Assembly (NCBI RefSeq): GCF_003003255.1 | Contig: NZ_PVTD01000006.1 | Span: 186,001-250,000 of the forward strand | DNA from: Aliiruegeria haliotis | GTDB lineage: Bacteria; Pseudomonadota; Alphaproteobacteria; Rhodobacterales; Rhodobacteraceae | Reading direction: 5' to 3' | DNA: 64,000 bases | Shown: in pieces, positions 1-64,000 of the stretch | Layout: every line of letters begins with the position of its first letter | Position numbering within the stretch: the stretch's first letter is position 1 | Notes under the pieces: generated by a model | What the model saw: only the letters and a program-made list of their open reading frames with translations | Told to the model about the DNA's origin: nothing | The model's database searches: none | Program-made: the position numbers and the translations under genes

Positions 1-1
1 C

Positions 2-277
2 GAGGAAACCCGGGAGGTCAAGGGAGAGACCCTCGGGATGGTACGGGGTCGATTACTGGAGACCGGCCGGGAGGCGGCGCTCTATCCCGGCACCCTGCCG
101 GAGGACCCTTCGCAACTCCTCGTGCCGGCCCGCGATGGCGCGTCGGAATGGCTCGACGACGACTACGCCGTGATGCATTTCGCGCCCGCCTCGGGGACGC
201 TGAAGCCGGGCGAAGGGCCGCCGCATATCCGTCTGGACCGCGCTGCGGAGTTTCTGGTCGGGGATCGCCTGCGATGA
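2..277 (+). CDS. ycjX: YcjX-family P-loop protein, C-terminal fragment (cut by window edge)
   Basis: Open frame from base 2 to the TGA at 275-277; the 5' part lies outside the window. The last 20 or so residues (PPHIRLDRAAEFLVGDRLR) closely match the end of Escherichia coli YcjX as I recall it (PLPHIRLDAALEFLIGDKLR). The G-x-x-L-x-x-G...YPG stretch just before also fits. YcjX (DUF463) is a predicted GTPase-like protein of unknown role, usually encoded next to YcjF. That pairing is nearly kept here: a small acetyltransferase gene sits between this fragment and the ycjF-like gene. The stop overlaps the next start by 4 bases (ATGA), so translation is probably coupled. Confidence 0.8.
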   Translation, partial: EETREVKGETLGMVRGRLLETGREAALYPGTLPEDPSQLLVPARDGASEWLDDDYAVMHFAPASGTLKPGEGPPHIRLDRAAEFLVGDRLR

Positions 278-708
278 TCCGCCTGCGCACCGCGACCATC
301 GGGGACGTGCCGGAGATGGCGGCAATCCTTCAGACCTGGCTCGACCAGACCCCCTGGATGCCCGACCTGCACAGGCTGGAGGGAACGAAGCGGTTCGTGG
401 CACGGCTCCTGGAGACCACGGAGGCCGAGGTGGCCTGCGGGAGCGAGGTCGATGGGTTCCTGTGCCTTGAAGGCGCCGAGATCCCGGCGCTCTACGTTGC
501 GGAGAGCGCCCGGAGCCGCGGTGTGGGATCCGCGCTGATCGTAGAAGCGCAGGCAAGGCGCACCCGGCTGTGTCTCTGGACCTTTCAGGCCAACAGCCGC
601 GCGCGCCGGTTCTATGCCAGGCATGGGTTTCTGGAGGTCGAGGCGACCGATGGCGCGGGCAACGAGGAAAAGCTGCCGGACGTGCGGCTGGAATGGAGCC
701 GGACATGA
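274..708 (+). CDS. GNAT family N-acetyltransferase
   Basis: 144 residues, about the size of a single GNAT domain. Motif A, the acetyl-CoA pyrophosphate loop, is visible as L-Y-V-A-E-S-A-R-S-R-G-V-G-S-A-L near residues 73-90, in the expected R/Q-x-x-G-x-G/A form. A later A-R-R-F-Y-A-R-H-G-F-L matches GNAT motif B (N-x-x-A-x-x-x-Y-x-x-x-G-F). GNAT enzymes move the acetyl group of acetyl-CoA to an amine; the substrate cannot be told from sequence. The ATG at 274 was chosen because it overlaps the ycjX stop (ATGA). Its own stop overlaps the ycjF-like start the same way, so the three genes form one tightly coupled operon. The insertion of an acetyltransferase between ycjX and ycjF is the odd point. 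Confidence 0.85.
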   Translation: MIRLRTATIGDVPEMAAILQTWLDQTPWMPDLHRLEGTKRFVARLLETTEAEVACGSEVDGFLCLEGAEIPALYVAESARSRGVGSALIVEAQARRTRLCLWTFQANSRARRFYARHGFLEVEATDGAGNEEKLPDVRLEWSRT

Positions 709-1712
709 GTGACTCTCCCAAGGGACCGGTCATCATCGAGTTTGAGGACGCCGTGGAGCCGCAGCCAGGCCCCGCTGAGGCACCGCCGGTGCCGGACGTC
801 ACGCCGGACCTGCCCACGGGGCGGGCCATGCAGACGGTCGCGGTCATAGGCGCGCGCAAACCATCCCCACTCGGGCGGATGTTCTGGGGCGGGTTTGTCG
901 GGCTGGTCGGTTTCGGCGCCTCGGTCGCGGCCTGGGATTTCGTGACCGGGTTGCTGGCACGCAACCAGCTTCTTGGCGGCATCGCGCTTGTGCTGGCAAT
1001 TGTGTTCCTGGTGGCCTGCCTTGGCCTCGCCCTGCGCGAACTTGCCGGGTTCTTCCGGCTGGCCCGTCTCGATGGCGTGCATCGCGACGCCGAGGCGGCC
1101 ATGGCGGGCGAGGACCTGGAACTGGCCCGGAAGGTCGTGGCTCGGCTGGAGACGCTCTACGCCCCGCGCAAGGATCTGGACTGGAGCCTTGAACGACTGA
1201 AGGAGCGGGCGGACGAGCAATTCGACGCGGAGGCATTGCTCGGGCTTGCGGAGGCGGAGCTCATGGCGCCCCTCGATGCCGCGGCGCGCCGCGAGGTGGA
1301 GGCAGCCGCGCGGCAGGTGGCCACCGTGACCGCCATCGTCCCACTTGCGCTTGCTGATGTGGCGACAGCGCTTGTTTCCACGGTGCGGATGATCCGGCGA
1401 GTCGGGGAGATCTACGGCGCACGGGCCGGCACGCTGGGAAGCCTGCGCCTGACGCGCTCCGTTCTGACCCATCTGGTGGCGACCGGGGCCGTGGCGGTCG
1501 GGGACGACCTGATCGGCTCGGTCGCGGGCGGCGGCGTGCTCAGCAAGGTTTCACGCCGGTTCGGCGAGGGAATCGTCAACGGGGCGTTGACCGCGCGCGT
1601 CGGCGTGGCCGCGATCGAGGTTTGTCGGCCGTTGCCCTTCGCGCGTCTGAAACGGCCGTCGGTCACCTCCTTGGTGAAGCGGGCGCTGTCGGGGCTGTTT
1701 GGCGCCGACTGA
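705..1712 (+). CDS. ycjF: YcjF-like membrane protein (TIGR01620/DUF697 type)
   Basis: 335 residues. It has an acidic, proline-rich N-terminal tail (about residues 10-40). Two closely spaced hydrophobic segments follow around residues 60-110 (MFWGGFVGLVGFGASVAAW, then LLGGIALVLAIVFLVACLGLAL). After a helical charged region comes a C-terminal hydrophobic DUF697-like part, with T-A-I-V-P-L-A-L-A-D-V near 210-220. This order is that of YcjF, an inner-membrane protein of unknown function linked to YcjX. The ATG at 705 overlaps the upstream GNAT stop. The assignment rests on topology, length and linkage to ycjX rather than on catalytic residues. Confidence 0.75.
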   Translation: MSDSPKGPVIIEFEDAVEPQPGPAEAPPVPDVTPDLPTGRAMQTVAVIGARKPSPLGRMFWGGFVGLVGFGASVAAWDFVTGLLARNQLLGGIALVLAIVFLVACLGLALRELAGFFRLARLDGVHRDAEAAMAGEDLELARKVVARLETLYAPRKDLDWSLERLKERADEQFDAEALLGLAEAELMAPLDAAARREVEAAARQVATVTAIVPLALADVATALVSTVRMIRRVGEIYGARAGTLGSLRLTRSVLTHLVATGAVAVGDDLIGSVAGGGVLSKVSRRFGEGIVNGALTARVGVAAIEVCRPLPFARLKRPSVTSLVKRALSGLFGAD

Positions 1713-1746
1713 CGGTTGGCACGGCTTTGAAACGGGAGGATGCGCA

Positions 1747-2496
1747 TTGATCCGGGATCTGTCGGAGGCGATTGCAGCGGCCGGGGAGATCCGAGCCCAG
1801 ATGTTCCCATCCGCAAATGTCGTGCTGCTCGCCGGGTCCGTTGTCCGCGGCGAAGCGACTCCCACGTCGGATCTTGACCTCGTGGTCGTGTTCGACCGTG
1901 TCGCGCAGGCCCGGCGGCAATCCTTCACCTTTTCCGGCTGGCCGGTTGAGGCCTTCCTCCATGATCCCTGCACGCTGTCGTATTTCTTCCGGGAAGTGGA
2001 CCGCCCCTCCGGGGTGCCCTCGTTGCCCAACATGGTCAGCGAGGGCATCGAGATCGCCGGCAGGACAGAACCTGGCGAACGGATCAAGGCCATGGCCAAC
2101 GAGGTCCTGGAGGCCGGACCGATCCCTTGGGGGCGTCTCGACCGGGACAACTCACGCTATGCCATTACCGACATGGTCCAGGACATTCGCGGGGCGCACA
2201 GCCCGGAGGAACGGCTGCCGGTCCTGGCAAGCCTGTATCCGGCAATCGCCAACCACTACTGCCGATCGCGGAGCTTGTGGGCGGCAAAGGGCAAGAGCAT
2301 TCCGCGGAGGCTCCGGCGTCTCGATCCGGAATTCTGCGAACGTTTCACGCAGGCCTTTGCAGCAGCGTTCTCGGACGGCGACATCGCGGGGGTCATCCAC
2401 GTGTCGGAAGAGGTCCTGACGCCGGATGGCGGATTCCTGTTCGATGGCTACACGCGCGAAGCGCCGAAGGCGTGGAGAGCGCCGGACGATCCGTAG
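1747..2496 (+). CDS. Nucleotidyltransferase-fold (Pol-beta superfamily) protein
   Basis: About 249 residues. Residues 20-50 read V-V-L-L-A-G-S-V-V-R-G-E-A-T-P-T-S-D-L-D-L-V-V-V-F. This is the G-S-x(n)-[ST]-D-[LI]-D signature of minimal nucleotidyltransferases, with two metal-binding aspartates (D-L-D). Family members transfer nucleotides to antibiotics, proteins or RNA; the substrate here is unknown. The start is uncertain. I prefer TTG at 1747 because GGGAGGA at 1734-1740 is well spaced before it; a TTG at 1699 would overlap the ycjF-like gene. The C-terminal part (N-H-Y-C-R-S-R-S-L-W...) looks helical, like the substrate-binding half of such transferases. It lies 34 bases after the ycjF-like stop and may be the last gene of that operon. 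Confidence 0.75.
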   Translation: MIRDLSEAIAAAGEIRAQMFPSANVVLLAGSVVRGEATPTSDLDLVVVFDRVAQARRQSFTFSGWPVEAFLHDPCTLSYFFREVDRPSGVPSLPNMVSEGIEIAGRTEPGERIKAMANEVLEAGPIPWGRLDRDNSRYAITDMVQDIRGAHSPEERLPVLASLYPAIANHYCRSRSLWAAKGKSIPRRLRRLDPEFCERFTQAFAAAFSDGDIAGVIHVSEEVLTPDGGFLFDGYTREAPKAWRAPDDP

Positions 2497-2826
2497 GGCC
2501 TGTCCGCCTGACCTGTGGACACCGGGATTGCAAAGGCCCGTTGCACACGGCCCCAGCTCGGCGGCGATGCAAGACACATGAGACCCCCTTTGCGGGGTAG
2601 CGGTGCAACGCGCATCGTGAGCGCCGCCGTGCACCGCAGCGACATGCCGACGCTCTGGACCCTTCGGGGCGGGCAGTCTATAGCGGCACCCAAGATGCTG
2701 ATACGGTCGATCATCATTCGAATTAGCAGCCCGGCGCTCTGATCAGACGAGCCGCCGGGACAAGGCGTTTGGAAGACCGCGCCGCCCCACATCCCAGACA
2801 TTCGAGATCCGAAGGACGCGAACCCC
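2497..2826. other. Non-coding stretch before ileS with inverted repeats
   Basis: 330 bases with no convincing gene. A short hairpin (ACCCC 2583-2587 / GGGGT 2594-2598) and a perfect 8-bp inverted repeat (GCGGTGCA 2600-2607 / TGCACCGC 2630-2637) follow the nucleotidyltransferase gene. Neither has a T-run. They may end that transcript or be part of the ileS leader. I see no T-box features and no clear leader peptide for ileS. Confidence 0.4.
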
Positions 2827-5763
2827 ATGTGCGCCGAGACCACCGACCCGACGACGCCCGACTACAAGTCCACCCTGAACCTGCCCCGCACCGATTTCCC
2901 GATGCGTGCGGGCCTGCCCAAGCGCGAGCCCGGCTGGCTCGATCGCTGGGCGCAGATCGGGGTCTATGAAAAGCTGCGCGAGAAGGCCGAGGCGCAGACC
3001 CGTCCGCCGTTCACGCTGCACGATGGCCCTCCCTATGCCAACGGCAACCTGCATATCGGGCACGCGCTGAACAAGATCCTCAAGGACATGGTGGTCCGCT
3101 CCCAGCAGATGATGGGCAAGGATGCCCGCTATATCCCGGGCTGGGACTGCCACGGCCTTCCCATCGAGTGGAAGATCGAGGAGCAGTACCGCCAGAAGGG
3201 CAAGAACAAGGACGAGGTTCCGGTGCTGGAGCTTCGGCAGGAATGCCGCGCCTTCGCCGACACCTGGATCGACATCCAGCGCGAGGAGTTCAAGCGTCTG
3301 GGTGTGACGGGTAACTGGGACGATCCCTACCTGACGATGAACTACCACGCCGAGGCCGTGATCGCCGAGGAGTTCATGAAGTTCCTGATGAACGGCACGC
3401 TCTACCAGGGGTCCAAGCCGGTCATGTGGTCCGTTGTCGAGAAAACGGCTCTGGCCGAGGCCGAGGTCGAATACCACGATCACACGTCGCACACGATCTG
3501 GGTGAAGTTCCCGGTCGTGCGCGCGCTGGACAAACACGGCGCGCGACAGTCGCAGCGCGGGGTCAATGTGATCATCTGGACGACCACGCCGTGGACGATC
3601 CCGTCCAACCGCGCCGTGGCATTCAACCCGGAGCTGTCCTACGGGCTCTACAAGGTCACCGAGGCGCCCGACGACAACTGGGCCAGGGTGGGCGACGAAT
3701 ACCTGCTGGCCGACAACCTCGCAGCGGAGGTCATGAAGGCTGCCCGCGTCGACGCCTACGAGCGCAAGGAGGCCGTGACCGCCGAGCAGCTTGACCTGAT
3801 GGTCTGCGCGCACCCCTTTGCCGGTATCGAAGGGGGCGAGGGCGAGTGGGACTACGAAGTGCCGCTCCTGCCGGGGGACCACGTGACCGACGAGGCCGGA
3901 ACGGGGTTCGTGCATACCGCGCCGAGCCACGGTGCCGACGACTTCATCATTGGCGTCAAGCACGGTCTGAAGATGACCCACAACGTCATGGAAGACGGGT
4001 CTTTCCGGCCCAGCCTGCCGCTGTTCGGGGGCGCCGTGATCTTTGACCACAAGGGCAAGGAGAAGGATGCCAACAAGCGGGTGATCGACGCCATGGTCGG
4101 GGCCGATGCCCTGATCGCGCGTGGCCGGATCAAGCACTCCTACCCGCATTCCTGGCGGTCCAAGGCGCCGCTGATCTTCCGCAACACCTCGCAGTGGTTT
4201 GCCGCCATCGACCGCGAGGTCGGCGACGGTCAGGACGATTATGGCAAGACGATCCGCAGCCGGGCGCTCAAGTGTATCGACGAAATGGTCACGTGGACGC
4301 CGCCGGCCGGACGGAACCGGCTCTACTCGATGATCGAGGCGCGGCCGGACTGGGTGCTGTCGCGCCAGCGTGCCTGGGGCGTGCCGCTGACCTGCTTCGT
4401 TAAGAAGGGTGCCTCGCCGCATGACGACGACTACCTTCTGCGCGACGAGGCCGTGAACCAGCGTATTGTCGCGGCGTTTGAGGCCGAGGGCGCCGATGCC
4501 TGGTACAAGGAGGGCGCCAAGGCCCGGTTCCTGGGCAACGACTACGATGCCGATGCATATGAACAGGTGTTCGACATCCTGGACGTGTGGTTCGATTCCG
4601 GCTCGACCCATGCGTTCGTCCTGCGCGACCGCGCGGATGGTTCCGAGGATGGCATTGCCGATCTCTACCTTGAAGGCACCGACCAGCATCGCGGCTGGTT
4701 CCACTCCTCGATGCTGCAAAGCTGTGGCACCAATGGCCGCGCACCTTATCGCGGTGTGCTGACGCACGGTTTCACGCTGGACGAGAAGGGCAACAAGATG
4801 TCCAAGTCGCTCGGCAACACGGTCGCGCCAGAGCAGGTCATCAAGCAATACGGGGCGGATATCCTGCGCCTTTGGGTGGCGCAGTCCGACTACACCGCTG
4901 ACCTGCGGATCGGCCCGGAGATCCTCAAGAACGTCGCCGACAGCTATCGCAGGCTGCGCAACACGATGCGCTTCCTGTTGGGGAGCCTCGGTGAGTTCGA
5001 GAAGATCGAGCCCTTGGCTCCGGCGGACATGCCGCCGTTGGAACGCTGGGTGCTGCACCGACTGTCGGAACTCGACGAGGAGGTACGCAAGGGCTACGCG
5101 GCCTACGATTTCCAGGGCGTGTTCCAGAATGTCTTCAACTTCGCGACCGTGGACCTGTCGGCTTTCTACTTCGACATCCGCAAGGACGCGCTGTATTGCG
5201 ATGCCGATGACAGCCGGTTCCGACGCGCTGCGCTGACGGTGCTGGACCTGCTGTTCCACCGGCTCACCACCTGGCTTGCGCCGGTGCTGGTGTTCACGAT
5301 GGAAGAGGTCTGGCTGGATCGCTACCCGGGCGACGACAGCTCGCTTCACCTTCAGGACATTCCGCAAACCCCGGCCGAGTGGCGCAGCCTGGAAATCGCG
5401 AGCCTCGTGGAGCGCGTGCGCAAGGTCCGCCGCGTTGTAACCGCCGCGCTGGAAGTGCAGCGCCGCGAGAAAGTGATCGGGTCCAGCCTGGAGGCGGCGC
5501 CGGAAGTGTACGTCGAGGACGAAACTCTTGTCACCTTGCTCCGGGCGGCAAACTTCGCCGATATCTGCATTGCTTCGCAGATCACGATCACCAACTCGGC
5601 GGCGCCGGACGGGGCCTTCAGGCTCGATGACGTGGAGGGTGTCGGCGTCGTTTTCGCCCGCGCGGAGGGTGAGAAGTGCCAGCGGTGCTGGAAGATCCTG
5701 CCGGACGTGGGCGACCATGCCCACCCGGGCACCTGCAAGCGTTGCAACGACGCGCTTGGCTAA
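2827..5763 (+). CDS. ileS: Isoleucyl-tRNA synthetase
   Basis: 978 residues, usual for bacterial class Ia IleRS. It charges tRNA-Ile with isoleucine in the cytoplasm, using ATP. The HIGH motif (H-I-G-H) is at residues 76-79 in the context P-P-Y-A-N-G-N-L. The KMSKS loop is at about 657-661 ([10 protein letters not shown]). Between them lies the CP1 editing domain, with [10 protein letters not shown] and the [12 protein letters not shown] segment. The C-terminus carries a four-cysteine zinc site (C-Q-R-C...C-K-R-C), characteristic of bacterial IleRS1. The chosen ATG gives the normal N-terminus. The gene stands alone and is closed by a strong intrinsic terminator. Confidence 0.98.
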
Positions 5764-5770
5764 TGCTATT

Positions 5771-5795
5771 GGGCGGCCTTCGGGCCGCCCTTTCT
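5771..5795 (+). terminator. Intrinsic terminator of ileS
   Basis: Perfect 8-bp GC stem GGGCGGCC/GGCCGCCC closed by a TTCG tetraloop (5771-5790), followed at once by TTTCT. It begins 7 bases after the ileS stop. The stem is symmetric, but only the plus-strand side has the T-run. Confidence 0.9.
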
Positions 5796-5893
5796 CTGGT
5801 GCCGAGGCGAAACACACGGCGCATCGGCCGTTCTTTGCACCTGCCCATTGATCGTGTCTTGTCCGGCGGAAATCTGGCCTTGCACGCCGCAGG

Positions 5894-6598
5894 TTAGGCG
5901 CCTTCCGGAGCCCGTCTGGCGAGGATCTGCTGCGCAAGACCCGCCAGCAGAAGATAGGCGGAGGTGATCAGCAGTCCGACCTGTGCCCAGCCCTGCGGAT
6001 CGAAGCTGGTCCAGGCAGCCCAGGCCGCACAGAAGGTCCAGGCGATTGCCACCGGAAGCGACACGGCGCGCCAGCGGGCTGTGCGGACCGGGTGGATGAA
6101 GCGAATGTCGGAGAACATCGCGACCGTCAGCAGAAGAATGACTAGCAGCGAGACCCAGTCCGGCGGACGAATGGCGAACAGGACGATGACGACCATGTTC
6201 CAGCAGCCGGGAAACCCGGAAAAGCTCTTGTCCTCGGTCTTCATCCTGGTGTCGGCGAAGTAGAGCGCACTGGCGAAGGTTATCGCAAAGAGACCGAACC
6301 ACCCCATCCAGCCCCCCAGAAGCCCCGAGGCATACAGGGCGAATGCCGGGATGAACACGTAGGTGAGGTAGTCTATGATCAGGTCCAGCAAGGCACCATC
6401 GACCTGCGGTGCATGGGTCCAGACATCGAATTTCCGTGCCAGCGGGCCGTCGATCCCGTCGACCATGAAGGCAACGACCAGCCAGAGGAACATCATCGGC
6501 CAGTCGTAGTCGACCGCCTCAAGGAGGGCGAGCATGGCCAGAACGGCCCCGGTGGCGGTGAGGAGGTGGACGGAGTATGCGCGGTGCGGCGTCTTCAT
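5894..6598 (-). CDS. pcs: Phosphatidylcholine synthase (CDP-alcohol phosphatidyltransferase)
   Basis: 234 residues, with about seven hydrophobic segments across the protein. The catalytic CDP-alcohol phosphotransferase signature is seen at about residues 46-77. It runs D-G-I-D-G-P-L-A-R, then twelve residues, then G-A-L-L-D-L-I-I-D. The longer spacer before G-x3-D-x3-D is, as far as I know, typical of the choline-specific Pcs branch rather than PgsA or PssA. Pcs condenses CDP-diacylglycerol with free choline at the inner membrane, giving phosphatidylcholine and CMP; this is common in alphaproteobacteria. The ATG at 6598 was chosen because family members start shortly before the first membrane segment; longer upstream reading has no domain. 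It is convergent with ileS. Confidence 0.88.
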   Translation of the reverse strand: MKTPHRAYSVHLLTATGAVLAMLALLEAVDYDWPMMFLWLVVAFMVDGIDGPLARKFDVWTHAPQVDGALLDLIIDYLTYVFIPAFALYASGLLGGWMGWFGLFAITFASALYFADTRMKTEDKSFSGFPGCWNMVVIVLFAIRPPDWVSLLVILLLTVAMFSDIRFIHPVRTARWRAVSLPVAIAWTFCAAWAAWTSFDPQGWAQVGLLITSAYLLLAGLAQQILARRAPEGA

Positions 6599-6863
6599 GC
6601 GACGTTGATGCAGAAAACGGGCGTGGGATGCAAACCGTTGTGGCGTCCGATCTGGTGGTAGGCACGATTGGAGGCCAGCGTTGTTGAAAAGTCGCCATTG
6701 CCGATCGGCGGGGTGGAAGGTGCCTTCCGTGCCGAATCGACGTAGGGGCTGCAATTGCGGTCCTTGGCTTCGATAGCTGCGTTGCCCGAACACCGGAAAT
6801 GGGCATGGCGTGCCGGTGAGGGCGCGATGAACGCCATTGCGCGGCGGTTTCGGGGGCTGTCCG

Positions 6864-7793
6864 CTAGGCCTTGGGATGGGCTGACCGATAGACCTCCATC
6901 AGCCGGGCGGTGTCCACAGCCGTATAGGCCTGGGTCGTCGAGAGCGACGCATGTCCGAGGAGCTCCTGAATGGACCTGAGGTCGCCTCCGGCGTTCAGCA
7001 GGTGGGTGGCGAAGCTGTGGCGCATGGCGTGCGGCGTGGCGGAGGCCGGCAGCCCGAGTTGCAGGCGGCTGCGTTCCATCACCTTTGCGATCAGTCGCGG
7101 GTTCAGCGCGCCGCCCTTTTTGCCGCGAAACAGCGCTTCTTCGGGGGCGAGATCGTGGGGACAAAGCGCGACGTACTCGGCAACGGCATCGGAGGCGGCC
7201 GCGAGCACCGGTACGATCCGTTCCTTGTTGCCCTTGCCCCGGATTCTCAGCGCCTCGCCAAAAGGCCAATCCGCGCCACGCAGCCCGATCGCCTCCGAAA
7301 TCCGGAGGCCACAACCATAGAGCAAGGTGACCACCGCAACGTCCCGCGCCGCGACCCACGGCTCCCCGGACTGGATCTCTACCGTGTCCAGCATCGCACG
7401 GGCCGCGTCCTCAGCCAGGGGGCGCGGCAGCTTGCGGCGAAACTTCGGAGAACGGGTGGCGAGAATCGCGGTCACGTCGTAGCCCTCCCGTTCGGCCAGC
7501 CAGCCGGCAAATGTCTTCACGGCGGACAGCGCGCGCGCGAGGGAGCGGGCGGACAGTCCGGCAGCGCGTTCTTGCGCCATCCAGGCGCGCATGTCCGCGA
7601 CCTTGACCCGCCCGAGCGCGGCCGGGCCGAGGCTGTCGCCGAAATGGACCGCGAGAAAGGACAGGAACCCCTGAACATCGCTCCGATAAGCGGTGATCGT
7701 GTTTTCCGCCCGACCGTCCACCGCGCGCAGCGTGTCCTGCCAACGGGCCAGCGCATCGCGCATCCCGTCGGAGAGGCAGGTCAGCTCAGCCAC
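6864..7793 (-). CDS. xerC: Tyrosine recombinase XerC
   Basis: 309 residues, as expected. It works with XerD at the chromosomal dif site to resolve chromosome dimers. The N-terminal SAM-like core-binding domain spans about 10-100 and the catalytic domain about 120-300. All catalytic residues are visible: R164 (G-L-R-I-S-E), K187 (G-K-G-N-K-E-R), H255 and R258 (H-A-M-R-H-S), H281 (L-G-H-A-S-L-S-T-T), and the nucleophile Y290. The GTG start at 7793 overlaps the end of the upstream DUF484 gene by 13 bases; a downstream ATG at 7763 is possible. The DUF484-xerC pairing is conserved in proteobacteria and supports XerC over XerD. Confidence 0.95.
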   Translation of the reverse strand: MAELTCLSDGMRDALARWQDTLRAVDGRAENTITAYRSDVQGFLSFLAVHFGDSLGPAALGRVKVADMRAWMAQERAAGLSARSLARALSAVKTFAGWLAEREGYDVTAILATRSPKFRRKLPRPLAEDAARAMLDTVEIQSGEPWVAARDVAVVTLLYGCGLRISEAIGLRGADWPFGEALRIRGKGNKERIVPVLAAASDAVAEYVALCPHDLAPEEALFRGKKGGALNPRLIAKVMERSRLQLGLPASATPHAMRHSFATHLLNAGGDLRSIQELLGHASLSTTQAYTAVDTARLMEVYRSAHPKA

Positions 7794-8500
7794 CGCCGCA
7801 TCTGCCGTTCAAAGACCCCCGCAAGGAAGGCCAACAGGTCGGTCGCCTGATTGGGCCGGAACTGGTGCGGATCCTCCGAACCGAGCACCAGCATGCCGGG
7901 CAGGCGGCCCTCGCCGAAGTCGAGCTTCAGCAGCGCCTCGGAATTGATCCACTGGGTGGCATCGCCATAGAGAACTTCGGCGTCGGGTCGTAGCTGGCGC
8001 AGCGTCACCTGACGGAGCGGTACGCCGTCGCGCCCCTGTGTCAGGTAGTCGGCGATGAAGCCGGGCTTCACCACGGTCAGAACCTCACCGAGGCGCCGGA
8101 CGGCAATTTCGCCTTCCGAGTTGGCTTCCGATTCCAGCACCAGCCGCAGGCTGTCGACCCGCAGGATGGCCGCAACATCCGTGCCGATGCCCTTCAGGAA
8201 CCCTTCAAAATCGACCGGGTCCATCATCGTCAGCACTGCGCGGTGGATCTGATTGGTGCCTGCAAGATTGTCGTAGGCGGCGGCGATGACGGAACGGTGC
8301 GTGTCTTCGAGACGGTCGAGACGGCTCTCCAACCGTTCCATCGCAATGCCGCGCAGATCGACAATGTTGCCACCGAGAGATTTCTCGTTGGCGGAGATGA
8401 GCACGCGCATGATGTCGCGGTCGTCGAGGATGACATCCGGTTCCGTCAGAATCTTTTCCCGAAGCTCTTCCAGATCAACCGCCACGTCGCTCATGCCCAT
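7781..8500 (-). CDS. DUF484 family protein
   Basis: 239 residues. It starts with a short acidic helical region (L-E-E-L-R-E-K-I-L), then a predicted coiled coil (about 50-75, M-E-R-L-E-S-R-L-D-R-L-E-D-T), then a GAF-like alpha/beta domain. The segment ending in G-M-L-V-L-G-S-E-D-P-H-Q-F is typical of the DUF484 C-terminus. The function is unknown; in many proteobacteria the gene lies directly upstream of xerC, as here (13-base overlap). Two ATGs six bases apart (8500 and 8494) could start it. It lies 35 bases downstream of fsa, so fsa-DUF484-xerC is likely one transcript. Confidence 0.88.
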   Translation of the reverse strand: MGMSDVAVDLEELREKILTEPDVILDDRDIMRVLISANEKSLGGNIVDLRGIAMERLESRLDRLEDTHRSVIAAAYDNLAGTNQIHRAVLTMMDPVDFEGFLKGIGTDVAAILRVDSLRLVLESEANSEGEIAVRRLGEVLTVVKPGFIADYLTQGRDGVPLRQVTLRQLRPDAEVLYGDATQWINSEALLKLDFGEGRLPGMLVLGSEDPHQFRPNQATDLLAFLAGVFERQMRRWLS

Positions 8501-8535
8501 CCCACTTCAATGTCGCCTGGCAACCCTACACCAGG

Positions 8536-9189
8536 TCAGAGAATTTTCTGACCTGTTTTTGCCCAATCCTTCATGAAGGCGTCCAGTCCCTTGTCTGTCA
8601 TGACGTGATTTGCCATGGATTTGATGACCGCGGGTGGCGCAGTTGCCACATCGGCGCCGATCAGGGCGGCTTCCTTCATGTGGTTGACGGAGCGGATCGA
8701 GGCGGCGAGGATCTCGGTCCCGAAATCGTAATTGTCGTAGACGGCGCGGATTTCGGCGATCAGTTCCATGCCGTCGATGTTGAGATCGTCGAGCCGCCCG
8801 ATGAAGGGCGAGATGAAGGTGGCGCCGGCCTTTGCGGCGAGCAGGGCCTGGTTGGCGGAGAAGCAGAGAGTGACATTGACCATGCGGCCTTCGTCGGTGA
8901 GCACCTTGCAGGCCTTGAGCCCGGCCCAGGTCAGCGGCACCTTGATGGCGATGTTGTCGGCGATCTTCGCCAGTTCGCGTCCCTCGGCGATCATGCCGTC
9001 GGCATCGAGCGCCACGGTTTCGGCGGACACGGGGCCGTCGACCATGTCGCAGATCTCCTTCGTGACTTCCTTGATGTCACGGCCGGATTTCATGATCAGC
9101 GAAGGGTTGGTGGTAACGCCGTCGACCATGCCGAGGTCGTTGAGCTCGGCGATTGCATCGACTTCGGCGGTATCAACAAAGAATTTCAT
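8536..9189 (-). CDS. fsa: Fructose-6-phosphate aldolase / small transaldolase
   Basis: 217 residues, the length of the short transaldolase subfamily (TalC/FSA type). The N-terminus [10 protein letters not shown] and the T-T-N-P-S-L motif (about 26-31) are family hallmarks. The Schiff-base lysine is in N-I-A-I-K-V-P-L-T near residue 84, and F-I-S-P-F-I-G-R-L follows later. The enzyme cleaves or forms fructose-6-phosphate from dihydroxyacetone and glyceraldehyde-3-phosphate, or acts as a transaldolase; sequence alone does not settle which. The start at 9189 has AGGAGG on the minus strand (9196-9201). It is transcribed divergently from priA across an 87-base gap. Confidence 0.93.
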
Positions 9190-9276
9190 CGGTTTCCTCC
9201 TGTGGGGCGCTTGGGCCGGCACGCGGGAGCGGGGCCCGTCATCTTTGGGAACGGGGAAGTCCCGTCGGGGCAGGGC

Positions 9277-11475
9277 ATGACGCATAACGATTGGTTTGCC
9301 AAGGGCGATCTGGTGGCCGTCCTGACGACGCAACCGCTGGATCGGCTGTTGGACTACAAGGCGCCGGAGGGGGGATGTTCGCTCGGCGCGTTCGTGGAAG
9401 TGCCGCTTGGGCCGCGCAAGGTTCTGGGCGTCGTCTGGGGTCCGGGCGCGGGAGATTTCGACCGCAGTCGCGTGCGGTCGGTGAACCGGGTGCTGGACGT
9501 GGCGCCGATGACCGGCACATTGCGGGAATTTCTGGGAAAGGCGGCCGACTACACGCTGACGCCGATGCCGTCGATGCTGCGGCTGGCGACTCGGGCACCG
9601 GGGCTGAGCGATCCACCATCGATGCGGAAGGTTTACCGGCGCGGCGAAGGAGAGCCCGACAGGATGACCGATGCCCGCCGCAAGGTGCTGGAGGCGCTCG
9701 ACGAGTACGGTGGGCTGGCCTTCACCCTGTCCGAGTTGTCGGCCCATGCCGGGGTGACCAATTCCGTCATCAAGGGGCTGGTGAAGCAAGGCGTGGTGCG
9801 GGAGGAAGAGGCGCCGAGGGATCTGCCCTATCCAAAGCTCGACGCGGGTCGGGCGGGGGTGCCGCTGAGCGAGGCTCAGGCAGCGGCAGCAGCGGTGCTG
9901 CGCGCTTCCGTGAAACGCGGTGTCTACGGCACCACCCTGCTGAAAGGGGTCACGGGCTCGGGAAAGACCGAAGTCTACCTCGAGGCGGTCGCGGAGTGCC
10001 TTTCCCAGGGGCGGCAGGCGCTCGTGTTGCTGCCGGAGATCGCGCTGACGGGCGAGTTCCTGGCCCGGATCGAGGAACGTTTCGGTGCGCGACCGACGGA
10101 ATGGCACTCCGGGGTGACGATGACGGAGCGGCGCCGGGCGTGGAAGATGGTCGGGGCTGGGGGCGTCGACGTGGTCGTCGGGGCACGGTCCGCATTGTTC
10201 CTGCCGTTCCGAGACCTTGGCCTCATCGTCGTCGATGAGGAACATGACACGTCCTACAAACAGGAGGACGGGGTTTTCTACAATGCACGTGACATGGCGG
10301 TCCTGCGGGCCTCCATTTGCGACGGTCACGTCGTGCTGGCCTCTGCCACCCCATCGCTGGAGAGCTGGGCCAATGTCGAAGCGGGGAAATATGGCCGGGT
10401 GGAGCTTGGCGCGCGTTTCGGCGCTGCCGAGATGCCCGAGATGCGGGCCATCGACATGCGCGAAGACAAGCTGCCCGCGACCCGCTGGATCTCGCCCCGA
10501 TTGCAACAAGCCGTGGCGGCGCGGATCGAGGAAGGCGAGCAATCCCTGCTTTTTCTCAATCGGCGCGGCTATGCGCCGGTCACGATCTGCCGGGCCTGTG
10601 GCCATCAGATCGCCTGCGCCCAGTGCGATGCGCGGATGGTCGAACACCGGTTTCTGAAACGTCTCGTCTGCCACCAATGCGGCGAGACCAGGCCCATGCC
10701 GGAGGCCTGCCCGTCCTGCGAGGTGGAGGGGCGTCTGGCGCCCGTCGGACCCGGGGTGGAACGGTTGGCGGAGGAGGTCGTGGACCTGTTCCCCGATGCA
10801 CGGGTCGCGGTTCTGTCCTCCGATCTGTTCGGAACGGCCCGGGCGCTCAAAGCAAAGATCGCAGAGATCGCGGAAGGCGCCGCCGACATCATCATCGGCA
10901 CGCAACTCGTTGCGAAAGGGCACAACTTTCCGCTCCTGACGCTTGTGGGCGTGATTGATGCGGACCTTGGCCTGCAAGGCTCAGACCTGCGGGCAGCGGA
11001 GCGGACCTTTCAACTCGTGCGGCAGGTGGCCGGGCGCGCCGGGCGCACGGCCGAGCGCAAGGGTGTGGCCCTTCTGCAAAGCTATCAGCCCGAACACCCC
11101 GTGATCCGGGCGATCCTGTCCGGCGACGAGGAAGGGTTCTGGAGCGCCGAAGCCGCCGAACGCCGCGCCGCGGGCGTGCCGCCCTACGGACGGATGGCCG
11201 GGATCATCCTGTCCTCGGAGGATGTGCAGCAAGTGTTCGATTTTGGAAATGACCTGACCCGAAAGGACGGTCCCCTGCGCGAGATTGGTGCGATTGTGTA
11301 TGGTCCCGCGCCGGCCCCGATTGCCCGCGTCCGCGGCCGTCACCGTGTTCGCCTGTTGGTCAAGGCCGCGAAGGGGGCGCCGTTGCAGGCGGCACTGGCG
11401 CGGTGGCTGGCACAGGTCCGCCCGCCGAACGGGCTGCGCCTGTCGGTCGATATCGATCCGCAGAGCTTCTGGTAG
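9277..11475 (+). CDS. priA: Primosomal replication protein N' (replication restart helicase)
   Basis: 732 residues, normal for PriA. The superfamily 2 helicase recognises stalled forks and reloads the replisome. After an N-terminal 3'-DNA-binding domain (about 1-100) and winged helix comes Walker A G-V-T-G-S-G-K-T near 224-231. The DEAH-type box follows as [11 protein letters not shown]. The cysteine-rich zinc region between the helicase lobes has four CxxC pairs at about 438-485 (C-R-A-C, C-A-Q-C, C-H-Q-C, C-P-S-C). The ATG at 9277 gives the expected N-terminus ([13 protein letters not shown]); the frame stays open upstream but has no domain there. Confidence 0.97.
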
Positions 11476-11606
11476 CTGCGTACGAAACGCTTCAAGGATG
11501 GGCAGGTTTGCCAGTTTGGCGCGCACCGGCGGTCCGCGTGGCGGACCTGCGCCGGCGCAGGTTCCCGGGCCTTCCCTTGAGGCGCTTTCGGCGCTAAGGC
11601 GCTTCC

Positions 11607-12845
11607 ATGCGCAAACTCACGCTCTCCGAAGCGCGGGCCCTGCCATTCTGGCGCCGGCCCGTCACGCTGCTTTTCGTCATGTCAGCCGCCATGCCGATCG
11701 CATTTGCCACGTGGTCTGCGTTGCTGAACAATTTCGTCATCGAAGTCGCCCGCTTCGACGGATCCGACATCGGCTTTCTCCATACCGTGCGGGAGATCCC
11801 CGGCTTTCTTGCCATTGCCGTGATCGCCCTGATCCGGCTGATGCGGGAGCAGGTGCTGGGGGTCATTTCCCTGCTGCTGCTCGGTGTGGCCACTGCGGTC
11901 ACAGCCTGGTTCCCCACGATGGGGGGCATCCTGACGATCACCATGCTCAGTTCGATCGGCTTTCACTACTACGAAACCGTGAACCAGTCGCTGCAACTCC
12001 AGTGGATCGACAAGGTACGCGCCCCTCGGGTACTGGGATGGATGCTGGCCACGGGCTCGGCATCGACGCTTGTCGCCTACGGGCTGATCGTCGGCACGTG
12101 GAGGGCCTTCGATCTGGACTACAATACCGTCTACATGACGGCCGGGCTCATCACCGCCATTGTCGCGGTCTTCTGCCTGCTGGCCTATCCGCAGTTCGAC
12201 TCGCCGACCGTTCAGGTCAAGAAATTCGTCCTGCGTCAGCGCTACTGGCTCTACTACGCGCTGCAGTTCATGGCCGGCGCCCGGCGGCAGATCTTTGTCG
12301 TGTTTGCCAGCTTCATGATGGTGGAGCGCTTCGGCTTCGAGGTGCATGAAATCACCAGCCTCTTCCTGATCACGCTCGTGACCAACATGGCGGCGGCGCC
12401 GCTCTTCGGGTGGGCTGTGAGCCGTTTCGGCGAGCGTCGGGCGCTGATCTTCGAATACGCGGGCCTCGCGATCATCTTCCTCGCCTATGGCGGTATCTAT
12501 TGGTTCGGCTGGGGCGTTCTGGTGGCCGCGACCCTCTACGTGATGGATCACATCTTCTTCGGACTGGCGCTGGCGCTGAAGACCTATATCCAGAAGATCG
12601 GCGATCCTGCCGACATGGCACCCACCGCCGCCGTGGCCTTCACCATCAACCACATCGCAGCCGTGTTCCTGCCGGTGTCCCTTGGCTATCTCTGGCTGGC
12701 CTCGCCAAGTGCCGTCTTTCTGCTGGCGGCCTTCCTGGCCGTTGCGTCGCTCGGCCTGTCGTTGCTGATCCCGCGCCATCCGGCCCCGGGGAACGAGACC
12801 ATCTTTGCCAGGTACCACCCGGCGACCTCGGCCCCGGCGGAGTGA
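11607..12845 (+). CDS. Major facilitator superfamily transporter
   Basis: 412 residues with about twelve hydrophobic segments. A short basic N-terminal tail precedes the first ([13 protein letters not shown]). The loop between helices 8 and 9 reads [14 protein letters not shown], like the repeated MFS motif A (G-x-x-x-D-R-x-G-R-R) with the aspartate replaced by serine. I see no residues that identify a substrate. It stands between priA and msrA without close coupling (131 and 95 bases), so context gives no function. Confidence 0.8.
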
Positions 12846-12940
12846 CCTCTGCGAATGGCGTGGTCACGTTCTCGCGGGGGGCGGTGGACCTGTTCGGGTC
12901 GTGTCACCATATTGGGGGCAACGCTCAAAGGAGACGCCAC

Positions 12941-13603
12941 ATGTTCCTGTTCAACCGCACCAAGATGGAGATGGTCAGCCCGGACGAGGCACTGCCCGGG
13001 CGCGACACGCCCATCGCCACCGCCAGCACCCATTTCGTCACTGGTCGACCGCTGACGATCGAGCCCCCCGCCGGGATGGAGGCCGTCCTGTTCGGCATGG
13101 GCTGTTTCTGGGGGGCGGAACGCATATTCTGGCAGCTGCCGGGCGTCCACGTCACGATGGTCGGCTATGCGGGCGGCACCACGCCCAATCCGACCTACGA
13201 GGAGACATGCACGGCCAAGACCGGCCATGCGGAGGTTGTGGGCGTTGTCTTCGACCCGGCAGAGCTGCCGTTCGAGACGCTTCTGAAGGTGTTCTGGGAG
13301 AACCACGACCCGACCCAGGGCATGCGTCAGGGCAATGACGTTGGCACACAGTACCGCTCCGCGATCTACACCACCACGGCCGAGCAACTTGCTCTGGCAC
13401 GGGAGACACAGGCCAGCTACCAGTCGGCCCTTTCAGCCGCGGGCCGCGGCGCGATTACCACGGAAATCGCCCCGGCTGACGCGTTCTACTTCGCTGAGGA
13501 CTACCACCAACAGTATCTCGCAAAGAACCCGTCGGGCTATTGCGGAATCGGCGGAACCGGGGTCACTTGCCCGCTGGGGACGGGTGTCACGTCCCAGAGT
13601 TGA
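12941..13603 (+). CDS. msrA: Peptide-methionine (S)-S-oxide reductase
   Basis: 220 residues. MsrA reduces the S epimer of methionine sulfoxide in proteins and free methionine. The catalytic motif G-C-F-W-G-A-E-R is at about residues 51-58 with the nucleophilic cysteine at 52. The G-Y-A-G-G and T-G-H-A-E-V-V motifs follow, then D-V-G-T-Q-Y-R-S. Two C-terminal cysteines ([12 protein letters not shown]) are placed to act as resolving residues. The start was set at the ATG at 12941 because AAAGGAGA lies just upstream (12927-12934); earlier reading in this frame has no MsrA content. The roughly 45-residue N-terminal extension is longer than in minimal MsrA. Confidence 0.96.
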
Positions 13604-13616
13604 CGCAAGGGGCGCG

Positions 13617-14162
13617 ATGGCGGGACATCGCATTCATGTATTCGGGGCCAGTGGAGCAGGGACGACAACGCTCGGCCGGGCGCTTGCCACTGCGCTGGAA
13701 ACGCAGCATTTCGACACCGATGACTTCTATTGGGTGCCGACCGACCCGCCCTTTCGCCAGAAACGCTCCCCAGAGGTGCGGCTGCGGCTGATGGAAGACC
13801 TGTTTCTGCCGCGCCGCGACTGGGTCCTTTCGGGCTCCATCGACAGCTGGAGCGAGGGGATCGATCATCGCTTCACCCTCGCGATCTTCCTTGTTCTGGA
13901 CACCGAGACCCGCCTGCGACGCCTGCGCCTTCGGGAGGGGTGGCGCCTTCAGGATCCGGCCGAACGGCCGGAAATGGAGGCCTTTCTCGATTGGGCCGCC
14001 GCCTACGAGGACGGCCTGTTGCCGGGCCGAAACCGCGCCCGCCACCTCGCCTGGGCCGATACGCTCGGCTGCCCTGTGATGACGCTCGACTCGACCGGGC
14101 CGGTGGCTCGGCTTGTCGACGATGTGCTCGCGACCCTTGACCAGATCAGCGGGCTCGCCTAG
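13617..14162 (+). CDS. P-loop kinase-like protein with lysine-less Walker A
   Basis: 181 residues, starting at ATG 13617 behind AAGGGG. The N-terminus I-H-V-F-G-A-S-G-A-G-T-T-T-L-G has the spacing of a Walker A loop (G-x4-G-K-[ST]), but the lysine position is threonine. It is followed by a kinase-like F-D-T-D-D-F-Y-W, as in small adenylate-kinase or shikimate-kinase-type proteins. A region rich in R (R-L-R-R-L-R-L-R-E-G-W-R) could form the LID. It may bind ATP without the usual lysine, as I believe some AAA_17-like relatives with G-T-T-T loops do, or be a non-catalytic relative. It follows msrA by 13 bases and is probably cotranscribed. The substrate is unknown. Confidence 0.7.
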   Translation: MAGHRIHVFGASGAGTTTLGRALATALETQHFDTDDFYWVPTDPPFRQKRSPEVRLRLMEDLFLPRRDWVLSGSIDSWSEGIDHRFTLAIFLVLDTETRLRRLRLREGWRLQDPAERPEMEAFLDWAAAYEDGLLPGRNRARHLAWADTLGCPVMTLDSTGPVARLVDDVLATLDQISGLA

Positions 14163-14240
14163 CGCAGTCCCACCCGGTCGCCCGGGAGAAACCGACATAT
14201 CCGGACGCCGCGGGCACCGGACCAGATCAGGAACCTGCCA

Positions 14241-15110
14241 ATGCCGACCTTCACCGCCCTGACCACGCTTCCAGGCAGGGAGCAGGCCGAAGCCCTTGGC
14301 GCCGCCCTGGAGAACCTGGTTCCCGAGCCAATTGGGGTTGGCGTCTTCGAACTGGAAGACGGCTCCGGCCTTTGGGAAATCGGCGGCTACTTCGTCGAAG
14401 CGCCCGACGTGGCGGCCCTCGCGGTGCTTGCCGCGGCATTCGGTGCAAAGGACTTCGCGGTGTCGGAGCTTCCGGAGACCGATTGGGTCGCCAAGGTGAA
14501 ACGCGAACTCGCGCCGGTGCGCGCCGGACGGTTCTACCTCTATGGCAGCCATGATGCCGATACGGTCCCCGACGACGTCGAGCCGCTGTTGATCGAGGCC
14601 GCCATGGCCTTCGGAACCGGACATCATGGAACGACGCTGGGCTGTCTGAAGGCGCTGGACCGGCTGGTCGCGGCTGGCGAAAAGCCGCTGCCGGTGGCTG
14701 ACATCGGCTGTGGCACGGCCGTGCTTGGCATGGCTGCGGCGCGTGTCTGGTCGGGCAAGGTGCTCGCCTCCGACATTGATCCGGTAGCGGTGGAGGTCGC
14801 GGCGACCAATGCAGCGGCAAACGGTCTGTCCGATCGTATCGACTGCATCGAGGCTACCGGTTTCGATCATCCGCGTCTGGCCGAGGCCGCGCCTTTCGGC
14901 CTGATCCTCGCCAATATCCTTAAGGCGCCGCTCGTTGCACTGGCGCCCGACATGGCGGCGGCCCTGAAGCCCGGGGGATTCGCGATCCTTTCCGGTCTGC
15001 TGAACGAACAGGCCGCGGATGTTGTCGCCGCCTATGCCGATCAGGGCCTCATTGTCCACGGCTCTGAGGAAATCGGTGACTGGACAACGCTTTGTCTTCG
15101 GAAAAGCTGA
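14241..15110 (+). CDS. prmA: Ribosomal protein L11 methyltransferase
   Basis: 289 residues, the usual PrmA size. It trimethylates ribosomal protein L11 using S-adenosylmethionine. An N-terminal substrate-binding domain (about 1-60) and linker precede a class I methyltransferase fold. The family-specific A-M-A-F-G-T-G-H-H-G-T-T motif is at about 120-131. Motif I is D-I-G-C-G-T-A-V-L-G-M, and the D-I-D-P-V-A acidic loop follows. N-I-L-K-A-P-L is the post-II N-I-L motif shared by PrmA proteins. ATG 14241 gives the standard short N-terminus. Confidence 0.95.
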   Translation: MPTFTALTTLPGREQAEALGAALENLVPEPIGVGVFELEDGSGLWEIGGYFVEAPDVAALAVLAAAFGAKDFAVSELPETDWVAKVKRELAPVRAGRFYLYGSHDADTVPDDVEPLLIEAAMAFGTGHHGTTLGCLKALDRLVAAGEKPLPVADIGCGTAVLGMAAARVWSGKVLASDIDPVAVEVAATNAAANGLSDRIDCIEATGFDHPRLAEAAPFGLILANILKAPLVALAPDMAAALKPGGFAILSGLLNEQAADVVAAYADQGLIVHGSEEIGDWTTLCLRKS

Positions 15111-15187
15111 CCAAGAGTCCCAATTTGCGCCACATTTCGGCCTTAGTCTGAGGGGATGCGGGGCGAGATAGGTATTTGGAGTCTGTC

Positions 15188-15535
15188 ATGAGCGATACCC
15201 AGATGAAGGAGTTCGAGGGGCGCATCAAGCGCATCGAGAAGATCAACCGCCGTGGCGGTGGCTTCGAAGCCGTCGGGACCCTCGGTCAGTCCTTCTACAC
15301 CCGTGCACGCAAACGCACGCAACGCCGCCCGCTCCTGCGGTCCACCATCGTGGTGCTGATGGTCATGGTGACCTTCAAGGGCTTCCTGCTCGCAGCCAAC
15401 GGCGAGACGGCCTACACCGCGAAGCTGGAGGCCCTGCAGGAAGGGACCGCCGTTCAGAAGGCCGGCAGTTTCGTGATGGCAATCGACCCGCTGACCCGCG
15501 CTGTTGCGACCTGGGTCAAGCCAATCGTCGGCTGA
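15188..15535 (+). CDS. Small single-span membrane protein, unknown function
   Basis: 115 residues from ATG 15188 (an in-frame TTG at 15176 is less likely). The first 60 residues are hydrophilic and basic. One strong transmembrane segment (about 59-77, T-I-V-V-L-M-V-M-V-T-F-K-G-F-L-L-A-A) follows, then a 35-residue tail that would be periplasmic by the positive-inside rule. No domain recognised. It is followed by a good terminator. Confidence 0.65.
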   Translation: MSDTQMKEFEGRIKRIEKINRRGGGFEAVGTLGQSFYTRARKRTQRRPLLRSTIVVLMVMVTFKGFLLAANGETAYTAKLEALQEGTAVQKAGSFVMAIDPLTRAVATWVKPIVG

Positions 15536-15565
15536 GCCGGTCCAACTTGCAAACGATATGAAAAT

Positions 15566-15592
15566 CCCGCGCTGTTGAAGGCGCGGGTTTTT
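15566..15592 (+). terminator. Intrinsic terminator after the small membrane protein
   Basis: Perfect 7-bp stem CCCGCGC (15566-15572) / GCGCGGG (15581-15587), 8-base loop, then TTTTT (15588-15592). It lies 31 bases past the stop and faces the convergent DUF1127 gene. Confidence 0.88.
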
Positions 15593-15625
15593 GCTGTCGT
15601 CCGAGGGCACGCGGTCGCCCGCTCC

Positions 15626-15832
15626 TCAGCTGTTGCGTAGCTGGGCGTCACTCATCTGGTCGATGTCTTCGCGCTTCAGGCCGATGTCGCAAAGCTCGCG
15701 GTCAGTCAGTTTCGACAGGGCCTCACGCGTGTTGCGCGCATCGCGCCAGGCGAGAAACTCGGAAAACACGGTCCCGACCGCACGGCGCAGGCCGGTGGCA
15801 GGGACGGGACGGGTCGTGTCATGGAATGCCAT
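15626..15832 (-). CDS. DUF1127 domain protein
   Basis: 68 residues. The C-terminal half has the DUF1127 core: [27 protein letters not shown], then K-R-E-D-I. These small basic proteins are common in alphaproteobacteria, and some act in RNA turnover or stress regulation; which applies here cannot be told. GGAG lies 7 bases before the ATG at 15832. It is convergent with the small membrane protein and divergent from ruvC. Confidence 0.9.
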
Positions 15833-16174
15833 GGTCTACTCCGGTTGGTCGTTGCTGGAAACGGGACGGCTACTCGACGTCCTCGAACCCCAGCTAAACT
15901 TGGCCCCATCGACTGGCAAGTGGCAGGAAGCGCATTGCACTTCTTCGCCAGATGCATGGCTTCCAGCCCCCTCTCTGGCCACGATCAACCACGGTCCGAT
16001 TGCGACGTTTCAGCATGTCGAAAACGGGGTACCAGCGTCGATATCCCCTCCCGTGCCGTCGTTTTCGGACACCGGCCGCCTGCGCGACGAGCGCTTCCGT
16101 CTGGTCGATGTTCGCTTTTCGTGCTAGTCCATCAAAAAAACCGAAATGATACTCCAGAGGCAGGACGGCAACAG
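15833..16174. other. Divergent promoter region, DUF1127 / ruvC
   Basis: 342 bases with no supportable gene. It must hold promoters for DUF1127 (minus) and ruvC (plus). The only site I can point to is the LexA-box-like sequence at 16110-16124. Confidence 0.5.
16110..16124 (+). promoter_or_regulatory. Possible LexA box upstream of ruvC
   Basis: GTTC-N7-GTGC, one mismatch from the alphaproteobacterial LexA site GTTC-N7-GTTC. It lies 51 bases before the ruvC start. The ruv genes are common SOS targets, which supports the reading, but the mismatch keeps confidence low. Confidence 0.4.
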
Positions 16175-16678
16175 ATGCGTGTGATCGGGATCGATCCGGG
16201 GCTGCGGACCCTCGGTTGGGGGGTGATCGAGATGCATGGCTCGCGACTCACTCATGTCGAAAATGGCCTGTGCTGTTCGGCGGGGAAGGATCTCGGCGCG
16301 CGGCTGTTGTCGCTGCATGAGCAACTGACCGAGGTCTTCCGAACCTACGAACCGGCGGCGGCTGCCGTGGAGCAGACTTTCGTCAACCGTGACGGCGCCG
16401 GGACGCTCAAGCTGGGGCAGGCGCGCGGAATCGCGATGCTGGTGCCCGCGCAGGCGGGGCTGAGCGTGGGCGAATATGCGCCGAACGCCGTCAAGAAGGC
16501 GATCGTCGGCGTCGGACACGCCGAGAAGCACCAGATCGCCCACATGATCGGCGTCCATTTCCCGGGCGTCAAACTCGCTGGCGCGGATGCCGCCGATGCG
16601 CTGGCCATTGCCGTGACCCACGCCCATCACCTGCAATCCGGCGATCGCCTTCAGGCCGCCATCGCGAGGGCGTCATGA
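16175..16678 (+). CDS. ruvC: Holliday junction endonuclease RuvC
   Basis: 167 residues. It resolves Holliday junctions by paired nicks. The four acidic catalytic residues sit at the positions known from E. coli: D7 (G-I-D-P-G), E66 (A-V-E-Q-T-F), D138 and D141 (A-D-A-A-D-A-L-A). The start at 16175 puts the first catalytic aspartate at 7, which fixes it. The stop overlaps the ruvA start (ATGA at 16675-16678), so RuvC and RuvA are translationally coupled. Confidence 0.97.
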
Positions 16679-17346
16679 TCGGGCGTCTTGCGGGGCGGGT
16701 GGACTATCGCGGGACCGATCACGTGTTGCTGGATGTGGGCGGCGTCGGCTACATCATCTTCGTGTCCGACCGGACGTTGATGAGCCTCCCCGCAGCAGGG
16801 GAGTTCGCTGTCTTGTATACCGATCTCGTGGTGCGCGAAGACCTCCTGCAACTCTATGGATTCCTGTCGTTGCAGGAGAAGGAGTGGCACCGGTTGCTGA
16901 CGTCCGTTCAGGGGATAGGTGCAAAGGCGAGCATGGCAATCCTTGGCGTGCTCGGCCCCGATGGCGTCAGTCGTGCGCTGGCGTTGGGCGACTGGTCCGC
17001 CGTGAAGGCGGCCCCCGGCGTTGGCCCGAAGCTGGCGCAACGCGTTGTCAATGAGCTGAAGGACAAGGCGCCGGCGGTAATGGCGATGTCGGGCGCGATG
17101 GGCGGCGTCGTCGAACCCACGCAAGCCCCCGAGGCTACCGCCACGTCTGCAAATGCGCCTGCGCGCGCGCCCGCATCGACAGCCGTCGCGACCACTCAGG
17201 CCGACGCGCTTTCGGCGCTCGGAAACCTTGGTTACCAGCAGGGCGAGGCGGCCGCCGCCGTTGCCCAGGCGCTTGGCGAGGATCCGGATGCCGATACCGC
17301 GACCGTGATCCGCAATGCACTCAAACTGCTCGCACCGAAGGGATAA
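16675..17346 (+). CDS. ruvA: Holliday junction DNA helicase subunit RuvA
   Basis: 223 residues. It is the junction-binding tetramer that loads RuvB. The N-terminal OB-fold starts [11 protein letters not shown]. Two helix-hairpin-helix motifs follow ([11 protein letters not shown], then [12 protein letters not shown]). A flexible Ala/Pro-rich linker (about 145-178) precedes domain III ([11 protein letters not shown]), which contacts RuvB. It is coupled to ruvC by an ATGA overlap. ruvB follows after 125 bases, a looser spacing than usual. Confidence 0.96.
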
Positions 17347-17471
17347 GCGATGATCCTGGCCGGATGCCGTCAGACCATCGACATCGCCGCACGGGTAGGG
17401 GCGCACCGACCGGGGCACGGAACCGTTCGCACCATGACGTTCTGCTCTCCCATTGACGAAGGCCATTCCTG

Positions 17472-18503
17472 ATGACGGACCCTGATCCGCTCCTCCGCCC
17501 CACACCGACACCCGAAGACAGCGGAGAGGACAGGGCGCTCCGTCCGCAGGCGCTGACCGAGTTCATCGGCCAGGCCGAGGCACGCGCCAACCTCGCTGTC
17601 TTTGTCGAGAGTGCGCGGCGGCGTGGCGAGGCAATGGACCACACGCTGTTCCACGGACCACCCGGGCTGGGAAAGACGACGTTGGCGCAGATCGTGGCAC
17701 GCGAGCTTGGCGTCAACTTCCGCATGACCTCCGGGCCGGTGCTGGCCAAGGCCGGGGACCTTGCTGCGATCCTGACCAACCTGGAGTCGCGGGACGTCCT
17801 TTTCATCGACGAGATTCACCGCCTGAACCCGGTGGTCGAGGAGGTGCTCTATCCCGCGCTGGAGGATTTCGAGCTCGACCTCGTGATCGGGGAGGGACCG
17901 GCGGCCCGAACGGTTCGCATCGAACTTCAGCCCTTTACCCTCGTCGGCGCGACCACGCGGCTGGGGCTGCTGACGACCCCGCTCCGGGACCGTTTCGGCA
18001 TTCCGACCCGCTTGCAGTTCTATACGATCGACGAGTTGCACGAGATCGTCACCCGCAACGCGCGGCTTCTCGGTGTGCCTGCCGAACCCGACGGCGCGCG
18101 CGAGATCGCGGCCCGGGCCCGTGGCACGCCGCGCATCGCGGGGCGCCTGCTGCGCCGCGTGGTCGATTTCGCGCTGGTGGAGGGCGACGGGCGTCTGACC
18201 CGGGAGTTGGCGGATTCGGCGCTGACGCGTCTCGGGGTCGACAGGCTCGGTCTTGATTCCGCTGACCGCAGGTATCTTTCCCTGATCGCGGAGAACTACG
18301 GTGGCGGTCCCGTCGGGGTGGAAACGATGTCCGCCGCCTTGTCGGAAAGCCGTGACGCGCTGGAAGAAGTGATCGAGCCCTATCTGTTGCAACAGGGCCT
18401 GATCCAGCGGACCCCGCGCGGAAGGATGCTGGCACGGAAGGCGTGGGATCACCTCGGCCTCGCCGTGCCCCAACCGCCGGGGCAAAGCGCCCTGTTCGAG
18501 TGA
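17472..18503 (+). CDS. ruvB: Holliday junction branch-migration ATPase RuvB
   Basis: 343 residues, the AAA+ motor of the RuvAB complex. Visible motifs: [12 protein letters not shown] near the N-terminus, Walker [10 protein letters not shown] (about 57-65), Walker B L-F-I-D-E-I-H-R, sensor 1 G-A-T-T-R, and sensor 2 / arginine region R-G-T-P-R-I-A. The C-terminal winged helix reads [10 protein letters not shown]. Part of the ruvCAB cluster. Confidence 0.98.
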
Positions 18504-18614
18504 CTAGATCGACAGGGAGCCAATCCACCGGTCTGCCACGGCACAGCCTGGCGGAAGAGGATTTGACAATCCGTCCCCGGCTGCGCATGGCTGCCGAACG
18601 CACCGGAGGGTTTC

Positions 18615-19253
18615 ATGGACGCGAACGATATCGAGGCCTTGTTCACGCGCGGCGACGGCAGCTACCTATGCGCACGGTGGGAGCGGCCCATCGTGCCGAT
18701 TGTCTTCGGCGTCGACGAACGCACGCTGGGCGTCGTGAAAGGCGCCTGCGAGGCGGTCGTCACGTTGGCCGGGCACAAGATGGCCGAGACCGATCCCGAA
18801 CTGGGGGCCAATCTCATGGTCTTCTTCTTTCGGGAATGGAGCGAATTGCTCGAAGTGCCCGATCTCGACGGGCTGTTTCCGAATCTGTCGGAGCTTGTCG
18901 CGCGGCTTCAGGAGGCGGGCGCCAGCCAGTACCGAGCCTTCCGTTTCGAGAAAAACGGGGCCATTCGCGCGGCGTTCGTTTTCCTGTGTATGGAGAGCCC
19001 GCTGAAAGATGTCCCAGCGGAGGATCTGGCGCTTGCCGAAATGGCGCAGGTCATTCTCCTCTGGTCGGACAGCGCATTTTCCACCCGATCGCCGCTTGCG
19101 GTGACGCCCGAAGGGCACACGATCCTGCGGCCGGATATCTCGGAGGTGATCAGCGCAGCCTATGACCGTGTGATGCCGGGCGCGGCCGAGGACCCAAGCC
19201 ATGCGTTGCGCCTTTTCGCGAGGATCGCCGCCAGTATCGGGCGCCAGGCCTGA
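18615..19253 (+). CDS. Conserved-looking protein of unknown function
   Basis: 212 residues, ATG behind GGAGGG. Mixed alpha/beta composition with no signal peptide or membrane segment (D-A-N-D-I-E-A-L-F-T-R at the start). I recognise no domain. It lies between ruvB and the damaged first copy of the ybgC start, where a gene of the ruv-to-tol conserved block would sit. GC and codon use resemble the neighbours, so it is likely a resident core gene rather than part of the island that follows. Confidence 0.75.
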   Translation: MDANDIEALFTRGDGSYLCARWERPIVPIVFGVDERTLGVVKGACEAVVTLAGHKMAETDPELGANLMVFFFREWSELLEVPDLDGLFPNLSELVARLQEAGASQYRAFRFEKNGAIRAAFVFLCMESPLKDVPAEDLALAEMAQVILLWSDSAFSTRSPLAVTPEGHTILRPDISEVISAAYDRVMPGAAEDPSHALRLFARIAASIGRQA

Positions 19254-19341
19254 CAACAGGGCGCGATCGCCGCGGCCCGCCCACTTGCCGGGGCATGTGA
19301 TCGGGCGTAGCGCTATGGCGAACATCTGGAGAGCCAGAGCC

Positions 19342-19437
19342 ATGCCGTCACCGCACATTTTCGAGCTTCGGGTCCACGATGGAGACACCGACATCGTGCC
19401 AGACTGCCCTTGGCAACCACTATGGGCGCCTTTTTGA
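19342..19437 (+). pseudogene. Remnant of a ybgC 5' end
   Basis: An ATG-initiated 31-codon frame. After M-P-S-P it reads H-I-F-E-L-R-V-H-D-G-D-T-D-I. The intact YbgC start at 21677 reads H-T-F-D-L-R-V-Y-Y-E-D-T-D-M. The 14 codons align without gaps, and the last part shares a 12-base identity (AGACACCGACAT, 19383-19394 and 21712-21723). Similarity ends there and the frame stops at 19437. The position just after ruvB and one gene is where ybgC would be expected. I infer this is the original start, cut off when an element inserted and now decaying. Confidence 0.6.
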
Positions 19438-19490
19438 GACTTTTGGGCCATCGCTATCTTGACCGTCTCGCGCTTTGGCTCCGTGTCGCG

Positions 19491-19521
19491 GCATGGCTCC
19501 ACGGGCGAATTGGAGCCATGC
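19491..19521. repeat. Perfect inverted repeat at integrase start (left end of island)
   Basis: 11-bp arms GCATGGCTCCA (19491-19501) and TGGAGCCATGC (19511-19521) with a 9-base spacer. The right arm overlaps the ATG of the integrase remnant, so it could have been an operator or an integrase-arm site. A closely similar repeat lies at 21625-21656, near the other end of the island. No T-run follows. Confidence 0.75.
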
Positions 19522-19971
19522 AACCGAAAGGAACCGACCGAGCCGCGCTTTCCGACCTCCGTATCCAAGCTCTCAAATGGACGACATGTTGCCGTGGGCG
19601 GTGCCCTGAATGTCCGCCTCGTCCCATCGGGTCTCAAGTCGTGGGTTGCTCGCGCCGGTAGCAAGTCCTTCCAGTTTAGCCGGTTCCCACACGTCTCCCT
19701 CGCCGACGCCAGTGTTGCCGCAGGCGCCGCCTTCCAGACGCCGACCCTGGTCCCGAACGTCTGGGAGCATTGGTTGGAGGAGGAGATTCTCTCCAATCAC
19801 AAGCGACCGCAGAACGCCGCCACCTTGAGGCCCGTATGGACGCCTGTCTGGGACCGCCGCGTTGAAACTCTGGAACGAAGGGAGCTTGATGACCTCTTGC
19901 AGAAGTTGCACGACATTGTGCCAATGCTGGCCACTCGGGCCACTTCCAGACTTCGCGCGGTGCAGATCTAA
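19518..19971 (+). pseudogene. Tyrosine-recombinase (phage/island integrase) remnant, frameshifted and truncated
   Basis: From ATG 19518 one frame gives A-L-S-D-L-R-I-Q-A-L-K, the usual opening of island integrases with a DUF4102 arm-binding domain. The next frame continues with N-G-R-H-V-A-V-G-G-A-L-N-V-R-L-V-P-S-G-L-K-S-W-V. That matches the family pattern ADGxGLYLxVxPSGxKSWxxR. F-P-H-V-S-L-A-D-A fits the following FPxVSLAEA element. V-W-E-H-W-L-E-E-E and A-T-R-A-T-S-R-L-R-A-V fit the core-binding domain. Reading stops at 19971, before any catalytic R-H-R-Y residues. So the gene has at least one frameshift and lacks its catalytic half. The family match is from memory of conserved patterns. 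Confidence 0.62.
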
Positions 19972-20241
19972 GCAGTTGGGCTTGGGTTGATCGAAGTACC
20001 GCCACTCTGAGAGCGATCTCCCGTGCCGAGCGGCGCGACGCGCTGGCCGCTTGAGGTACTGAAGTTGAGCGCCTTGCGACACAAGCTTGAGGATATCGAG
20101 AGTCTTCCCTGACGTTGCTGTCTCCATCGCAAGCGTCCGGTTGACCCGACCTGCCTGTATTGAGCTTTGCCGGATGGTGTCCGCAAAAGAGTGGTGGACG
20201 CTATTTGATGAGTAGGCAGCGAGGCCGGGGAAACTACCCTC

Positions 20242-20550
20242 ACGATTTCAAAACGGCGGGTTGTGGTGGAGACGCTGGTCGCGAGCCGGACGGTTGTCGG
20301 TGTTTCGCATCGTCATGACCTGAAAGCCAACATCGTGTTCAATGGTGCAACGACGACCGTTTCCGGCCTGCGCCCGATCCGGCGGTTCTGTTGCCGGTCG
20401 AGGTTGTTGGCTGGGTTGATGACGGCACCACATCAGGCCCATCGTCGCCAGGGTCGAGATCACCACCCGGAGCGGGCATTGGTTGGTGGTGTCCACAGCG
20501 AAGTCCCGTCTACAATCGCCGATCTTGTCAGGGCGCTCGAAGCCGTATGA
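20242..20550 (+). pseudogene. IS66-type tnpA remnant
   Basis: Starting without a proper start codon, it reads [28 protein letters not shown]. This resembles the helix-turn-helix start of IS66 TnpA (R-R-R-x-V-x-E-T-L...V-A-R-R-H-x-L-N-A-N). The continuation L-L-P-V-E-V-V-G is in another frame, and the end [12 protein letters not shown] is back in the first. At least two frameshifts are therefore present. The stop overlaps the tnpB ATG (ATGA at 20547-20550), as in intact IS66 elements. Confidence 0.7.
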
Positions 20551-20973
20551 TCCGGGTCCCGTCAAATACCAAGGTGTGGATTGCCGCCGGGGTCACGGAC
20601 ATGCGCAAGGGGTTCAACTACCTGACGGCTCAAGCCAAGAAGGTGCTGGCGGTAGATCCGCATTCCGGTGATCTGTTCGTTTTTTGTGGCCGCAGGGGCG
20701 GCGTGGTGAAAGACATCCGCCTTTTGGACATGCAAGCATGCCCTGCAGGGCAAAGGGTCGGACACCCAAGGGCGTGCTTGTTCTCGGAGCCCTTGGAAAA
20801 AGGCCGCGTCCATCAGGCTTTCGTCGCCCTACTGGGGCGAGGCTCTCAGGTCACTCTGGCCTGCAACCAAGGACGGCAAGGTCAACGTCACATCGGCGAA
20901 ACGATCGATGCTGCTGGAGGGGTTAGGAAACAGATGTTGTGAGCGTTTCAAGTGTGCTGCGTGCAGCCAATAG
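20547..20973 (+). pseudogene. IS66-type tnpB (Orf2) remnant
   Basis: Starts [23 protein letters not shown], the classic IS66 TnpB opening, then [16 protein letters not shown]. An abnormal insertion of about ten residues ([10 protein letters not shown]) sits before [11 protein letters not shown]. The frame is then lost; the normal C-terminus [16 protein letters not shown] continues in a different frame to a stop at 20971-20973. I see no tnpC (the large IS66 transposase) downstream. The element is dead. Confidence 0.85.
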
Positions 20974-21125
20974 AGATGCGACATGTACAGTCCTGTCGGC
21001 GTTGAATCAGGACGCCACAATGAATGGAACTGGCCACACCATTGTCTGCTCAGCATGGAACACCGTTTGTCCGGCAAAAAAAATCCGGCAGATGACGGCA
21101 GTGAGCCGCAACCGGAAGAGTTGTT

Positions 21126-21404
21126 CTACTTGCGCTCGTAGATGCAGAAATGCGATCGGCGGGTTTCGTCAACAGCACTGCAGAAAGTAAATCGGCCGTT
21201 CGTTCCCACCGCAGCGAATTCAGCATGCGGAATGACTGGGGTGCGGACAAAGCGGAAGTACTTCAAGCTTTTTTGGATGGTCGCTTTCGTAGTTGCGGGG
21301 CACGTAGAATCGACAGGTGTTTCCGCCCTACCGAACGGGTAGGGTCCGCGCGCCACTTTGGTGCTGTAGATTTCTCGACCTACGACGATTGGTTCGTCGC
21401 TCAT
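21126..21404 (-). CDS. Doubtful small open frame in the island
   Basis: 92 codons from ATG 21404 (M-S-D-E-P-I-V-V-G-R-E-I-Y-S-T-K). It lies in the least GC-rich part of the window, where a long open frame is slightly less likely by chance. There is no clear ribosome-binding site and I recognise no domain. It could be a leftover gene of the element or a chance frame. Confidence 0.2.
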   Translation of the reverse strand: MSDEPIVVGREIYSTKVARGPYPFGRAETPVDSTCPATTKATIQKSLKYFRFVRTPVIPHAEFAAVGTNGRFTFCSAVDETRRSHFCIYERK

Positions 21405-21624
21405 CTTGTCGATCTGCTCGGCCGGGATTGGATACCTCACCGGCTTGCCATTTCTCAGGGCGCATCCGGAACCGAAACGACGCGCGATAGCTTGCCGCGC
21501 CCTGCGTGTGGGCTTCGCCGTCCTGCTATTGGTTCAGTTCGGGTATCCTGTAACTCAAAGTGACTTGCCTTTGCGCTGCGGTGCTTCCCTGTGTATCTGG
21601 GTGGTTGCGGTCAGCCCATCCCTG

Positions 21625-21656
21625 CCATGGCTCCATGCCGCAAGCTGGAGCCGTGC
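21625..21656. repeat. Imperfect inverted repeat near right end of island
   Basis: Arms CCATGGCTCCA (21625-21635) and TGGAGCCGTGC (21646-21656), 10-base spacer. The first arm shares CATGGCTCCA with the left repeat at 19491-19521, and the second shares TGGAGCC. It lies 20 bases before the ybgC ATG, so it may also affect ybgC translation. Confidence 0.65.
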
Positions 21657-21676
21657 CACCCCGGAGCCCTTGTTTC

Positions 21677-22069
21677 ATGGCACATACGTTCGACTTGAGG
21701 GTCTACTACGAAGACACCGACATGGCCGGAATCGTCTACCACGCGAACTATCTCAAGTTCATCGAGCGTGGCCGATCCACGTGGGTTCGGGAAATCGGCA
21801 TCGATCAGAACAGGTTGCGGGAGGAGGAAGGCAAGGTGTTTGTCGTCCGCCACATGGAAATCGATTTCCTCGCGCCGGCCCGCTACGAGGATGTTTTGAC
21901 GGTGGAGACCGAGCTGGTGGCGATGAAAGCGTCGAGCTTCACGGTCGAACAGCGCGTGCTGCGTGCCGACCGGTTGTTGTTCAAGGCACAGGTTCAGGCG
22001 GTCTGCATGACCCTCGCCGGCCGGCCGGTGCGCCTTCCCGACCTGGTTTGCGATGCATTCGCGAAGTAG
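21677..22069 (+). CDS. ybgC: Acyl-CoA thioesterase of the Tol-Pal cluster (YbgC)
   Basis: 130 residues, single hotdog fold. The signature Y-Y-E-D-T-D-M-A-G-I-V-Y-H-A-N-Y-L-K-F-I-E-R (about 10-31) contains the catalytic aspartate (D-T-D-M-A) and the conserved Y-x-A-N-Y-L. YbgC hydrolyses acyl-CoA thioesters and is associated with the inner membrane near Tol-Pal. It is encoded just ahead of tolQ, as in most proteobacteria. GGAG (21663-21666) lies about ten bases before the ATG. Everything upstream of about 21712 appears to come from the decayed island, so this gene's promoter and first codons were probably supplied by it. Confidence 0.93.
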   Translation: MAHTFDLRVYYEDTDMAGIVYHANYLKFIERGRSTWVREIGIDQNRLREEEGKVFVVRHMEIDFLAPARYEDVLTVETELVAMKASSFTVEQRVLRADRLLFKAQVQAVCMTLAGRPVRLPDLVCDAFAK

Positions 22070-22411
22070 GCATCGCGCGATGGGACGCGTTGGAAAAAGC
22101 CGGATCCGGACTCCATCCGCGGTCCGTGGACGCACCAGTGGATGCTCCGACGCCGATGGGTGGCAGTTTCGGTCCATCCGGCGGCAGGGCCTGCCGATCA
22201 TGACGCCGGCAATGCCCGTCGGCACGCGTGGCAGCCCCGCGGCCCGACGCCGTCAGGAGCCGCGTTGCGTGGCGGAGATCCGCTCAGATTGCCTTCGCAG
22301 GCAGGTCTGGCACCCGGCTCGCAGCTTCGTGTTGGCCTTTTCCCTTCAAAGCCTGTAAGTTCTCAGGCAATGAAGGCCGCCGACAGAGCGGTAACAACAC
22401 GAGCAGGCAGC
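22070..22411. other. ybgC-tolQ spacer
   Basis: 342 bases, unusually long for this operon. The tolQ frame stays open through most of it but shows no conserved content before 22370. I see no clear gene, terminator or repeat. It may hold a promoter for tolQ. Confidence 0.5.
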
Positions 22412-23107
22412 ATGGACCCCTCGACCCTCCATATGGCGCAGGAGATGGATTTCTCCCTGTGGGCGCTTTTCGCGCGCGCCACTATCACTGTGAAAATCGT
22501 TATGCTGATGCTGATTGCAGCCTCTTTCTGGGGCTGGGCGATCATCATCCAGAAACACATCACCTACCGACTCGTCCGACGCGAGAGCGAAGCGTTCGAC
22601 GAACGCTTCTGGTCCGGGGAGCCGCTGGATGAGCTTTTCGACCAGATCGGACCCGATCCATCGGGCGCCTCGGAGCGGATCTTCGCCGCCGGCATGATCG
22701 AGTGGCGGCGCTCGCACCGGGACGACGGCGGGCTGATCGCCGGGGCGCAGGCGCGGATCGACCGGTCGATGGATGTGGCCATAGCCAAGGAGGCGGAGGG
22801 TCTGAACAGGGGCCTCGGGTTCCTTGCCACGACCGGGTCAACGGCGCCGTTCGTCGGCCTGTTCGGGACGGTCTGGGGCATCAAGAACGCCTTCGAAGAG
22901 ATCGCGATCGCCCAGAACACCAACCTGGCTGTGGTCGCGCCGGGCATTTCGGAGGCACTGGTGGCCACCGGGCTCGGCCTGCTGGCGGCCATTCCGGCGG
23001 TGATCTTCTACAACAAGCTCAGCGCCGACAGCGACCGTATCGTCGGTGGCTACGAGAGCTTTGCCGACGAGTTCGCTACGATCCTGTCCCGCCAGCTGGA
23101 TTCCTGA
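22412..23107 (+). CDS. tolQ: TolQ, proton-channel subunit of Tol-Pal
   Basis: About 231 residues with three transmembrane segments. The first is at about 24-45 (T-I-T-V-K-I-V-M-L-M-L-I-A-A-S-F-W-G-W-A), and two in the C-terminal half form the MotA/TolQ/ExbB domain. The latter include L-G-F-L-A-T-T-G-S-T-A-P-F-V-G-L-F-G-T-V-W-G-I and G-I-S-E-A-L-V-A-T-G-L-G-L-L-A-A-I-P-A-V. TolQ and TolR use the proton gradient to energise TolA during constriction of the outer membrane. The start is uncertain: ATG 22412 (M-D-P-S-T-L-H-M-A-Q-E-M-D-F-S-L-W) fits the family, but ATG 22370 is in frame. Confidence 0.95.
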   Translation: MDPSTLHMAQEMDFSLWALFARATITVKIVMLMLIAASFWGWAIIIQKHITYRLVRRESEAFDERFWSGEPLDELFDQIGPDPSGASERIFAAGMIEWRRSHRDDGGLIAGAQARIDRSMDVAIAKEAEGLNRGLGFLATTGSTAPFVGLFGTVWGIKNAFEEIAIAQNTNLAVVAPGISEALVATGLGLLAAIPAVIFYNKLSADSDRIVGGYESFADEFATILSRQLDS

Positions 23108-23110
23108 GCC

Positions 23111-23596
23111 ATGGGCGCGGGTGTCATCAAGTCGGACGGTGGAAGCGGGGGCGGAACGCGACGGCGCAGGCGGTCGCGCCGCCACCCGGCCGCAATGTCG
23201 GAAATCAACGTCACACCTTTCGTGGACGTCATGCTGGTGCTGCTGATAATCTTCATGGTCGCGGCGCCGCTGCTCACAGTTGGTGTGCCGGTGGAACTGC
23301 CCAAGACCGCGGCGCAGGCTTTGCCGACGGAACAGGAAGAACCGCTGGTCGTGTCGCTGACGGCGGATGGCCGTGTGGTCATCATGACGACGGAGACGCC
23401 GGAGGCCGAACTGGTCAGCCGTCTGCGTGCTGTTGCGGCGGAACGTGCCGATGACAAGGTGTTCCTGCGTGCCGATGGTGCGATCCCTTACGAGCGCGTG
23501 ATGCAGGTCATGGGCGCGCTCAACTCCGGTGGATTCTCCAATATCGGACTTGTGACCGACACCGGCGGGCCGACGCTCGACGGCGAGGACGGCTGA
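23111..23596 (+). CDS. tolR: TolR, proton-channel subunit of Tol-Pal
   Basis: 161 residues. After a Gly/Arg-rich N-terminus comes the conserved M-S-E-I-N-V-T-P-F-V-D-V-M-L-V-L-L-I-I-F-M-V (about 29-50), holding the single transmembrane helix and the proton-binding aspartate. The rest is the periplasmic ExbD/TolR domain (D-D-K-V-F-L-R-A-D-G-A-I-P-Y). It starts 4 bases after the tolQ stop. The long R-R-R-R-R-S-R-R tail is a strong cytoplasmic anchor. Confidence 0.95.
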   Translation: MGAGVIKSDGGSGGGTRRRRRSRRHPAAMSEINVTPFVDVMLVLLIIFMVAAPLLTVGVPVELPKTAAQALPTEQEEPLVVSLTADGRVVIMTTETPEAELVSRLRAVAAERADDKVFLRADGAIPYERVMQVMGALNSGGFSNIGLVTDTGGPTLDGEDG

Positions 23597-23605
23597 GGCT
23601 CGGAT

Positions 23606-24790
23606 ATGGACACCGGGGTCAAGATCTCTGGCGCGGCGCATGCGGCGCTCCTGCTGTGGATGACTGTCGGCGGCCTGTTTTCCTTTGACCGGGACGACCC
23701 GTTGGAGTTCTCCGAGGTCACCGTCGTATCCGGCGAGGAATTCGCGGCCATGATGGCCGCGGGACGGGAGGCGCCCGCCGTCACCGACAGCATCGCAAGC
23801 CCCCTTTCGCCAGAAGATGCCGAGGCCCCCGAAGTGCCCGAACCGGACACCCAGCCCGGGCAGGTTCCGCAGCCCGAGGAGACGGAGCCTGTGACCGCGG
23901 AGGCCGCGCCTTCGGTGGACGAAACCTTCGAGACACCGCAGGCCGAAGTGCAGCCGGTCGCCCCGCAGGCCCCGAGCCAGCCTGACACCCCGGATGGCGC
24001 CAGCATGGTCTTCGCCCCGGAAAACGCCCCTGCGCCACGGGCCGCACCTCGCGTCGCGCCGCAACCAGCCGAACGCCCCGAACCCGATGCCGCCGTCGCC
24101 GAAGAGGTCCGTGAGGCGACCCGTCCGGACGAGGCGCCTGCCGTCGACGCGACCCCGGTGGAGCCCGAACAGGCGACCGCGCCCGAGGAAGCCACGACCG
24201 AGATCGTGACCGAGGCAACCGAGCCTCCGGGCGGCACGGCCGTCGCGTTGGCGCCGACAGGCACGCCCCGCCCGATCCGACGCCCCGAACGGCCCGAACC
24301 CCAACCCGCAGCGCAGCCTGCCGAGACGGCACCTGACCCCGAGCCTGAAGCGCCCGGGCAGACGGAGCCGGACGCGCCGGTCGATCCCATCGCCGCCGCC
24401 GTGGCGGAGGCCGTCGCCTCCGAAACCCAGTCCGCGAGCGGTGGTGCTGGTACGGCGCCGACCGGCCCGCCGCTGACTTCCGGAGAAAAGGACGCGCTTC
24501 GGATCGGCGTTCAGCAGTGCTGGAACGTGGGCTCGTTGTCGTCCGAGGCATTGCGCACAACGGTCACCGTCTATGTCCAGATGAACGAGAACGGCACGCC
24601 CGACACCGGTACCATCCGCATGATCGACACCGACAACAGCGACGACATTGCCACCCGGCAAGCCTACGAGGCGGCACGGCGGGCAGTTATTCGCTGCGGA
24701 TCGCGCGGCTTTGACCTGCCGGCCGAAAAATACTCTCACTGGCGCGAGATCGAGATGGTATTCAATCCCGAAAAAATGAGGATCAAATGA
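23606..24790 (+). CDS. tolA: TolA, periplasm-spanning protein
   Basis: 394 residues. One N-terminal membrane anchor (about 4-24) is followed by some 260 residues of Pro/Glu/Ala/Thr-rich low complexity spanning the periplasm. The C-terminal domain (about 290-394) has [20 protein letters not shown], and A-A-R-R-A-V-I-R-C. The two cysteines likely form the disulfide known from TolA domain III. The linker is proline/glutamate-rich rather than the Lys/Ala helix of enteric TolA. Its stop overlaps the tolB start (ATGA). Confidence 0.9.
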
Positions 24791-26112
24791 TGTTCCTGCG
24801 AGCCATTGCCATTGCCATTGCCCTGGCCTGCCTGGCGCCGTTCCACGCCGCATTGGCGCAGGGCCCGCTCAGGATCGAGATCACCGAAGGTGTGATCGAA
24901 CCCTTGCCTTTCGCGATCCCCCAGTTCGTCGCGGAAACCCCGCAGGCGGCCGACTTTGCCCGCGACATCAGCCGTGTGATCGCTGCCGACCTTCAGGGCA
25001 CCGGCCTGTTCCGCGAAATCCCGGCGGAGGCGCATATCAGCCGGGTGAGCAGCTTCGACGCGCCGGTGGCCTATCCTGACTGGAAGGCGATCAATGCTCA
25101 GGCACTGATCACGGGGGCGGTTTCCGTCTCGGCGGATGGCCGGGCGACGGTGAAGTTCCGCCTCTACGACGTCTATGCCGGCGGCGAACTGGGCGAGGGG
25201 CTGCGGCTCGGTGGGTCCACCGGCAGCTGGCGGCGGCTTGCGCACAAGGTGGCCGACCAGGTCTATTCCCGCATCACCGGGGAGGGGGGCTATTTCGACA
25301 GTCGCGTGGTTTTCGTGGCCGAGGAAGGTCCCAAGAACAACCGTCAGAAACGGCTGGCGATCATGGATCAGGACGGTGCCAATGTGCAGTACCTGACCGA
25401 CAGTTCCTCCATCGTTCTGGCGCCGCGGTTCTCGCCCACCGGCGACCGCGTACTCTACACCTCCTATGCGACGGGCATGCCGGAAATCTACATGATGCGT
25501 GTCGGCGATGTCCGGCCACAGAAGCTGACCGATGGCCAGGCCGTCATGACCTTTGCCCCGCGCTTCGGTCCGGACGGCAACACGATCGTCTACTCGGAGA
25601 GCCGCGGCGGCAACACGGATATCTTCACCAAACGGATCGGTGGCGCCCCTTCGCAACTGACCAATACCCCGTCGATCGAGACCGCGCCGAGCTATTCGCC
25701 GGATGGCTCCCAGATCGTCTTTGAAAGCGATCGCTCCGGCACGCAGCAGCTCTATGTCATGTCGGCCCGCGGAGGCGAGGCGCGGCGGATATCCTTCGGG
25801 CAAGGGCGCTATGGCACGCCGGTCTGGTCGCCGCGCGGGGACCTGATCGCCTTCACCAAGCAGAACCAGGGCCGGTTCCACATCGGCGTGATGCGCACCG
25901 ACGGATCAGAGGAGCGCCTGCTGACCGCGTCGTTTCTCGACGAGGGGCCGACTTGGGCGCCGAACGGCCGGGTGATCATGTTCGCGCGGCAAAGCGCGGG
26001 AGCTGGCGGACAACCGGCGCTGTTTTCGGTGGATATCACCGGGCGCAACCTCAAGCGTATCCCGACCCCGGGGGCGGCGTCCGACCCGGCCTGGTCCCCG
26101 TTGCTGCCCTGA
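24787..26112 (+). CDS. tolB: TolB, periplasmic beta-propeller of Tol-Pal
   Basis: 441 residues. A cleavable signal peptide ends around A-L-A-Q (about 24-27). The N-terminal domain [11 protein letters not shown] follows, then a six-bladed WD40-like propeller with repeated P-x-[FW]-S-P-x-G-x-x-[IL] motifs ([27 protein letters not shown]). TolB interacts with Pal and TolA to connect the envelope layers. Coupled to tolA by ATGA. Confidence 0.97.
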
Positions 26113-26293
26113 TTGCGGCGGCCTCCGCCACAGCGATCCGGCGCGGTTCCGGGACCGGGGAGTGCACCCGTCCCACACTTGGCGGAAATCCCCGCCCATC
26201 GCGACGGCGCAACGGGTGGAACGTTTGCATATTGTGATCACGGTGCTAGGAGTTGTTGAAACGAGGCGGCAGGTAGCCACGGAGCACAAGAAA

Positions 26294-26827
26294 ATGGCCC
26301 ATCGCGCATTCACTGCAATTCTTCTCGTCGGGGCAATGGGGCTTTCTGCCTGTAGCAACGGCGGGCATTTCGGCCGCGGCGGCGACCAGTCGCCCCTTGA
26401 TGGCGGTGCCTATGGCGCCGGCGCTGGGGGTGCGGCACCGGGGTCGGCACAGGATCCGACCTCCCCGGCCTATTTCCAGGCCGCCGTTGGTGACCGGGTT
26501 CTCTTCCCCGTGGATCAGTCGAGCCTGACGGTCGAGGCGCGCGCCACCCTGGATGGACAGGCCGCTTGGCTGGCCAACAACGGCGGCTACAATGCCCGCA
26601 TCGAAGGCCATGCCGACGAGCAGGGCACCCGGGAATACAACCTTGCGCTCGGTGCCCGACGCGCAAACGCCGTGCAGGAATACCTGATCTCCCGCGGCAT
26701 CGCCGGAGCCCGGGTCAGCACCGTGTCCTTCGGCAAGGAACGGCCATTGGAGGTCTGCTCCGAAGAGGCCTGCTATGCCAAGAACCGGCGCGCCGTTACC
26801 GTGTTGCAGCCAGCGCTGGGAAGCTGA
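26294..26827 (+). CDS. pal: Peptidoglycan-associated lipoprotein Pal
   Basis: 177 residues. Lipoprotein signal peptide with lipobox L-S-A-C (Cys about 22), then a Gly-rich linker (about 23-60). The OmpA-like peptidoglycan-binding domain carries I-E-G-H-A-D-E-Q-G-T-R-E-Y-N-L-A-L-G-A-R-R-A-N-A-V, including the conserved aspartate and arginine that hold diaminopimelate. Pal anchors the outer membrane to the wall. ATG 26294 is fixed by the signal peptide. A 181-base spacer after tolB suggests its own promoter, as in many species. Confidence 0.97.
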   Translation: MAHRAFTAILLVGAMGLSACSNGGHFGRGGDQSPLDGGAYGAGAGGAAPGSAQDPTSPAYFQAAVGDRVLFPVDQSSLTVEARATLDGQAAWLANNGGYNARIEGHADEQGTREYNLALGARRANAVQEYLISRGIAGARVSTVSFGKERPLEVCSEEACYAKNRRAVTVLQPALGS

Positions 26828-26843
26828 GACTGAGGAAATTCAA

Positions 26844-27674
26844 ATGCGCCTGACACTTTTGGCGAGCGTGGTGGCAGTCGGCCTTGCGGGGCAGGCGCCA
26901 GAGTCAGCGTGGGCACAATCCCAGGACCAGACCCTGGCCGACATTCGTCAGGAACTGTCGGTCCTCTATGTCGAGTTGCAGCAACTCAAGCGGGAACTGT
27001 CCACGACCGGCGGGGCGGCGACACTTGCGCCATCGGCATCGGTTCTGGACCGGGTCAATGTGATCGAATCCGAGTTGCAGCGCCTGACCGCGAAGTCCGA
27101 GGAACTGGAGTTCCGGATCGACCGGGTTGTTTCCGATGGCACCAACAGGGTCGGCGACCTGGAGTTTCGCTTGTGCGAACTGGAACCTGCCTGCGACATC
27201 GCGAGCCTGGGCGATACGCCCACCCTCGGCGGTGGCGTCGTCACGAAACCGGCCCCGCAGGAACCCGCTCCCGACAACGGTGCCGAACTTGCCGTGGGGG
27301 AGCAGGCAGATTTCGATCGCGCCAAGGGCGAGCTGGACCAGGGTTCCTTTCGGTCCGCCGCGGACCTCTTTGCGTCCTTCACCGAGACCTATCCGGCCGG
27401 CCCGTTGACCGCCGCGGCGCATTTCTTCGCCGGTGACGCGCTGAAGGAACTCGGTGAGACGGCACCGGCGGCACGGGCCTACCTGAACGCCTTTTCTGTG
27501 GACCCGGAAGGAGGGCAGGCGCCGCTTGCGCTGCTGCGCCTTGGCCAGAGCCTCGGACGGCTCGGTCAGGCGAACGAGGCCTGCGTGACCCTTGGCGAAG
27601 TCGGCGTGCGGTTCCCCGGCAGCGAGGCCGCATCCGAGGCGGAGGCATCCCGCACCAGCCTCGGTTGCAGCTGA
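26844..27674 (+). CDS. cpoB: Cell division coordinator CpoB (YbgF)
   Basis: 276 residues. A signal peptide ends near A-W-A-Q (about 24). A coiled-coil trimerisation region (about 28-110, with L-Q-Q-L-K-R-E-L and V-I-E-S-E-L-Q-R-L) and a short linker with two cysteines precede a C-terminal TPR domain (about 155-276; A-A-A-H-F-F-A-G-D-A-L-K-E-L-G, L-A-L-L-R-L-G-Q-S-L-G-R-L-G). CpoB links Tol-Pal to peptidoglycan synthesis. It follows pal by 16 bases, completing the standard tol-pal order. Confidence 0.93.
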   Translation: MRLTLLASVVAVGLAGQAPESAWAQSQDQTLADIRQELSVLYVELQQLKRELSTTGGAATLAPSASVLDRVNVIESELQRLTAKSEELEFRIDRVVSDGTNRVGDLEFRLCELEPACDIASLGDTPTLGGGVVTKPAPQEPAPDNGAELAVGEQADFDRAKGELDQGSFRSAADLFASFTETYPAGPLTAAAHFFAGDALKELGETAPAARAYLNAFSVDPEGGQAPLALLRLGQSLGRLGQANEACVTLGEVGVRFPGSEAASEAEASRTSLGCS

Positions 27675-27686
27675 GGCGCGGGCCAT

Positions 27687-28994
27687 ATGCCTGCGGAGGG
27701 CTGGCTCGCAGCCCGCTTTGCCGACACCCTTGACCGATTGCTGTCCACGCATCGCCCCGAGAGGATCGGAATCGCCGTGTCCGGGGGCAGCGATTCGACG
27801 GCGCTCCTCCACCTGACAGCCGACTGGGCCGCCGAACGCGGCATCGCCCTGCGAGCGGCTTCCGTGGATCATGGCCTTCGCCCCGAAGCCGCACAGGAAA
27901 TCGAGCTTGTCCGCGCACAGGCCCGTGGTCTCGGGGTTGAGCACGCGATCCTGCGCTGGGAAGGGTGGGACGGAACCGGCAACCTTCAGGACGCAGCCCG
28001 ACGGGCCCGTCGTCGGCTGTTGTGGCAATGGGCGCGCGGCCTCGACAATGTTCTCCTTGGCCACACCATGGACGATCAGGCGGAGACCGTGCTGCGCCAC
28101 CTTTCACGCGGATCGGGCGTGGCTGGGTTGTCGGGGATCGCGGAGTGCAGCCTGCTGCCTGCTCCGCCGGACCTGCAAATAGAGGTCTCTGGCCTGGAGC
28201 GCACGGGAGACGGACGCAGTGTCCTCGGGCCAAATCTGGTGCGGCCCTTGCTTGGGATCCGGCGCCAGACGTTGCGAGATTGGCTCACGGCGCGGGATAT
28301 CGCATGGAGCGACGACCCGTCCAACGAGGACGACCGGTTTGACCGGGTACGGGTCCGCAAGGCACTGGCGGAGGGCAACGCGCTTGGGCTCACGGTAGAG
28401 GGGCTTGCAGCGACCGCCACCCGGATGCGCCGCGCGCGAGAGGCGCTGACCCGTCGGATGGTGGCGGCGGCGAGCGACACCCTTCGGGTCGAGCAAGGCG
28501 ATGTGATCCTACGGCGCGAGGCCCTTCTGTCGCTGGAGGGGGAGACCCTGTCGGGCCTACTTGCTGGTGCTCTTCGGTGGATCTCCGGCGCCGAGTACCG
28601 TCCGCGCGCCTCGGCGCTCGAATCGGCCATCGCCGACCTGCGGGAGGGACGGTCGTCGACCCTCCACGGCTGCCACCTGAACGTTGGACCGCGGGACGTG
28701 CGGTTGTGCCGGGAATGGAAGGCCGTGGCTGGCCTTCGCACCCCGTTCACCGGTGATGTGCGTTGGGACGGCCGCTGGCGGATCACCGGGCCCGAGTTGC
28801 CCGCTGCAACCGTTCAGGCACTTGGCGACGATGCCAAGGGACGCGACGGGGCGCCGTTCCACTCGCTTCGCGCCCGCCCTGCGCTCTATGTCTCTGGGCG
28901 TCTTGTCGCCGCGCCCGGCCTGGACGAAACGCCATATGCCGCTGAGGTGAGCCCACCCGGCGGCGGCTTTCTCACCTGGCTCGAAAGGGCCTGA
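27687..28994 (+). CDS. tilS: tRNA(Ile)-lysidine synthase
   Basis: 435 residues. TilS converts C34 of the AUA-reading tRNA-Ile to lysidine, using ATP and lysine. The PP-loop S-G-G-S-D-S-T-A-L-L is at about 32-41. V-D-H-G-L-R-P-E-A and G-H-T-M-D-D-Q-A-E-T are further family motifs. The ATG at 27687 lies 12 bases after cpoB, so it is probably read from the tol-pal transcript. The C-terminal tRNA-binding part is less conserved but of normal length. Confidence 0.94.
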   Translation: MPAEGWLAARFADTLDRLLSTHRPERIGIAVSGGSDSTALLHLTADWAAERGIALRAASVDHGLRPEAAQEIELVRAQARGLGVEHAILRWEGWDGTGNLQDAARRARRRLLWQWARGLDNVLLGHTMDDQAETVLRHLSRGSGVAGLSGIAECSLLPAPPDLQIEVSGLERTGDGRSVLGPNLVRPLLGIRRQTLRDWLTARDIAWSDDPSNEDDRFDRVRVRKALAEGNALGLTVEGLAATATRMRRAREALTRRMVAAASDTLRVEQGDVILRREALLSLEGETLSGLLAGALRWISGAEYRPRASALESAIADLREGRSSTLHGCHLNVGPRDVRLCREWKAVAGLRTPFTGDVRWDGRWRITGPELPAATVQALGDDAKGRDGAPFHSLRARPALYVSGRLVAAPGLDETPYAAEVSPPGGGFLTWLERA

Positions 28995-29323
28995 TCGCGA
29001 TGGCGGAACGGCACCGGTTGGACCGCCCAATGTGCCTGCCAGTTGACGCGATGTCGGACACCCTCCCGATCGTGCCGGCTGCCAAACGGTCTACTTGGCA
29101 CTGCGGGCACGAGGCGAGCCCCCTCGACACGGTCACGATTGGGTGAGGACTGCGGGGGCTGGCCTTCGCGGCAAGCGCCGCCGGGTTTGAAGGCCACGCG
29201 AATGAGCGGGATCGATCCGAAATCCCGCACGATACCTTATCGCGTTGAACCTCACGCACGATCGACTATCTTAGTGGTGACCGGCTGGCGCGCCGCGCCG
29301 GCCAAGTGAGGAGTTCTACCCCC
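28995..29323. other. tilS-ftsH spacer
   Basis: 329 bases with no supportable gene. The last 80 bases hold a promoter-like sequence for ftsH, listed separately; I see no terminator for tilS. Confidence 0.5.
29245..29272 (+). promoter_or_regulatory. Promoter-like site before ftsH, possibly heat-shock sigma
   Basis: TTGAAC (29245-29250), 16-base spacer, TATCTT (29267-29272), about 50 bases before the GTG start. The surrounding bases (A-C-TATCTTAG) also come close to the alphaproteobacterial RpoH -10 form CYTATNTNNG. That would fit a heat-shock role for ftsH. Sequence match only. Confidence 0.4.
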
Positions 29324-31249
29324 GTGGGAAATGCCAGAAATATTGCCTTCTGGGTTGTGTTGTTCCTGTTGATCCTGGCGCTGTTCAATTTGTTCAGCGG
29401 CGGCCAGAGCACGATGGCAGCGCGCACACTCAGCTATTCCGAATTCGTCCAGCAGGTCGATGACGGCGCCGTATCCTCCGTCACGATTGACGGAGAGCGG
29501 ATCCGGATTCGCGGCACGGACGGCAACATGTACTCGACTGTCCTGCCGGAAGGCGTCGACGTGACAGAACGCCTGATCGATCATGGCGTGGAGGTCACCG
29601 CAGAGCCCCAGCAGCAAAACGGCCTTCTGGCCTATGTCGGCACGCTCCTGCCGTTCATCATCCTGATCGGCATCTGGATCTTCCTGATGAACCGGATGCA
29701 GGGCGGCGGACGCGGCGGTGCGATGGGTTTCGGAAAATCCAAGGCCAAGCTGCTGACCGAGAAATCCGGCCGCGTGACCTTTGACGATGTCGCCGGCATT
29801 GACGAGGCCAAGGAAGAACTGGAGGAGATCGTCGAGTTCCTGCGCAATCCGCAGAAGTTCTCCCGCCTTGGCGGCAAGATCCCCAAGGGTGCGCTGCTTG
29901 TTGGCCCACCGGGCACCGGTAAGACGCTGTTGGCACGAGCCATTGCGGGTGAGGCGGGCGTGCCTTTCTTCACCATCTCCGGTTCCGACTTCGTTGAAAT
30001 GTTCGTCGGCGTCGGCGCATCCCGTGTCCGCGACATGTTCGAACAGGCCAAGAAGAACGCGCCCTGCATCGTCTTCATCGACGAGATTGACGCCGTGGGC
30101 CGGTCCCGTGGCGTCGGCTACGGTGGCGGCAACGACGAGCGCGAGCAGACGCTGAACCAGCTTCTGGTGGAGATGGACGGTTTCGAGGCCAACGAAGGCA
30201 TCATTATCGTCGCGGCCACCAACCGCCCCGACGTGCTCGACCCCGCCCTGTTGCGCCCGGGTCGTTTCGACCGGCAGGTGCAGGTGCCGAACCCCGATAT
30301 CAAGGGTCGTGAGAAGATCCTTGGTGTGCATGCCCGCAAAGTCCCGCTGGGACCGGATGTGGATCTGCGCATCATTGCGCGCGGCACGCCCGGTTTCTCG
30401 GGTGCCGATCTGGCGAACCTCGTGAACGAATCCGCGCTGATGGCCGCCCGTGTCGGTCGCCGCTTCGTCACGATGGAGGATTTCGAGAACGCCAAGGACA
30501 AGGTCATGATGGGGGCGGAGCGCCGCTCCATGGTCATGACCGAGGACGAGAAGAAGCTGACCGCCTATCACGAAGCCGGTCACGCCATTGTCGGCCTGAA
30601 TGTTCCGCAGCACGACCCGATCCACAAGGCGACGATCATCCCGCGCGGACGCGCACTCGGTCTGGTTCTTTCACTGCCGGAACGGGATCAGCTTTCGGTG
30701 ACCTACACCAAGTACCGCTCGAAGATCGCCATGGCGATGGGCGGCAAGGTTGCCGAGGAACTGATCTTCGGAAAGGAAAACGTCACCTCCGGTGCCGCTT
30801 CAGATATCCAGCAGGTGACGAAGATCGCGCGGGCGATGGTGACGCAGTTTGGCATGTCCGACGAGCTTGGCAACATCGACTATGCCAACGAGCAGCAGTC
30901 CTACCTGGGCAATTACCAGGCGGCGGCCAATGCCTCTCCGGAGACGCAGGAGCGGATCGACGAAGAGGTGCGCCGGCTCGTGGACGAAGGGTACGAGACC
31001 GCCAAGCGGATCCTCACCGAACGTGCGCAGGATCTGGAAAACCTCGCGCAGGGCTTGCTGGAATACGAGACCCTGACCGGTCCGGAGATCCAGAAGGTGA
31101 TCAACGGCGAGCCGCTCAATCGCGGCGACGACGATGACGAGGGTGTGGACAGCGGCAACTCTCCGTCGGTGACCGCGATCCCCAAGACAAAGCCGAAGCC
31201 GCCCAAGGCGGATCCGGACCCGGGCATGGAGCCCGATCCGACCGCATGA
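29324..31249 (+). CDS. ftsH: ATP-dependent zinc metalloprotease FtsH
   Basis: 641 residues. This membrane-bound AAA protease degrades misfolded membrane proteins and regulators such as sigma-32. Transmembrane helix 1 is at about 8-26, a periplasmic domain follows, then helix 2 at about 103-123. Walker A G-P-P-G-T-G-K-T is near 194-201, Walker [13 protein letters not shown] follows, and the second region of homology reads [12 protein letters not shown]. The zinc site H-E-A-G-H is near 416-420. I chose the GTG at 29324 because GAGGAG (29308-29313) is well placed and the product then begins like other alphaproteobacterial FtsH ([12 protein letters not shown]). The stop overlaps the next gene (ATGA). 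Confidence 0.98.
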
Positions 31250-32037
31250 GCGAAACGCTGTCTAACGACTGGAACCCCGAAACCTACCTCAGGTTTCGGG
31301 GTTTGCGTTTGCAGCCGGCGCTGGATCTGATCGGCCGCGTCGGGCATTTGCCGGGCAGGGGCGCTGTTGTCGACCTGGGCTGCGGCACCGGGGTGGTCGG
31401 TCCGGTCCTGCGGGAGCGGTTCGCGGGGCGGAAAGTGATCGGCGTGGACCTGTCTCCGGCGATGCTAGCGCAGGCGGAGGCCATGGGGATCTATGACCAT
31501 CTCGCGCAGGTCGATGCCGCCGAATGGCAAAGCGAGGCGCCACCCGCGCTCCTCTTCTCCAATGCGGCGCTGCAATGGCTGGGCGATCACGAAACACTGT
31601 TTCCCCGGTTGGTAGGACAGCTTGCGTCAGGCGGTGTGCTCGCGGTGCAGATGCCACGGCAAACAGATGGACCGTCCCATGTCCTGCTCCGGCAGGTCGC
31701 GGCGGCCCTGTTCCCCGAGCGGTTCGCCGACGCGGCGCCCAAACCTGCGGTGCTTGAACCCGCGGCCTATTTCGATCTGCTGAGCCCGTTCGGTGCCGTG
31801 ACGATCTGGGAAACGATCTACCAGCAACACCTGCAACCGGCTGCCGATGGGCACCCGGTCCGGGCCTTCACACGCGCCACGGTGGCGCGTCCGATCCTTG
31901 AAAGGCTGAACGAGGAGGAGACCGGCCGTTTCCTTGCCGCCTATGATGAAGCTCTGGCTGTGTCCTATCCGCTTCGGCCGGACGGAACGGTGATTTTTCC
32001 GTTCCGTCGGCTGTTCATGGTGCTGGAGACCGGGTGA
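31246..32037 (+). CDS. SAM-dependent methyltransferase, trans-aconitate methyltransferase-like
   Basis: 263 residues, class I methyltransferase. Motif [13 protein letters not shown] is at about 40-51, the acidic loop [11 protein letters not shown] next, and [12 protein letters not shown] is typical of the trans-aconitate 2-methyltransferase (Tam) subfamily. Tam esterifies trans-aconitate, a toxic by-product of aconitase; the substrate is likely but not certain. It is coupled to ftsH by an ATGA overlap, yet codons 10-19 encode a terminator-like hairpin (31275-31301). Its expression may therefore be limited to read-through transcripts. Confidence 0.85.
31275..31310 (+). terminator. Terminator-like hairpin inside the methyltransferase gene
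   Basis: Perfect 11-bp inverted repeat CCCCGAAACCT (31275-31285) / AGGTTTCGGGG (31291-31301), 5-base loop, followed by TTTGCGTTT (31302-31310). It begins 26 bases after the ftsH stop codon. The placement is that of an ftsH terminator, but it is read as codons for [10 protein letters not shown] of the downstream gene. Ribosomes moving into that gene would melt it. Confidence 0.7.
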
Positions 32038-32093
32038 CACCGGGGCAGGGCAGGTTTCCAGCGCCGGGCAGAATTCGGTCGTGGTCGGCAGCG

Positions 32094-32882
32094 TTAGCCC
32101 TTCCGGCGTCCCAGCGGCATCGACAGCAGGAAAATGACTGCCGCGACACAGACAATCGTCGGACCGGTGGGCGTGTCAAAGCGGAACGAGGCGCCGAGCC
32201 CGCCGAGGGCGGAGAGGATTCCCAGGGCGCCCGCCCAGAGCGCCATGGCCTCCGGCGTGCGTGCGAGGCTTCGTGCGGCGGCGGCGGGAATGACCAGCAG
32301 GGCGGAGATCAGGATCGCCCCGATGACCTTCAGCGCCACGGCCACCGTCACGGCCAGCGCCAGCGTGAGGATCATCTGTTCCCGTCGGGGATCTACACCG
32401 CTGGCGATTGCCAGATCCTCGCCCACGGTCGACAGCAGAAGCGACGACCAACGCCAGGCAACCAGGCCGGCAACGCATGCCGCCCCCCCCCAGATCACCG
32501 CGAGATCCGTGGTTGAGACAGCCAGGATGTCCCCGAAAAGGTAGCTCATGAGATCCACCCGGACACCGCTCTGGAAGGAAACGGCCACGAGGCCGAAGGC
32601 CAGCGCTGAATGGGCCAGAACCCCGAGGAGTGTGTCGGTTGCAAAGCCGCGCCCAGACAGGGTCGACACGGCTATCCCCATGACGAGCGCCGCGGCAATG
32701 ACCGTGCCGTAGATCGGGACCTCAAGGGCCAGTGCGAGCGCCACGCCAAGGATGGCGGCATGGGCGGTGGCATCACCGAAATAGGCCATCCGGCGCCAGA
32801 CGACGAAACAGCCCAGCGGCGCGGCGGCAAGCGCGGTGCCCACACCGGCAAGGGCCGCGCGTATCATGAAATCGTCGAGCAT
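32094..32882 (-). CDS. znuB: Zinc ABC transporter permease ZnuB
   Basis: 262 residues, about eight hydrophobic helices of the ABC-3 permease family. The conserved G-D-A-T-A-H-A-A-I-L-G-V segment near residues 36-47 is the hallmark of zinc/manganese permeases. I-G-A-I-L-I-S-A-L-L-V-I-P-A-A-A-A-R is the typical late helix. It moves zinc from periplasm to cytoplasm with ZnuA and ZnuC. The start overlaps the znuC stop by one base (TGATG), so it is coupled. Last gene of zur-znuC-znuB. Confidence 0.94.
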   Translation of the reverse strand: MLDDFMIRAALAGVGTALAAAPLGCFVVWRRMAYFGDATAHAAILGVALALALEVPIYGTVIAAALVMGIAVSTLSGRGFATDTLLGVLAHSALAFGLVAVSFQSGVRVDLMSYLFGDILAVSTTDLAVIWGGAACVAGLVAWRWSSLLLSTVGEDLAIASGVDPRREQMILTLALAVTVAVALKVIGAILISALLVIPAAAARSLARTPEAMALWAGALGILSALGGLGASFRFDTPTGPTIVCVAAVIFLLSMPLGRRKG

Positions 32883-33646
32883 CAGATGGCGTGGTCCTCG
32901 TGGTGGACATCCGCATGCGGATGGTCGTGGTCGTGCCCATGGTCATGGGTGTGGCGATAGAGCGCCAGCGCGCCCTTGGTGCCGGTCCCGAAGAGCGCAC
33001 GATATTCCGGGGCACTGGCGACAACTTCGGGAGTTCCCACGCAACAGACATGGCCATTGAGGCAGATCACACGGTCGGAGGCACTCATCACCACGTGCAA
33101 CTCGTGGCTGACCATGACCACGGCGCAGTTCAACTCCTGCCGGACGGCCTCGATCCGTTGATAGAAGGCCGCGGACCCCTGTTGGTCCAGCCCCTGTGTC
33201 GGTTCATCGAGCATCAGCACGTCGGGCCGCTCCAGCAGGGCACGGGCGAGAAGGACCCGCTGAAACTGACCTCCGGACAGGCCGGACATCGGTCGTCCGG
33301 CGAGGTCGGGCAACCCGGCATGGTGAAGCGCGTCCGCGATTTCCGCATCGCCACGCCGCGTCGGCAGGCTGATGAAACGCGCGACCGTCAGCGGCAGCGT
33401 CGGGTCGATATGCAGTTTCTGCGGGACATAGCCGATGCGGAGCCCTTCGGCACGGTGAACCTCACCTTCGGTTGCCCTGGCCGCGCCGATCAGCGCTCGC
33501 AGCAACGTCGATTTGCCGGAGCCGTTCGGGCCGACGATGGTGACGATCTCGCCCCTCTGGATTTGCAGGTCCACGCCGTGGAGGACACAGGTGGCGCCCC
33601 TGTGGACTGCCAGCCCCCGCGCGGACAGGAGATATGGATCGGTCAT
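32882..33646 (-). CDS. znuC: Zinc ABC transporter ATPase ZnuC
   Basis: 254 residues. Walker A G-P-N-G-S-G-K-S-T is at about 39-47, the Q-loop region Y-V-P-Q-K-L follows, the signature L-S-G-G-Q-F-Q-R-V is near 123, and Walker B is V-L-M-L-D-E-P-T-Q-G-L-D. It powers zinc import through ZnuB. The last 23 residues are a histidine/aspartate-rich tail (H-T-H-D-H-G-H-D-H-D-H-P-H, then H-H-E-D-H-A-I). That could bind zinc and sense or buffer it at the cytoplasmic face; this part is inference. Starts 7 bases after zur. Confidence 0.95.
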   Translation of the reverse strand: MTDPYLLSARGLAVHRGATCVLHGVDLQIQRGEIVTIVGPNGSGKSTLLRALIGAARATEGEVHRAEGLRIGYVPQKLHIDPTLPLTVARFISLPTRRGDAEIADALHHAGLPDLAGRPMSGLSGGQFQRVLLARALLERPDVLMLDEPTQGLDQQGSAAFYQRIEAVRQELNCAVVMVSHELHVVMSASDRVICLNGHVCCVGTPEVVASAPEYRALFGTGTKGALALYRHTHDHGHDHDHPHADVHHEDHAI

Positions 33647-33653
33647 GTCTGGA

Positions 33654-34160
33654 TCAGGCCCCGGAACCGGCGGGCGCGTCGCGGCAGGGGCCGCAGCGGC
33701 CTTCGGCCTCCACGAGCACCTTGTCGATCTCGAAATCGCAGGCCCGGGCTGCCTCGATCAGCACATCGCGGCTGGGCAGGGTCACGGTCTCGGCGACCCG
33801 GTTGCAATCGCGGCAGATCAGGAAGGCGGGAATGTGGTCTTCGCCCGGATGCGCGCAGGCGACAAAGGCGTTCAGGCGTTCCACCCGATGTGCCAGCCCG
33901 TTCGCCACGAGAAAGTCCAGCGCCCGGTAGGCCGCGGGAGGTTGCGCCCCGAGCCCTTCTGCCTGAAGGCGGCTGAGGACGTCGTAGGCGCCCATCGCCT
34001 GATGCTCCTCCAGCAGGATTTCCAGCACCCGCCGTCGCACCGGCGTGAATCGAAGTCCGGCATCGGCGCACCGGGCCTCTGCCGTCGCCATCGCGTCGGA
34101 TACGCAATGCTTGTGATCATGGCGCTCGAACCCCAGCGGTTCGAGGGGAGCGTCTGGCAT
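33654..34160 (-). CDS. zur: Fur-family zinc uptake regulator Zur
   Basis: 168 residues. N-terminal winged helix (about 25-90: F-T-P-V-R-R-R-V-L-E-I-L-L-E-E-H, Y-R-A-L-D-F-L). The C-terminal dimerisation domain has metal ligands, including F-V-A-C-A-H, C-R-D-C (structural zinc pair) and a terminal C-G-P-C. Linkage to znuABC identifies it as Zur rather than Fur. With zinc bound it would repress the zinc-uptake genes, including its own operon. ATG 34160 is fixed by GGAGGAAAC just upstream on the minus strand; earlier codons run through the promoter. Confidence 0.93.
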   Translation of the reverse strand: MPDAPLEPLGFERHDHKHCVSDAMATAEARCADAGLRFTPVRRRVLEILLEEHQAMGAYDVLSRLQAEGLGAQPPAAYRALDFLVANGLAHRVERLNAFVACAHPGEDHIPAFLICRDCNRVAETVTLPSRDVLIEAARACDFEIDKVLVEAEGRCGPCRDAPAGSGA

Positions 34161-34180
34161 GTTTCCTCCGAATCCTGTTG

Positions 34181-34201
34181 AATTGTTATAACGTATCATT
34201 T
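34181..34201. promoter_or_regulatory. Zur-box-like dyad between zur and znuA
   Basis: AATTGTTAT (34181-34189), 3-base centre, GTATCATTT (34193-34201). Comparing the first arm with the reverse complement of the second gives 6 of 9 identical. The GTTATAAC core resembles alphaproteobacterial Zur sites (TGTTATA...TATAACA) as I know them. It lies 20 bases before zur and 33 before znuA, so one operator could control both directions. Confidence 0.65.
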
Positions 34202-34234
34202 AGGACGCCGCCACCGAGAACATGAGGCTGTCCC

Positions 34235-35275
34235 ATGATACGACTTTCCAGCGGAATATCCGCCCTGGCTCTTTCGATTTCCGCCCCCGCCTGGGCGGAG
34301 GTTCCGAACGTGGTGGCGGATTTCGCCCCGGTTCAATCGCTCGTCGCGCAAGTCATGGGCGATCTGGCAGACCCGAACGTGATCCTGCCGCCGGGCGCCT
34401 CGCCCCATTCCCACGCGATGCGTCCCTCTGAGGCAAGGGTCTTGTCGAGGGCCGATATCGTGTTCTGGGTCGGCGAGGATCTGACGCCCTGGATGGATCG
34501 CGCGCTTGAGACCCTCGCGCCCGATGCGCACAAGGTCGAGTTGCTCGAAGTGGAGGGGACGGTTCTGCGAGAGTTCCGGACCGGCGCAACGTTCGACGCC
34601 CACGACCATGAGCATGAGGGATCGGAAACAGATCACGACGACCGCGGCCACGACGATCATTCCGATCACGACGAGGGTGCCGACCACGACGACCATGCCG
34701 ATCACGACAGGCACACCGGTGATGACGACCACGCTGCCGAGGCCCACCATGCCCATGATGGGCATGCACATGACCCCCATGCGTGGCTCGACCCGGAGAA
34801 CGGCCGGCGGTGGCTCGCGGCCATTGCCGATACGTTGTCCGAAGCCGATCCGGAGAATGCGGACACCTATGCGGCGAACGCACAGGCAGGAATTGACGGG
34901 CTGACCGCTCTGCAGGCCGAGCTTGCCGAGGAGCTTTCCCCGATCCGGAATCTGTCCTTCGTCGTGTTCCACGATGCATTCCAGTATTTCGAGCGTCGGT
35001 TCGGCCTCAACGCGGCCGGGGCGATCACGCTGGGGGATGCTTCTGATCCCAGTGCCGCCCGGCTCACCGAGGTCCGCGACGCGATCGTGTCGCTCGATGT
35101 GACCTGTGTTGCCGCCGAACCCCAGTTCAACCCGGACCTCATCAACGCCGTCGCCGAGGGCGCGGGCGTCACAACGACTGTCCTTGACCCGGCTGGCCTG
35201 GGGCTGGAGGACGGTCCGACGCTTTATCCCGACCTGCTGCGTGGAATCGCAAGCGGGCTGCTGGCCTGCCGCTGA
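34235..35275 (+). CDS. znuA: Zinc ABC transporter substrate-binding protein ZnuA
   Basis: 346 residues. Signal peptide ending near A-W-A (about 21). Cluster A-I binding protein: P-H-S-H-A-M-R-P-S near 57-65 holds the first zinc histidine. A large His/Asp-rich loop (about 122-182, with D-H-D-D-H-A-D-H-D-R-H and H-D-G-H-A-H-D-P-H-A-W-L-D) precedes the second. F-V-V-F-H-D-A-F-Q-Y-F and the late E-P-Q-F-N-P complete the pattern. Two cysteines (V-T-C, L-A-C) near the C-terminal half may form a disulfide. The loop is long for the family. ATG 34235 is preferred over ATG 34222 because it leads straight into the signal peptide. Confidence 0.95.
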   Translation: MIRLSSGISALALSISAPAWAEVPNVVADFAPVQSLVAQVMGDLADPNVILPPGASPHSHAMRPSEARVLSRADIVFWVGEDLTPWMDRALETLAPDAHKVELLEVEGTVLREFRTGATFDAHDHEHEGSETDHDDRGHDDHSDHDEGADHDDHADHDRHTGDDDHAAEAHHAHDGHAHDPHAWLDPENGRRWLAAIADTLSEADPENADTYAANAQAGIDGLTALQAELAEELSPIRNLSFVVFHDAFQYFERRFGLNAAGAITLGDASDPSAARLTEVRDAIVSLDVTCVAAEPQFNPDLINAVAEGAGVTTTVLDPAGLGLEDGPTLYPDLLRGIASGLLACR

Positions 35276-35557
35276 CGGGCCGGGGCCAGAGTGCCGGGCG
35301 GAGTGGCCAGGGGATATCCCGGCCAGGTGACAATTATTTTCACTATTGCGCCGGGGACCGGAATTTCAGGGTAACCAGCGGATTTTTCTGCTGAAAATTC
35401 TGGCAGATGACCCGCGGTTTGCGCTGAAACTGCGGGCGTTCGGCGTTTTTGACGGCACCCGATTGTGGCAAGGGCATTGCCACCGGCCAGACCTGTTGTT
35501 TTAGTTCGCGGTGAAGATGCCGGAAAACAACGCATCACCAGACCAACAGGAGCTGCC
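35276..35557. other. znuA-ABC importer spacer with hairpins
   Basis: About 280 bases. A bulged hairpin (TGGCC 35304-35308 ... GGCCA 35321-35325, around the palindrome GGGATATCCC) is followed by a T-rich stretch, CAATTATTTT. A second hairpin is listed separately. The promoter of the polyamine-type importer must lie here. Confidence 0.45.
35411..35450 (+). terminator. Possible terminator between znuA and the importer operon
   Basis: 10-bp stem with one G-T pair, CCCGCGGTTT (35411-35420) / AAACTGCGGG (35427-35436), 6-base loop. TTTTT (35446-35450) comes only after a 9-base gap, which weakens the call. Confidence 0.4.
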
Positions 35558-36676
35558 TTGACCGAGACAGCAGATGGAAGCGCCAGCCCATTCGTGGAGT
35601 TTCGTGGCGTACAGAAGAGCTATGACGGCGAAACGCTCGTCGTGAAGGACCTCAACCTGAAAATGCCGAAGGGCGAGTTCCTGACGATGCTCGGACCCTC
35701 CGGTTCCGGCAAGACCACCTGCCTGATGATGCTGGCCGGCTTCGAGACCGCCACCCACGGCGAGATCCTGCTTGATCATCACCCGATCAACAACATCCCG
35801 CCGCACAAGCGGGGCATCGGCATGGTGTTCCAGAACTATGCCCTGTTCCCGCACATGACCGTGGCCGAGAACCTCGCCTTCCCTCTGGAAGTGCGGGGCA
35901 TGGGAAAGTCGGAGCGTGAAGCAAAGGTCATGCGCGCCCTCGACATGGTGCAGATGGGCGCATTCGGCGCGCGCCGCCCGGCGCAGCTTTCAGGTGGCCA
36001 GAAGCAACGGATCGCACTGGCCCGCGCGCTTGTGTTCGAACCCGAACTTGTTCTCATGGACGAGCCGCTTGGAGCGCTTGACAAGCAACTGCGCGAGCAC
36101 ATGCAGTTCGAGATCAAGCACCTGCACGAAAACCTCGGCATCACCGTCGTTTACGTGACCCACGACCAGTCGGAAGCCCTGACCATGTCCGACCGTGTCG
36201 CGGTGTTCAACGACGGCAGGATCCAGCAGCTTGCGCCGCCCGACGAGCTCTACGAGCGGCCCCAGAACGCCTTCGTCGCCGGGTTCATCGGCGAGAACAA
36301 CAAGCTGGAGGGCCGGATCGAGGAGATCCACGATAACAAGGCCCTGGTGCGGCTCAAGACAGGAGAGCTGATTGACGCCACCCCGGTGAATGTCAGCAAG
36401 CCCGGCCAGGACACGCTGGTGTCGATCCGTCCCGAAAGGGTCGAGTTCAAGCCCGACCAGTTCGACCCGGGTGCGCATACGATCGAAGCGGAGGTGCTGG
36501 AGTTCATCTACATGGGCGACACCTTCCGCACCCGGCTGCGGGTCGCTGGACAGGACGATTTTGTCATGAAGTGCCGCAACATGCTGGGGCAACGCCGCCT
36601 GTCCCCGGGGGAGAAGATCCCGATCAGCTGGCACATGCAGGACGCCAGGGCGCTGGAAGACGACAGTGCAATCTGA
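35558..36676 (+). CDS. potA: Polyamine-type ABC importer ATPase (PotA-like)
   Basis: 372 residues. Walker A G-P-S-G-S-G-K-T-T at about 49-57, Q-loop V-F-Q-N-Y-A-L-F-P-H, signature Q-L-S-G-G-Q-K-Q-R, Walker B E-L-V-L-M-D-E-P-L-G-A-L-D, and switch H (Y-V-T-H-D-Q-S-E-A). The C-terminal 130 residues form a TOBE domain with V-S-I-R-P-E-R-V, typical of the CUT1/PotA branch. The start is probably TTG 35558, with AGGAG 35548-35552 before it; longer reading begins in non-coding DNA. It heads the ATPase, binding protein, permease, permease operon. Spermidine/putrescine is the likely substrate class but not proven. Confidence 0.85.
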   Translation: MTETADGSASPFVEFRGVQKSYDGETLVVKDLNLKMPKGEFLTMLGPSGSGKTTCLMMLAGFETATHGEILLDHHPINNIPPHKRGIGMVFQNYALFPHMTVAENLAFPLEVRGMGKSEREAKVMRALDMVQMGAFGARRPAQLSGGQKQRIALARALVFEPELVLMDEPLGALDKQLREHMQFEIKHLHENLGITVVYVTHDQSEALTMSDRVAVFNDGRIQQLAPPDELYERPQNAFVAGFIGENNKLEGRIEEIHDNKALVRLKTGELIDATPVNVSKPGQDTLVSIRPERVEFKPDQFDPGAHTIEAEVLEFIYMGDTFRTRLRVAGQDDFVMKCRNMLGQRRLSPGEKIPISWHMQDARALEDDSAI

Positions 36677-36980
36677 GTGACCACGATTGCCCAGCATACG
36701 CCCAGTCAGTGTCGGACAGGACCCCAGCCATGACAGCTTCCCTCATCCATATCGTGGTTCCCGCCAGCAGATCCTGCGGTGCGGTCGCCGGATACGGGAC
36801 GCGTGGAGCCGGGCCGGCATCGGCGGCGATGCGAACAAGAGCACCAATGCACCGCCTGGGTGCTGCGGCGAGCCCGAAGACATGGCGCGATCCGGGAGAC
36901 CGGGCCGCGCCCAATAGAAACGAATAGCCAACCGTCGCGCGATGAACGTGCGGCACAATCAACCTGACAGGGAGACGCAA
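36677..36980. other. Spacer between ATPase and binding-protein genes
   Basis: 304 bases, no gene I can support and no strong hairpin. GGGAG (36970-36974) lies just before the binding-protein ATG. The length suggests a second promoter for the binding protein. Confidence 0.4.
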
Positions 36981-38051
36981 ATGAAGAAGACACTGATCCT
37001 GACGACCGCCCTCACCGGCTTCGCCTTCACCGCGAATGCGGCTGAAGTGACCATCATGAGCTGGGGCGGCGCTTACGGCAAATCGCAGGTCGAAGCCTAC
37101 AACAAGCCGTTCGCCGAGCAGACCGGCGCCAAGGTCACCATGGTGGATGCCGACAACCCGGCAACGCCGATCAAGGCCCAGGTCGAGGCCGGCAACGTGA
37201 CGATCGACGTCGCCGACGTCGAGTATTCCGACGCCGTTCGCCTGTGCGACGAGGGCCTGCTTGAGGAAATCGACACGTCCATGCTGCCCGACGCACCCGA
37301 TGGAACCCCGGCAGCCGAAGACTTCATCGAGGGCGCCCTGACAGACTGCGCCGTGGCGAACATCGTGTGGTCCACCGTCTACGCCTACAACACGGAAAGC
37401 GTGGATGGCGAGCCGATGACCATGGCCGATTTCTTCGACCTTGAGAAGTTCCCGGGCAAGCGTGGCCTGCGCAAGGCTGCAAAGGCCAACCTGGAAATGG
37501 CGCTTGTGGCTGATGGCGTTCCGGCCGGCGAGGTCTATGACCTGCTCGAAACCGAAGAAGGTGTCGACCGAGCTTTTGCCAAGCTGGACACGATCAAGGA
37601 CAGCATCGTCTGGTGGGAAGCCGGCGCCCAGCCGCCGCAGCTTCTGGCTGACGGCGAGGTCGTGATGTCCACCGCCTACAACGGCCGTATCTTCAACGCC
37701 GCCGTGGGCGAGGACCAGCCCTTCGAGATCGTCTGGGACGGCCAGATCCTCGACTTCGATCTCTTCGTGATCCCCAAGGGCGCTCCGAACCTGGAGACCG
37801 CGATGGAGTACATCAAGTTCTCCACCGACACCCAGCGTCTGGCCGACCAGGCCAAGTGGATCTCCTACGGTCCGGCCCGGAAGTCCTCCGGCGCGCTCGT
37901 CGGACTCTACCAGGATGGCGAAACCGAAATGGCGCCGCACATGCCGACCGCAGAGGCCAACCTGACGAACGCGATCGTCAACGACTTCGAGTTCTGGGCT
38001 GACCGCGACGTCGAGCTGTCCGAGCGTTTCAACGCCTGGCTCGCCAACTGA
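36981..38051 (+). CDS. Polyamine-type ABC substrate-binding protein (PotD/PotF-like)
   Basis: 356 residues, periplasmic. The signal peptide ends near A-N-A-A (about 20). The mature start E-V-T-I-M-S-W-G-G-A-Y-G-K-S-Q and D-V-A-D-V-E-Y-S-D-A fit family 1 extracellular binding proteins of the polyamine/iron group. I-V-W-W-E-A-G-A-Q-P-P-Q-L-L-A-D-G-E-V-V-M-S is the typical second-lobe motif. The exact ligand cannot be read from the sequence. Start fixed by the signal peptide. Three hairpins follow the stop and may protect this cistron's 3' end. Confidence 0.85.
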   Translation: MKKTLILTTALTGFAFTANAAEVTIMSWGGAYGKSQVEAYNKPFAEQTGAKVTMVDADNPATPIKAQVEAGNVTIDVADVEYSDAVRLCDEGLLEEIDTSMLPDAPDGTPAAEDFIEGALTDCAVANIVWSTVYAYNTESVDGEPMTMADFFDLEKFPGKRGLRKAAKANLEMALVADGVPAGEVYDLLETEEGVDRAFAKLDTIKDSIVWWEAGAQPPQLLADGEVVMSTAYNGRIFNAAVGEDQPFEIVWDGQILDFDLFVIPKGAPNLETAMEYIKFSTDTQRLADQAKWISYGPARKSSGALVGLYQDGETEMAPHMPTAEANLTNAIVNDFEFWADRDVELSERFNAWLAN

Positions 38052-38063
38052 TCTGCCATGCCT

Positions 38064-38121
38064 GCCCCGGTTTCGGCCGGGGCGGGTACCAGGAACCCGC
38101 GCCGGCCATCCTGGCCGGCGC
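38064..38121 (+). repeat. Three consecutive hairpins after the binding-protein gene
   Basis: Stem 1: GCCCCGG/CCGGGGC (38064-38083, 6-base loop). Stem 2: GCGGGT/ACCCGC (38082-38100). Stem 3: perfect 10-bp GCGCCGGCCA/TGGCCGGCGC with a 3-base loop (38099-38121). No T-run follows. Such arrays after a binding-protein gene usually stabilise its mRNA or cause partial termination, giving more binding protein than permease. Confidence 0.65.
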
Positions 38122-38139
38122 CCCCTCCGGGATCCCCAC

Positions 38140-39435
38140 ATGTCCGACGTTGCCGATACTCCACAGGGTCAGCTGACCACCGCCGACGGAAAGCCGCTGA
38201 AGGCCGCGCTGGCGCATGCCCAGGCACACCGCAAGCGCCGCGCCTTCTTCCTCGTGCTGCCGCTGCTGCTGTTCGTGGTCATCACCTTCCTGATCCCCAT
38301 CGGGCAGTTGCTGACGATGTCGGTCAACAATTCCGGCTTCTATTCTTGGAAGGATCGCGACACCGGTGGCACGGTGCCGCTGATGGTGGAACTACGTGGC
38401 TGGTTCGACGAGACCGCCGCCGGCACCGAGCCGGACGAGGCCGCCTATGCCGCGTTGGTTGACGGCCTTGCCCATGCCCGCGAAACCAAGTCCATCGGCC
38501 AGATCGGAACCCGGATCAACTACGAGGTGTCCGGCAGCCGCTCCATGTTCACGAAGTCGGCGCGCAGGGCCGCCAAGCTGGAACCGCCCTACAAGGAGGC
38601 GCTTCTCGACATCGACGAGGACTGGGCCGATCCGAAACTCTGGGGCGCGATGCGCAATGCCTCCAAGCCGGTGACCATCGACTTCTACCTCGCAGCGCTC
38701 GACCGAACACGGGATGCGGAGGGGAACATCGTCAAGGTCGACGAGGAACGCGCCGTCTACATCCTGCTGTTCAAGCGCACGCTGCTGCTGTCGGCCCTGA
38801 TCACGTTCATGACCTTCCTGCTGGGTTTTCCCATCGCCCACCTGCTGGCGACCCTGCCTCTGGCCAAGTCGAACCTGCTGATGATCTTCGTCCTGCTGCC
38901 GTTCTGGACATCGCTGCTGGTGCGAACGACCTCATGGATCGTGCTCTTGCAAAGCCAGGGAGTCGTCAATGACATCTGGGTCTCGCTTGGCATCCTCGAC
39001 GACGAGAACCGGCTGCAGATGATCTACAACCAGACCGGCACGATCATTGCCATGACGCATATCCTGCTGCCGTTCATGGTATTGCCGCTCTATTCGGTGA
39101 TGCGTCCGATAGATCCGTCCTATGTCCGGGCCGCCCGGTCTCTGGGTGCAACATCCTGGACGGCTTTCCGCCGGGTCTACATGCCGCAGACAGTTCCGGG
39201 GATCGGTGCGGGCGGGCTGCTCGTGTTCATTCTGGCCGTGGGGTACTACATCACCCCGGCGCTTGTCGGCGGCTCCACCGGGCAGCTGATCTCGAACCTG
39301 ATCGCCTTCCACATGCAGAAGTCGCTCAACTGGTCCCTCGCGGCCGCGCTTGCATCGCTTCTGCTGTTCGGTGTGCTGCTGCTCTATTGGCTCTACGACC
39401 GGTTGATCGGCATCGACAACCTCAAGCTGGGATAA
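38140..39435 (+). CDS. potB: Polyamine-type ABC permease 1 (PotB-like) with long loop
   Basis: 431 residues. Membrane segment 1 is at about 33-55 (F-F-L-V-L-P-L-L-L-F-V-V-I-T-F-L-I-P), and the remaining helices lie from about 205 on. The EAA loop coupling to the ATPase reads R-A-A-R-S-L-G-A-T-S-W-T-A-F-R-R-V-Y-M-P near 330-350. About 150 hydrophilic residues between helices 1 and 2 (about 58-205) would be periplasmic and make it much longer than E. coli PotB (about 285 residues). Confidence 0.88.
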   Translation: MSDVADTPQGQLTTADGKPLKAALAHAQAHRKRRAFFLVLPLLLFVVITFLIPIGQLLTMSVNNSGFYSWKDRDTGGTVPLMVELRGWFDETAAGTEPDEAAYAALVDGLAHARETKSIGQIGTRINYEVSGSRSMFTKSARRAAKLEPPYKEALLDIDEDWADPKLWGAMRNASKPVTIDFYLAALDRTRDAEGNIVKVDEERAVYILLFKRTLLLSALITFMTFLLGFPIAHLLATLPLAKSNLLMIFVLLPFWTSLLVRTTSWIVLLQSQGVVNDIWVSLGILDDENRLQMIYNQTGTIIAMTHILLPFMVLPLYSVMRPIDPSYVRAARSLGATSWTAFRRVYMPQTVPGIGAGGLLVFILAVGYYITPALVGGSTGQLISNLIAFHMQKSLNWSLAAALASLLLFGVLLLYWLYDRLIGIDNLKLG

Positions 39436-39441
39436 CGCGAC

Positions 39442-40353
39442 ATGGCCCTTCCGACATACGCCAGCCCGCTGGAAAAGATCTGGTATTACACCTACCGCGT
39501 GATCTGCGCCCTGATCTTCCTGTTCCTGATCGCACCGATCCTGATCGTGATCCCGCTCAGCTTCAACGCAGAGCCCTATTTCACCTTCACCGAGAAAATG
39601 CTGGCGCTCGACCCGACCGGCTACTCGACCCGTTGGTATGATCTGCTGCTCACCTTCGGGATGGAGAACCCTGATGTCGCGCGCGACGGGTCCTGGTGGG
39701 CGGATGTCTGGGAGAACGCCGCCTGGGTGAACGCGGCAAAGAACTCGGTGATCATCGGCTTCTTTTCCACCATCCTGGCGACGTTCCTCGGCACCTTGGC
39801 CGCGCTCGGCCTGTCACGTCCGGAGATGCCGTTCCGCCGCGCGATCATGGCGATCCTGATTTCGCCAATGATTGTACCGATCATCATTACCGCGACGGGG
39901 TTGTTCTTCTTCTACTCCGCCACCGGGCTCGCCAATTCCTACGTCGGCGTGATCATGGCGCATGCCACCCTGGGCATTCCTTTCGTGATCATCACGGTCA
40001 CGGCTACGCTCGTGGGGTTCGACCAGACGCTGACACAGGCCTCGGCCTCGCTTGGGGCGAACCCGACGACGACCTTCTTCAAGATCACCATGCCGCTGAT
40101 CCTGCCCGGCGTGATCTCGGGCGCGCTGTTCGCCTTTGTGACCTCCTTTGACGAGGTGGTCGTGGTCCTGTTCGTGGCTGCCCATGACCAGCAGACCATT
40201 CCGCGCCAGATGTGGAACGGTATCCGCGAGCAGATCTCGCCCGCAATCCTGTCAGTCGCAACGATCCTCGTGATCATCTCCATAGCTTTGCTGACGACGG
40301 TGGAACTGCTGCGGCGGCGCTCCGAAAGGTTGCGGGGCATGTCACCGGGATGA
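39442..40353 (+). CDS. potC: Polyamine-type ABC permease 2 (PotC-like)
   Basis: 303 residues, six predicted helices. The EAA loop reads Q-A-S-A-S-L-G-A-N-P-T-T-T-F-F-K-I-T-M-P-L-I-L-P-G near 200-225. It forms the channel with the preceding permease; the spacing is 6 bases. A 45-residue loop after helix 1 contains G-M-E-N-P-D-V-A-R-D-G-S-W-W. Last gene of the importer operon. Confidence 0.9.
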   Translation: MALPTYASPLEKIWYYTYRVICALIFLFLIAPILIVIPLSFNAEPYFTFTEKMLALDPTGYSTRWYDLLLTFGMENPDVARDGSWWADVWENAAWVNAAKNSVIIGFFSTILATFLGTLAALGLSRPEMPFRRAIMAILISPMIVPIIITATGLFFFYSATGLANSYVGVIMAHATLGIPFVIITVTATLVGFDQTLTQASASLGANPTTTFFKITMPLILPGVISGALFAFVTSFDEVVVVLFVAAHDQQTIPRQMWNGIREQISPAILSVATILVIISIALLTTVELLRRRSERLRGMSPG

Positions 40354-40564
40354 CCCGTCGGCCGGGGCTGCACCGGGCCCCGACCATTCGCAAAGGCCGG
40401 TGTCTTCAGGGGCTGTTCCAAAACGGGCGGGCCCTTTCGCGTATTGGGACGCGGCTGTGGGATTTCGCCGCCGGGATAGCCGGCGGTCGGCTTGCTGAGG
40501 GGGGGCGCCACGGAAACGGGGATCCGCGGGGCCGAGCATCCCACGCGGTGGGAGAGCAGGCCGA

Positions 40565-41500
40565 TCAGGGCAGAATCGCGAGCCAGCCCCAGGTTGTGAA
40601 CAACGACAGCGCGGTGCCAAGCAGCACGGCGGAGGCCGCCACCCGCTTCGCAACCCCGTACATGTTGGCAAAGATATAGGCGTTGATGCCCGGGGCCATT
40701 GCCGCCGTGATGATTGCCGACCGGAAGGCAGGCACCGGCAAGTCGAACGCGCTCCCGAGGATCCACGTGATGGTCGGGTGCAGGATCAGACCGACCGAGA
40801 CGATGAAGGCGATGGTGCGCAAGTCGCCCTCTGGCCGGTAGTGATAGAGCACCCCGCCGAGGCCGAAGAGTGCGGCGGGCAGGGCGGCGCGTGCCACGAG
40901 GTCGAGCGCATCGGTGAAGAAGCCGGGCAGCGGCAGCGCTGTCAGGTTGACGATCAGCCCCGCCGTAATCCCGAGTATGAGGGCATTGCTGAACATCGCG
41001 CGGAGCACGGTCCCGGGCAGGTTCCGTGCCGGCGTCCCGTTGGTGCGTGCCCGGACGATCTCCATAAGCGTGATGCCGATGCCGTAGCAGAACGGCGAGT
41101 GCATTGCGATGATGGCGAAGTTCGCCTCGAGCGCATCGGGCCCATAGGCCCGTTCGGTGATTGGCAGGCCAAGCAACAGCGAGTTCGAGAACAGGCCGCA
41201 GAACCCGATGGCGACGCTGTCCTGCCAGGGCCGGTTGAAAAGGTATCGCGCACCGAGCAACCCGACGATGAAGCCGCTCAGGGCACCGGCATAGAAGGAA
41301 AAAAGCAGTGGGACGTTGAAGTGCTGGTTCAGGTCGAGCGTCGATATCGCGCGGAACAACAATGCCGGGATGGCGAAGGACTGGCTGAACTTCATCAGCC
41401 CATCCACGCCGGCGTCGCTGAAGACCCTCTGCCAGACGGCAACATAGCCAAAAGCAATGACCACAAAGACGGGCAGGATAACAGCGAGGAGGTCGCCCAT
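40565..41500 (-). CDS. AEC-family (auxin efflux carrier type) permease
   Basis: 311 residues with about ten hydrophobic segments (starts G-D-L-L-A-V-I-L-P-V-F-V-V-I-A-F-G-Y). F-C-G-L-F-S-N-S-L-L-L-G-L-P-I is the conserved N-x-x-x-[LM]-G-[LI]-P motif of the family. Bacterial members export or import malonate, malate and other organic anions; the substrate here is unknown. It starts 4 bases after the metallo-hydrolase stop and ends the long minus-strand operon. Confidence 0.88.
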   Translation of the reverse strand: MGDLLAVILPVFVVIAFGYVAVWQRVFSDAGVDGLMKFSQSFAIPALLFRAISTLDLNQHFNVPLLFSFYAGALSGFIVGLLGARYLFNRPWQDSVAIGFCGLFSNSLLLGLPITERAYGPDALEANFAIIAMHSPFCYGIGITLMEIVRARTNGTPARNLPGTVLRAMFSNALILGITAGLIVNLTALPLPGFFTDALDLVARAALPAALFGLGGVLYHYRPEGDLRTIAFIVSVGLILHPTITWILGSAFDLPVPAFRSAIITAAMAPGINAYIFANMYGVAKRVAASAVLLGTALSLFTTWGWLAILP

Positions 41501-41504
41501 GGCT

Positions 41505-42302
41505 TCAGACCTTGTAGGTTATCGTCAGTCCGTCATGGGCTGGCTCTATGTGTTCGGGCGTTTCATCGGCCAGCGTCTGGTAGTCGATGTCGATATGCAT
41601 GTTGGTAAGCACGGCGCGTTGGGGCGCCGCACGCTCGATCCAGGCGAGGGTTTGCGCGACATGTGCGTGGCTCGGGTGTGGGGTGTAGCGAAGCGCATCC
41701 ACGATCCAGCAGTCAAGTCCTTCCAGACACTGCCAGGCCTGTTTCGGGATTTCGTTCACGTCCGGCATGTAGGCCAGGTCGCCGATGCGAAAGCCAAGGG
41801 CGTGGATATTGCCGTGCCGGACCTCGATCGGGGTCAGCGTGATCGGGCCGGCCGCGCCGTCAATGGTCACATCCCCCCGGATCATGTGCATGTCGAGGAT
41901 CGGCGGGTAGTTCGACCCTTCCGGCTGCACGAAGGCATATCCGAAACGGGCGATCAATCCGTTCTGCGTCTCCGCGTCGGCCCAGACCGGCAGGCGGGCG
42001 CGACGGTTGAAGACGACCATGCGCAGGTCGTCGATCCCGTGGGTATGGTCGGCGTGGCCGTGGGTATAGACCACGGCATCCAGCATCCCCACACCTGCGG
42101 AAAGGAGCTGCCGGCGCAGATCCGGCGTGGTGTCGACAAGGACCCGTGTGGCCGCCTCGCCATCGAGACGCTCGATCAGGAGCGAGCACCGTTGACGGGT
42201 GTTGCGAGGGTTCCCGGGGTCACAGGCGCCCCAGATATTCCCGATCCGGGGGACGCCGCCGGAAGAGCCGCATCCAAGAATGGTGAAGCGCAGCTCTGCC
42301 AT
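41505..42302 (-). CDS. Metallo-beta-lactamase fold hydrolase (PhnP-like phosphodiesterase)
   Basis: 265 residues. Starts with F-T-I-L-G-C-G-S-S-G-G-V-P-R-I-G, and carries the metal motif T-H-G-H-A-D-H-T-H-G (H-x-H-x-D-H) near 80-89. D-A-L-R-Y-T-P-H-P-S-H-A-H and N-M-H-I-D-I-D-Y supply later ligands. These are features of the PhnP group, which cleave cyclic phosphodiesters. No phn genes are nearby; the constant neighbour is tatD. It overlaps the tatD stop by one base (TGATG). Confidence 0.9.
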   Translation of the reverse strand: MAELRFTILGCGSSGGVPRIGNIWGACDPGNPRNTRQRCSLLIERLDGEAATRVLVDTTPDLRRQLLSAGVGMLDAVVYTHGHADHTHGIDDLRMVVFNRRARLPVWADAETQNGLIARFGYAFVQPEGSNYPPILDMHMIRGDVTIDGAAGPITLTPIEVRHGNIHALGFRIGDLAYMPDVNEIPKQAWQCLEGLDCWIVDALRYTPHPSHAHVAQTLAWIERAAPQRAVLTNMHIDIDYQTLADETPEHIEPAHDGLTITYKV

Positions 42303-43120
42303 CAGGCGGCGGGGCTCCAGCTTGCGGCCTTGGCAAAGAGGCGGTCGAAATTGGCGGTCGTCTGCGCCGCGAAGTCTTCGTAGGAGAGGCCGTGGACCTC
42401 GGCCCCGACCTTCGCCGTGTGTGCCGTGTAGGCCGGCTCGTTGCGCTTGCCCCGGTGCGGTGGCGGCGCGAGGTAGGGGGAATCCGTTTCCACGAGTATG
42501 CGGTCCAGGGGTGCTGCGGCAAAGATCTCCCTGAGGTCCTTGCTGCGCGGGAAGGCGGCGATGCCCGACATCGAGAGGTAGAATCCCAGCCCGAGAGCGG
42601 CCTCCGCCAATGCGGCAGAGGAGCTGAAGCAGTGCATCACGCAGGAATAGGCACCGGCTGCATGTTCCTCGCCGAGGATCCGGGCCATGTCGTCATCGGC
42701 ATCGCGGGCATGGATGATCAGCGGCAGGCCGGTCCGGCGGGCGGCCTCGATGTGGATACGCAGGCTCTCCTGCTGCACGGCGGCGCTTTCGGCCGTGTAG
42801 TGGTAGTCGAGCCCGGTCTCGCCGATGCCTACGAACTTCGGATGGGCGGACAGGGCCACGAGTTCGTCCACACTGGCCAGTGGCTCCTCGGCGGCGCTCA
42901 TCGGATGCGTCCCGGCGGCGTAGAAGACCGGCGCATGCGACTCGGCAATCGCACGCACCTGCGGCTCCAGCCGCAACCGGGTGCAGATCGTGACCATGCG
43001 GGCGACGCCCGCTTCGGCCGCGCGAGACACGATCTCGGCATGCTGGCCATCGAAATCAGGGAAATCCAGGTGACAATGACTGTCTACAATCTGCGGTTGG
43101 GGCATGTCTGCTCGGCTCAA
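42302..43120 (-). CDS. tatD: TatD family metal-dependent hydrolase
   Basis: 272 residues. D-S-H-C-H-L-D (about 13-19) gives the first metal histidines. The conserved G-I-G-E-T-G-L-D-Y-H glutamate is near 98, I-I-H-A-R-D-A next, M-H-C-F-S in the middle, and V-E-T-D-S-P-Y-L-A-P near 210. TatD-type enzymes are 3'-5' exonucleases or DNases. Linkage to tmk and holB is conserved (ycfH position). Coupled to holB by an ATGA overlap. Confidence 0.93.
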   Translation of the reverse strand: MSRADMPQPQIVDSHCHLDFPDFDGQHAEIVSRAAEAGVARMVTICTRLRLEPQVRAIAESHAPVFYAAGTHPMSAAEEPLASVDELVALSAHPKFVGIGETGLDYHYTAESAAVQQESLRIHIEAARRTGLPLIIHARDADDDMARILGEEHAAGAYSCVMHCFSSSAALAEAALGLGFYLSMSGIAAFPRSKDLREIFAAAPLDRILVETDSPYLAPPPHRGKRNEPAYTAHTAKVGAEVHGLSYEDFAAQTTANFDRLFAKAASWSPAA

Positions 43121-44256
43121 GCTGGCGCGGGCAATACCTCTTCGGCACCCGCATTTATCTTGAGAACCGTATCAAGCAGCAACGCGGCAGGGTCAAGGTT
43201 GACTGCCACGCCGTGGCGTGTCCTTTCGCCGAGCGCCTGTTGCAACGTCGCCCAGTGACGCGCGGCGCGGGCATCGGGGCAGAGCCGGGACAGCAGCGCG
43301 GTTTCACCCGGGGCGGCTTCGGGATCGGGCGGCCCCAGCACCCCGGAGCGGGCAAGGCGCGACAGGAACAGATCCAGCATATGCAGGACCTGTGCCATGG
43401 GCACATCGGATCCGCGCGCGCCGAGCTTGTCGGCAAAGCCCATCGCCATGGCGCGGTCGATCCGGGGGGCGCCTTCGAAGAGCCGCAGGATGGCGCCATA
43501 GACGCTGAATCCGCCCTCGTTCAACAGCCGGTGCGCCTCTCCGACGGAGCCGCCGGCAAGCGCGGTGAGCGCGGCGGTGTCCTCCGGCAGCTCGGTCCCG
43601 GCGGCGACAAGTGCCTCCTGCAAGGTTTCGGGGGCCAGCGGAGCGCAGCGGAGGGTGCGGCAACGGGAGCGAATCGTCGGCAGAAGCCGCGAGGGCTGGT
43701 GCGAGATCAGGAGCAGGAAGGCGCGGTCGGGCGGCTCCTCCAGCAGTTTCAGCACTGCGTTGGCGGCGCTGGTGTTCAACTCGTCCGCGGCGTCCACGAT
43801 CACCACGCGGCGCCCGCCATCGGTTGCGGAGAGGGCGAAGAACCCTTTCAGCTTGCGCGCTTCATCGACCGTGATCTCCTGCTTCAGCCGCTTGGCGCGG
43901 TCATCCCAGGGACGGCGCAGCACGAACAGGCCCGGTTCGGAAAGGGCCTGCAACCGGCGCGCCACGGGGTGTTCGGGATCGATGTCGAGGCTTGTCGGCG
44001 GCGGCGGCGCTCCAAACAGCCCGTCGTCCTCCTGCTCCGGCGTCGCCAACAGAAAGCGCGCGATGCGCCAAGCCAGCGTTGCCTTGCCCACGCCCTGCGG
44101 TCCGGTCAGCAACCAGGCGTGATGCAGCCGTCCCGATGTAAAGGCTTCAAGAAAGCGTTCCTCCGCCTGCTCCTGGCCAAAGAGGTGCCTCGTCTCGCGC
44201 GGATGCGGCGCGCCTTCGAGCTGGTCCGGCTGCGGAAGGTCTTCGGTCTCGCTCAT
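43117..44256 (-). CDS. holB: DNA polymerase III delta-prime subunit
   Basis: 379 residues. AAA+ clamp-loader fold: T-G-P-Q-G-V-G-K-A-T-L-A near 51-62 is the P-loop. D-E-A-R-K-L-K-G-F-F, then V-V-I-V-D-A-A-D-E-L-N-T-S-A-A-N-A-V-L-K-L-L-E-E-P-P are hallmarks of delta-prime. The sensor region S-R-C-R-T-L follows. It sits in the clamp loader and opens the beta clamp with HolA and DnaX. ATGA overlaps link it to both tmk and tatD. Confidence 0.94.
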   Translation of the reverse strand: MSETEDLPQPDQLEGAPHPRETRHLFGQEQAEERFLEAFTSGRLHHAWLLTGPQGVGKATLAWRIARFLLATPEQEDDGLFGAPPPPTSLDIDPEHPVARRLQALSEPGLFVLRRPWDDRAKRLKQEITVDEARKLKGFFALSATDGGRRVVIVDAADELNTSAANAVLKLLEEPPDRAFLLLISHQPSRLLPTIRSRCRTLRCAPLAPETLQEALVAAGTELPEDTAALTALAGGSVGEAHRLLNEGGFSVYGAILRLFEGAPRIDRAMAMGFADKLGARGSDVPMAQVLHMLDLFLSRLARSGVLGPPDPEAAPGETALLSRLCPDARAARHWATLQQALGERTRHGVAVNLDPAALLLDTVLKINAGAEEVLPAPA

Positions 44257-44900
44257 GGGGCAGGCACGGGATTGGGCAGGCGCGCAAGGGCGGCGCCCAG
44301 CACGTCGGCGGCCACGGCCTCGATCTCCCGTGCGCCATCGATCACGATGCAGCGCTGCGCATGTTCCCGCGCCAGTTCGAGGAAACCCGCACGCATGCGG
44401 TGCTGCAACTCCACACCGAAATCCTCGAACCGCTCTTCGGCCGTCTGGCGTCCCTTGGCGCGCGCATGGCCCAGCGAGGGATCCATGTCGACGACGAATG
44501 TGATATCCGGCTCCAGCCCGATCATCATCGCGTGCAGTGCGTCCACCTCGTGGCGCAGGTTGCCCCGGCTCATGCCTTGGTAGATCCGGCTGCTATCGGC
44601 AAAGCGGTCGCAGATCACTGTCTTTCCCGCGTTCAGGGCAGGGCGAATGCGCTTTTCGACGTGGTCTCGTCGGGCAGCGGTGAAGAGCAACAGCTCCGTC
44701 TCCGCCGACCACCTGTCCGGGTCGCCTTCGAGCACCAGCGCGCGGATTTCCTCCGCCCCTTCGGAACCGCCGGGTTCGCGTGTCAGAACCACCTCCCGTC
44801 CGGCCGCTTCCAGGGCCTCGGCCAGCAGGCGGGCCTGGGTCGACTTGCCCGACCCGTCAATTCCCTCGAAGGTGATGAACCTGCCCCGCGTCCCGGGCAT
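44253..44900 (-). CDS. tmk: Thymidylate kinase
   Basis: 215 residues. P-loop F-E-G-I-D-G-S-G-K-S-T at about 10-20, the T-R-E-P-G-G motif near 40-45, D-R-F-A-D-S-S-R-I-Y-Q-G (the D-R-Y/F-x-D-S motif), and a LID region with A-K-G-R. It phosphorylates dTMP to dTDP. It is coupled to dac by a one-base TGATG overlap and to holB by ATGA. Confidence 0.97.
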   Translation of the reverse strand: MPGTRGRFITFEGIDGSGKSTQARLLAEALEAAGREVVLTREPGGSEGAEEIRALVLEGDPDRWSAETELLLFTAARRDHVEKRIRPALNAGKTVICDRFADSSRIYQGMSRGNLRHEVDALHAMMIGLEPDITFVVDMDPSLGHARAKGRQTAEERFEDFGVELQHRMRAGFLELAREHAQRCIVIDGAREIEAVAADVLGAALARLPNPVPAP

Positions 44901-46069
44901 CAGCGCCCCGAGGCCTGCCCGGAGGCCTGTCCGGTGACCTGTTGGAAGAGCACATAGGCAGCGGTCCGGATGCGCGGCAGAAACCCGCCCTTGGCGACGG
45001 CCGTTTCGGCGGTGAGCGGCAGTTCCTGACGTTCGAGATCCGGAAGATCGACGATCAGCGTGCCGATTTGCTGGCCCTCGGCGATGGGCGCGCGCAGCGG
45101 GGTCTCATAGGTGATTTCCGCCTCGATCTCGCCCCGCACCACGGCGGGCACCAGAAGGTCCAGGTTCTCGGGGACGACCATGCCGACGGTCCGCTCCGCG
45201 CCCATCCAGACCGGCACCTGTGCCAGGCGCGTGCCCTTTTCGGCCACGGTCTTCTGCACGAACTGGCGGAAGGCCCAGTTGACGACGCTCTCCGCCTCTT
45301 CGGCGCGTTGCGGCTCGCTGTCGAGGCCGGAAATGACAAAGATGATCCGACGCTGACCCTGCACGGCCGACCCCACGAGCCCATAGCCCGCTTCGGCGGT
45401 ATGTCCGGTCTTCAGGCCATCGGCACCGATCCCGAGCGTCAACAGCGGGTTGCGGTTGCGGTGGTTGGAGGGAACCCGACCATCGTATTCAAAGGTGAGC
45501 ATGGCGAAGTAGCCATAATACTCCGGAAACTCCTCGATCAGGCGCCGGGCCAGTAGCCCGAGGTCCTGCATCGACATGCGGTGGTTCGGGTGCGGCCACC
45601 CGGAGGCATTTGCGAAGGTCGAGTTGCGCAGGCCGATGGCCCGGGCGCGCTCGTTCATCAGGCGGGCGAAACCCTCCTCGGTGCCCGCGAGCCCTTCGGC
45701 GACAACCACGCAGGCATCGTTGCCGGACTGGACGATGATGCCCTTGATCAACTCCTCGACCGTGGGGCGGTCCTTTGGCGTCAGGAACATGGACGAGCCG
45801 CCCATGGCCGACGCCTTGTCGGAGACGGAGAATTTCGTGTCCAGTGTGACGCGTCCGTCGCGCAATGCCTCGAACAGCATGTTCAGCGTCATCAGCTTGG
45901 ACATGGAGGCCGGCGGCAACGGGGTCTCGGCATCCTTGGACAGAAGCACCGTCCCGGTGGTCTGGTCGAGAATCCAGGCGGCGCTGGCACGGGTTTCAAA
46001 ACCGGCACTGACCGCAGGCGCGGTCAGGCTGGTGGCGAGAATCAGAAAGGCGGCAAGTCTACGTATCAT
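44900..46069 (-). CDS. D-alanyl-D-alanine carboxypeptidase (PBP5/6 family)
   Basis: 389 residues. A signal peptide ends around V-S-A (about 22). All three active-site motifs are present: S55-M-S-K58 (nucleophile serine and lysine), S115-G-N117, and K220-T-G222 in G-L-K-T-G-H-T-A-E-A-G-Y-G. A C-terminal PBP5-type domain (about 275-360) is followed by an amphipathic-looking tail ending Q-A-S-G-Q-A-S-G-R. It removes the terminal D-Ala from peptidoglycan stem peptides in the periplasm. Lies 17 bases after the SPOR gene. Confidence 0.94.
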   Translation of the reverse strand: MIRRLAAFLILATSLTAPAVSAGFETRASAAWILDQTTGTVLLSKDAETPLPPASMSKLMTLNMLFEALRDGRVTLDTKFSVSDKASAMGGSSMFLTPKDRPTVEELIKGIIVQSGNDACVVVAEGLAGTEEGFARLMNERARAIGLRNSTFANASGWPHPNHRMSMQDLGLLARRLIEEFPEYYGYFAMLTFEYDGRVPSNHRNRNPLLTLGIGADGLKTGHTAEAGYGLVGSAVQGQRRIIFVISGLDSEPQRAEEAESVVNWAFRQFVQKTVAEKGTRLAQVPVWMGAERTVGMVVPENLDLLVPAVVRGEIEAEITYETPLRAPIAEGQQIGTLIVDLPDLERQELPLTAETAVAKGGFLPRIRTAAYVLFQQVTGQASGQASGR

Positions 46070-46086
46070 GCCCGTGTTCTAGCGCC

Positions 46087-47181
46087 TTAGCCGTTGACAG
46101 CATAGGCATCGGTGAAGCCCATGCCCTTCACTTTCTTGAGCAGAACGGAGCGATCCGACTTGCTGGTCGCGGGGCCGACGACGACGCGCCAGTATTTCTT
46201 GCCCTTCATCTCCTGTTCGAAGACCTTCGGCACCACGCCGTTCTGACGCATCGCGGTCGCTGTGTTGTTGGCGTTCTGCTCCACGGAGAAGATGCCGATC
46301 TGCACGTAGGGCTTGTCGACCGAGGTGGTTTTCTTCGGCGCCGGGGCCGATGCGGCAGGCTTGGCGGCCTGTGTCGTGCCGCCCGTGGTCTTCGGCAATT
46401 GTCCGCCGAGCGGGGCGCTGCTGACGTCGCCGGTGGCGAGCGCTTCGGTCGCAACGGTGGTGCCGACGGCAGTGGTGGCGGTTGCAGCGACCGGGATCGC
46501 GCTCTTGGGCTGCTTGTTGCGGCGGAACGGGTTCCAGCTACGCTTGGTCTTGGCCGGGGCAGCAGGGGCGGCCGTTTCGGCAGCGGCTGTGGTCGCGGCG
46601 AGGCTTTCGGTGCCGTCTCCGGTTTCAGCGGCATCGATCGCGGCGGCGGCGCCGGCAATTGTTGCATCGCCGCTCTCTGCCGGGGCTTCGGCCTCCGCGA
46701 CGGCCTCGGTCTCCGCAGGTGTGATGGCTTCCTCGGGCTGTTCGGGTTCCTCGCGCCGGAGTGCCGTCACATTGAGAACCGTCGGCGAGCCCGCCAGGAG
46801 TTCCAGCGCGGCGGCGGCATCAGACGAAACCTGGATCTTGGGTCCGGGGTGTTCCCGCTCGCGCTTGAACAGGGCGCCGATGACAAATTTCCCGTTGGCC
46901 TCGTTGCGGATGATCACACGCTCGGGGTCGGTCACGTCGGGGTGGGCGACCCAGACACCACCGAGCGACGGGCGTCCGTCCCACAAGCCTTTTTCGGTAA
47001 CCTGGAACACTTCCGGCGCCTCGACATCGCGCTCGACGAGCCGGGTGGAGGAGGGGCGCTCAGAAAAGGCCGTAGCTTCGGCCGAGCCGTCCGATGTGCC
47101 CGAACCACCTTCCATGCATCCCGACACAGTCAATGCCAGCGCAGATGCTCCGATAAAGAGAGTCAGCCTGATTCCGCCCAT
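46087..47181 (-). CDS. SPOR-domain lipoprotein
   Basis: 364 residues. Lipoprotein signal peptide with lipobox V-S-G-C (Cys about 22). An N-terminal domain of about 110 residues (E-K-G-L-W-D-G-R-P-S-L-G-G-V-W-V-A-H) is followed by a long Ala/Glu/Thr-rich linker (about 140-280). A C-terminal SPOR domain (about 290-364: Y-V-Q-I-G-I-F-S-V-E-Q-N-A, Y-W-R-V-V-V-G-P) ends the protein. SPOR domains bind denuded peptidoglycan at division sites. The ATG at 47181 has AGGGGCG upstream. It heads the operon with dac, tmk, holB and tatD. Resemblance to RlpA is limited to the SPOR domain. Confidence 0.88.
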   Translation of the reverse strand: MGGIRLTLFIGASALALTVSGCMEGGSGTSDGSAEATAFSERPSSTRLVERDVEAPEVFQVTEKGLWDGRPSLGGVWVAHPDVTDPERVIIRNEANGKFVIGALFKREREHPGPKIQVSSDAAAALELLAGSPTVLNVTALRREEPEQPEEAITPAETEAVAEAEAPAESGDATIAGAAAAIDAAETGDGTESLAATTAAAETAAPAAPAKTKRSWNPFRRNKQPKSAIPVAATATTAVGTTVATEALATGDVSSAPLGGQLPKTTGGTTQAAKPAASAPAPKKTTSVDKPYVQIGIFSVEQNANNTATAMRQNGVVPKVFEQEMKGKKYWRVVVGPATSKSDRSVLLKKVKGMGFTDAYAVNG

Positions 47182-47701
47182 AGTTCGCCCCTTTTGTAGC
47201 GTGTTGCCCACGCTCTCAGGCCGCCGTTGCGGCCTCGCTGCTCGATTTGGCCCGATTTTGGGCCTGTTTGGGAAAGTTATACATGGTCTTGCGTGGCACG
47301 CAAAGGATTGTGCGCCGTGCCGGGCGCTATTCTGCGGGTGCTGTTTCCCGATGGCTACGATTTGTGCAATTCGATGAGCCGGGCTCATGCGCTCCGAAGG
47401 CGTTGTCCTGTCGCGAAACAGGCGATTGCCCGGGCGAGGTGCACCGCCACCGACAGCCCGCCAGGAGGTGGAAATGCACGCGCCGGCAGCAGGCCGCGTT
47501 CGGATGGCCCGTCGGCGGTGCGGCTGGCAATGGCCCGGAAAGCTGTTCGGCGGGTGGTCGGATATACCCCGCAGCGGATTGGTTTCAGAGACCTGTGATG
47601 CTGAGTGTCGATCTGTGCGCGGGGCAGGCGGACCAGCTTCAGGAAACCCGTTCGCCCCTTGTCCACGTCCGAATGGCGCGGTAGTTGGAGCCTGTTGGTG
47701 C
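47182..47701. other. Region between SPOR gene and tRNA-Ser
   Basis: 520 bases. Promoters for the minus-strand operon and for the tRNA must lie here. Only overlapping short frames with no conserved content are seen, and no clear hairpin-plus-T terminator. Confidence 0.5.
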
Positions 47702-47791
47702 GGTCGCTTGCCGGAGTGGTTGAACGGAGCGGTCTTGAAAACCGTCAGGCCTGAAAGGGTCTCCGGGGTTCGAATCCCCGAGCGACCGCCA
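47702..47791 (+). tRNA. tRNA-Ser (anticodon UGA)
   Basis: 90 bases including encoded CCA. Acceptor stem GGTCGCT (47702-47708) pairs with AGCGACC (47781-47787); discriminator G 47788, then CCA. Anticodon loop CTTGAAA gives anticodon UGA for UCA/UCG codons. A long class II variable arm (about AGGCCTGAAAGGGTCT) and a normal T-arm (GGTTCGAATCC) confirm serine identity. Confidence 0.97.
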
Positions 47792-47794
47792 ACC
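47782..47794 (+). repeat. tRNA 3'-end copy A of a 13-bp direct repeat
   Basis: GCGACCGCCAACC covers the tRNA-Ser 3' end and three following bases. It recurs exactly at 47992-48004, 210 bases on. tRNA 3' ends are common attachment sites, so this may be an att remnant; no integrase is nearby. Confidence 0.45.
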
Positions 47795-47991
47795 TGCACT
47801 CCTTGCAGCCGTTCTCCGTCTTCCAGCGTTGAGTCCGCCAGGACGTTCGGTGCTCCAATAGCAGCCAATTCGCGCGCCCTCGACCGCTCCCGCTCTGCTC
47901 TTTGACCCGCATGGCATGGCCAAGGTCGGTCTGGGTTGTGGGTTGCCGACACCAATCCTGCGCCGCAGGGTCCGCAGCCCAACCGTTCAAC

Positions 47992-48004
47992 GCGACCGCC
48001 AACC
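47992..48004 (+). repeat. Second copy of the tRNA 3'-end repeat
   Basis: GCGACCGCCAACC, identical to 47782-47794. The 197 bases between the copies hold no recognisable gene. Confidence 0.45.
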
Positions 48005-48063
48005 CTCACTTCGCGGCAGCGGACGCGCCTGCAGATAGTGTCGCCTGCCAGCCTGGGGTGATA

Positions 48064-48528
48064 TCAGCCGAGCGCCTGCACCGCTTCCAGAACCTCTTCC
48101 ACATGCCCCGGCACCTTGACCTTTCGCCAGATGCGGTTGATTCGCCCCTCGCCATCGATCAGGAAAGTGCTGCGTTCGATCCCGAAAAACGTCTTGCCGT
48201 ACATCGATTTCTGCTTCCACACGCCATAGGCCTCGCAGATCTCGTTCTCCGCATCGGACAGCAGTGCGACGCCAAGATTGTGCTTGTCGCGGAACTTGTC
48301 GTGCTTGGCGATTGTGTCCTTGGAAATCCCGAGCACGACAGCGCCCGCAGCCACGAACTCGGCAAGCGCCTCGGTAAAGGCGAGTGCCTGCTTCGTGCAG
48401 CCCGACGTATCGTCCCTTGGATAGAAGTACAGCACCACCGGCGCCGGGCGCAGGTCGGAAAGCGTCACCGCGCCACCACCATCGCGGGGAAGCGTGAAAT
48501 CGGGGGCGGCATGTCCGGTGTCGATCAT
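48064..48528 (-). CDS. bcp: Peroxiredoxin, Bcp/PrxQ type
   Basis: 154 residues. Starts M-I-D-T-G-H-A-A-P-D-F-T-L-P. The peroxidatic site Y-P-R-D-D-T-S-G-C-T-K-Q-A holds Cys44. Usual PrxQ proteins have a second cysteine five residues on (G-C-T-x-E-A-C); here that position is leucine (Q-A-L-A-F), so it should work as a 1-Cys enzyme or use an outside thiol. It reduces hydroperoxides. ATG 48528 is chosen on family length, with GAGG about ten bases upstream; ATG 48552 is also in frame. Confidence 0.93.
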   Translation of the reverse strand: MIDTGHAAPDFTLPRDGGGAVTLSDLRPAPVVLYFYPRDDTSGCTKQALAFTEALAEFVAAGAVVLGISKDTIAKHDKFRDKHNLGVALLSDAENEICEAYGVWKQKSMYGKTFFGIERSTFLIDGEGRINRIWRKVKVPGHVEEVLEAVQALG

Positions 48529-48618
48529 GTATCTGTTATCCTCTAGTTCCATGCATTGCCTTCCGTTTTAGTGCGCAAGGCGCGAAGATAAAGGTTGCCA
48601 GGGTCGTCGAGGACGAAT

Positions 48619-51600
48619 GTGAGCGGCAAGACATCACCGGACGTTGCGGCACCGCCGTCGCCCGGGACACCACACGACAGCAAGGGTCGCAAACCGCGGC
48701 GGGCTCGTATGGGCCCGTTGACGCCTGTCCGATGGCTTCTGTTCCTCGCATTCGATCTTCTTGTGCTGGCGCTGGTGGCGGTTGTTGTCGTGGCGGTTGT
48801 TCTCGATGGTCGCGACCTTCCCGCGCCGGGTTGGGTTGCCGAGGAGGCCGGCGCCCTTTTCTCGCGCGGGTTGGGCGGCGGACGGGCGGATGTCGGCCGG
48901 GTTTCGGTGCGGATGCACCACGCGGACCTGCCGCAGGTCCTGTTCCACGACGTGCGCCTGTCCGCTCCGGACGGAACGGAACTGGCCGGGATCCCGGAAC
49001 TTGGGGTTTCGCTCGACACATCGGCGCTGGTTCAGGGGCGGGTGCAGATCGAGGCACTTCGCGTGTCCGGGGCCGAGGCGCGACTTCGTCGGGACGAGAC
49101 CGGCGCTCTGGATCTCGGGTTCGGGCAAGGAGATGGGTTTGCGCAGCTTGGTTCCCTTGAGGAGGCGATCGGTGCGTTGCGTGCCACCTTTGCCCTGCAG
49201 GGGCTTGCCCCGATCCGGAGTATCGAGGTGCGCGATTTACGTGTGGTCTTTGAGGACCTTCGCGCGCAACAGGTCTGGCAGATCGAGAATGCCGCGCTCG
49301 ATCTCGACCACGAGGGCGACGATCTTTCCATCGCCGTCACGGCGCCGCTGACCTTGCCCAACGATCCAGCCGGTGCCCGGCTTGCCTTGCGGCTGAGCCT
49401 CGACATGGATACCGCACAGGCCGAGCTGTCCACGCTGGTAGAGGGGGTCCCGGCAGAGGTGATCGCGACGCAGGCACCAGCCCTTTCGTGGCTGGAGCCA
49501 CTGGATGCAAAGGTCTCCGGCGCGCTGATCGCGACCGCCGATGCCGCTGGCCGGATGGGGACGATCAACGGGACGTTGGAGATTGGCGAGGGCGCCTTCC
49601 AGCCCGCACAAGCCGCCAGCCCGGTCCCGTTCGACAGCGCGCGCGCCTATTTCAGCTACGACCCGGCAGAGGCCAGAGTCCGTTTCGAACAGCTCAGCCT
49701 CGACTCACCCGATGGCGGCGTGGAGGCCAGCGGACACATCACCCTGGAGGGGCTGGACAGCGGCTGGCCCAACGCGATGGTCGGCCAGTTTCAGGTCAGC
49801 GACCTGCGCGTGGACCGCGCCGGGCTCTTTCCCGAACCGGCGCGTTTCCAAGACGGTGCCGTAGACCTGCACACCACGCTCGATCCCTTCACGATCCATA
49901 TCGGGCAGGCGGTCCTGAGCACCAGTTCGCAGGACCCGGCGGCCGAGGTGACCCGGCTCAGGGCCAGTGGCAAGGTGACAGCGGATGCCGACGGCTGGAA
50001 CGTCATTCTGGACATGGGACTGGACCAGATCGAGAGCGAACCGTTGCTGGCACTCTGGCCTCACGAGCTTGCCCCGGGGACGCGGCGATGGGTTGCCAAC
50101 AACCTGATTTCGGGGCGGGTCCACGATGCCCATGCCGGGCTGCGTTTCCGTCAGGGTGAGCGGCCGGACCTTGCGCTGACGTTCCAGTTCCGGGATGGCA
50201 CTGCCATCGCCATGCCCAGCCTGCCCCCGATCGAGGGCGCCAGCGGCTATGCCTCTGTCGGGCGTCACAGCTTCGGGCTGTCCATCGACTCGGGAAGCGT
50301 TGCGGCCCCTGAAGGCGGTATTGTCGACCTGTCGGGCGCTTCGATCCGCATTTCCAACATGAACCGGTTGCCCCGTATCGCCGAAGTGCTCTGGCAATCG
50401 CGCTCCCCGGTTCATGCGGGCCTTTCGCTGCTGGACCAGCCGCCCTTCCGGTTCCTGAGCCGGGCCAACCTGCCCGTGGGGCTGGCCGAGGGCGAGGCGC
50501 AGTTGACCGGCGTCCTCCGGTTCCCGATGCAACGCAAGATCGTGCCCGGGGAGGTTGACTACGACATTGCCGGGACACTGACGGGGCTGTCGTCCGACGT
50601 GGTGGTCCCGAACAGGACACTTGTCGCCGAGCGCCTGTCCCTGCGAGCGCGGCCGACCGGACTGGAAATCCGGGGGGCGGCGTCGCTTGAGGATGTGCCA
50701 GTCGAGGGCGCCTTCACCCTTCCTCTCGGTGCTGATGTCCCGCCTGCCTTTGTCGAGGGAACCCTGGAGGTTGGCGCGCGCGCGGTTGAGAACTTCGGCA
50801 TCGGCCTGCCGGAGGGGTTGGTCTCCGGGGCGGGTGAGGGACGTTTCCGCGTCGACCTGCCGAAGGGGCAATTGCCACGGTTCTCGCTGGCCTCGGATCT
50901 GCGCGGCGTCGGCCTGTCGTTGCCTGCGCTCCAGTATTCCAAGACCCGCGCTGCGACCGGCGGGCTCGATGTCGTCGGCACTCTTGGCGCAGGCGGGCAG
51001 ATCGACCGGATCCTTCTCACTGCGCCGGGGCTGTCGGCGGAGGGGGCAATCACCCTGACGCCGGAAGGTGGGCTCGACCGGGCCCGGTTCTCCCGCGTGT
51101 CGCTGGGCGGTTGGCTCGATGCTCCGGTCACCCTGCGGGGGCGCGGCGCGGGGCGGGAACCCGCAGTGTCGGTCGAAGGTGGCACGGTCGACATCCGGCG
51201 CACGAGCATGGGGCCTTCCGGCGGGCGATCGGCTGGCGGCACCGGCGGTCCGCCGATTGCGTTGTCTCTTGACCGTGTGGTTGTCTCCGAAGGGCTTTCG
51301 CTTACGGCGTTCCGCGGTGAACTGACACGTGCAGGCGGCCTCTCGGGAACGTTCACTGGCCGGGTGAATGGCAAGGCCGCCGTCACCGGCACGCTGGCGC
51401 CGGGGCGGGGCGGGCGCACCGGGGTGCGTGTCCGTTCTGACAACGCCGGCGCGGTATTCAAGGCAGCGGGACTCTTTGAACAGGGCAACGGCGGCTCGAT
51501 GACCCTGCTCCTCACCCCGCGCCCCGAGCCCGGGGAATATGATGGCCAACTCAAGGTCGGGAATGTGCGTGTCCGCAGCGCGTCCGGCCTTGCCGCGCTG

Positions 51601-51996
51601 ATCAACGCGATCTCCGTCGTCGGGCTGATCGACGAGCTGAACGGCTCCGGCATCGTCTTCAACGAGATCGAGGCGCTGTTTCGCTTGACGCCATCCTATG
51701 TGCGGGTCACACGCTCCTCCGGCGTCGGGCCCTCGCTCGGCATCTCGATGGAAGGGGTCTATGACATGGTCCGCGACAGGCTGGACATGCAGGGCGTGTT
51801 CTCGCCCGTCTACATGGTAAACTCGATCGGCTCGATCTTCACCCGAAAGGGCGAGGGGCTTATCGGGGTGACCTACCGAATGCGCGGCTCCTCTGCCAAC
51901 CCCTCTGTCGAAGTGAACCCGCTGTCGGCCTTCACCCCCGGCATGTTCCGGGAGATCTTCCGTGCGCCGCCGCCAATGGTCCGGGGACAGAACTGA
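48619..51996 (+). CDS. Large AsmA-like / DUF3971 envelope protein
   Basis: About 1125 residues. A basic N-terminus and one membrane helix (about 39-62, [21 protein letters not shown]) precede a very long beta-rich periplasmic body. The middle matches the DUF3971 style ([23 protein letters not shown]), and the C-terminal 150 residues look like the AsmA-like C-terminal domain ([22 protein letters not shown]). YhdP/AsmA proteins bridge the envelope and carry phospholipid. I favour GTG 48619 (GAGG 48609-48612) over TTG 48595. Its stop overlaps queA by one base. Confidence 0.88.
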
Positions 51997-53048
51997 TGTT
52001 GCTGAGCGATTTCGACTTCGACCTTCCCGAGGAGCTGATCGCCACCCGGCCCGCAAACCCGCGCACTCATGCGCGTTTTCTGGTGGCTCTGGGCGCGGCG
52101 ACCGAGGACGCGCAGGTCCTTGATCTGCCACGCTATCTGCGGCCCGGCGACCGGCTGGTGCTGAACAACACCAAGGTCATTCCCGCACGGTTGTCCGGGC
52201 TGCGCCGGCGGCAAGGCGAGCAGGGGCCTACCGAGGCGAGGATCGAGGTCACGCTGCTCGAACCGCAGGGCGATGGCAGCTGGCAGGCTCTGGTCAAACC
52301 GGCGAAGAAGGTGCGCGACGGCGAGGGAATCCACTTCGCGCCCGGCTTCTCGGCGACAGTGACCGGGCGTTCGGAGGGCCAACTCAACCTGTCCTTTTCA
52401 CTCGACGGCGAGGATTTCGACGCGGCACTGGAAGCCGCAGGCGTCATGCCCCTTCCGCCCTATATCGCGGCCCGCCGGGCGGCGGATGCGCAGGACCGGA
52501 CCGACTACCAGACGGTATTTGCGCGCCACTCCGGCGCCGTCGCGGCCCCGACCGCCAGTCTGCATTTCGACGAGGCGCTGCTGCGCGAGATCGCGTCGAT
52601 GGGCGTGGATTTCACCGAGGTCACATTGCACGTCGGCGCCGGCACTTTTCTCCCGGTTAAGGTCGACGATGTTTCCAGGCACCGCATGCATTCGGAGTGG
52701 GGGGAGGTGACGGAGGCCGCGGCCGAGGACATCAACGCCACCCGGGCGGCCGGCGGCCGGATCATCCCGGTCGGCACCACGGCCTGCCGGCTGATCGAGA
52801 GCGCGGCGGCGGGCGATGGCATCGTACCGTGGCAGGGAGAGACGGATATCTTCATCCGCCCGGGCTACAGGTTTCGGATCGCCGATGGGTTGATGACGAA
52901 TTTCCACCTGCCGAAGTCTACGCTCATGATGCTGGTGTCGGCGCTGATGGGGCGGGAACGGATGATGCAGATCTACGACCACGCGATCGCAGAGCGGTAT
53001 CGGTTTTTCTCCTACGGGGATGCCTCTTTGTTGCTGCCAAAGGTCTGA
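51996..53048 (+). CDS. queA: S-adenosylmethionine:tRNA ribosyltransferase-isomerase
   Basis: 350 residues. QueA adds the cyclopentenyl ring in queuosine synthesis, using SAM as ribosyl donor. Typical motifs: [14 protein letters not shown] near the start, [11 protein letters not shown] near 50, P-P-Y-I about 145, P-T-A-S-L-H-F about 182, and F-I-R-P-G-Y-R-F...[12 protein letters not shown] near 290-315. The start overlaps the AsmA-like stop (TGATG). Confidence 0.97.
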
Positions 53049-53187
53049 GGAAGCGCGGATCACGTCACCATCGGATGGCCTCGGGACTGGCTAGGCGCTT
53101 GCCAGACCCGTTGCGGTTGGAACGCGACGCTTCCAACGTACGGGGAGCCTCAGGCGGCCCGGCTCGGTGCGTCACGCGGCTCAGCGG

Positions 53188-53586
53188 CTATTTGCACTTG
53201 GACAGGTTCACCGACTGCCCCTTGCTGTTGAGGCAGGTCCTGCCGTCGGCAGACAGCCGCAAGTTGCCGTGTTTCCCCTTGATGGTGGTCCCCTCGACAC
53301 CATCCTTGCCGATGTTCACATTGGCATTGCCGCCCTTGACGGTTGCGCCCTTGACGCCGTCCTTGCCGACCTTGACGTTGGCGTTCTTGCCCTTGACCGA
53401 CGCTCCTTTCACGCCCTTCTTGCCAACGTCGACATTGGCGTGGTTTCCCTTGATCGTTGCGCCCTTGATGCCGTGTTTGCCGACTTTGACGTTGATATTG
53501 TTGCCCTTGAGTTTCACATCCGCGGAGGCCGGCAGCGCGGCGAAGTGAAGGGCCGTCAGTATCAGGGCGACAGAATGCAACCGCAT
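53188..53586 (-). CDS. Small secreted protein of tandem 19-residue repeats
   Basis: 132 residues. A signal peptide (residues 1-22, ending A-S-A) leads to D-V-K-L-K, then four full repeats of 19 residues (28-46, 47-65, 66-84, 85-103) and a diverging fifth. The pattern is G-x-x-x-N-V-x-[VI]-G-K-x-G-[VI]-[KE]-G-[AT]-[ST]-[VI]-K, and the DNA repeats in 57-bp units (53278-53505). The tail holds two cysteines (R-T-C-L...L-S-K-C-K) that could form a disulfide. The protein is very lysine-rich. I recognise no family; the regular Val/Gly alternation suggests a beta-solenoid. ATG 53586 has GGAG six bases upstream and begins exactly at the signal peptide. Confidence 0.85.
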   Translation of the reverse strand: MRLHSVALILTALHFAALPASADVKLKGNNINVKVGKHGIKGATIKGNHANVDVGKKGVKGASVKGKNANVKVGKDGVKGATVKGGNANVNIGKDGVEGTTIKGKHGNLRLSADGRTCLNSKGQSVNLSKCK

Positions 53587-53735
53587 GAGAAACTCCAGCA
53601 TGAAAGGACCTGCTCCCATAGTACACATCCGTTGGCTGTGGCGCACGCGTTTTGGTCAGCCGGTGGTATCGCCGGGATGCGCCCAACCGGCCGGTATCGA
53701 CCGGTAGGACGATCACCTTTGCCCTGCGGCAAGGC

Positions 53736-54263
53736 TCATACCCATCCGTCCGGCAATGCGCCGGTCTCCGGCAGGTCGAGCTGGAAACGCGTTCCGCCAA
53801 CCGGCGCATCGCGAAACCCCAGCGAACGATAGACCGCCTGCGCGGTTTCGTTCTCAGGGTGCGTGCCTACGGTCAGGCGCGTGCAACGTTGACGGCGCGC
53901 TTCCTCCACAGATGCGGCAATCAGCTGGCGGCCGACCCCGTGACCCCGGTGCAGGTCTTCCACAAAGAGGTGCGCGAGGTCCATGACCCGCCGCCCGAAA
54001 TGCAGATGCGTGATCAGGTTGAGCGCTGCATAGCCCAGCAGGGATCCGCCGCAATGCGCGACAAGTGCGGTGGTGCAGGCGCTCGCATCGAAGATGTCGC
54101 GATCGAGTGTTGCGGGTGTGACGGTGGCCGCGTCGCCATGATGGCCCGCAAGCGAAGTGATCATGGCGATCAGGCGTGAAGCGTCACCGCGTTTCGCCTG
54201 GCGGATGGTCACCGGACCTGCGGGTTTCCGGCTGCCGGGAATGTCGATCTTGCTGTGGTTCAT
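53736..54263 (-). CDS. GNAT family N-acetyltransferase under an attenuator-like leader
   Basis: 175 residues, one GNAT domain. Motif A is visible as L-A-H-L-F-V-E-D-L-H-R-G-H-G-V-G-R-Q-L-I near 100-119. The C-terminal E-N-E-T-A-Q-A-V-Y-R-S-L-G-F-R is motif B. The layout recalls polyamine or amino-acid acetyltransferases; the substrate is unknown. ATG 54263 is fixed by AGGAG (minus strand, just upstream). The 142 bases before it hold a small aromatic-rich leader frame and a terminator, so expression probably depends on how fast the leader is translated. Confidence 0.88.
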   Translation of the reverse strand: MNHSKIDIPGSRKPAGPVTIRQAKRGDASRLIAMITSLAGHHGDAATVTPATLDRDIFDASACTTALVAHCGGSLLGYAALNLITHLHFGRRVMDLAHLFVEDLHRGHGVGRQLIAASVEEARRQRCTRLTVGTHPENETAQAVYRSLGFRDAPVGGTRFQLDLPETGALPDGWV

Positions 54264-54305
54264 GTCGGTCTCCTTGGGGCGAACCGCCACGGGAAACCGG
54301 AAATG

Positions 54306-54327
54306 AAAAAGGCCGCCCGGGGCGGCC
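54306..54327 (-). terminator. Attenuator terminator in the GNAT leader
   Basis: Minus strand: perfect 7-bp stem GGCCGCC (54327-54321) / GGCGGCC (54317-54311), 3-base loop, then TTTTT (54310-54306). It lies between the leader stop codon and the GNAT start, and no other minus-strand gene precedes it. It is therefore a leader terminator rather than the end of another transcript. Its first arm can instead pair with 54355-54350 (GCGGCC). Confidence 0.85.
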
Positions 54328-54357
54328 ATTCAGACAATATCCTCCGTTCGGCCGCGA

Positions 54358-54405
54358 CTAGTAGAAGCGAGCCCAATAAAATCGGGAGGCGGCGGAACGG
54401 TTCAT
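54358..54405 (-). CDS. Leader peptide with aromatic codon tract
   Basis: 15 codons and TAG: M-N-R-S-A-A-S-R-F-Y-W-A-R-F-Y. Five of the last seven codons are Phe, Tyr or Trp. Just after the stop lies GCGGCCGAACGG (54355-54344). This can pair with CCGTTCCGCCGC within codons 2-6 of the leader (54400-54389, 11 of 12 bases), or its first six bases can pair with the terminator's first arm. Ribosome stalling at the aromatic codons would free the antiterminator, as in trp leaders. No ribosome-binding site is seen, but a promoter-like sequence is placed so that the transcript would begin at the ATG itself. Confidence 0.75.
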   Translation of the reverse strand: MNRSAASRFYWARFY

Positions 54406-54412
54406 GCCCAAT

Positions 54413-54441
54413 GCAATGCGCCGATGGCCACGCCACGTCAA
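54413..54441 (-). promoter_or_regulatory. Promoter-like site for the leader transcript
   Basis: On the minus strand TTGACG (54441-54436), 17-base spacer, CATTGC (54418-54413), then 7 bases to the leader ATG at 54405. The -35 is good and the -10 weak. The spacing predicts a leaderless start, as I recall for the trpL leader of Sinorhizobium. Confidence 0.45.
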
Positions 54442-54531
54442 GCCTCAATTGGTCTATTGGACTGCGGCAGGGGGCATGGCAAAGTCCGGGCGATGGACCC
54501 GGACCGGTGCGGGACGCAGAGGAGTGCCACG

Positions 54532-55827
54532 GTGAGACTGCTGAGCATTGTCGGAGCGATTTTCGTCTTCGTGGTCCTGGCCGTGCTCCTTCTGCGCGAC
54601 CTGCCGCCGCCGACGACCCTGACCTTCGCCGCCGGCAGCCGCGACGGTGGCTACTGGAGCGTCGCGGAACGCTACCGGGAGGAACTCGCGCGTGACGGGA
54701 TCACGCTGGAGATCCTTGAAACCGGTGGCTCGATCGACAACCTTGAACTTCTGGAAGCCCGGAAGGCCGATATCGGGTTGCTTCAAGGGGGGGTTCCCGC
54801 CCGGGTGCCGGGGATCGAGGCGCTGGCCACAGTCTTTGTTGAACCCTACCTGGTTTACGTTCGCACCGACCGCGAGGTGTCCTCCAACCCCGCGCTTTGG
54901 CGTGGCCTGATCATCGCCCGCGGCAACGAGGGCTCGGGAACGCGTACCGCGGCCGATGAGCTGCTCGGAGCGCTCGACCTCATGGATCGCAACACGATGG
55001 CCGATCTCGGCGGTCGGGCGGCGACGGACGCCCTTCTTGCAGGCGACGTCGATGTGGCGATCTACGTGGCCGTTCTGGACGCGGGTTACCTTGAGCCGTT
55101 GCAGGATACCGATGCCGTCCGGTTGCTGACATTCGACCATATCGACGCGATCTCCCTTCGTCTTCCCTACAGCCGGATTGCGGTCGTTCCCTCCGGCGCA
55201 ATGTCGCTCGATCCGGTGAAACCGGCTGAGACCACCCTTCAGGTCGCACTCTGGGCGCGCCTCGCCGCTGTGGAGGATCTGCACCCCGCCGTCGTCGATC
55301 GCCTGGTCCTCGCCGCGCGAAAGATCCACGGAGATGCCGACATATTCTCCCGGCAGGGACTCTTCCCGACGGCTGAGGCCGTGGACATGCCAATCGATGC
55401 CGGAGCGCTGAAACTGCTCGCCGAAGGGCAGAGCAACTTTCACGCCTGGTTGCCCTACTGGATTGCGGCGCAGATCCGGCGTGTGTTGTTGGTGATCGTG
55501 CCGCTGTTCTTCCTCGTCATCCCGATGATCCGGGCGCTGCCCGGGATTTATCGCTGGTCGATGAACCGCCGGATCTGGCGCTACTACACAGAGGTTCGGA
55601 TGGTGGAAATGGACCTGGCGGTGGCGGAGGACGACGAGACGCTGCGCGGGCTCGACGCCAGGCTGATCGAGATCGACAAGCGGTTGGTGGCAATGCGGTT
55701 GCCCCCAGCTTTCCGGGGGGGCGCGTACAACGCGCGGCTTCACGTAGAGATGGTGCGCCGCCGGATCGCCGACCGTTTGGGAGAGAGCGCCGGGCCACGC
55801 AAAGCCATCGCCGGAATGGGCTTGTGA
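54532..55827 (+). CDS. Membrane-anchored TAXI-family solute-binding protein
   Basis: 431 residues. One N-terminal membrane helix (about 3-20) acts as anchor or signal. The body reads as a TAXI/NMT1-like binding domain: F-A-A-G-S-R-D-G-G-Y-W, L-E-T-G-G-S-I-D-N-L-E-L-L-E-A-R-K-A-D-I-G-L-L-Q-G-G near 60-85, and G-N-E-G-S-G-T-R-T-A-A near 126. A second helix (about 318-345, V-L-L-V-I-V-P-L-F-F-L-V-I-P-M) and a cytoplasmic helical tail follow. No TRAP permease genes are nearby, so it may serve a sensory or orphan transport role. GTG 54532 was chosen for GAGGAG 54519-54524; ATG 54493 and 54424 are in frame. Confidence 0.82.
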   Translation: MRLLSIVGAIFVFVVLAVLLLRDLPPPTTLTFAAGSRDGGYWSVAERYREELARDGITLEILETGGSIDNLELLEARKADIGLLQGGVPARVPGIEALATVFVEPYLVYVRTDREVSSNPALWRGLIIARGNEGSGTRTAADELLGALDLMDRNTMADLGGRAATDALLAGDVDVAIYVAVLDAGYLEPLQDTDAVRLLTFDHIDAISLRLPYSRIAVVPSGAMSLDPVKPAETTLQVALWARLAAVEDLHPAVVDRLVLAARKIHGDADIFSRQGLFPTAEAVDMPIDAGALKLLAEGQSNFHAWLPYWIAAQIRRVLLVIVPLFFLVIPMIRALPGIYRWSMNRRIWRYYTEVRMVEMDLAVAEDDETLRGLDARLIEIDKRLVAMRLPPAFRGGAYNARLHVEMVRRRIADRLGESAGPRKAIAGMGL

Positions 55828-55985
55828 TGCGCCACTGAGTGTGGTTGTCGGGCAAGGTCCCCGGGCGATCCCGGTGACGACAGCACCCGGTCCTCCGCAA
55901 GCGACATCGCGACGTCGCTGTGGGGCGCGAATGTCTTTGCCCGGGCGCGCTAGCCTCAACCCCTCAAGCAACAGGAATGCACGAC

Positions 55986-57293
55986 ATGTTTCAGGTTATC
56001 TCGGCCACCTGGGCCCTATTGTTCGGGATGCTGCTGCTGATGGTCGGCAACGGCGTACAGGGCACTTTGCTGGGGATTCGCGGCGGCATCGAGGATTTTT
56101 CGACCTTCGAGATGTCAGTGGTGATGTCGGGCTATTTCCTTGGCTTCCTCGGCGGATCGCGGCTGGCGCCGGAGATGATCCGTCGCGTTGGCCACATCCG
56201 CGTCTTCGCGGCGCTCGGCTCCTTCGTATCCGCGATCCTGATTCTCTATCCCCTCGTGGCACACCCGGTCGCATGGACCGCCGGGCGTGTGTTGATGGGC
56301 TTCTGCCTCTCCGGCGTCTATGTCACCGCCGAAAGCTGGCTGAACAATGCCGTCACCAACGAGCGGCGCGGGCAGGCGCTGTCGCTCTATGTGATGGTGC
56401 AGATGGCTGGCGTTGTCGCCGCACAGGGGTTGCTCTTGGCAGGTGACCCGTCCGGCTTCGTGCTCTTCGTGATCCCGTCGGTCCTCGTGTCGATATCTTT
56501 CGCGCCGATCCTGCTGGCGGTGCAGCCCACACCCGCGTTCGATTCAACCAAACCGATGAGCCTGCGGGCGCTCTGGGATGTCTCGCAACTCGGTTGCGTA
56601 GGTTTCTTCCTGCTCGGTGGTGTGTTTTCCGCGCTGTTCGGCATGGCCTCGGTCTATGGCTCCGAGGCCGGATTGTCGGTGCCCCAGATCTCCGGATTCA
56701 TTGCATCGATCTACCTCGGGGGGATGCTGATGCAGTACCCGATCGGCTGGTTGTCCGACCGCATGGACCGCCGGTTGCTCATCCTCGCATCCGCTATCAT
56801 CGGCGCGGTCGCATCCCTGTTGGCTATGACAATGGCGGACGATTTCCCCACGCTGCTGGCGGCGGCCTTTGTCATCGGGGGCACCTCCAACCCGCTCTAC
56901 GCGCTTCTGCTCGCCTATGTGAACGATCACCTTGACTACGAGGATATGGCCGCCGCTTCCGGCGGGCTGATCTTCATCAACGGCATCGGCGCAATCATGG
57001 GGCCGCTGATCACCGGCTGGATGATGGGAGTGGTCGGAGCGCAGGGCTTCTTCCTGTTCCTTGTCCTGCTTTGCGTGACACTGGCGGCCTATGCCGCCTG
57101 GCGCATGACCCAGAGCGACGCCGTCCCGGTCGATGAAACCGGGAGCTACGCGCCGGTTCTGCCGACTGCATCTCCGGTTGCGGTCGAGGTCGCACAGGAG
57201 GTATTCATCGAAGCTGCACAGGAAGCGGAGGCCGAGGCGGAAGCCGAGGCCCAGGAACAGGACAACGAGAGACAGGCGGAGGACACCGCCTGA
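55986..57293 (+). CDS. MFS transporter (YcaD-like) with acidic C-terminal tail
   Basis: 435 residues, twelve predicted helices. G-N-G-V-Q-G-T-L-L-G-I-R-G near 21-33 and G-S-R-L-A-P-E-M-I-R-R-V-G-H-I-R-V-F in loop 2-3 are close to the YcaD group. G-W-L-S-D-R-M-D-R-R is the second copy of motif A. After the last helix a 55-residue tail ends in Ala/Glu repeats (E-A-E-A-E-A-E-A), probably cytoplasmic and disordered. The substrate is unknown. ATG 55986 fits the family start; ATG 55977 is also possible. Confidence 0.85.
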   Translation: MFQVISATWALLFGMLLLMVGNGVQGTLLGIRGGIEDFSTFEMSVVMSGYFLGFLGGSRLAPEMIRRVGHIRVFAALGSFVSAILILYPLVAHPVAWTAGRVLMGFCLSGVYVTAESWLNNAVTNERRGQALSLYVMVQMAGVVAAQGLLLAGDPSGFVLFVIPSVLVSISFAPILLAVQPTPAFDSTKPMSLRALWDVSQLGCVGFFLLGGVFSALFGMASVYGSEAGLSVPQISGFIASIYLGGMLMQYPIGWLSDRMDRRLLILASAIIGAVASLLAMTMADDFPTLLAAAFVIGGTSNPLYALLLAYVNDHLDYEDMAAASGGLIFINGIGAIMGPLITGWMMGVVGAQGFFLFLVLLCVTLAAYAAWRMTQSDAVPVDETGSYAPVLPTASPVAVEVAQEVFIEAAQEAEAEAEAEAQEQDNERQAEDTA

Positions 57294-57316
57294 GCTTTCC
57301 GGTACAGGAGAAGACC

Positions 57317-57907
57317 ATGCCCGACACCACTGCCCGGGAAGTTGCGCGGTTCTGGCTCGAGGACGTCGGTCCCTCGGGTTGGTACAAGGTGGACGAGGCG
57401 CTGGACGCCGAAATCCGCGACCGGTTTCTGACTGCGTGGGAGGAGGCGCATTCCGGTGACATGTTCGACTGGTGTATCTGCGCCGAGAGCATGTTCGGGT
57501 TCCTTATCCTCACCGACCAGTTCCCGCGGAACATGTTTCGGGGCGAGGCGCGGGCCTTTGCCACCGACGCGCTGGCGCGGACCGCCGCCAAAATGGCCGT
57601 GGATCGCCGGTGGGACATGGAGATCGACGAGCCCGAACGGCAGTTTTTCTACCTGCCACTGATGCATTCGGAGCGGCTGGACAATCAGGACCGGTGTATC
57701 CGCCTGATGACGGAGCGGTTGCCGGAGACCGGCGCCGAGAACCTGATCCATGCCCGTGCTCATCGGGAGATCATTCGCCGTTTCGGGCGCTTTCCCTATC
57801 GCAACGCGGCGATTGGGCGGATGACCTTGCCTGGAGAGGAGGCTTTCCTTGCCGAAGAGGGGTATGCGGCGGTGCTGAACGCGCTCAAGGCGGAAGACGA
57901 CGCCTGA
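57317..57907 (+). CDS. DUF924 family protein
   Basis: 196 residues. F-W-L-E-D-V-G-P-S-G-W-Y-K-V-D near the start, L-T-D-Q-F-P-R-N-M-F-R-G in the middle, and F-F-Y-L-P-L-M-H-S-E are the family hallmarks. All-helical TPR-like fold; biochemical function unknown. GGAG lies 8 bases before the ATG. It follows the MFS gene by 23 bases and is likely cotranscribed. Confidence 0.92.
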   Translation: MPDTTAREVARFWLEDVGPSGWYKVDEALDAEIRDRFLTAWEEAHSGDMFDWCICAESMFGFLILTDQFPRNMFRGEARAFATDALARTAAKMAVDRRWDMEIDEPERQFFYLPLMHSERLDNQDRCIRLMTERLPETGAENLIHARAHREIIRRFGRFPYRNAAIGRMTLPGEEAFLAEEGYAAVLNALKAEDDA

Positions 57908-58076
57908 ACGGGCGGCGGCGATGGTGCGCGACGCTTCCGATGTCCCTGACCGGGGCGTTTCAGGACGGCGCGAGCCATGATGTCGCTGCCGCGAGCCATG
58001 CAAACGGGGAATGGCAGCCTTTCTTGCCCTTTGTCGGATTTGCCCCTGCTTGGGGCTTCGCGCGTGGCTCAAATTA

Positions 58077-58090
58077 GTTTAACACTAAAC
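58077..58090. promoter_or_regulatory. Small palindrome upstream of lpdA
   Basis: GTTTA-ACAC-TAAAC, perfect 5-bp arms, in an AT-rich patch (58070-58100) 26 bases before the lpdA ATG. A further AGTTTAC follows at 58092. It could be a transcription-factor operator overlapping the promoter; I cannot name the regulator. Confidence 0.4.
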
Positions 58091-58115
58091 CAGTTTACGT
58101 AGCGGAGGGCCGGAG

Positions 58116-59510
58116 ATGGCTGCACAGACATTCGACATGATCGTGATCGGCGCCGGCCCCGGAGGCTATGTGGCGGCGATCCGGGGCGCCCAGCTGGGGC
58201 TCAAGGTGGCTTGCGTGGAGCGCGAGCACCTCGGCGGTATCTGCCTGAACTGGGGCTGTATTCCGACCAAGGCGCTGTTGCGCTCTGCCGAGGTGTTCCA
58301 CTTGATGGAACGCGCTGGAGAGTTCGGCCTGAAGGCCGAGAACCTCGGCTATGACATCGATGCCGTCGTTAAGCGCTCGCGCGGGGTCGCCAAGCAGCTG
58401 TCTGGCGGGATCGGCCACCTGTTCAAGAAGAACAAGGTCACGACGATCATGGGCGAGGCGACGCTGGCCGGAAACGGCAAGGTCTCCGTCAAGACCGACA
58501 AAGGGACGGAAGAGCTGACGGCGAAGAACATCGTTCTCGCCACAGGTGCGCGGGCGCGCCAGTTGCCGGGTCTTGAAGGTGACGGCAAGCGGGTCTGGAC
58601 CTACAAGGATGCGCTGCAACCGCCGCATATGCCGAAGAAGCTGTTGGTCATTGGATCGGGTGCGATCGGCATCGAGTTTGCCAGCTTTTACAACACCCTC
58701 GGCGCCGAGACGACTGTGGTCGAGGTGCTGGATCGGGTACTGCCGGTCGAGGATGCGGAGATTTCCGCCTTCGCGAAGAAGTCGTTCCAGAAGCAGGGTA
58801 TGAAGATTCTGGAGAAGTCCATGGTCAAGCAACTGGACCGATCCGCCGACAAGGTGGTGGCCCACATCGAAAGCGGCGGCAAGGTTGAGAAGCACACGTT
58901 CGATACCGTGATTTCTGCCGTCGGCATTGTCGGCAATGTCGAAGGCCTGGGGCTGGAGTCGCTCGGTGTGAAAGTCGACCGGACGCATGTGGTCACCGAC
59001 GAGTTCTGCCGCACCGGTGTCGATGGGCTCTATGCGATCGGTGACGTCGCGGGTGCCCCCTGGCTGGCGCACAAGGCCTCCCACGAGGGGGTCATGGTTG
59101 CCGAACTGATCGCGGGCAAGCACGCCCATCCGGTAAAGCCCGAGAGCATTGCAGGCTGCACCTATTGCAACCCGCAGGTTGCCAGCGTCGGGCTGACCGA
59201 AGCAAAGGCGAAGGAAGCGGGCCACGACGTGAAAGTCGGGAGGTTCCCCTTCATCGGCAACGGCAAGGCGATCGCGTTGGGCGAAGCGCAGGGTTTGATC
59301 AAGACGGTATTCGACGCCAAGACCGGGGAGCTTCTGGGCGCTCACATGGTTGGCGCCGAGGTGACGGAACTTATCCAGGGCTACGTGATCGGCCAGAAGC
59401 TTGAGACGACGGAACAGGATCTGATGGAGACCGTGTTCCCGCATCCTACCCTGTCAGAAATGATGCACGAAAGCGTTCTGGATGCTTTCGATCGCGTGAT
59501 CCACATCTGA
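58116..59510 (+). CDS. lpdA: Dihydrolipoyl dehydrogenase
   Basis: 464 residues. E3 component that reoxidises dihydrolipoamide of 2-oxoacid dehydrogenases, using FAD and NAD. FAD-binding G-A-G-P-G-G-Y is at about 12-18, the redox-active C43-L-N-W-G-C48, NAD-binding G-S-G-A-I-G-I-E-F near 180-188, and the C-terminal H-P-T-L-S-E-M-M-H-E with the catalytic His-Glu pair. Other subunits (E1, E2) are not in the window, so it cannot be tied to one complex. Start behind GGAG. Confidence 0.96.
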   Translation: MAAQTFDMIVIGAGPGGYVAAIRGAQLGLKVACVEREHLGGICLNWGCIPTKALLRSAEVFHLMERAGEFGLKAENLGYDIDAVVKRSRGVAKQLSGGIGHLFKKNKVTTIMGEATLAGNGKVSVKTDKGTEELTAKNIVLATGARARQLPGLEGDGKRVWTYKDALQPPHMPKKLLVIGSGAIGIEFASFYNTLGAETTVVEVLDRVLPVEDAEISAFAKKSFQKQGMKILEKSMVKQLDRSADKVVAHIESGGKVEKHTFDTVISAVGIVGNVEGLGLESLGVKVDRTHVVTDEFCRTGVDGLYAIGDVAGAPWLAHKASHEGVMVAELIAGKHAHPVKPESIAGCTYCNPQVASVGLTEAKAKEAGHDVKVGRFPFIGNGKAIALGEAQGLIKTVFDAKTGELLGAHMVGAEVTELIQGYVIGQKLETTEQDLMETVFPHPTLSEMMHESVLDAFDRVIHI

Positions 59511-60188
59511 CGCGATGCCGGTTTCCCGACGGTCTGAGGCTTGGCTGAATCCCAAGCTGCGGTCATCTCCAGAGAGGGTGGTGCATTCGGCAGGAAGCGC
59601 ACTGGATCGGGCTGGCCATCAGGCCGGCCCGAGATTTCGGCAAGAATCTGGGTAAATCCGGGACGGGGGACTCTGGATATGCTACCCCGAACGGCGCGGC
59701 TGAAAGCACCATGAGGATTGTCCGTGGACAGGCAATTCACGGACAAAACGAGGTGCGAGCGGTGCGAGTGGCCGGATGTCAGGCAACGCTTGGAGAAATC
59801 TCCTCATGATGCCCGCCGATTCTGATCTCGCGGTAATTCACCGACACGTTGACGCAACCTGCATTCCCTGTGCCAAGGCAGTTCCGCGCGTCGGACCTGC
59901 CTGCCAGAAACCGGCGGTGTCGCGATGCAAAGGTCAGCTCCGCCGCCCCTTTGTGTGCGGCAAAGGTGATTCCCTTTGCAACACACTTCGCTTGGCAGGC
60001 TGAAATGTCGGAATTCTGAGCGTGGAAACTTCTCCAAACCCGTGTTTCGAGGGTCATTGTTGAAGCCGAATGTCGCCAAACAGGCTCAAATGACACATTT
60101 TTTCGGGTCTCGCCCGGTCACTGTTTGACTGCTGTAAAGGATCTGTTAACGATTTCTCAGGTGTGAATATTTTTTTATCGAGGGTGAC
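59511..60188. other. Long non-coding spacer lpdA to anchored protein
   Basis: 678 bases, lower in GC towards the right. A 9-bp hairpin with one G-T pair (59609-59630, ATCA loop) has no T-run. Overlapping open frames on both strands near 59.78-60.1 kb have no ribosome-binding site and no recognised domain. The last 65 bases hold a promoter-like sequence. Confidence 0.5.
60125..60152 (+). promoter_or_regulatory. Promoter-like site for the anchored surface protein
   Basis: TTGACT (60125-60130), 16-base spacer, TAACGA (60147-60152), 37 bases before the ATG, followed by an AT-rich leader. Sequence resemblance only. Confidence 0.4.
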
Positions 60189-60812
60189 ATGAAAAGGCTT
60201 CTTCTTGCCTGCGTACTTTGCTCCCTGGGGGCAGGTGTCGCGAGTGCCGCCACCATTACGAATGGTAGCTTCGAAGCCGAGGATATCAGCCCGGATTCGT
60301 GGCGCATTCTGGGGGCGGGCAGTCCGGGTCTTCCAGGTTGGATCATCGGTGGCGATGGTGTCGATGTGAAGCACTCCGCATACTACCCGGCATCGGATGG
60401 AAACCAGTCGATCGATCTCGTGGCGTCAAGTGGATCTGGTGATATTCGCCAGGTCGTCAACGGTCTTTCCGTTGGGTCGACCTACCGCATTTCATTCGAC
60501 TACGCCGCGAACCCCGCGGTTCGCAGGGGAGTGGTGATCCGGTTTGCAGCCTCGATCGGCAACTTCAGGGATGCAATCACTGTCGGTACGAACACCCTGA
60601 CGCGTGGCGTGGTGAATTGGACCCCTGCCAGTTTCGATTTCACCGCAGGCAACACGTCGGAGCGGTTGCGTTTCGCGTCGCGTGCAAGCGGGAGCGCCTC
60701 CGGCGCGATGATCGACAACGTCAGCATCTCGCTGGTTCCGGTTCCGGCGGCAGGGATCCTGTTGCTGGCTGGCCTTGGTGGCCTCGCCGCGATGCGTCGC
60801 CGCAAGTCCTGA
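60189..60812 (+). CDS. Secreted protein with VPxPA/PEP-CTERM-like sorting signal
   Basis: 207 residues. Signal peptide to about 21 (A-S-A). The body is a beta-sandwich type domain opening with [10 protein letters not shown], as in choice-of-anchor/DUF642-like proteins (G-S-F-E, W-x-I-x-G, S-I-D-L). The C-terminus is [18 protein letters not shown], then R-R-R-K: the short motif, helix and basic tail of the VPLPA-CTERM signal. That tail would be processed by a rhombosortase or exosortase-like system encoded elsewhere. Likely a surface or matrix protein. Confidence 0.88.
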
Positions 60813-60837
60813 AGCGACACGGCCACAAGAGCACGAG

Positions 60838-60861
60838 GGCGGTCTTCGGGCCGCCTTTTTT
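60838..60861 (+). terminator. Intrinsic terminator after the anchored protein
   Basis: 7-bp stem GGCGGTC/GGCCGCC (one G-U pair), TTCG tetraloop, then TTTTTT (60856-60861). Begins 25 bases after the stop codon. Confidence 0.9.
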
Positions 60862-60889
60862 GCATTCTGGTGTCGGCGCAGACTTATAC

Positions 60890-60904
60890 GTTTATGATTT
60901 GTTC
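60890..60904 (+). promoter_or_regulatory. LexA-box-like site upstream of uvrA
   Basis: GTTT-ATGATTT-GTTC, one mismatch from GTTC-N7-GTTC, the alphaproteobacterial LexA site. It lies 65 bases before the uvrA ATG, past the upstream terminator. uvrA is a standard SOS gene. Confidence 0.65.
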
Positions 60905-60969
60905 TCAATTTCCGATTGGAGAATCCGCCGGGCTGCCTTATCTCTGACCTATCCATCCCAGGAGGGGTC

Positions 60970-63834
60970 ATGCCCGAACAGAAGTTCATCGAGGTGCGCG
61001 GTGCGCGCGAGCACAATCTGAAGAACATCGACGTGGACATCCCCCGCGACGAGTTGGTGGTAATCACCGGCCTGTCGGGTTCAGGGAAGTCGTCGTTGGC
61101 TTTCGACACGATCTACGCGGAAGGTCAGCGCCGCTACGTGGAGAGCCTCTCGGCCTACGCCCGCCAGTTCCTCGACATGATGGAAAAGCCGGATGTGGAC
61201 CACATCTCCGGCCTGTCCCCGGCCATCTCCATCGAGCAGAAAACCACCTCAAAAAACCCGCGTTCGACCGTCGGAACCGTGACGGAGGTCTACGACTACC
61301 TCCGCCTGCTGTTCGCGCGTGTCGGAACGCCTTTCTCGCCCGCCACGGGGCTCCCGATCGAGGCCCAGCAAGTCCAGGACATGGTGGACCGGGTCATGGG
61401 CATGGAGGAGGACACGCGGGCCTACCTGCTCGCCCCGATTGTCCGGGATCGAAAGGGTGAATACCGCAAGGAGTTCCTGGAACTGCGCAAGCAGGGGTTC
61501 CAGAGGGTCAAAGTCGATGGCGCTTTCTTCGACCTCGACGAGCCTCCGACGCTGGACAAGAAGTTCCGCCACGACATCGACGTGGTCGTGGACAGGCTGG
61601 TCGTGCGAGAGGGAATGGAAACGCGGCTGGCAGACAGCTTCCGAACCGCGCTCGACCTTGCCGATGGTATCGCCATCCTCGAGACCGCGCCACGGACGGA
61701 GGACGGGGAGCCCGAACGCATCACTTTCTCCGAGAACTTTGCCTGCCCGGTCAGCGGTTTCACCATCCCGGAGATCGAGCCGCGCCTGTTTTCCTTCAAC
61801 GCGCCGTTCGGTGCCTGTCCGGATTGCGACGGGCTTGGCGTGGAGTTGTTCTTCGACGAGCGTCTCGTGGTGCCCGATGCCACCCTGAAGATCGCCGATG
61901 GTGCGCTTGCGCCATGGCGAAAGGGCAAGTCACCCTATTTCCTGCAGACCATCGAGGCCATCGCCAAGCACTACGAGTTCGACAAGTCATCCCGTTGGAA
62001 GGACCTGTCGAAGAAGGTGCAGAAGGTGTTCCTCTACGGGTCCGGAGAGGAAGAAATCCAGTTCCGCTATGACGAGGGCGGGCGTGTCTACCAGGTGACG
62101 CGGAGCTTCGAAGGGGTCATCCCCAACATGGAGCGCCGCTATCGCGAGACGGATTCCAACTGGATTCGGGAAGAGTTCGAACGCTACCAGAACAATCGCT
62201 CCTGCGGGACCTGCGGCGGGTACCGCCTCAGGGCCGAGGCGCTGGCGGTCAAGATCGCGGGGTTGCACGTAGGCGAAGTCGTGAAGATGTCGATCCGCGA
62301 GGCGCTCGCCTGGATCGACACCGTGCCGGAAGCCTTGACCCAGCAAAAGAACGAGATCGCGGTGGCCATCCTGAAGGAGATCCGCGAACGACTGGGCTTC
62401 CTGAACAATGTGGGCCTGGAATATCTTACGCTCTCCCGCAACGCCGGCACGCTCAGCGGTGGCGAAAGCCAACGCATCCGGCTGGCGAGCCAGATCGGCT
62501 CGGGTCTGACGGGAGTGCTCTACGTGCTCGACGAGCCCTCCATCGGCCTGCACCAGCGCGACAACGACCGGCTGCTCGGGACGCTCAAGAACCTCCGGGA
62601 TCAGGGAAACACCGTGATCGTCGTGGAGCATGACGAAGAGGCGATCCGGGAGGCGGACTTTGTTTTCGATATCGGACCGGGCGCCGGAGTGCATGGCGGT
62701 TCGGTGGTCGCGTGCGGGACGCCGGAGCAGATTGCCTCCCATGAGAATTCGGTCACGGGCGAGTATCTGAGCGGCAAACGCGAGATCTCCGTGCCGGGCG
62801 AGCGGCGCGACGGGAACGGCAAGAAAGTGACCGTGGTCAAGGCCACCGGCAACAACCTCAAGTCCGTGACAGCCGATTTTCCATTGGGGAAATTCGTCTG
62901 TGTGACAGGGGTCAGTGGCGGTGGAAAGTCGACGCTGACGATCGAGACGCTGTTCAAGACGGCCTCCATGCGACTCAACGGTGCACGGCAGACGCCGGCG
63001 CCCTGCGAGACGATCAAGGGGCTGGAGCATCTCGACAAGGTTATCGACATCGACCAGCGGCCGATTGGCCGGACGCCGCGCTCGAACCCGGCGACCTACA
63101 CCGGAGCCTTCACTCCGATCCGCGACTGGTTTGCGGGCCTTCCGGAGGCCAAGGCGCGCGGGTACAAACCCGGCCGTTTCTCGTTCAACGTGAAGGGCGG
63201 CCGCTGCGAGGCCTGTCAGGGCGACGGGGTGATCAAGATCGAGATGCACTTCCTGCCGGACGTCTACGTAACCTGCGAGACCTGCGGCGGCGCGCGCTAC
63301 AACCGGGAGACGTTGGAGATCCGGTTCAAGGGCAAGAGCATCGCGGATGTCCTTGATATGACGGTGGAGGATGCGCAGGACTTCTTCAAGGCCGTGCCCT
63401 CGATCCGGGAGAAGATGGATGCGCTGGTGCGGGTCGGGCTCGGCTATATCAAGGTCGGTCAGCAGGCAACAACCCTGTCTGGCGGCGAGGCGCAGCGGGT
63501 GAAGCTCAGCAAGGAACTTGCCAAGCGCTCGACCGGCCGCACGCTCTATATCCTCGATGAACCGACGACCGGTCTGCACTTCGAAGATGTGCGCAAGCTG
63601 TTGGAAGTGCTGCATGAACTGGTGGAGCAGGGCAATACGGTCGTGGTGATCGAGCACAATCTCGATGTCATCAAGACCGCAGACTGGATCATCGACATCG
63701 GCCCCGAAGGTGGCGACGGCGGTGGAACGGTTGTGGCGACAGGTACGCCGGAGGATGTGGCAGAGATCGCTGAGAGTCACACCGGGCACTACCTTGCAAC
63801 GATGCTGAAACCCGGCAAGGTGGCCGCCGAATAG
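60970..63834 (+). CDS. uvrA: UvrABC system protein A
   Basis: 954 residues. The damage-sensing ATPase of nucleotide excision repair, dimeric and handing lesions to UvrB. Two ABC modules: Walker A1 G-L-S-G-S-G-K-S-S near 33-41 and Walker A2 G-V-S-G-G-G-K-S-T near 646-654. Signatures L-S-G-G-E-S-Q-R-I and L-S-G-G-E-A-Q-R-V are both present. Zinc-site cysteines include C-P-D-C in module 1, C-G-T-C-G-G near 417, and C-E-A-C...C-E-T-C-G-G near 745-777. AGGAGG directly before ATG 60970 fixes the start. Confidence 0.98.
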
Positions 63835-64000
63835 CAGGGACAAAGTGGCGCCACAGGCCTGTCTGACCTTGCCGAGTATGGACCCGGCGCGGTCAATTTA
63901 TGTCGGCAGACGAGTGGGGCGGCCAAACGGAAGCAGGTCCTTGGGTTTGGGCTATGGTTTCCGGGCTGGCATGCGCTCCAATGTCAGGTTGATCGGGGTT
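63835..64000. other. Right edge after uvrA
   Basis: 166 bases, no gene start or terminator visible. Confidence 0.4.

Follow-up and report, generated by a model that had tools for sequence, protein, structure and literature searches.

On the minus strand of the window (the whole stretch of DNA that was analysed, 64 kb), a gene for a GNAT-family N-acetyltransferase is preceded by a short open reading frame and a terminator-like hairpin (Table 1). The hairpin, GGCCGCC-CCG-GGCGGCC at 54327-54311, has a perfect 7-bp stem followed by TTTTT to 54306, and the GNAT start codon at 54263 lies 43 bases past this T-run, with the Shine-Dalgarno (SD) motif AAGGAG at 54275-54270. When the sequence was read again, the frame of 15 codons, its coordinates, the pairing of segments 1 and 2 at 11 of 12 positions, the perfect terminator and the 43-base gap to the GNAT gene were all as given in a preliminary description of this DNA.

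Table 1. Features of the putative leader region and the GNAT gene; positions are numbered from the first base of the window.
Feature	Position	Strand	Basis
-35-like TTGACG, 36 nt 5' of the leader ATG	54441-54436	(-)	sequence; spacing conserved in relatives
Putative weak -10-like CATTGC, 17-nt spacer from the -35	54418-54413	(-)	sequence; presumed from position
Leader ORF, ATGAACCGTTCC...TTCTACTAG = MNRSAASRFYWARFY*, 15 codons, without Shine-Dalgarno motif, predicted to be leaderless	54405-54358	(-)	sequence
Segment 1, CCGTTCCGCCGC, complementary to segment 2 at 11/12 positions	54400-54389	(-)	sequence; most pairs also folded without a ribosome mask
Proposed sensing codon TAT = Tyr, six before the stop	54376..54378	(-)	Tyr at -6 in 55/61 unique leaders
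Segment 2, GCGGCCGAACGG, antiterminator strand, directly 3' of the leader stop	54355-54344	(-)	sequence and folding
Segment 3, GGCCGCC, first terminator arm	54321..54327	(-)	terminator scan and leader alignment
Segment 4, GGCGGCC (54317-54311), then T-run (54310-54306)	54306..54317	(-)	sequence, terminator scan, alignment
Anti-Shine-Dalgarno strand CGGTTTCC	54292..54299	(-)	local fold -18.0 kcal/mol, z -2.07
GGAGACCG, pairs with 54299-54292, overlaps the GNAT Shine-Dalgarno motif AAGGAG (54275-54270)	54266..54273	(-)	local fold
GNAT-family N-acetyltransferase, 175 aa, ATG at 54263	53736..54263	(-)	Pfam PF00583, E 3.7e-16

Neither a terminator nor the pairing of segments 2 and 3 is rare by itself; what is unusual is the combination of parts and its conservation. 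Both strands of the window were scanned with a blind rule that asks for an ATG frame of 12-22 codons whose stop lies 20-45 nt ahead of any of 34 terminator-like sites. Three frames passed, and the frame at 54405-54358 was the only one with both a Tyr codon six before the stop (position -6) and a TTGA[CT] motif at 34-36 nt. Terminator-like sites occur at background frequency (3 in 3 kb versus 2.7 expected), as would suit a plain terminator with a chance short frame beside it, but this explanation is exceedingly improbable, as no second frame in the window shares these features and a codon-blind rule finds a leader before 67 of 110 relatives of the GNAT gene (see below); in our reading, this conservation refutes it. 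A T box or an otherwise known leader RNA was rejected as well: no Rfam leader family reached its gathering threshold in the window (4227 models of Rfam 15), where the sole match was one tRNA, and no Rfam T-box match was obtained in the window, three further matches at 54200-54500 all being at chance level.

The encoded protein carries a GNAT domain that exceeds the curated Pfam cut-off (PF00583, 59.9 bits against 20.7, E 3.7e-16), and its nearest solved sequences are 2fe7, the thialysine acetyltransferase 12jc and SSAT2 (2bei). Its best NCBIfam match, the arsinothricin-resistance N-acetyltransferase ArsN1 (NF040503), was rejected at 45.7 bits versus a cut-off of 170, and none of the NCBIfam cut-offs shown was reached by the window GNAT. 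An AlphaFold model (three sequences) had a mean pLDDT of 68.4, with generic GNATs as its Foldseek matches. Downstream of the GNAT gene, at 53188-53646 on the minus strand, lies a gene for a 152-aa repeat protein of GVKGATVKGGNANVNIG-like units, for which no Pfam or NCBIfam match was obtained at E <= 0.001.

Relatives of the GNAT were collected from 60 genomes near that of the window, 394 genomes of its family (48 with a relative at E <= 1e-25), 385 genomes of its class (5 at E <= 1e-30) and 199 genomes of the family of a Rhizobium genome (46 at E <= 1e-25), as well as from named genome contigs and plasmids; judging from named relatives, the window's family would be Rhodobacteraceae and that of genome G781 Rhizobiaceae. 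In all, 110 distinct relatives had a domain score of at least 90 bits. A codon-blind rule, which asks for an ATG frame of 12-22 codons with its stop 20-45 nt before a terminator, identified a leader in 67 of the 110 distinct relatives, belonging to two families, and 78 of 110 had one once covariance-model matches were added. The 11 additions were picked by hand from 13 model matches, leaving out L154 (the L077 site again) and L085 (no Tyr), and the 67 leaders were reduced to 61 unique ones by dropping identical nucleotide sequences. The leaders share descent, and counts made on them are not independent. Eight of eight genomes of the same genus have the leader, as does every row (45 of 45) of the Rhizobium-side clade in a quickly built tree of the 110 GNATs. 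Leader presence (78 rows) takes 18 changes on this tree versus 28 with shuffled labels. In Sinorhizobium meliloti strain Ak57, the leader and its GNAT gene are located on pSymB. By these rules, 32 of the 110 relatives lack a leader, of which ten form an outlying, weakly supported group, while core members are found among the rest; six relatives with a Tyr frame in which no terminator was detected (L058, L073, L076, L079, L080 and L082) were counted as leaderless. The conservation across orthologues proposed in the preliminary description therefore holds within the genus, among most of the relatives and throughout the Rhizobium side, but not for the window's own family as a whole, several of whose core members lack the leader; this absence is real and counts against strict necessity. 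Individual sites depart from the usual layout in their own ways: the leader of one (listed as both L067 and L163) lacks an in-frame stop where one usually lies, in L046 the Tyr is at another position and no terminator was found, and the L085 leader has no Tyr.

In 58 of the 61 unique leaders, a TTGA[CT] motif starts 34-36 nt 5' of the leader ATG, compared to 2.3% of shuffled upstream sequences with this motif anywhere 25-45 nt before the ATG. The base directly 5' of the ATG is C in 58 of 61 leaders, and an SD-like motif precedes the ATG in two of 61. The position of this -35-like motif points to a leaderless start, with transcription most likely beginning on the first base of the leader AUG (or beside it); the preserved spacing and scarcity of SD-like motifs uphold the earlier suggestion, drawn from promoter spacing in the window, that the leader peptide is translated from a leaderless RNA. 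A consensus promoter scan of positions 53000-56000 listed no promoter, and the CATTGC at the -10 position of the window is weak. According to passages of PMC7298713 and PMC10117765, the RNA of the Sinorhizobium meliloti trpL attenuator also begins with the leader AUG; here, two families keep a promoter spacing that would have transcription begin at the AUG of a sensing frame.

The amino acid to which the leader would respond was first taken to be Phe, Tyr or Trp alike. Tyr is found in all 61 unique leaders, Phe in 59 and Trp in 49 (missing in 12), and Tyr lies exactly six codons before the stop in 55 of 61, the other six having it at -5 (four leaders), -4 or -7; a short leader ORF with a putative sensing codon at a fixed distance from its stop is what would be expected of a trp-type attenuator. 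Position -6 has the highest information content of ten positions both in the 24 leaders of the window's family (3.06 bits) and in the 37 Rhizobium-side leaders (4.32 bits). The neighbours of this Tyr come in varying order (FYW, WFY, WYF, YFW, YY, YC), and the residues around it change freely (RFYWSR, TWYFST, NYYRRL, PYFTAP, RYCHAF); the varying order argues that a codon is kept rather than a peptide. Codon usage differs from that of the GNAT genes themselves, with TAT accounting for 50 of 55 Tyr codons at -6 (77 of 249 in the genes) and TTT for 43 of 44 Phe codons at -5 (47 of 314 in the genes).

All three aromatic residues occur together in 49 of the 61 unique leaders, and folding gives good antitermination for stalls from -7 to -3 (see below), such that adjacent Phe and Trp codons could act; both observations would fit a general aromatic sensor, in which shortage of Phe, Tyr or Trp switches the GNAT gene on equally. 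However, among the 24 leaders of the window's family, Trp is missing in 11, Phe in two and Tyr in none, position -6 is the most conserved, and the same leader stands before tyrS and genes resembling prephenate dehydrogenase, whereas the versions before trpS and trpE carry Trp codons. A general sensor is therefore unlikely, and the earlier claim is corrected to Tyr, with the neighbouring Phe and Trp codons probably serving as secondary sensors. It has also been considered that a ribosome-targeting antibiotic might stall the ribosome on a drug-sensing arrest peptide and thereby induce a resistance acetyltransferase, given that an Escherichia coli upstream ORF senses several antibiotics (as stated in part of PMC12121999) and that GNATs include drug-modifying enzymes, although the NCBIfam similarities of the window protein are weak and those shown fall far below cut-off. 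Since the residues around Tyr vary freely, it is codon identity that is kept, and the leader is common to tyrosine genes; both points make a drug-sensing peptide very improbable, and sensing of Tyr through its codon is preferred.

The antiterminator (segments 2:3) and the U-tailed terminator (3:4) are predicted to be mutually exclusive, as in trp-type attenuators, with the 2:3 register differing among relatives. Ribosome stalls were simulated on transcripts ending before segment 4, with a ribosome-sized mask placed at each codon. The expected number of 2:3 pairs was 6.27 with codon -6 in the A site and 6.28 with codon -5 (6.2-6.3 from -7 to -5), 5.9 at -4, 5.6 at -3, 4.7-5.3 from -13 to -8, and dropped to 0.35 for a ribosome on the stop codon. 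The conserved Tyr lies in the best stall range, though within a wide profile in which folding favours -7 to -4 without singling out -6. Four expected 2:3 pairs are reached in 57 of the 61 native leaders, compared to 35.6% of 610 trials with shuffled spacers. The 1:2 protector helix (11/12 in the window) pairs better in native leaders than in swapped ones, yet without a ribosome 2:3 still has at least 4 expected pairs in 25 of 61 leaders, which indicates that the protector is weak in many of them. When segments were swapped between species, the joint conservation of 1:2 and 2:3 was higher in the native leaders than in 300 of 300 swaps, although cross-clade swaps also break relatedness. On full transcripts, the terminator is kept in the minimum-energy fold in 55 of 61 leaders even with the ribosome mask at Tyr; the switch would therefore depend on co-transcriptional timing, as trp-type attenuators generally do.

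Support from compensatory changes is confined to particular positions. The leader alignment (A2), from which covariance model R1 was built, contains 36 of the 61 leaders (less than 85% alike); five were cut back to a later in-frame ATG, and the row for the window extends 5 nt further at its end. The terminator column pair 120-138 has A-U in place of G-C in 11 of 36 aligned leaders, and the antiterminator column pair 72-120 is changed on both sides in eight of 36. Most pairs are invariant, and the count of pairs with two-sided changes is not above shuffles for the terminator or the antiterminator helix; of the covarying stems anticipated in relatives, changes that preserve terminator and antiterminator pairing were found at a few positions, but not in a number exceeding chance. 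Pairing of 2:3 at fixed columns (77.8% of cells) is barely above that of shuffles (75.5%) because the GGC-rich strands pair in several registers, and a register slid by +3 is higher, at 80.7%. On the Rhizobium side, a helix between the start codon and the spacer (ATGATCA:TGATCAT) is suggestive only, with a mean longest complement of 4.2 in native leaders versus 3.5 in swaps (maximum 3.97); 19 of 61 leaders have no such complement of at least 4 nt, and TGATCA is a palindrome.

Anatomy, conservation, codon position and pairing geometry all support the original proposal of a trp-type attenuator on the GNAT gene, and the reading favoured here, with a probability of about 0.84, is that of a leaderless, ribosome-mediated, trp-type transcription attenuator with a Tyr sensing codon. 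Transcription would begin on the A of the leader AUG or directly beside it, with immediate loading of a ribosome. With ample Tyr-tRNA, this ribosome would reach the stop codon and cover segment 2, such that the 3:4 terminator forms and a leader RNA of approximately 100 nt is released. With charged tRNA-Tyr in short supply, it would halt with the Tyr codon (-6) in its A site, covering segment 1 and leaving segment 2 just outside, such that 2 pairs with 3 and the polymerase continues into the GNAT gene. The gene would thus very probably be switched on when ribosomes are short of tyrosine-loaded tRNA. We infer the response to Tyr, the transcription start and any link between the enzyme and tyrosine beyond their shared regulation.

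The same leader was also searched for before other genes with R1 (36 leaders), which scores the window site at 53.9 bits and the next site in the same genome at 15.8 bits. Matches were obtained in 40 of 384 genomes of the window's family (E <= 0.001), 67 of 171 of the Rhizobium family and 98 of 372 of the class (E <= 0.01, mostly weak). Having been trained on Tyr leaders, R1 is biased towards TAT TTT; the motif is therefore expected in its matches, whereas the identity of the downstream gene is not. There were at least approximately 270 matches, and the downstream gene was inspected at 85 distinct sites, including all 11 listed sites of at least 40 bits outside the GNAT family. Among the matches listed, 63 distinct ones reached at least 40 bits, and 52 of these stand before this GNAT family, many of them being the R1 training set. 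The other 11 precede genes for tyrosyl-tRNA synthetase (TyrRS; two, in G609 and G936), a prephenate-dehydrogenase-like protein (one, G328), a tryptophanyl-tRNA synthetase (TrpRS) with WW in the leader (one, G581), GNATs of other subfamilies (five), a stand-alone S4 protein (one, G664) and no recognisable gene (one, G853). Weaker matches include prephenate-dehydrogenase-like genes (L241 and L233), an S4-like gene (L218), a distant GNAT (L264) and a further relative of the window GNAT scoring 74 bits (L174), as well as trpS with WW and trpE with WW or WWW (trpE and most trpS named by eye), and many of the inspected sites below 40 bits are plain terminators or stand before unrelated genes. The TyrRS genes, the TrpRS of L207 and two DAHP synthases (L254 and L221) exceed NCBIfam cut-offs. 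The prephenate-dehydrogenase-like proteins fall below theirs, with L241 and L150 exceeding the cut-off of Pfam PDH_N; L211 exceeds the Pfam S4 cut-off and L218 falls below its own; and of the GNATs, L208, L209, L213 and L264 exceed the Pfam cut-off, while L210 and L212 matched only the GNAT profile of this analysis.

Of the Tyr leaders read outside the core set, 16 of 17 (L174 being one of the 17) have Tyr at -6, the exception being L167. This count leaves out the DAHP synthase leaders and L224, where a leader-like stretch with LYY codons precedes a prephenate/arogenate dehydrogenase gene but lacks an in-frame stop at the expected point. The GNAT gene thus appears, from the leaders compared, to join a tyrosine attenuation regulon with different members in different genomes. 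The idea that an acetyltransferase rather than a biosynthetic enzyme is controlled holds in part: in other genomes, the leader type is common to tyrosine charging and biosynthetic genes. Both G609 and G936 have a second TyrRS elsewhere in the genome, and in our reading the leader-bearing TyrRS is the auxiliary copy. The leader without a recognisable gene behind it (L234, G853:C1:2250917-2251024, 72.5 bits, MINTALIAAIYYATSP) is a Tyr leader with a terminator; since G936 has its second TyrRS after a near-identical leader, the gene behind L234 has probably been lost. The small stand-alone proteins L211 and L218, found after the same leader, resemble the C-terminal S4 domain of TyrRS, and it is possible that they act as a TyrRS tail in trans. 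DAHP synthases of both classes (L254 and L221, named by NCBIfam; L265, L283, L222 and L275, named by eye) follow longer aromatic leaders (e.g., MINLTATYWYFSSSLAAGGLRSI) that are built unlike the GNAT leader. At L167 (G107:C9:27112-27209, 34.8 bits), the leader MIKTRATSTTYYRS, with Tyr at -4 and -3, precedes a frame of approximately 130 aa.

Attenuators of this kind that respond to Trp, His, Phe and branched-chain amino acids are textbook examples. A Streptomyces gene for an auxiliary, antibiotic-resistant TrpRS reportedly (Vecchione and Sello, 2010) is under ribosome-mediated transcriptional attenuation; this system offers a likeness in its attenuated auxiliary synthetase, and differs in its use of Trp, its actinomycete host and its synthetase target. 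The trpE(G) attenuator (trpL) of S. meliloti is described in passages of PMC7298713 and PMC10117765 as a 14-codon leaderless leader ORF with Trp codons and a terminator; the terminator and the ORF, predicted to be leaderless in the window, are common to both, but the S. meliloti attenuator senses Trp and controls trpE(G), whereas here the codon is Tyr and the target GNAT. Caulobacter trpS provides an alphaproteobacterial leader coding sequence before an aminoacyl-tRNA synthetase (part of PMC4117421), and both this leader and the WW leaders found here before trpS (L207 confirmed) have Trp codons and trpS as their target, in contrast to the Tyr codon of the GNAT leader. In Bacillus subtilis, a T-box RNA (plus MarR) acts on tyrZ, which encodes a second, L-Tyr-selective TyrRS directed against D-Tyr, according to sections of PMC9437257; the T box has no leader peptide, and the window leader has no Rfam T-box match. 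Searches of the open-access literature found no Tyr-specific ribosome-mediated attenuator and none on a GNAT gene, although an earlier description may exist. The mechanism is of a known kind, and what would be new is the sensed amino acid, the target gene and the hairpin over the GNAT ribosome-binding site described below.

Relatives of this acetyltransferase, itself unstudied, occur in 48 of 394 and 46 of 199 genomes sampled from two families; the leader provides a first physiological handle on it, tyrosine charging, and turns its substrate into a directed question. Because the GNAT is under the same leader type as an auxiliary TyrRS, it can be compared with enzymes that protect charging, among them TyrZ and the Streptomyces TrpRS named above. 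The GNATs MccE and RimL detoxify synthetase poisons by acetylating the alpha-amine of many aminoacyl-adenylates (as reported in part of PMC3817062), but no close sequence kinship to these was shown, the window GNAT being nearest to thialysine and diamine acetyltransferases. Its role would most likely be to protect Tyr charging, with a tyrosine-related amine or a poison directed at TyrRS as the molecule acetylated, a suggestion far less certain than the switch itself. The GNAT was also considered as a stand-in for D-Tyr-tRNA deacylase, which found no support: there was no complementary pattern with the dtd family in 28 chosen genomes, where dtd was found in 14 of 14 with GNAT and leader, in nine of 13 lacking a GNAT match at 1e-25 and in the single one with a leaderless GNAT.

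Between the terminator and the GNAT gene, most leaders have a further feature in common, a predicted hairpin over the GNAT SD. Mean accessibility of this SD, with start codons and SD motifs chosen by a simple scoring scheme, is 0.29 in native sequences versus 0.53 with the rest of the untranslated stretch shuffled; 56 of 61 leaders fall below their control, and the mean fold z is -1.75. In the window copy, the hairpin has a z of -2.07, but SD accessibility is 0.30 versus 0.32 in the control. In the stretch corresponding to 54305-54264 (minus strand), the anti-SD strand of relatives often borders or overlaps a complement of the first terminator arm and loop. This complement is perfect over at least 8 nt in 31 of 61 leaders versus 0.8% of shuffles, with a native mean of 7.5 versus 5.5 in species swaps, and spans 5 perfect nt in the window copy. 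The SD hairpin with its arm-and-loop complement is a real, unexplained feature, which suggests an unrecognised second lock on the GNAT ribosome-binding site, and the covariation of the complement with the terminator loop suggests a toggle. A simple version, in which 2:3 antitermination frees the GNAT SD by way of the terminator loop, was not supported by folding: mean accessibility was 0.318 with 2:3 forced versus 0.275 with 3:4 forced, rising by more than 0.1 in 15 of 61 leaders and falling by more than 0.1 in four.

The frequency of at least 8 nt of arm-and-loop complement to the stretch before the GNAT start (31 of 61) would also fit a released leader RNA (or peptide) that is itself the main product and acts in trans, like rnTrpL and peTrpL of S. 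meliloti, rnTrpL being a leaderless attenuator RNA with trans functions according to passages of PMC7298713 and PMC10117765. Such a role is improbable for this leader, however, given that control in cis accounts for the conserved link to the GNAT gene and for the antiterminator geometry, that the leader is less conserved away from Tyr and that the window copy has only 5 nt of complement. Control in cis by attenuation remains the preferred reading, and a broader hypothesis may tentatively be built on it, doubtful as it is: the alphaproteobacterial Tyr attenuation regulon (GNAT, auxiliary TyrRS, prephenate dehydrogenase, S4 protein and perhaps DAHP synthase) could double as an alarm for tRNA-Tyr poisoning, in which blockers of charging (a TyrRS-directed nucleotide antibiotic, D-Tyr or a Tyr analogue) would induce an inactivating acetyltransferase or a resistant synthetase, with the SD hairpin, its anti-SD strand bordering or overlapping the arm-and-loop complement, as a second lock coupling control of transcription and translation. 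In 14 leaders of other genes the arm-and-loop complement was not outstanding, only L206 (0.020) being as rare as 2% of shuffles. Hairpins similar to that over the GNAT SD were seen, by eye, in folds before several other target genes.
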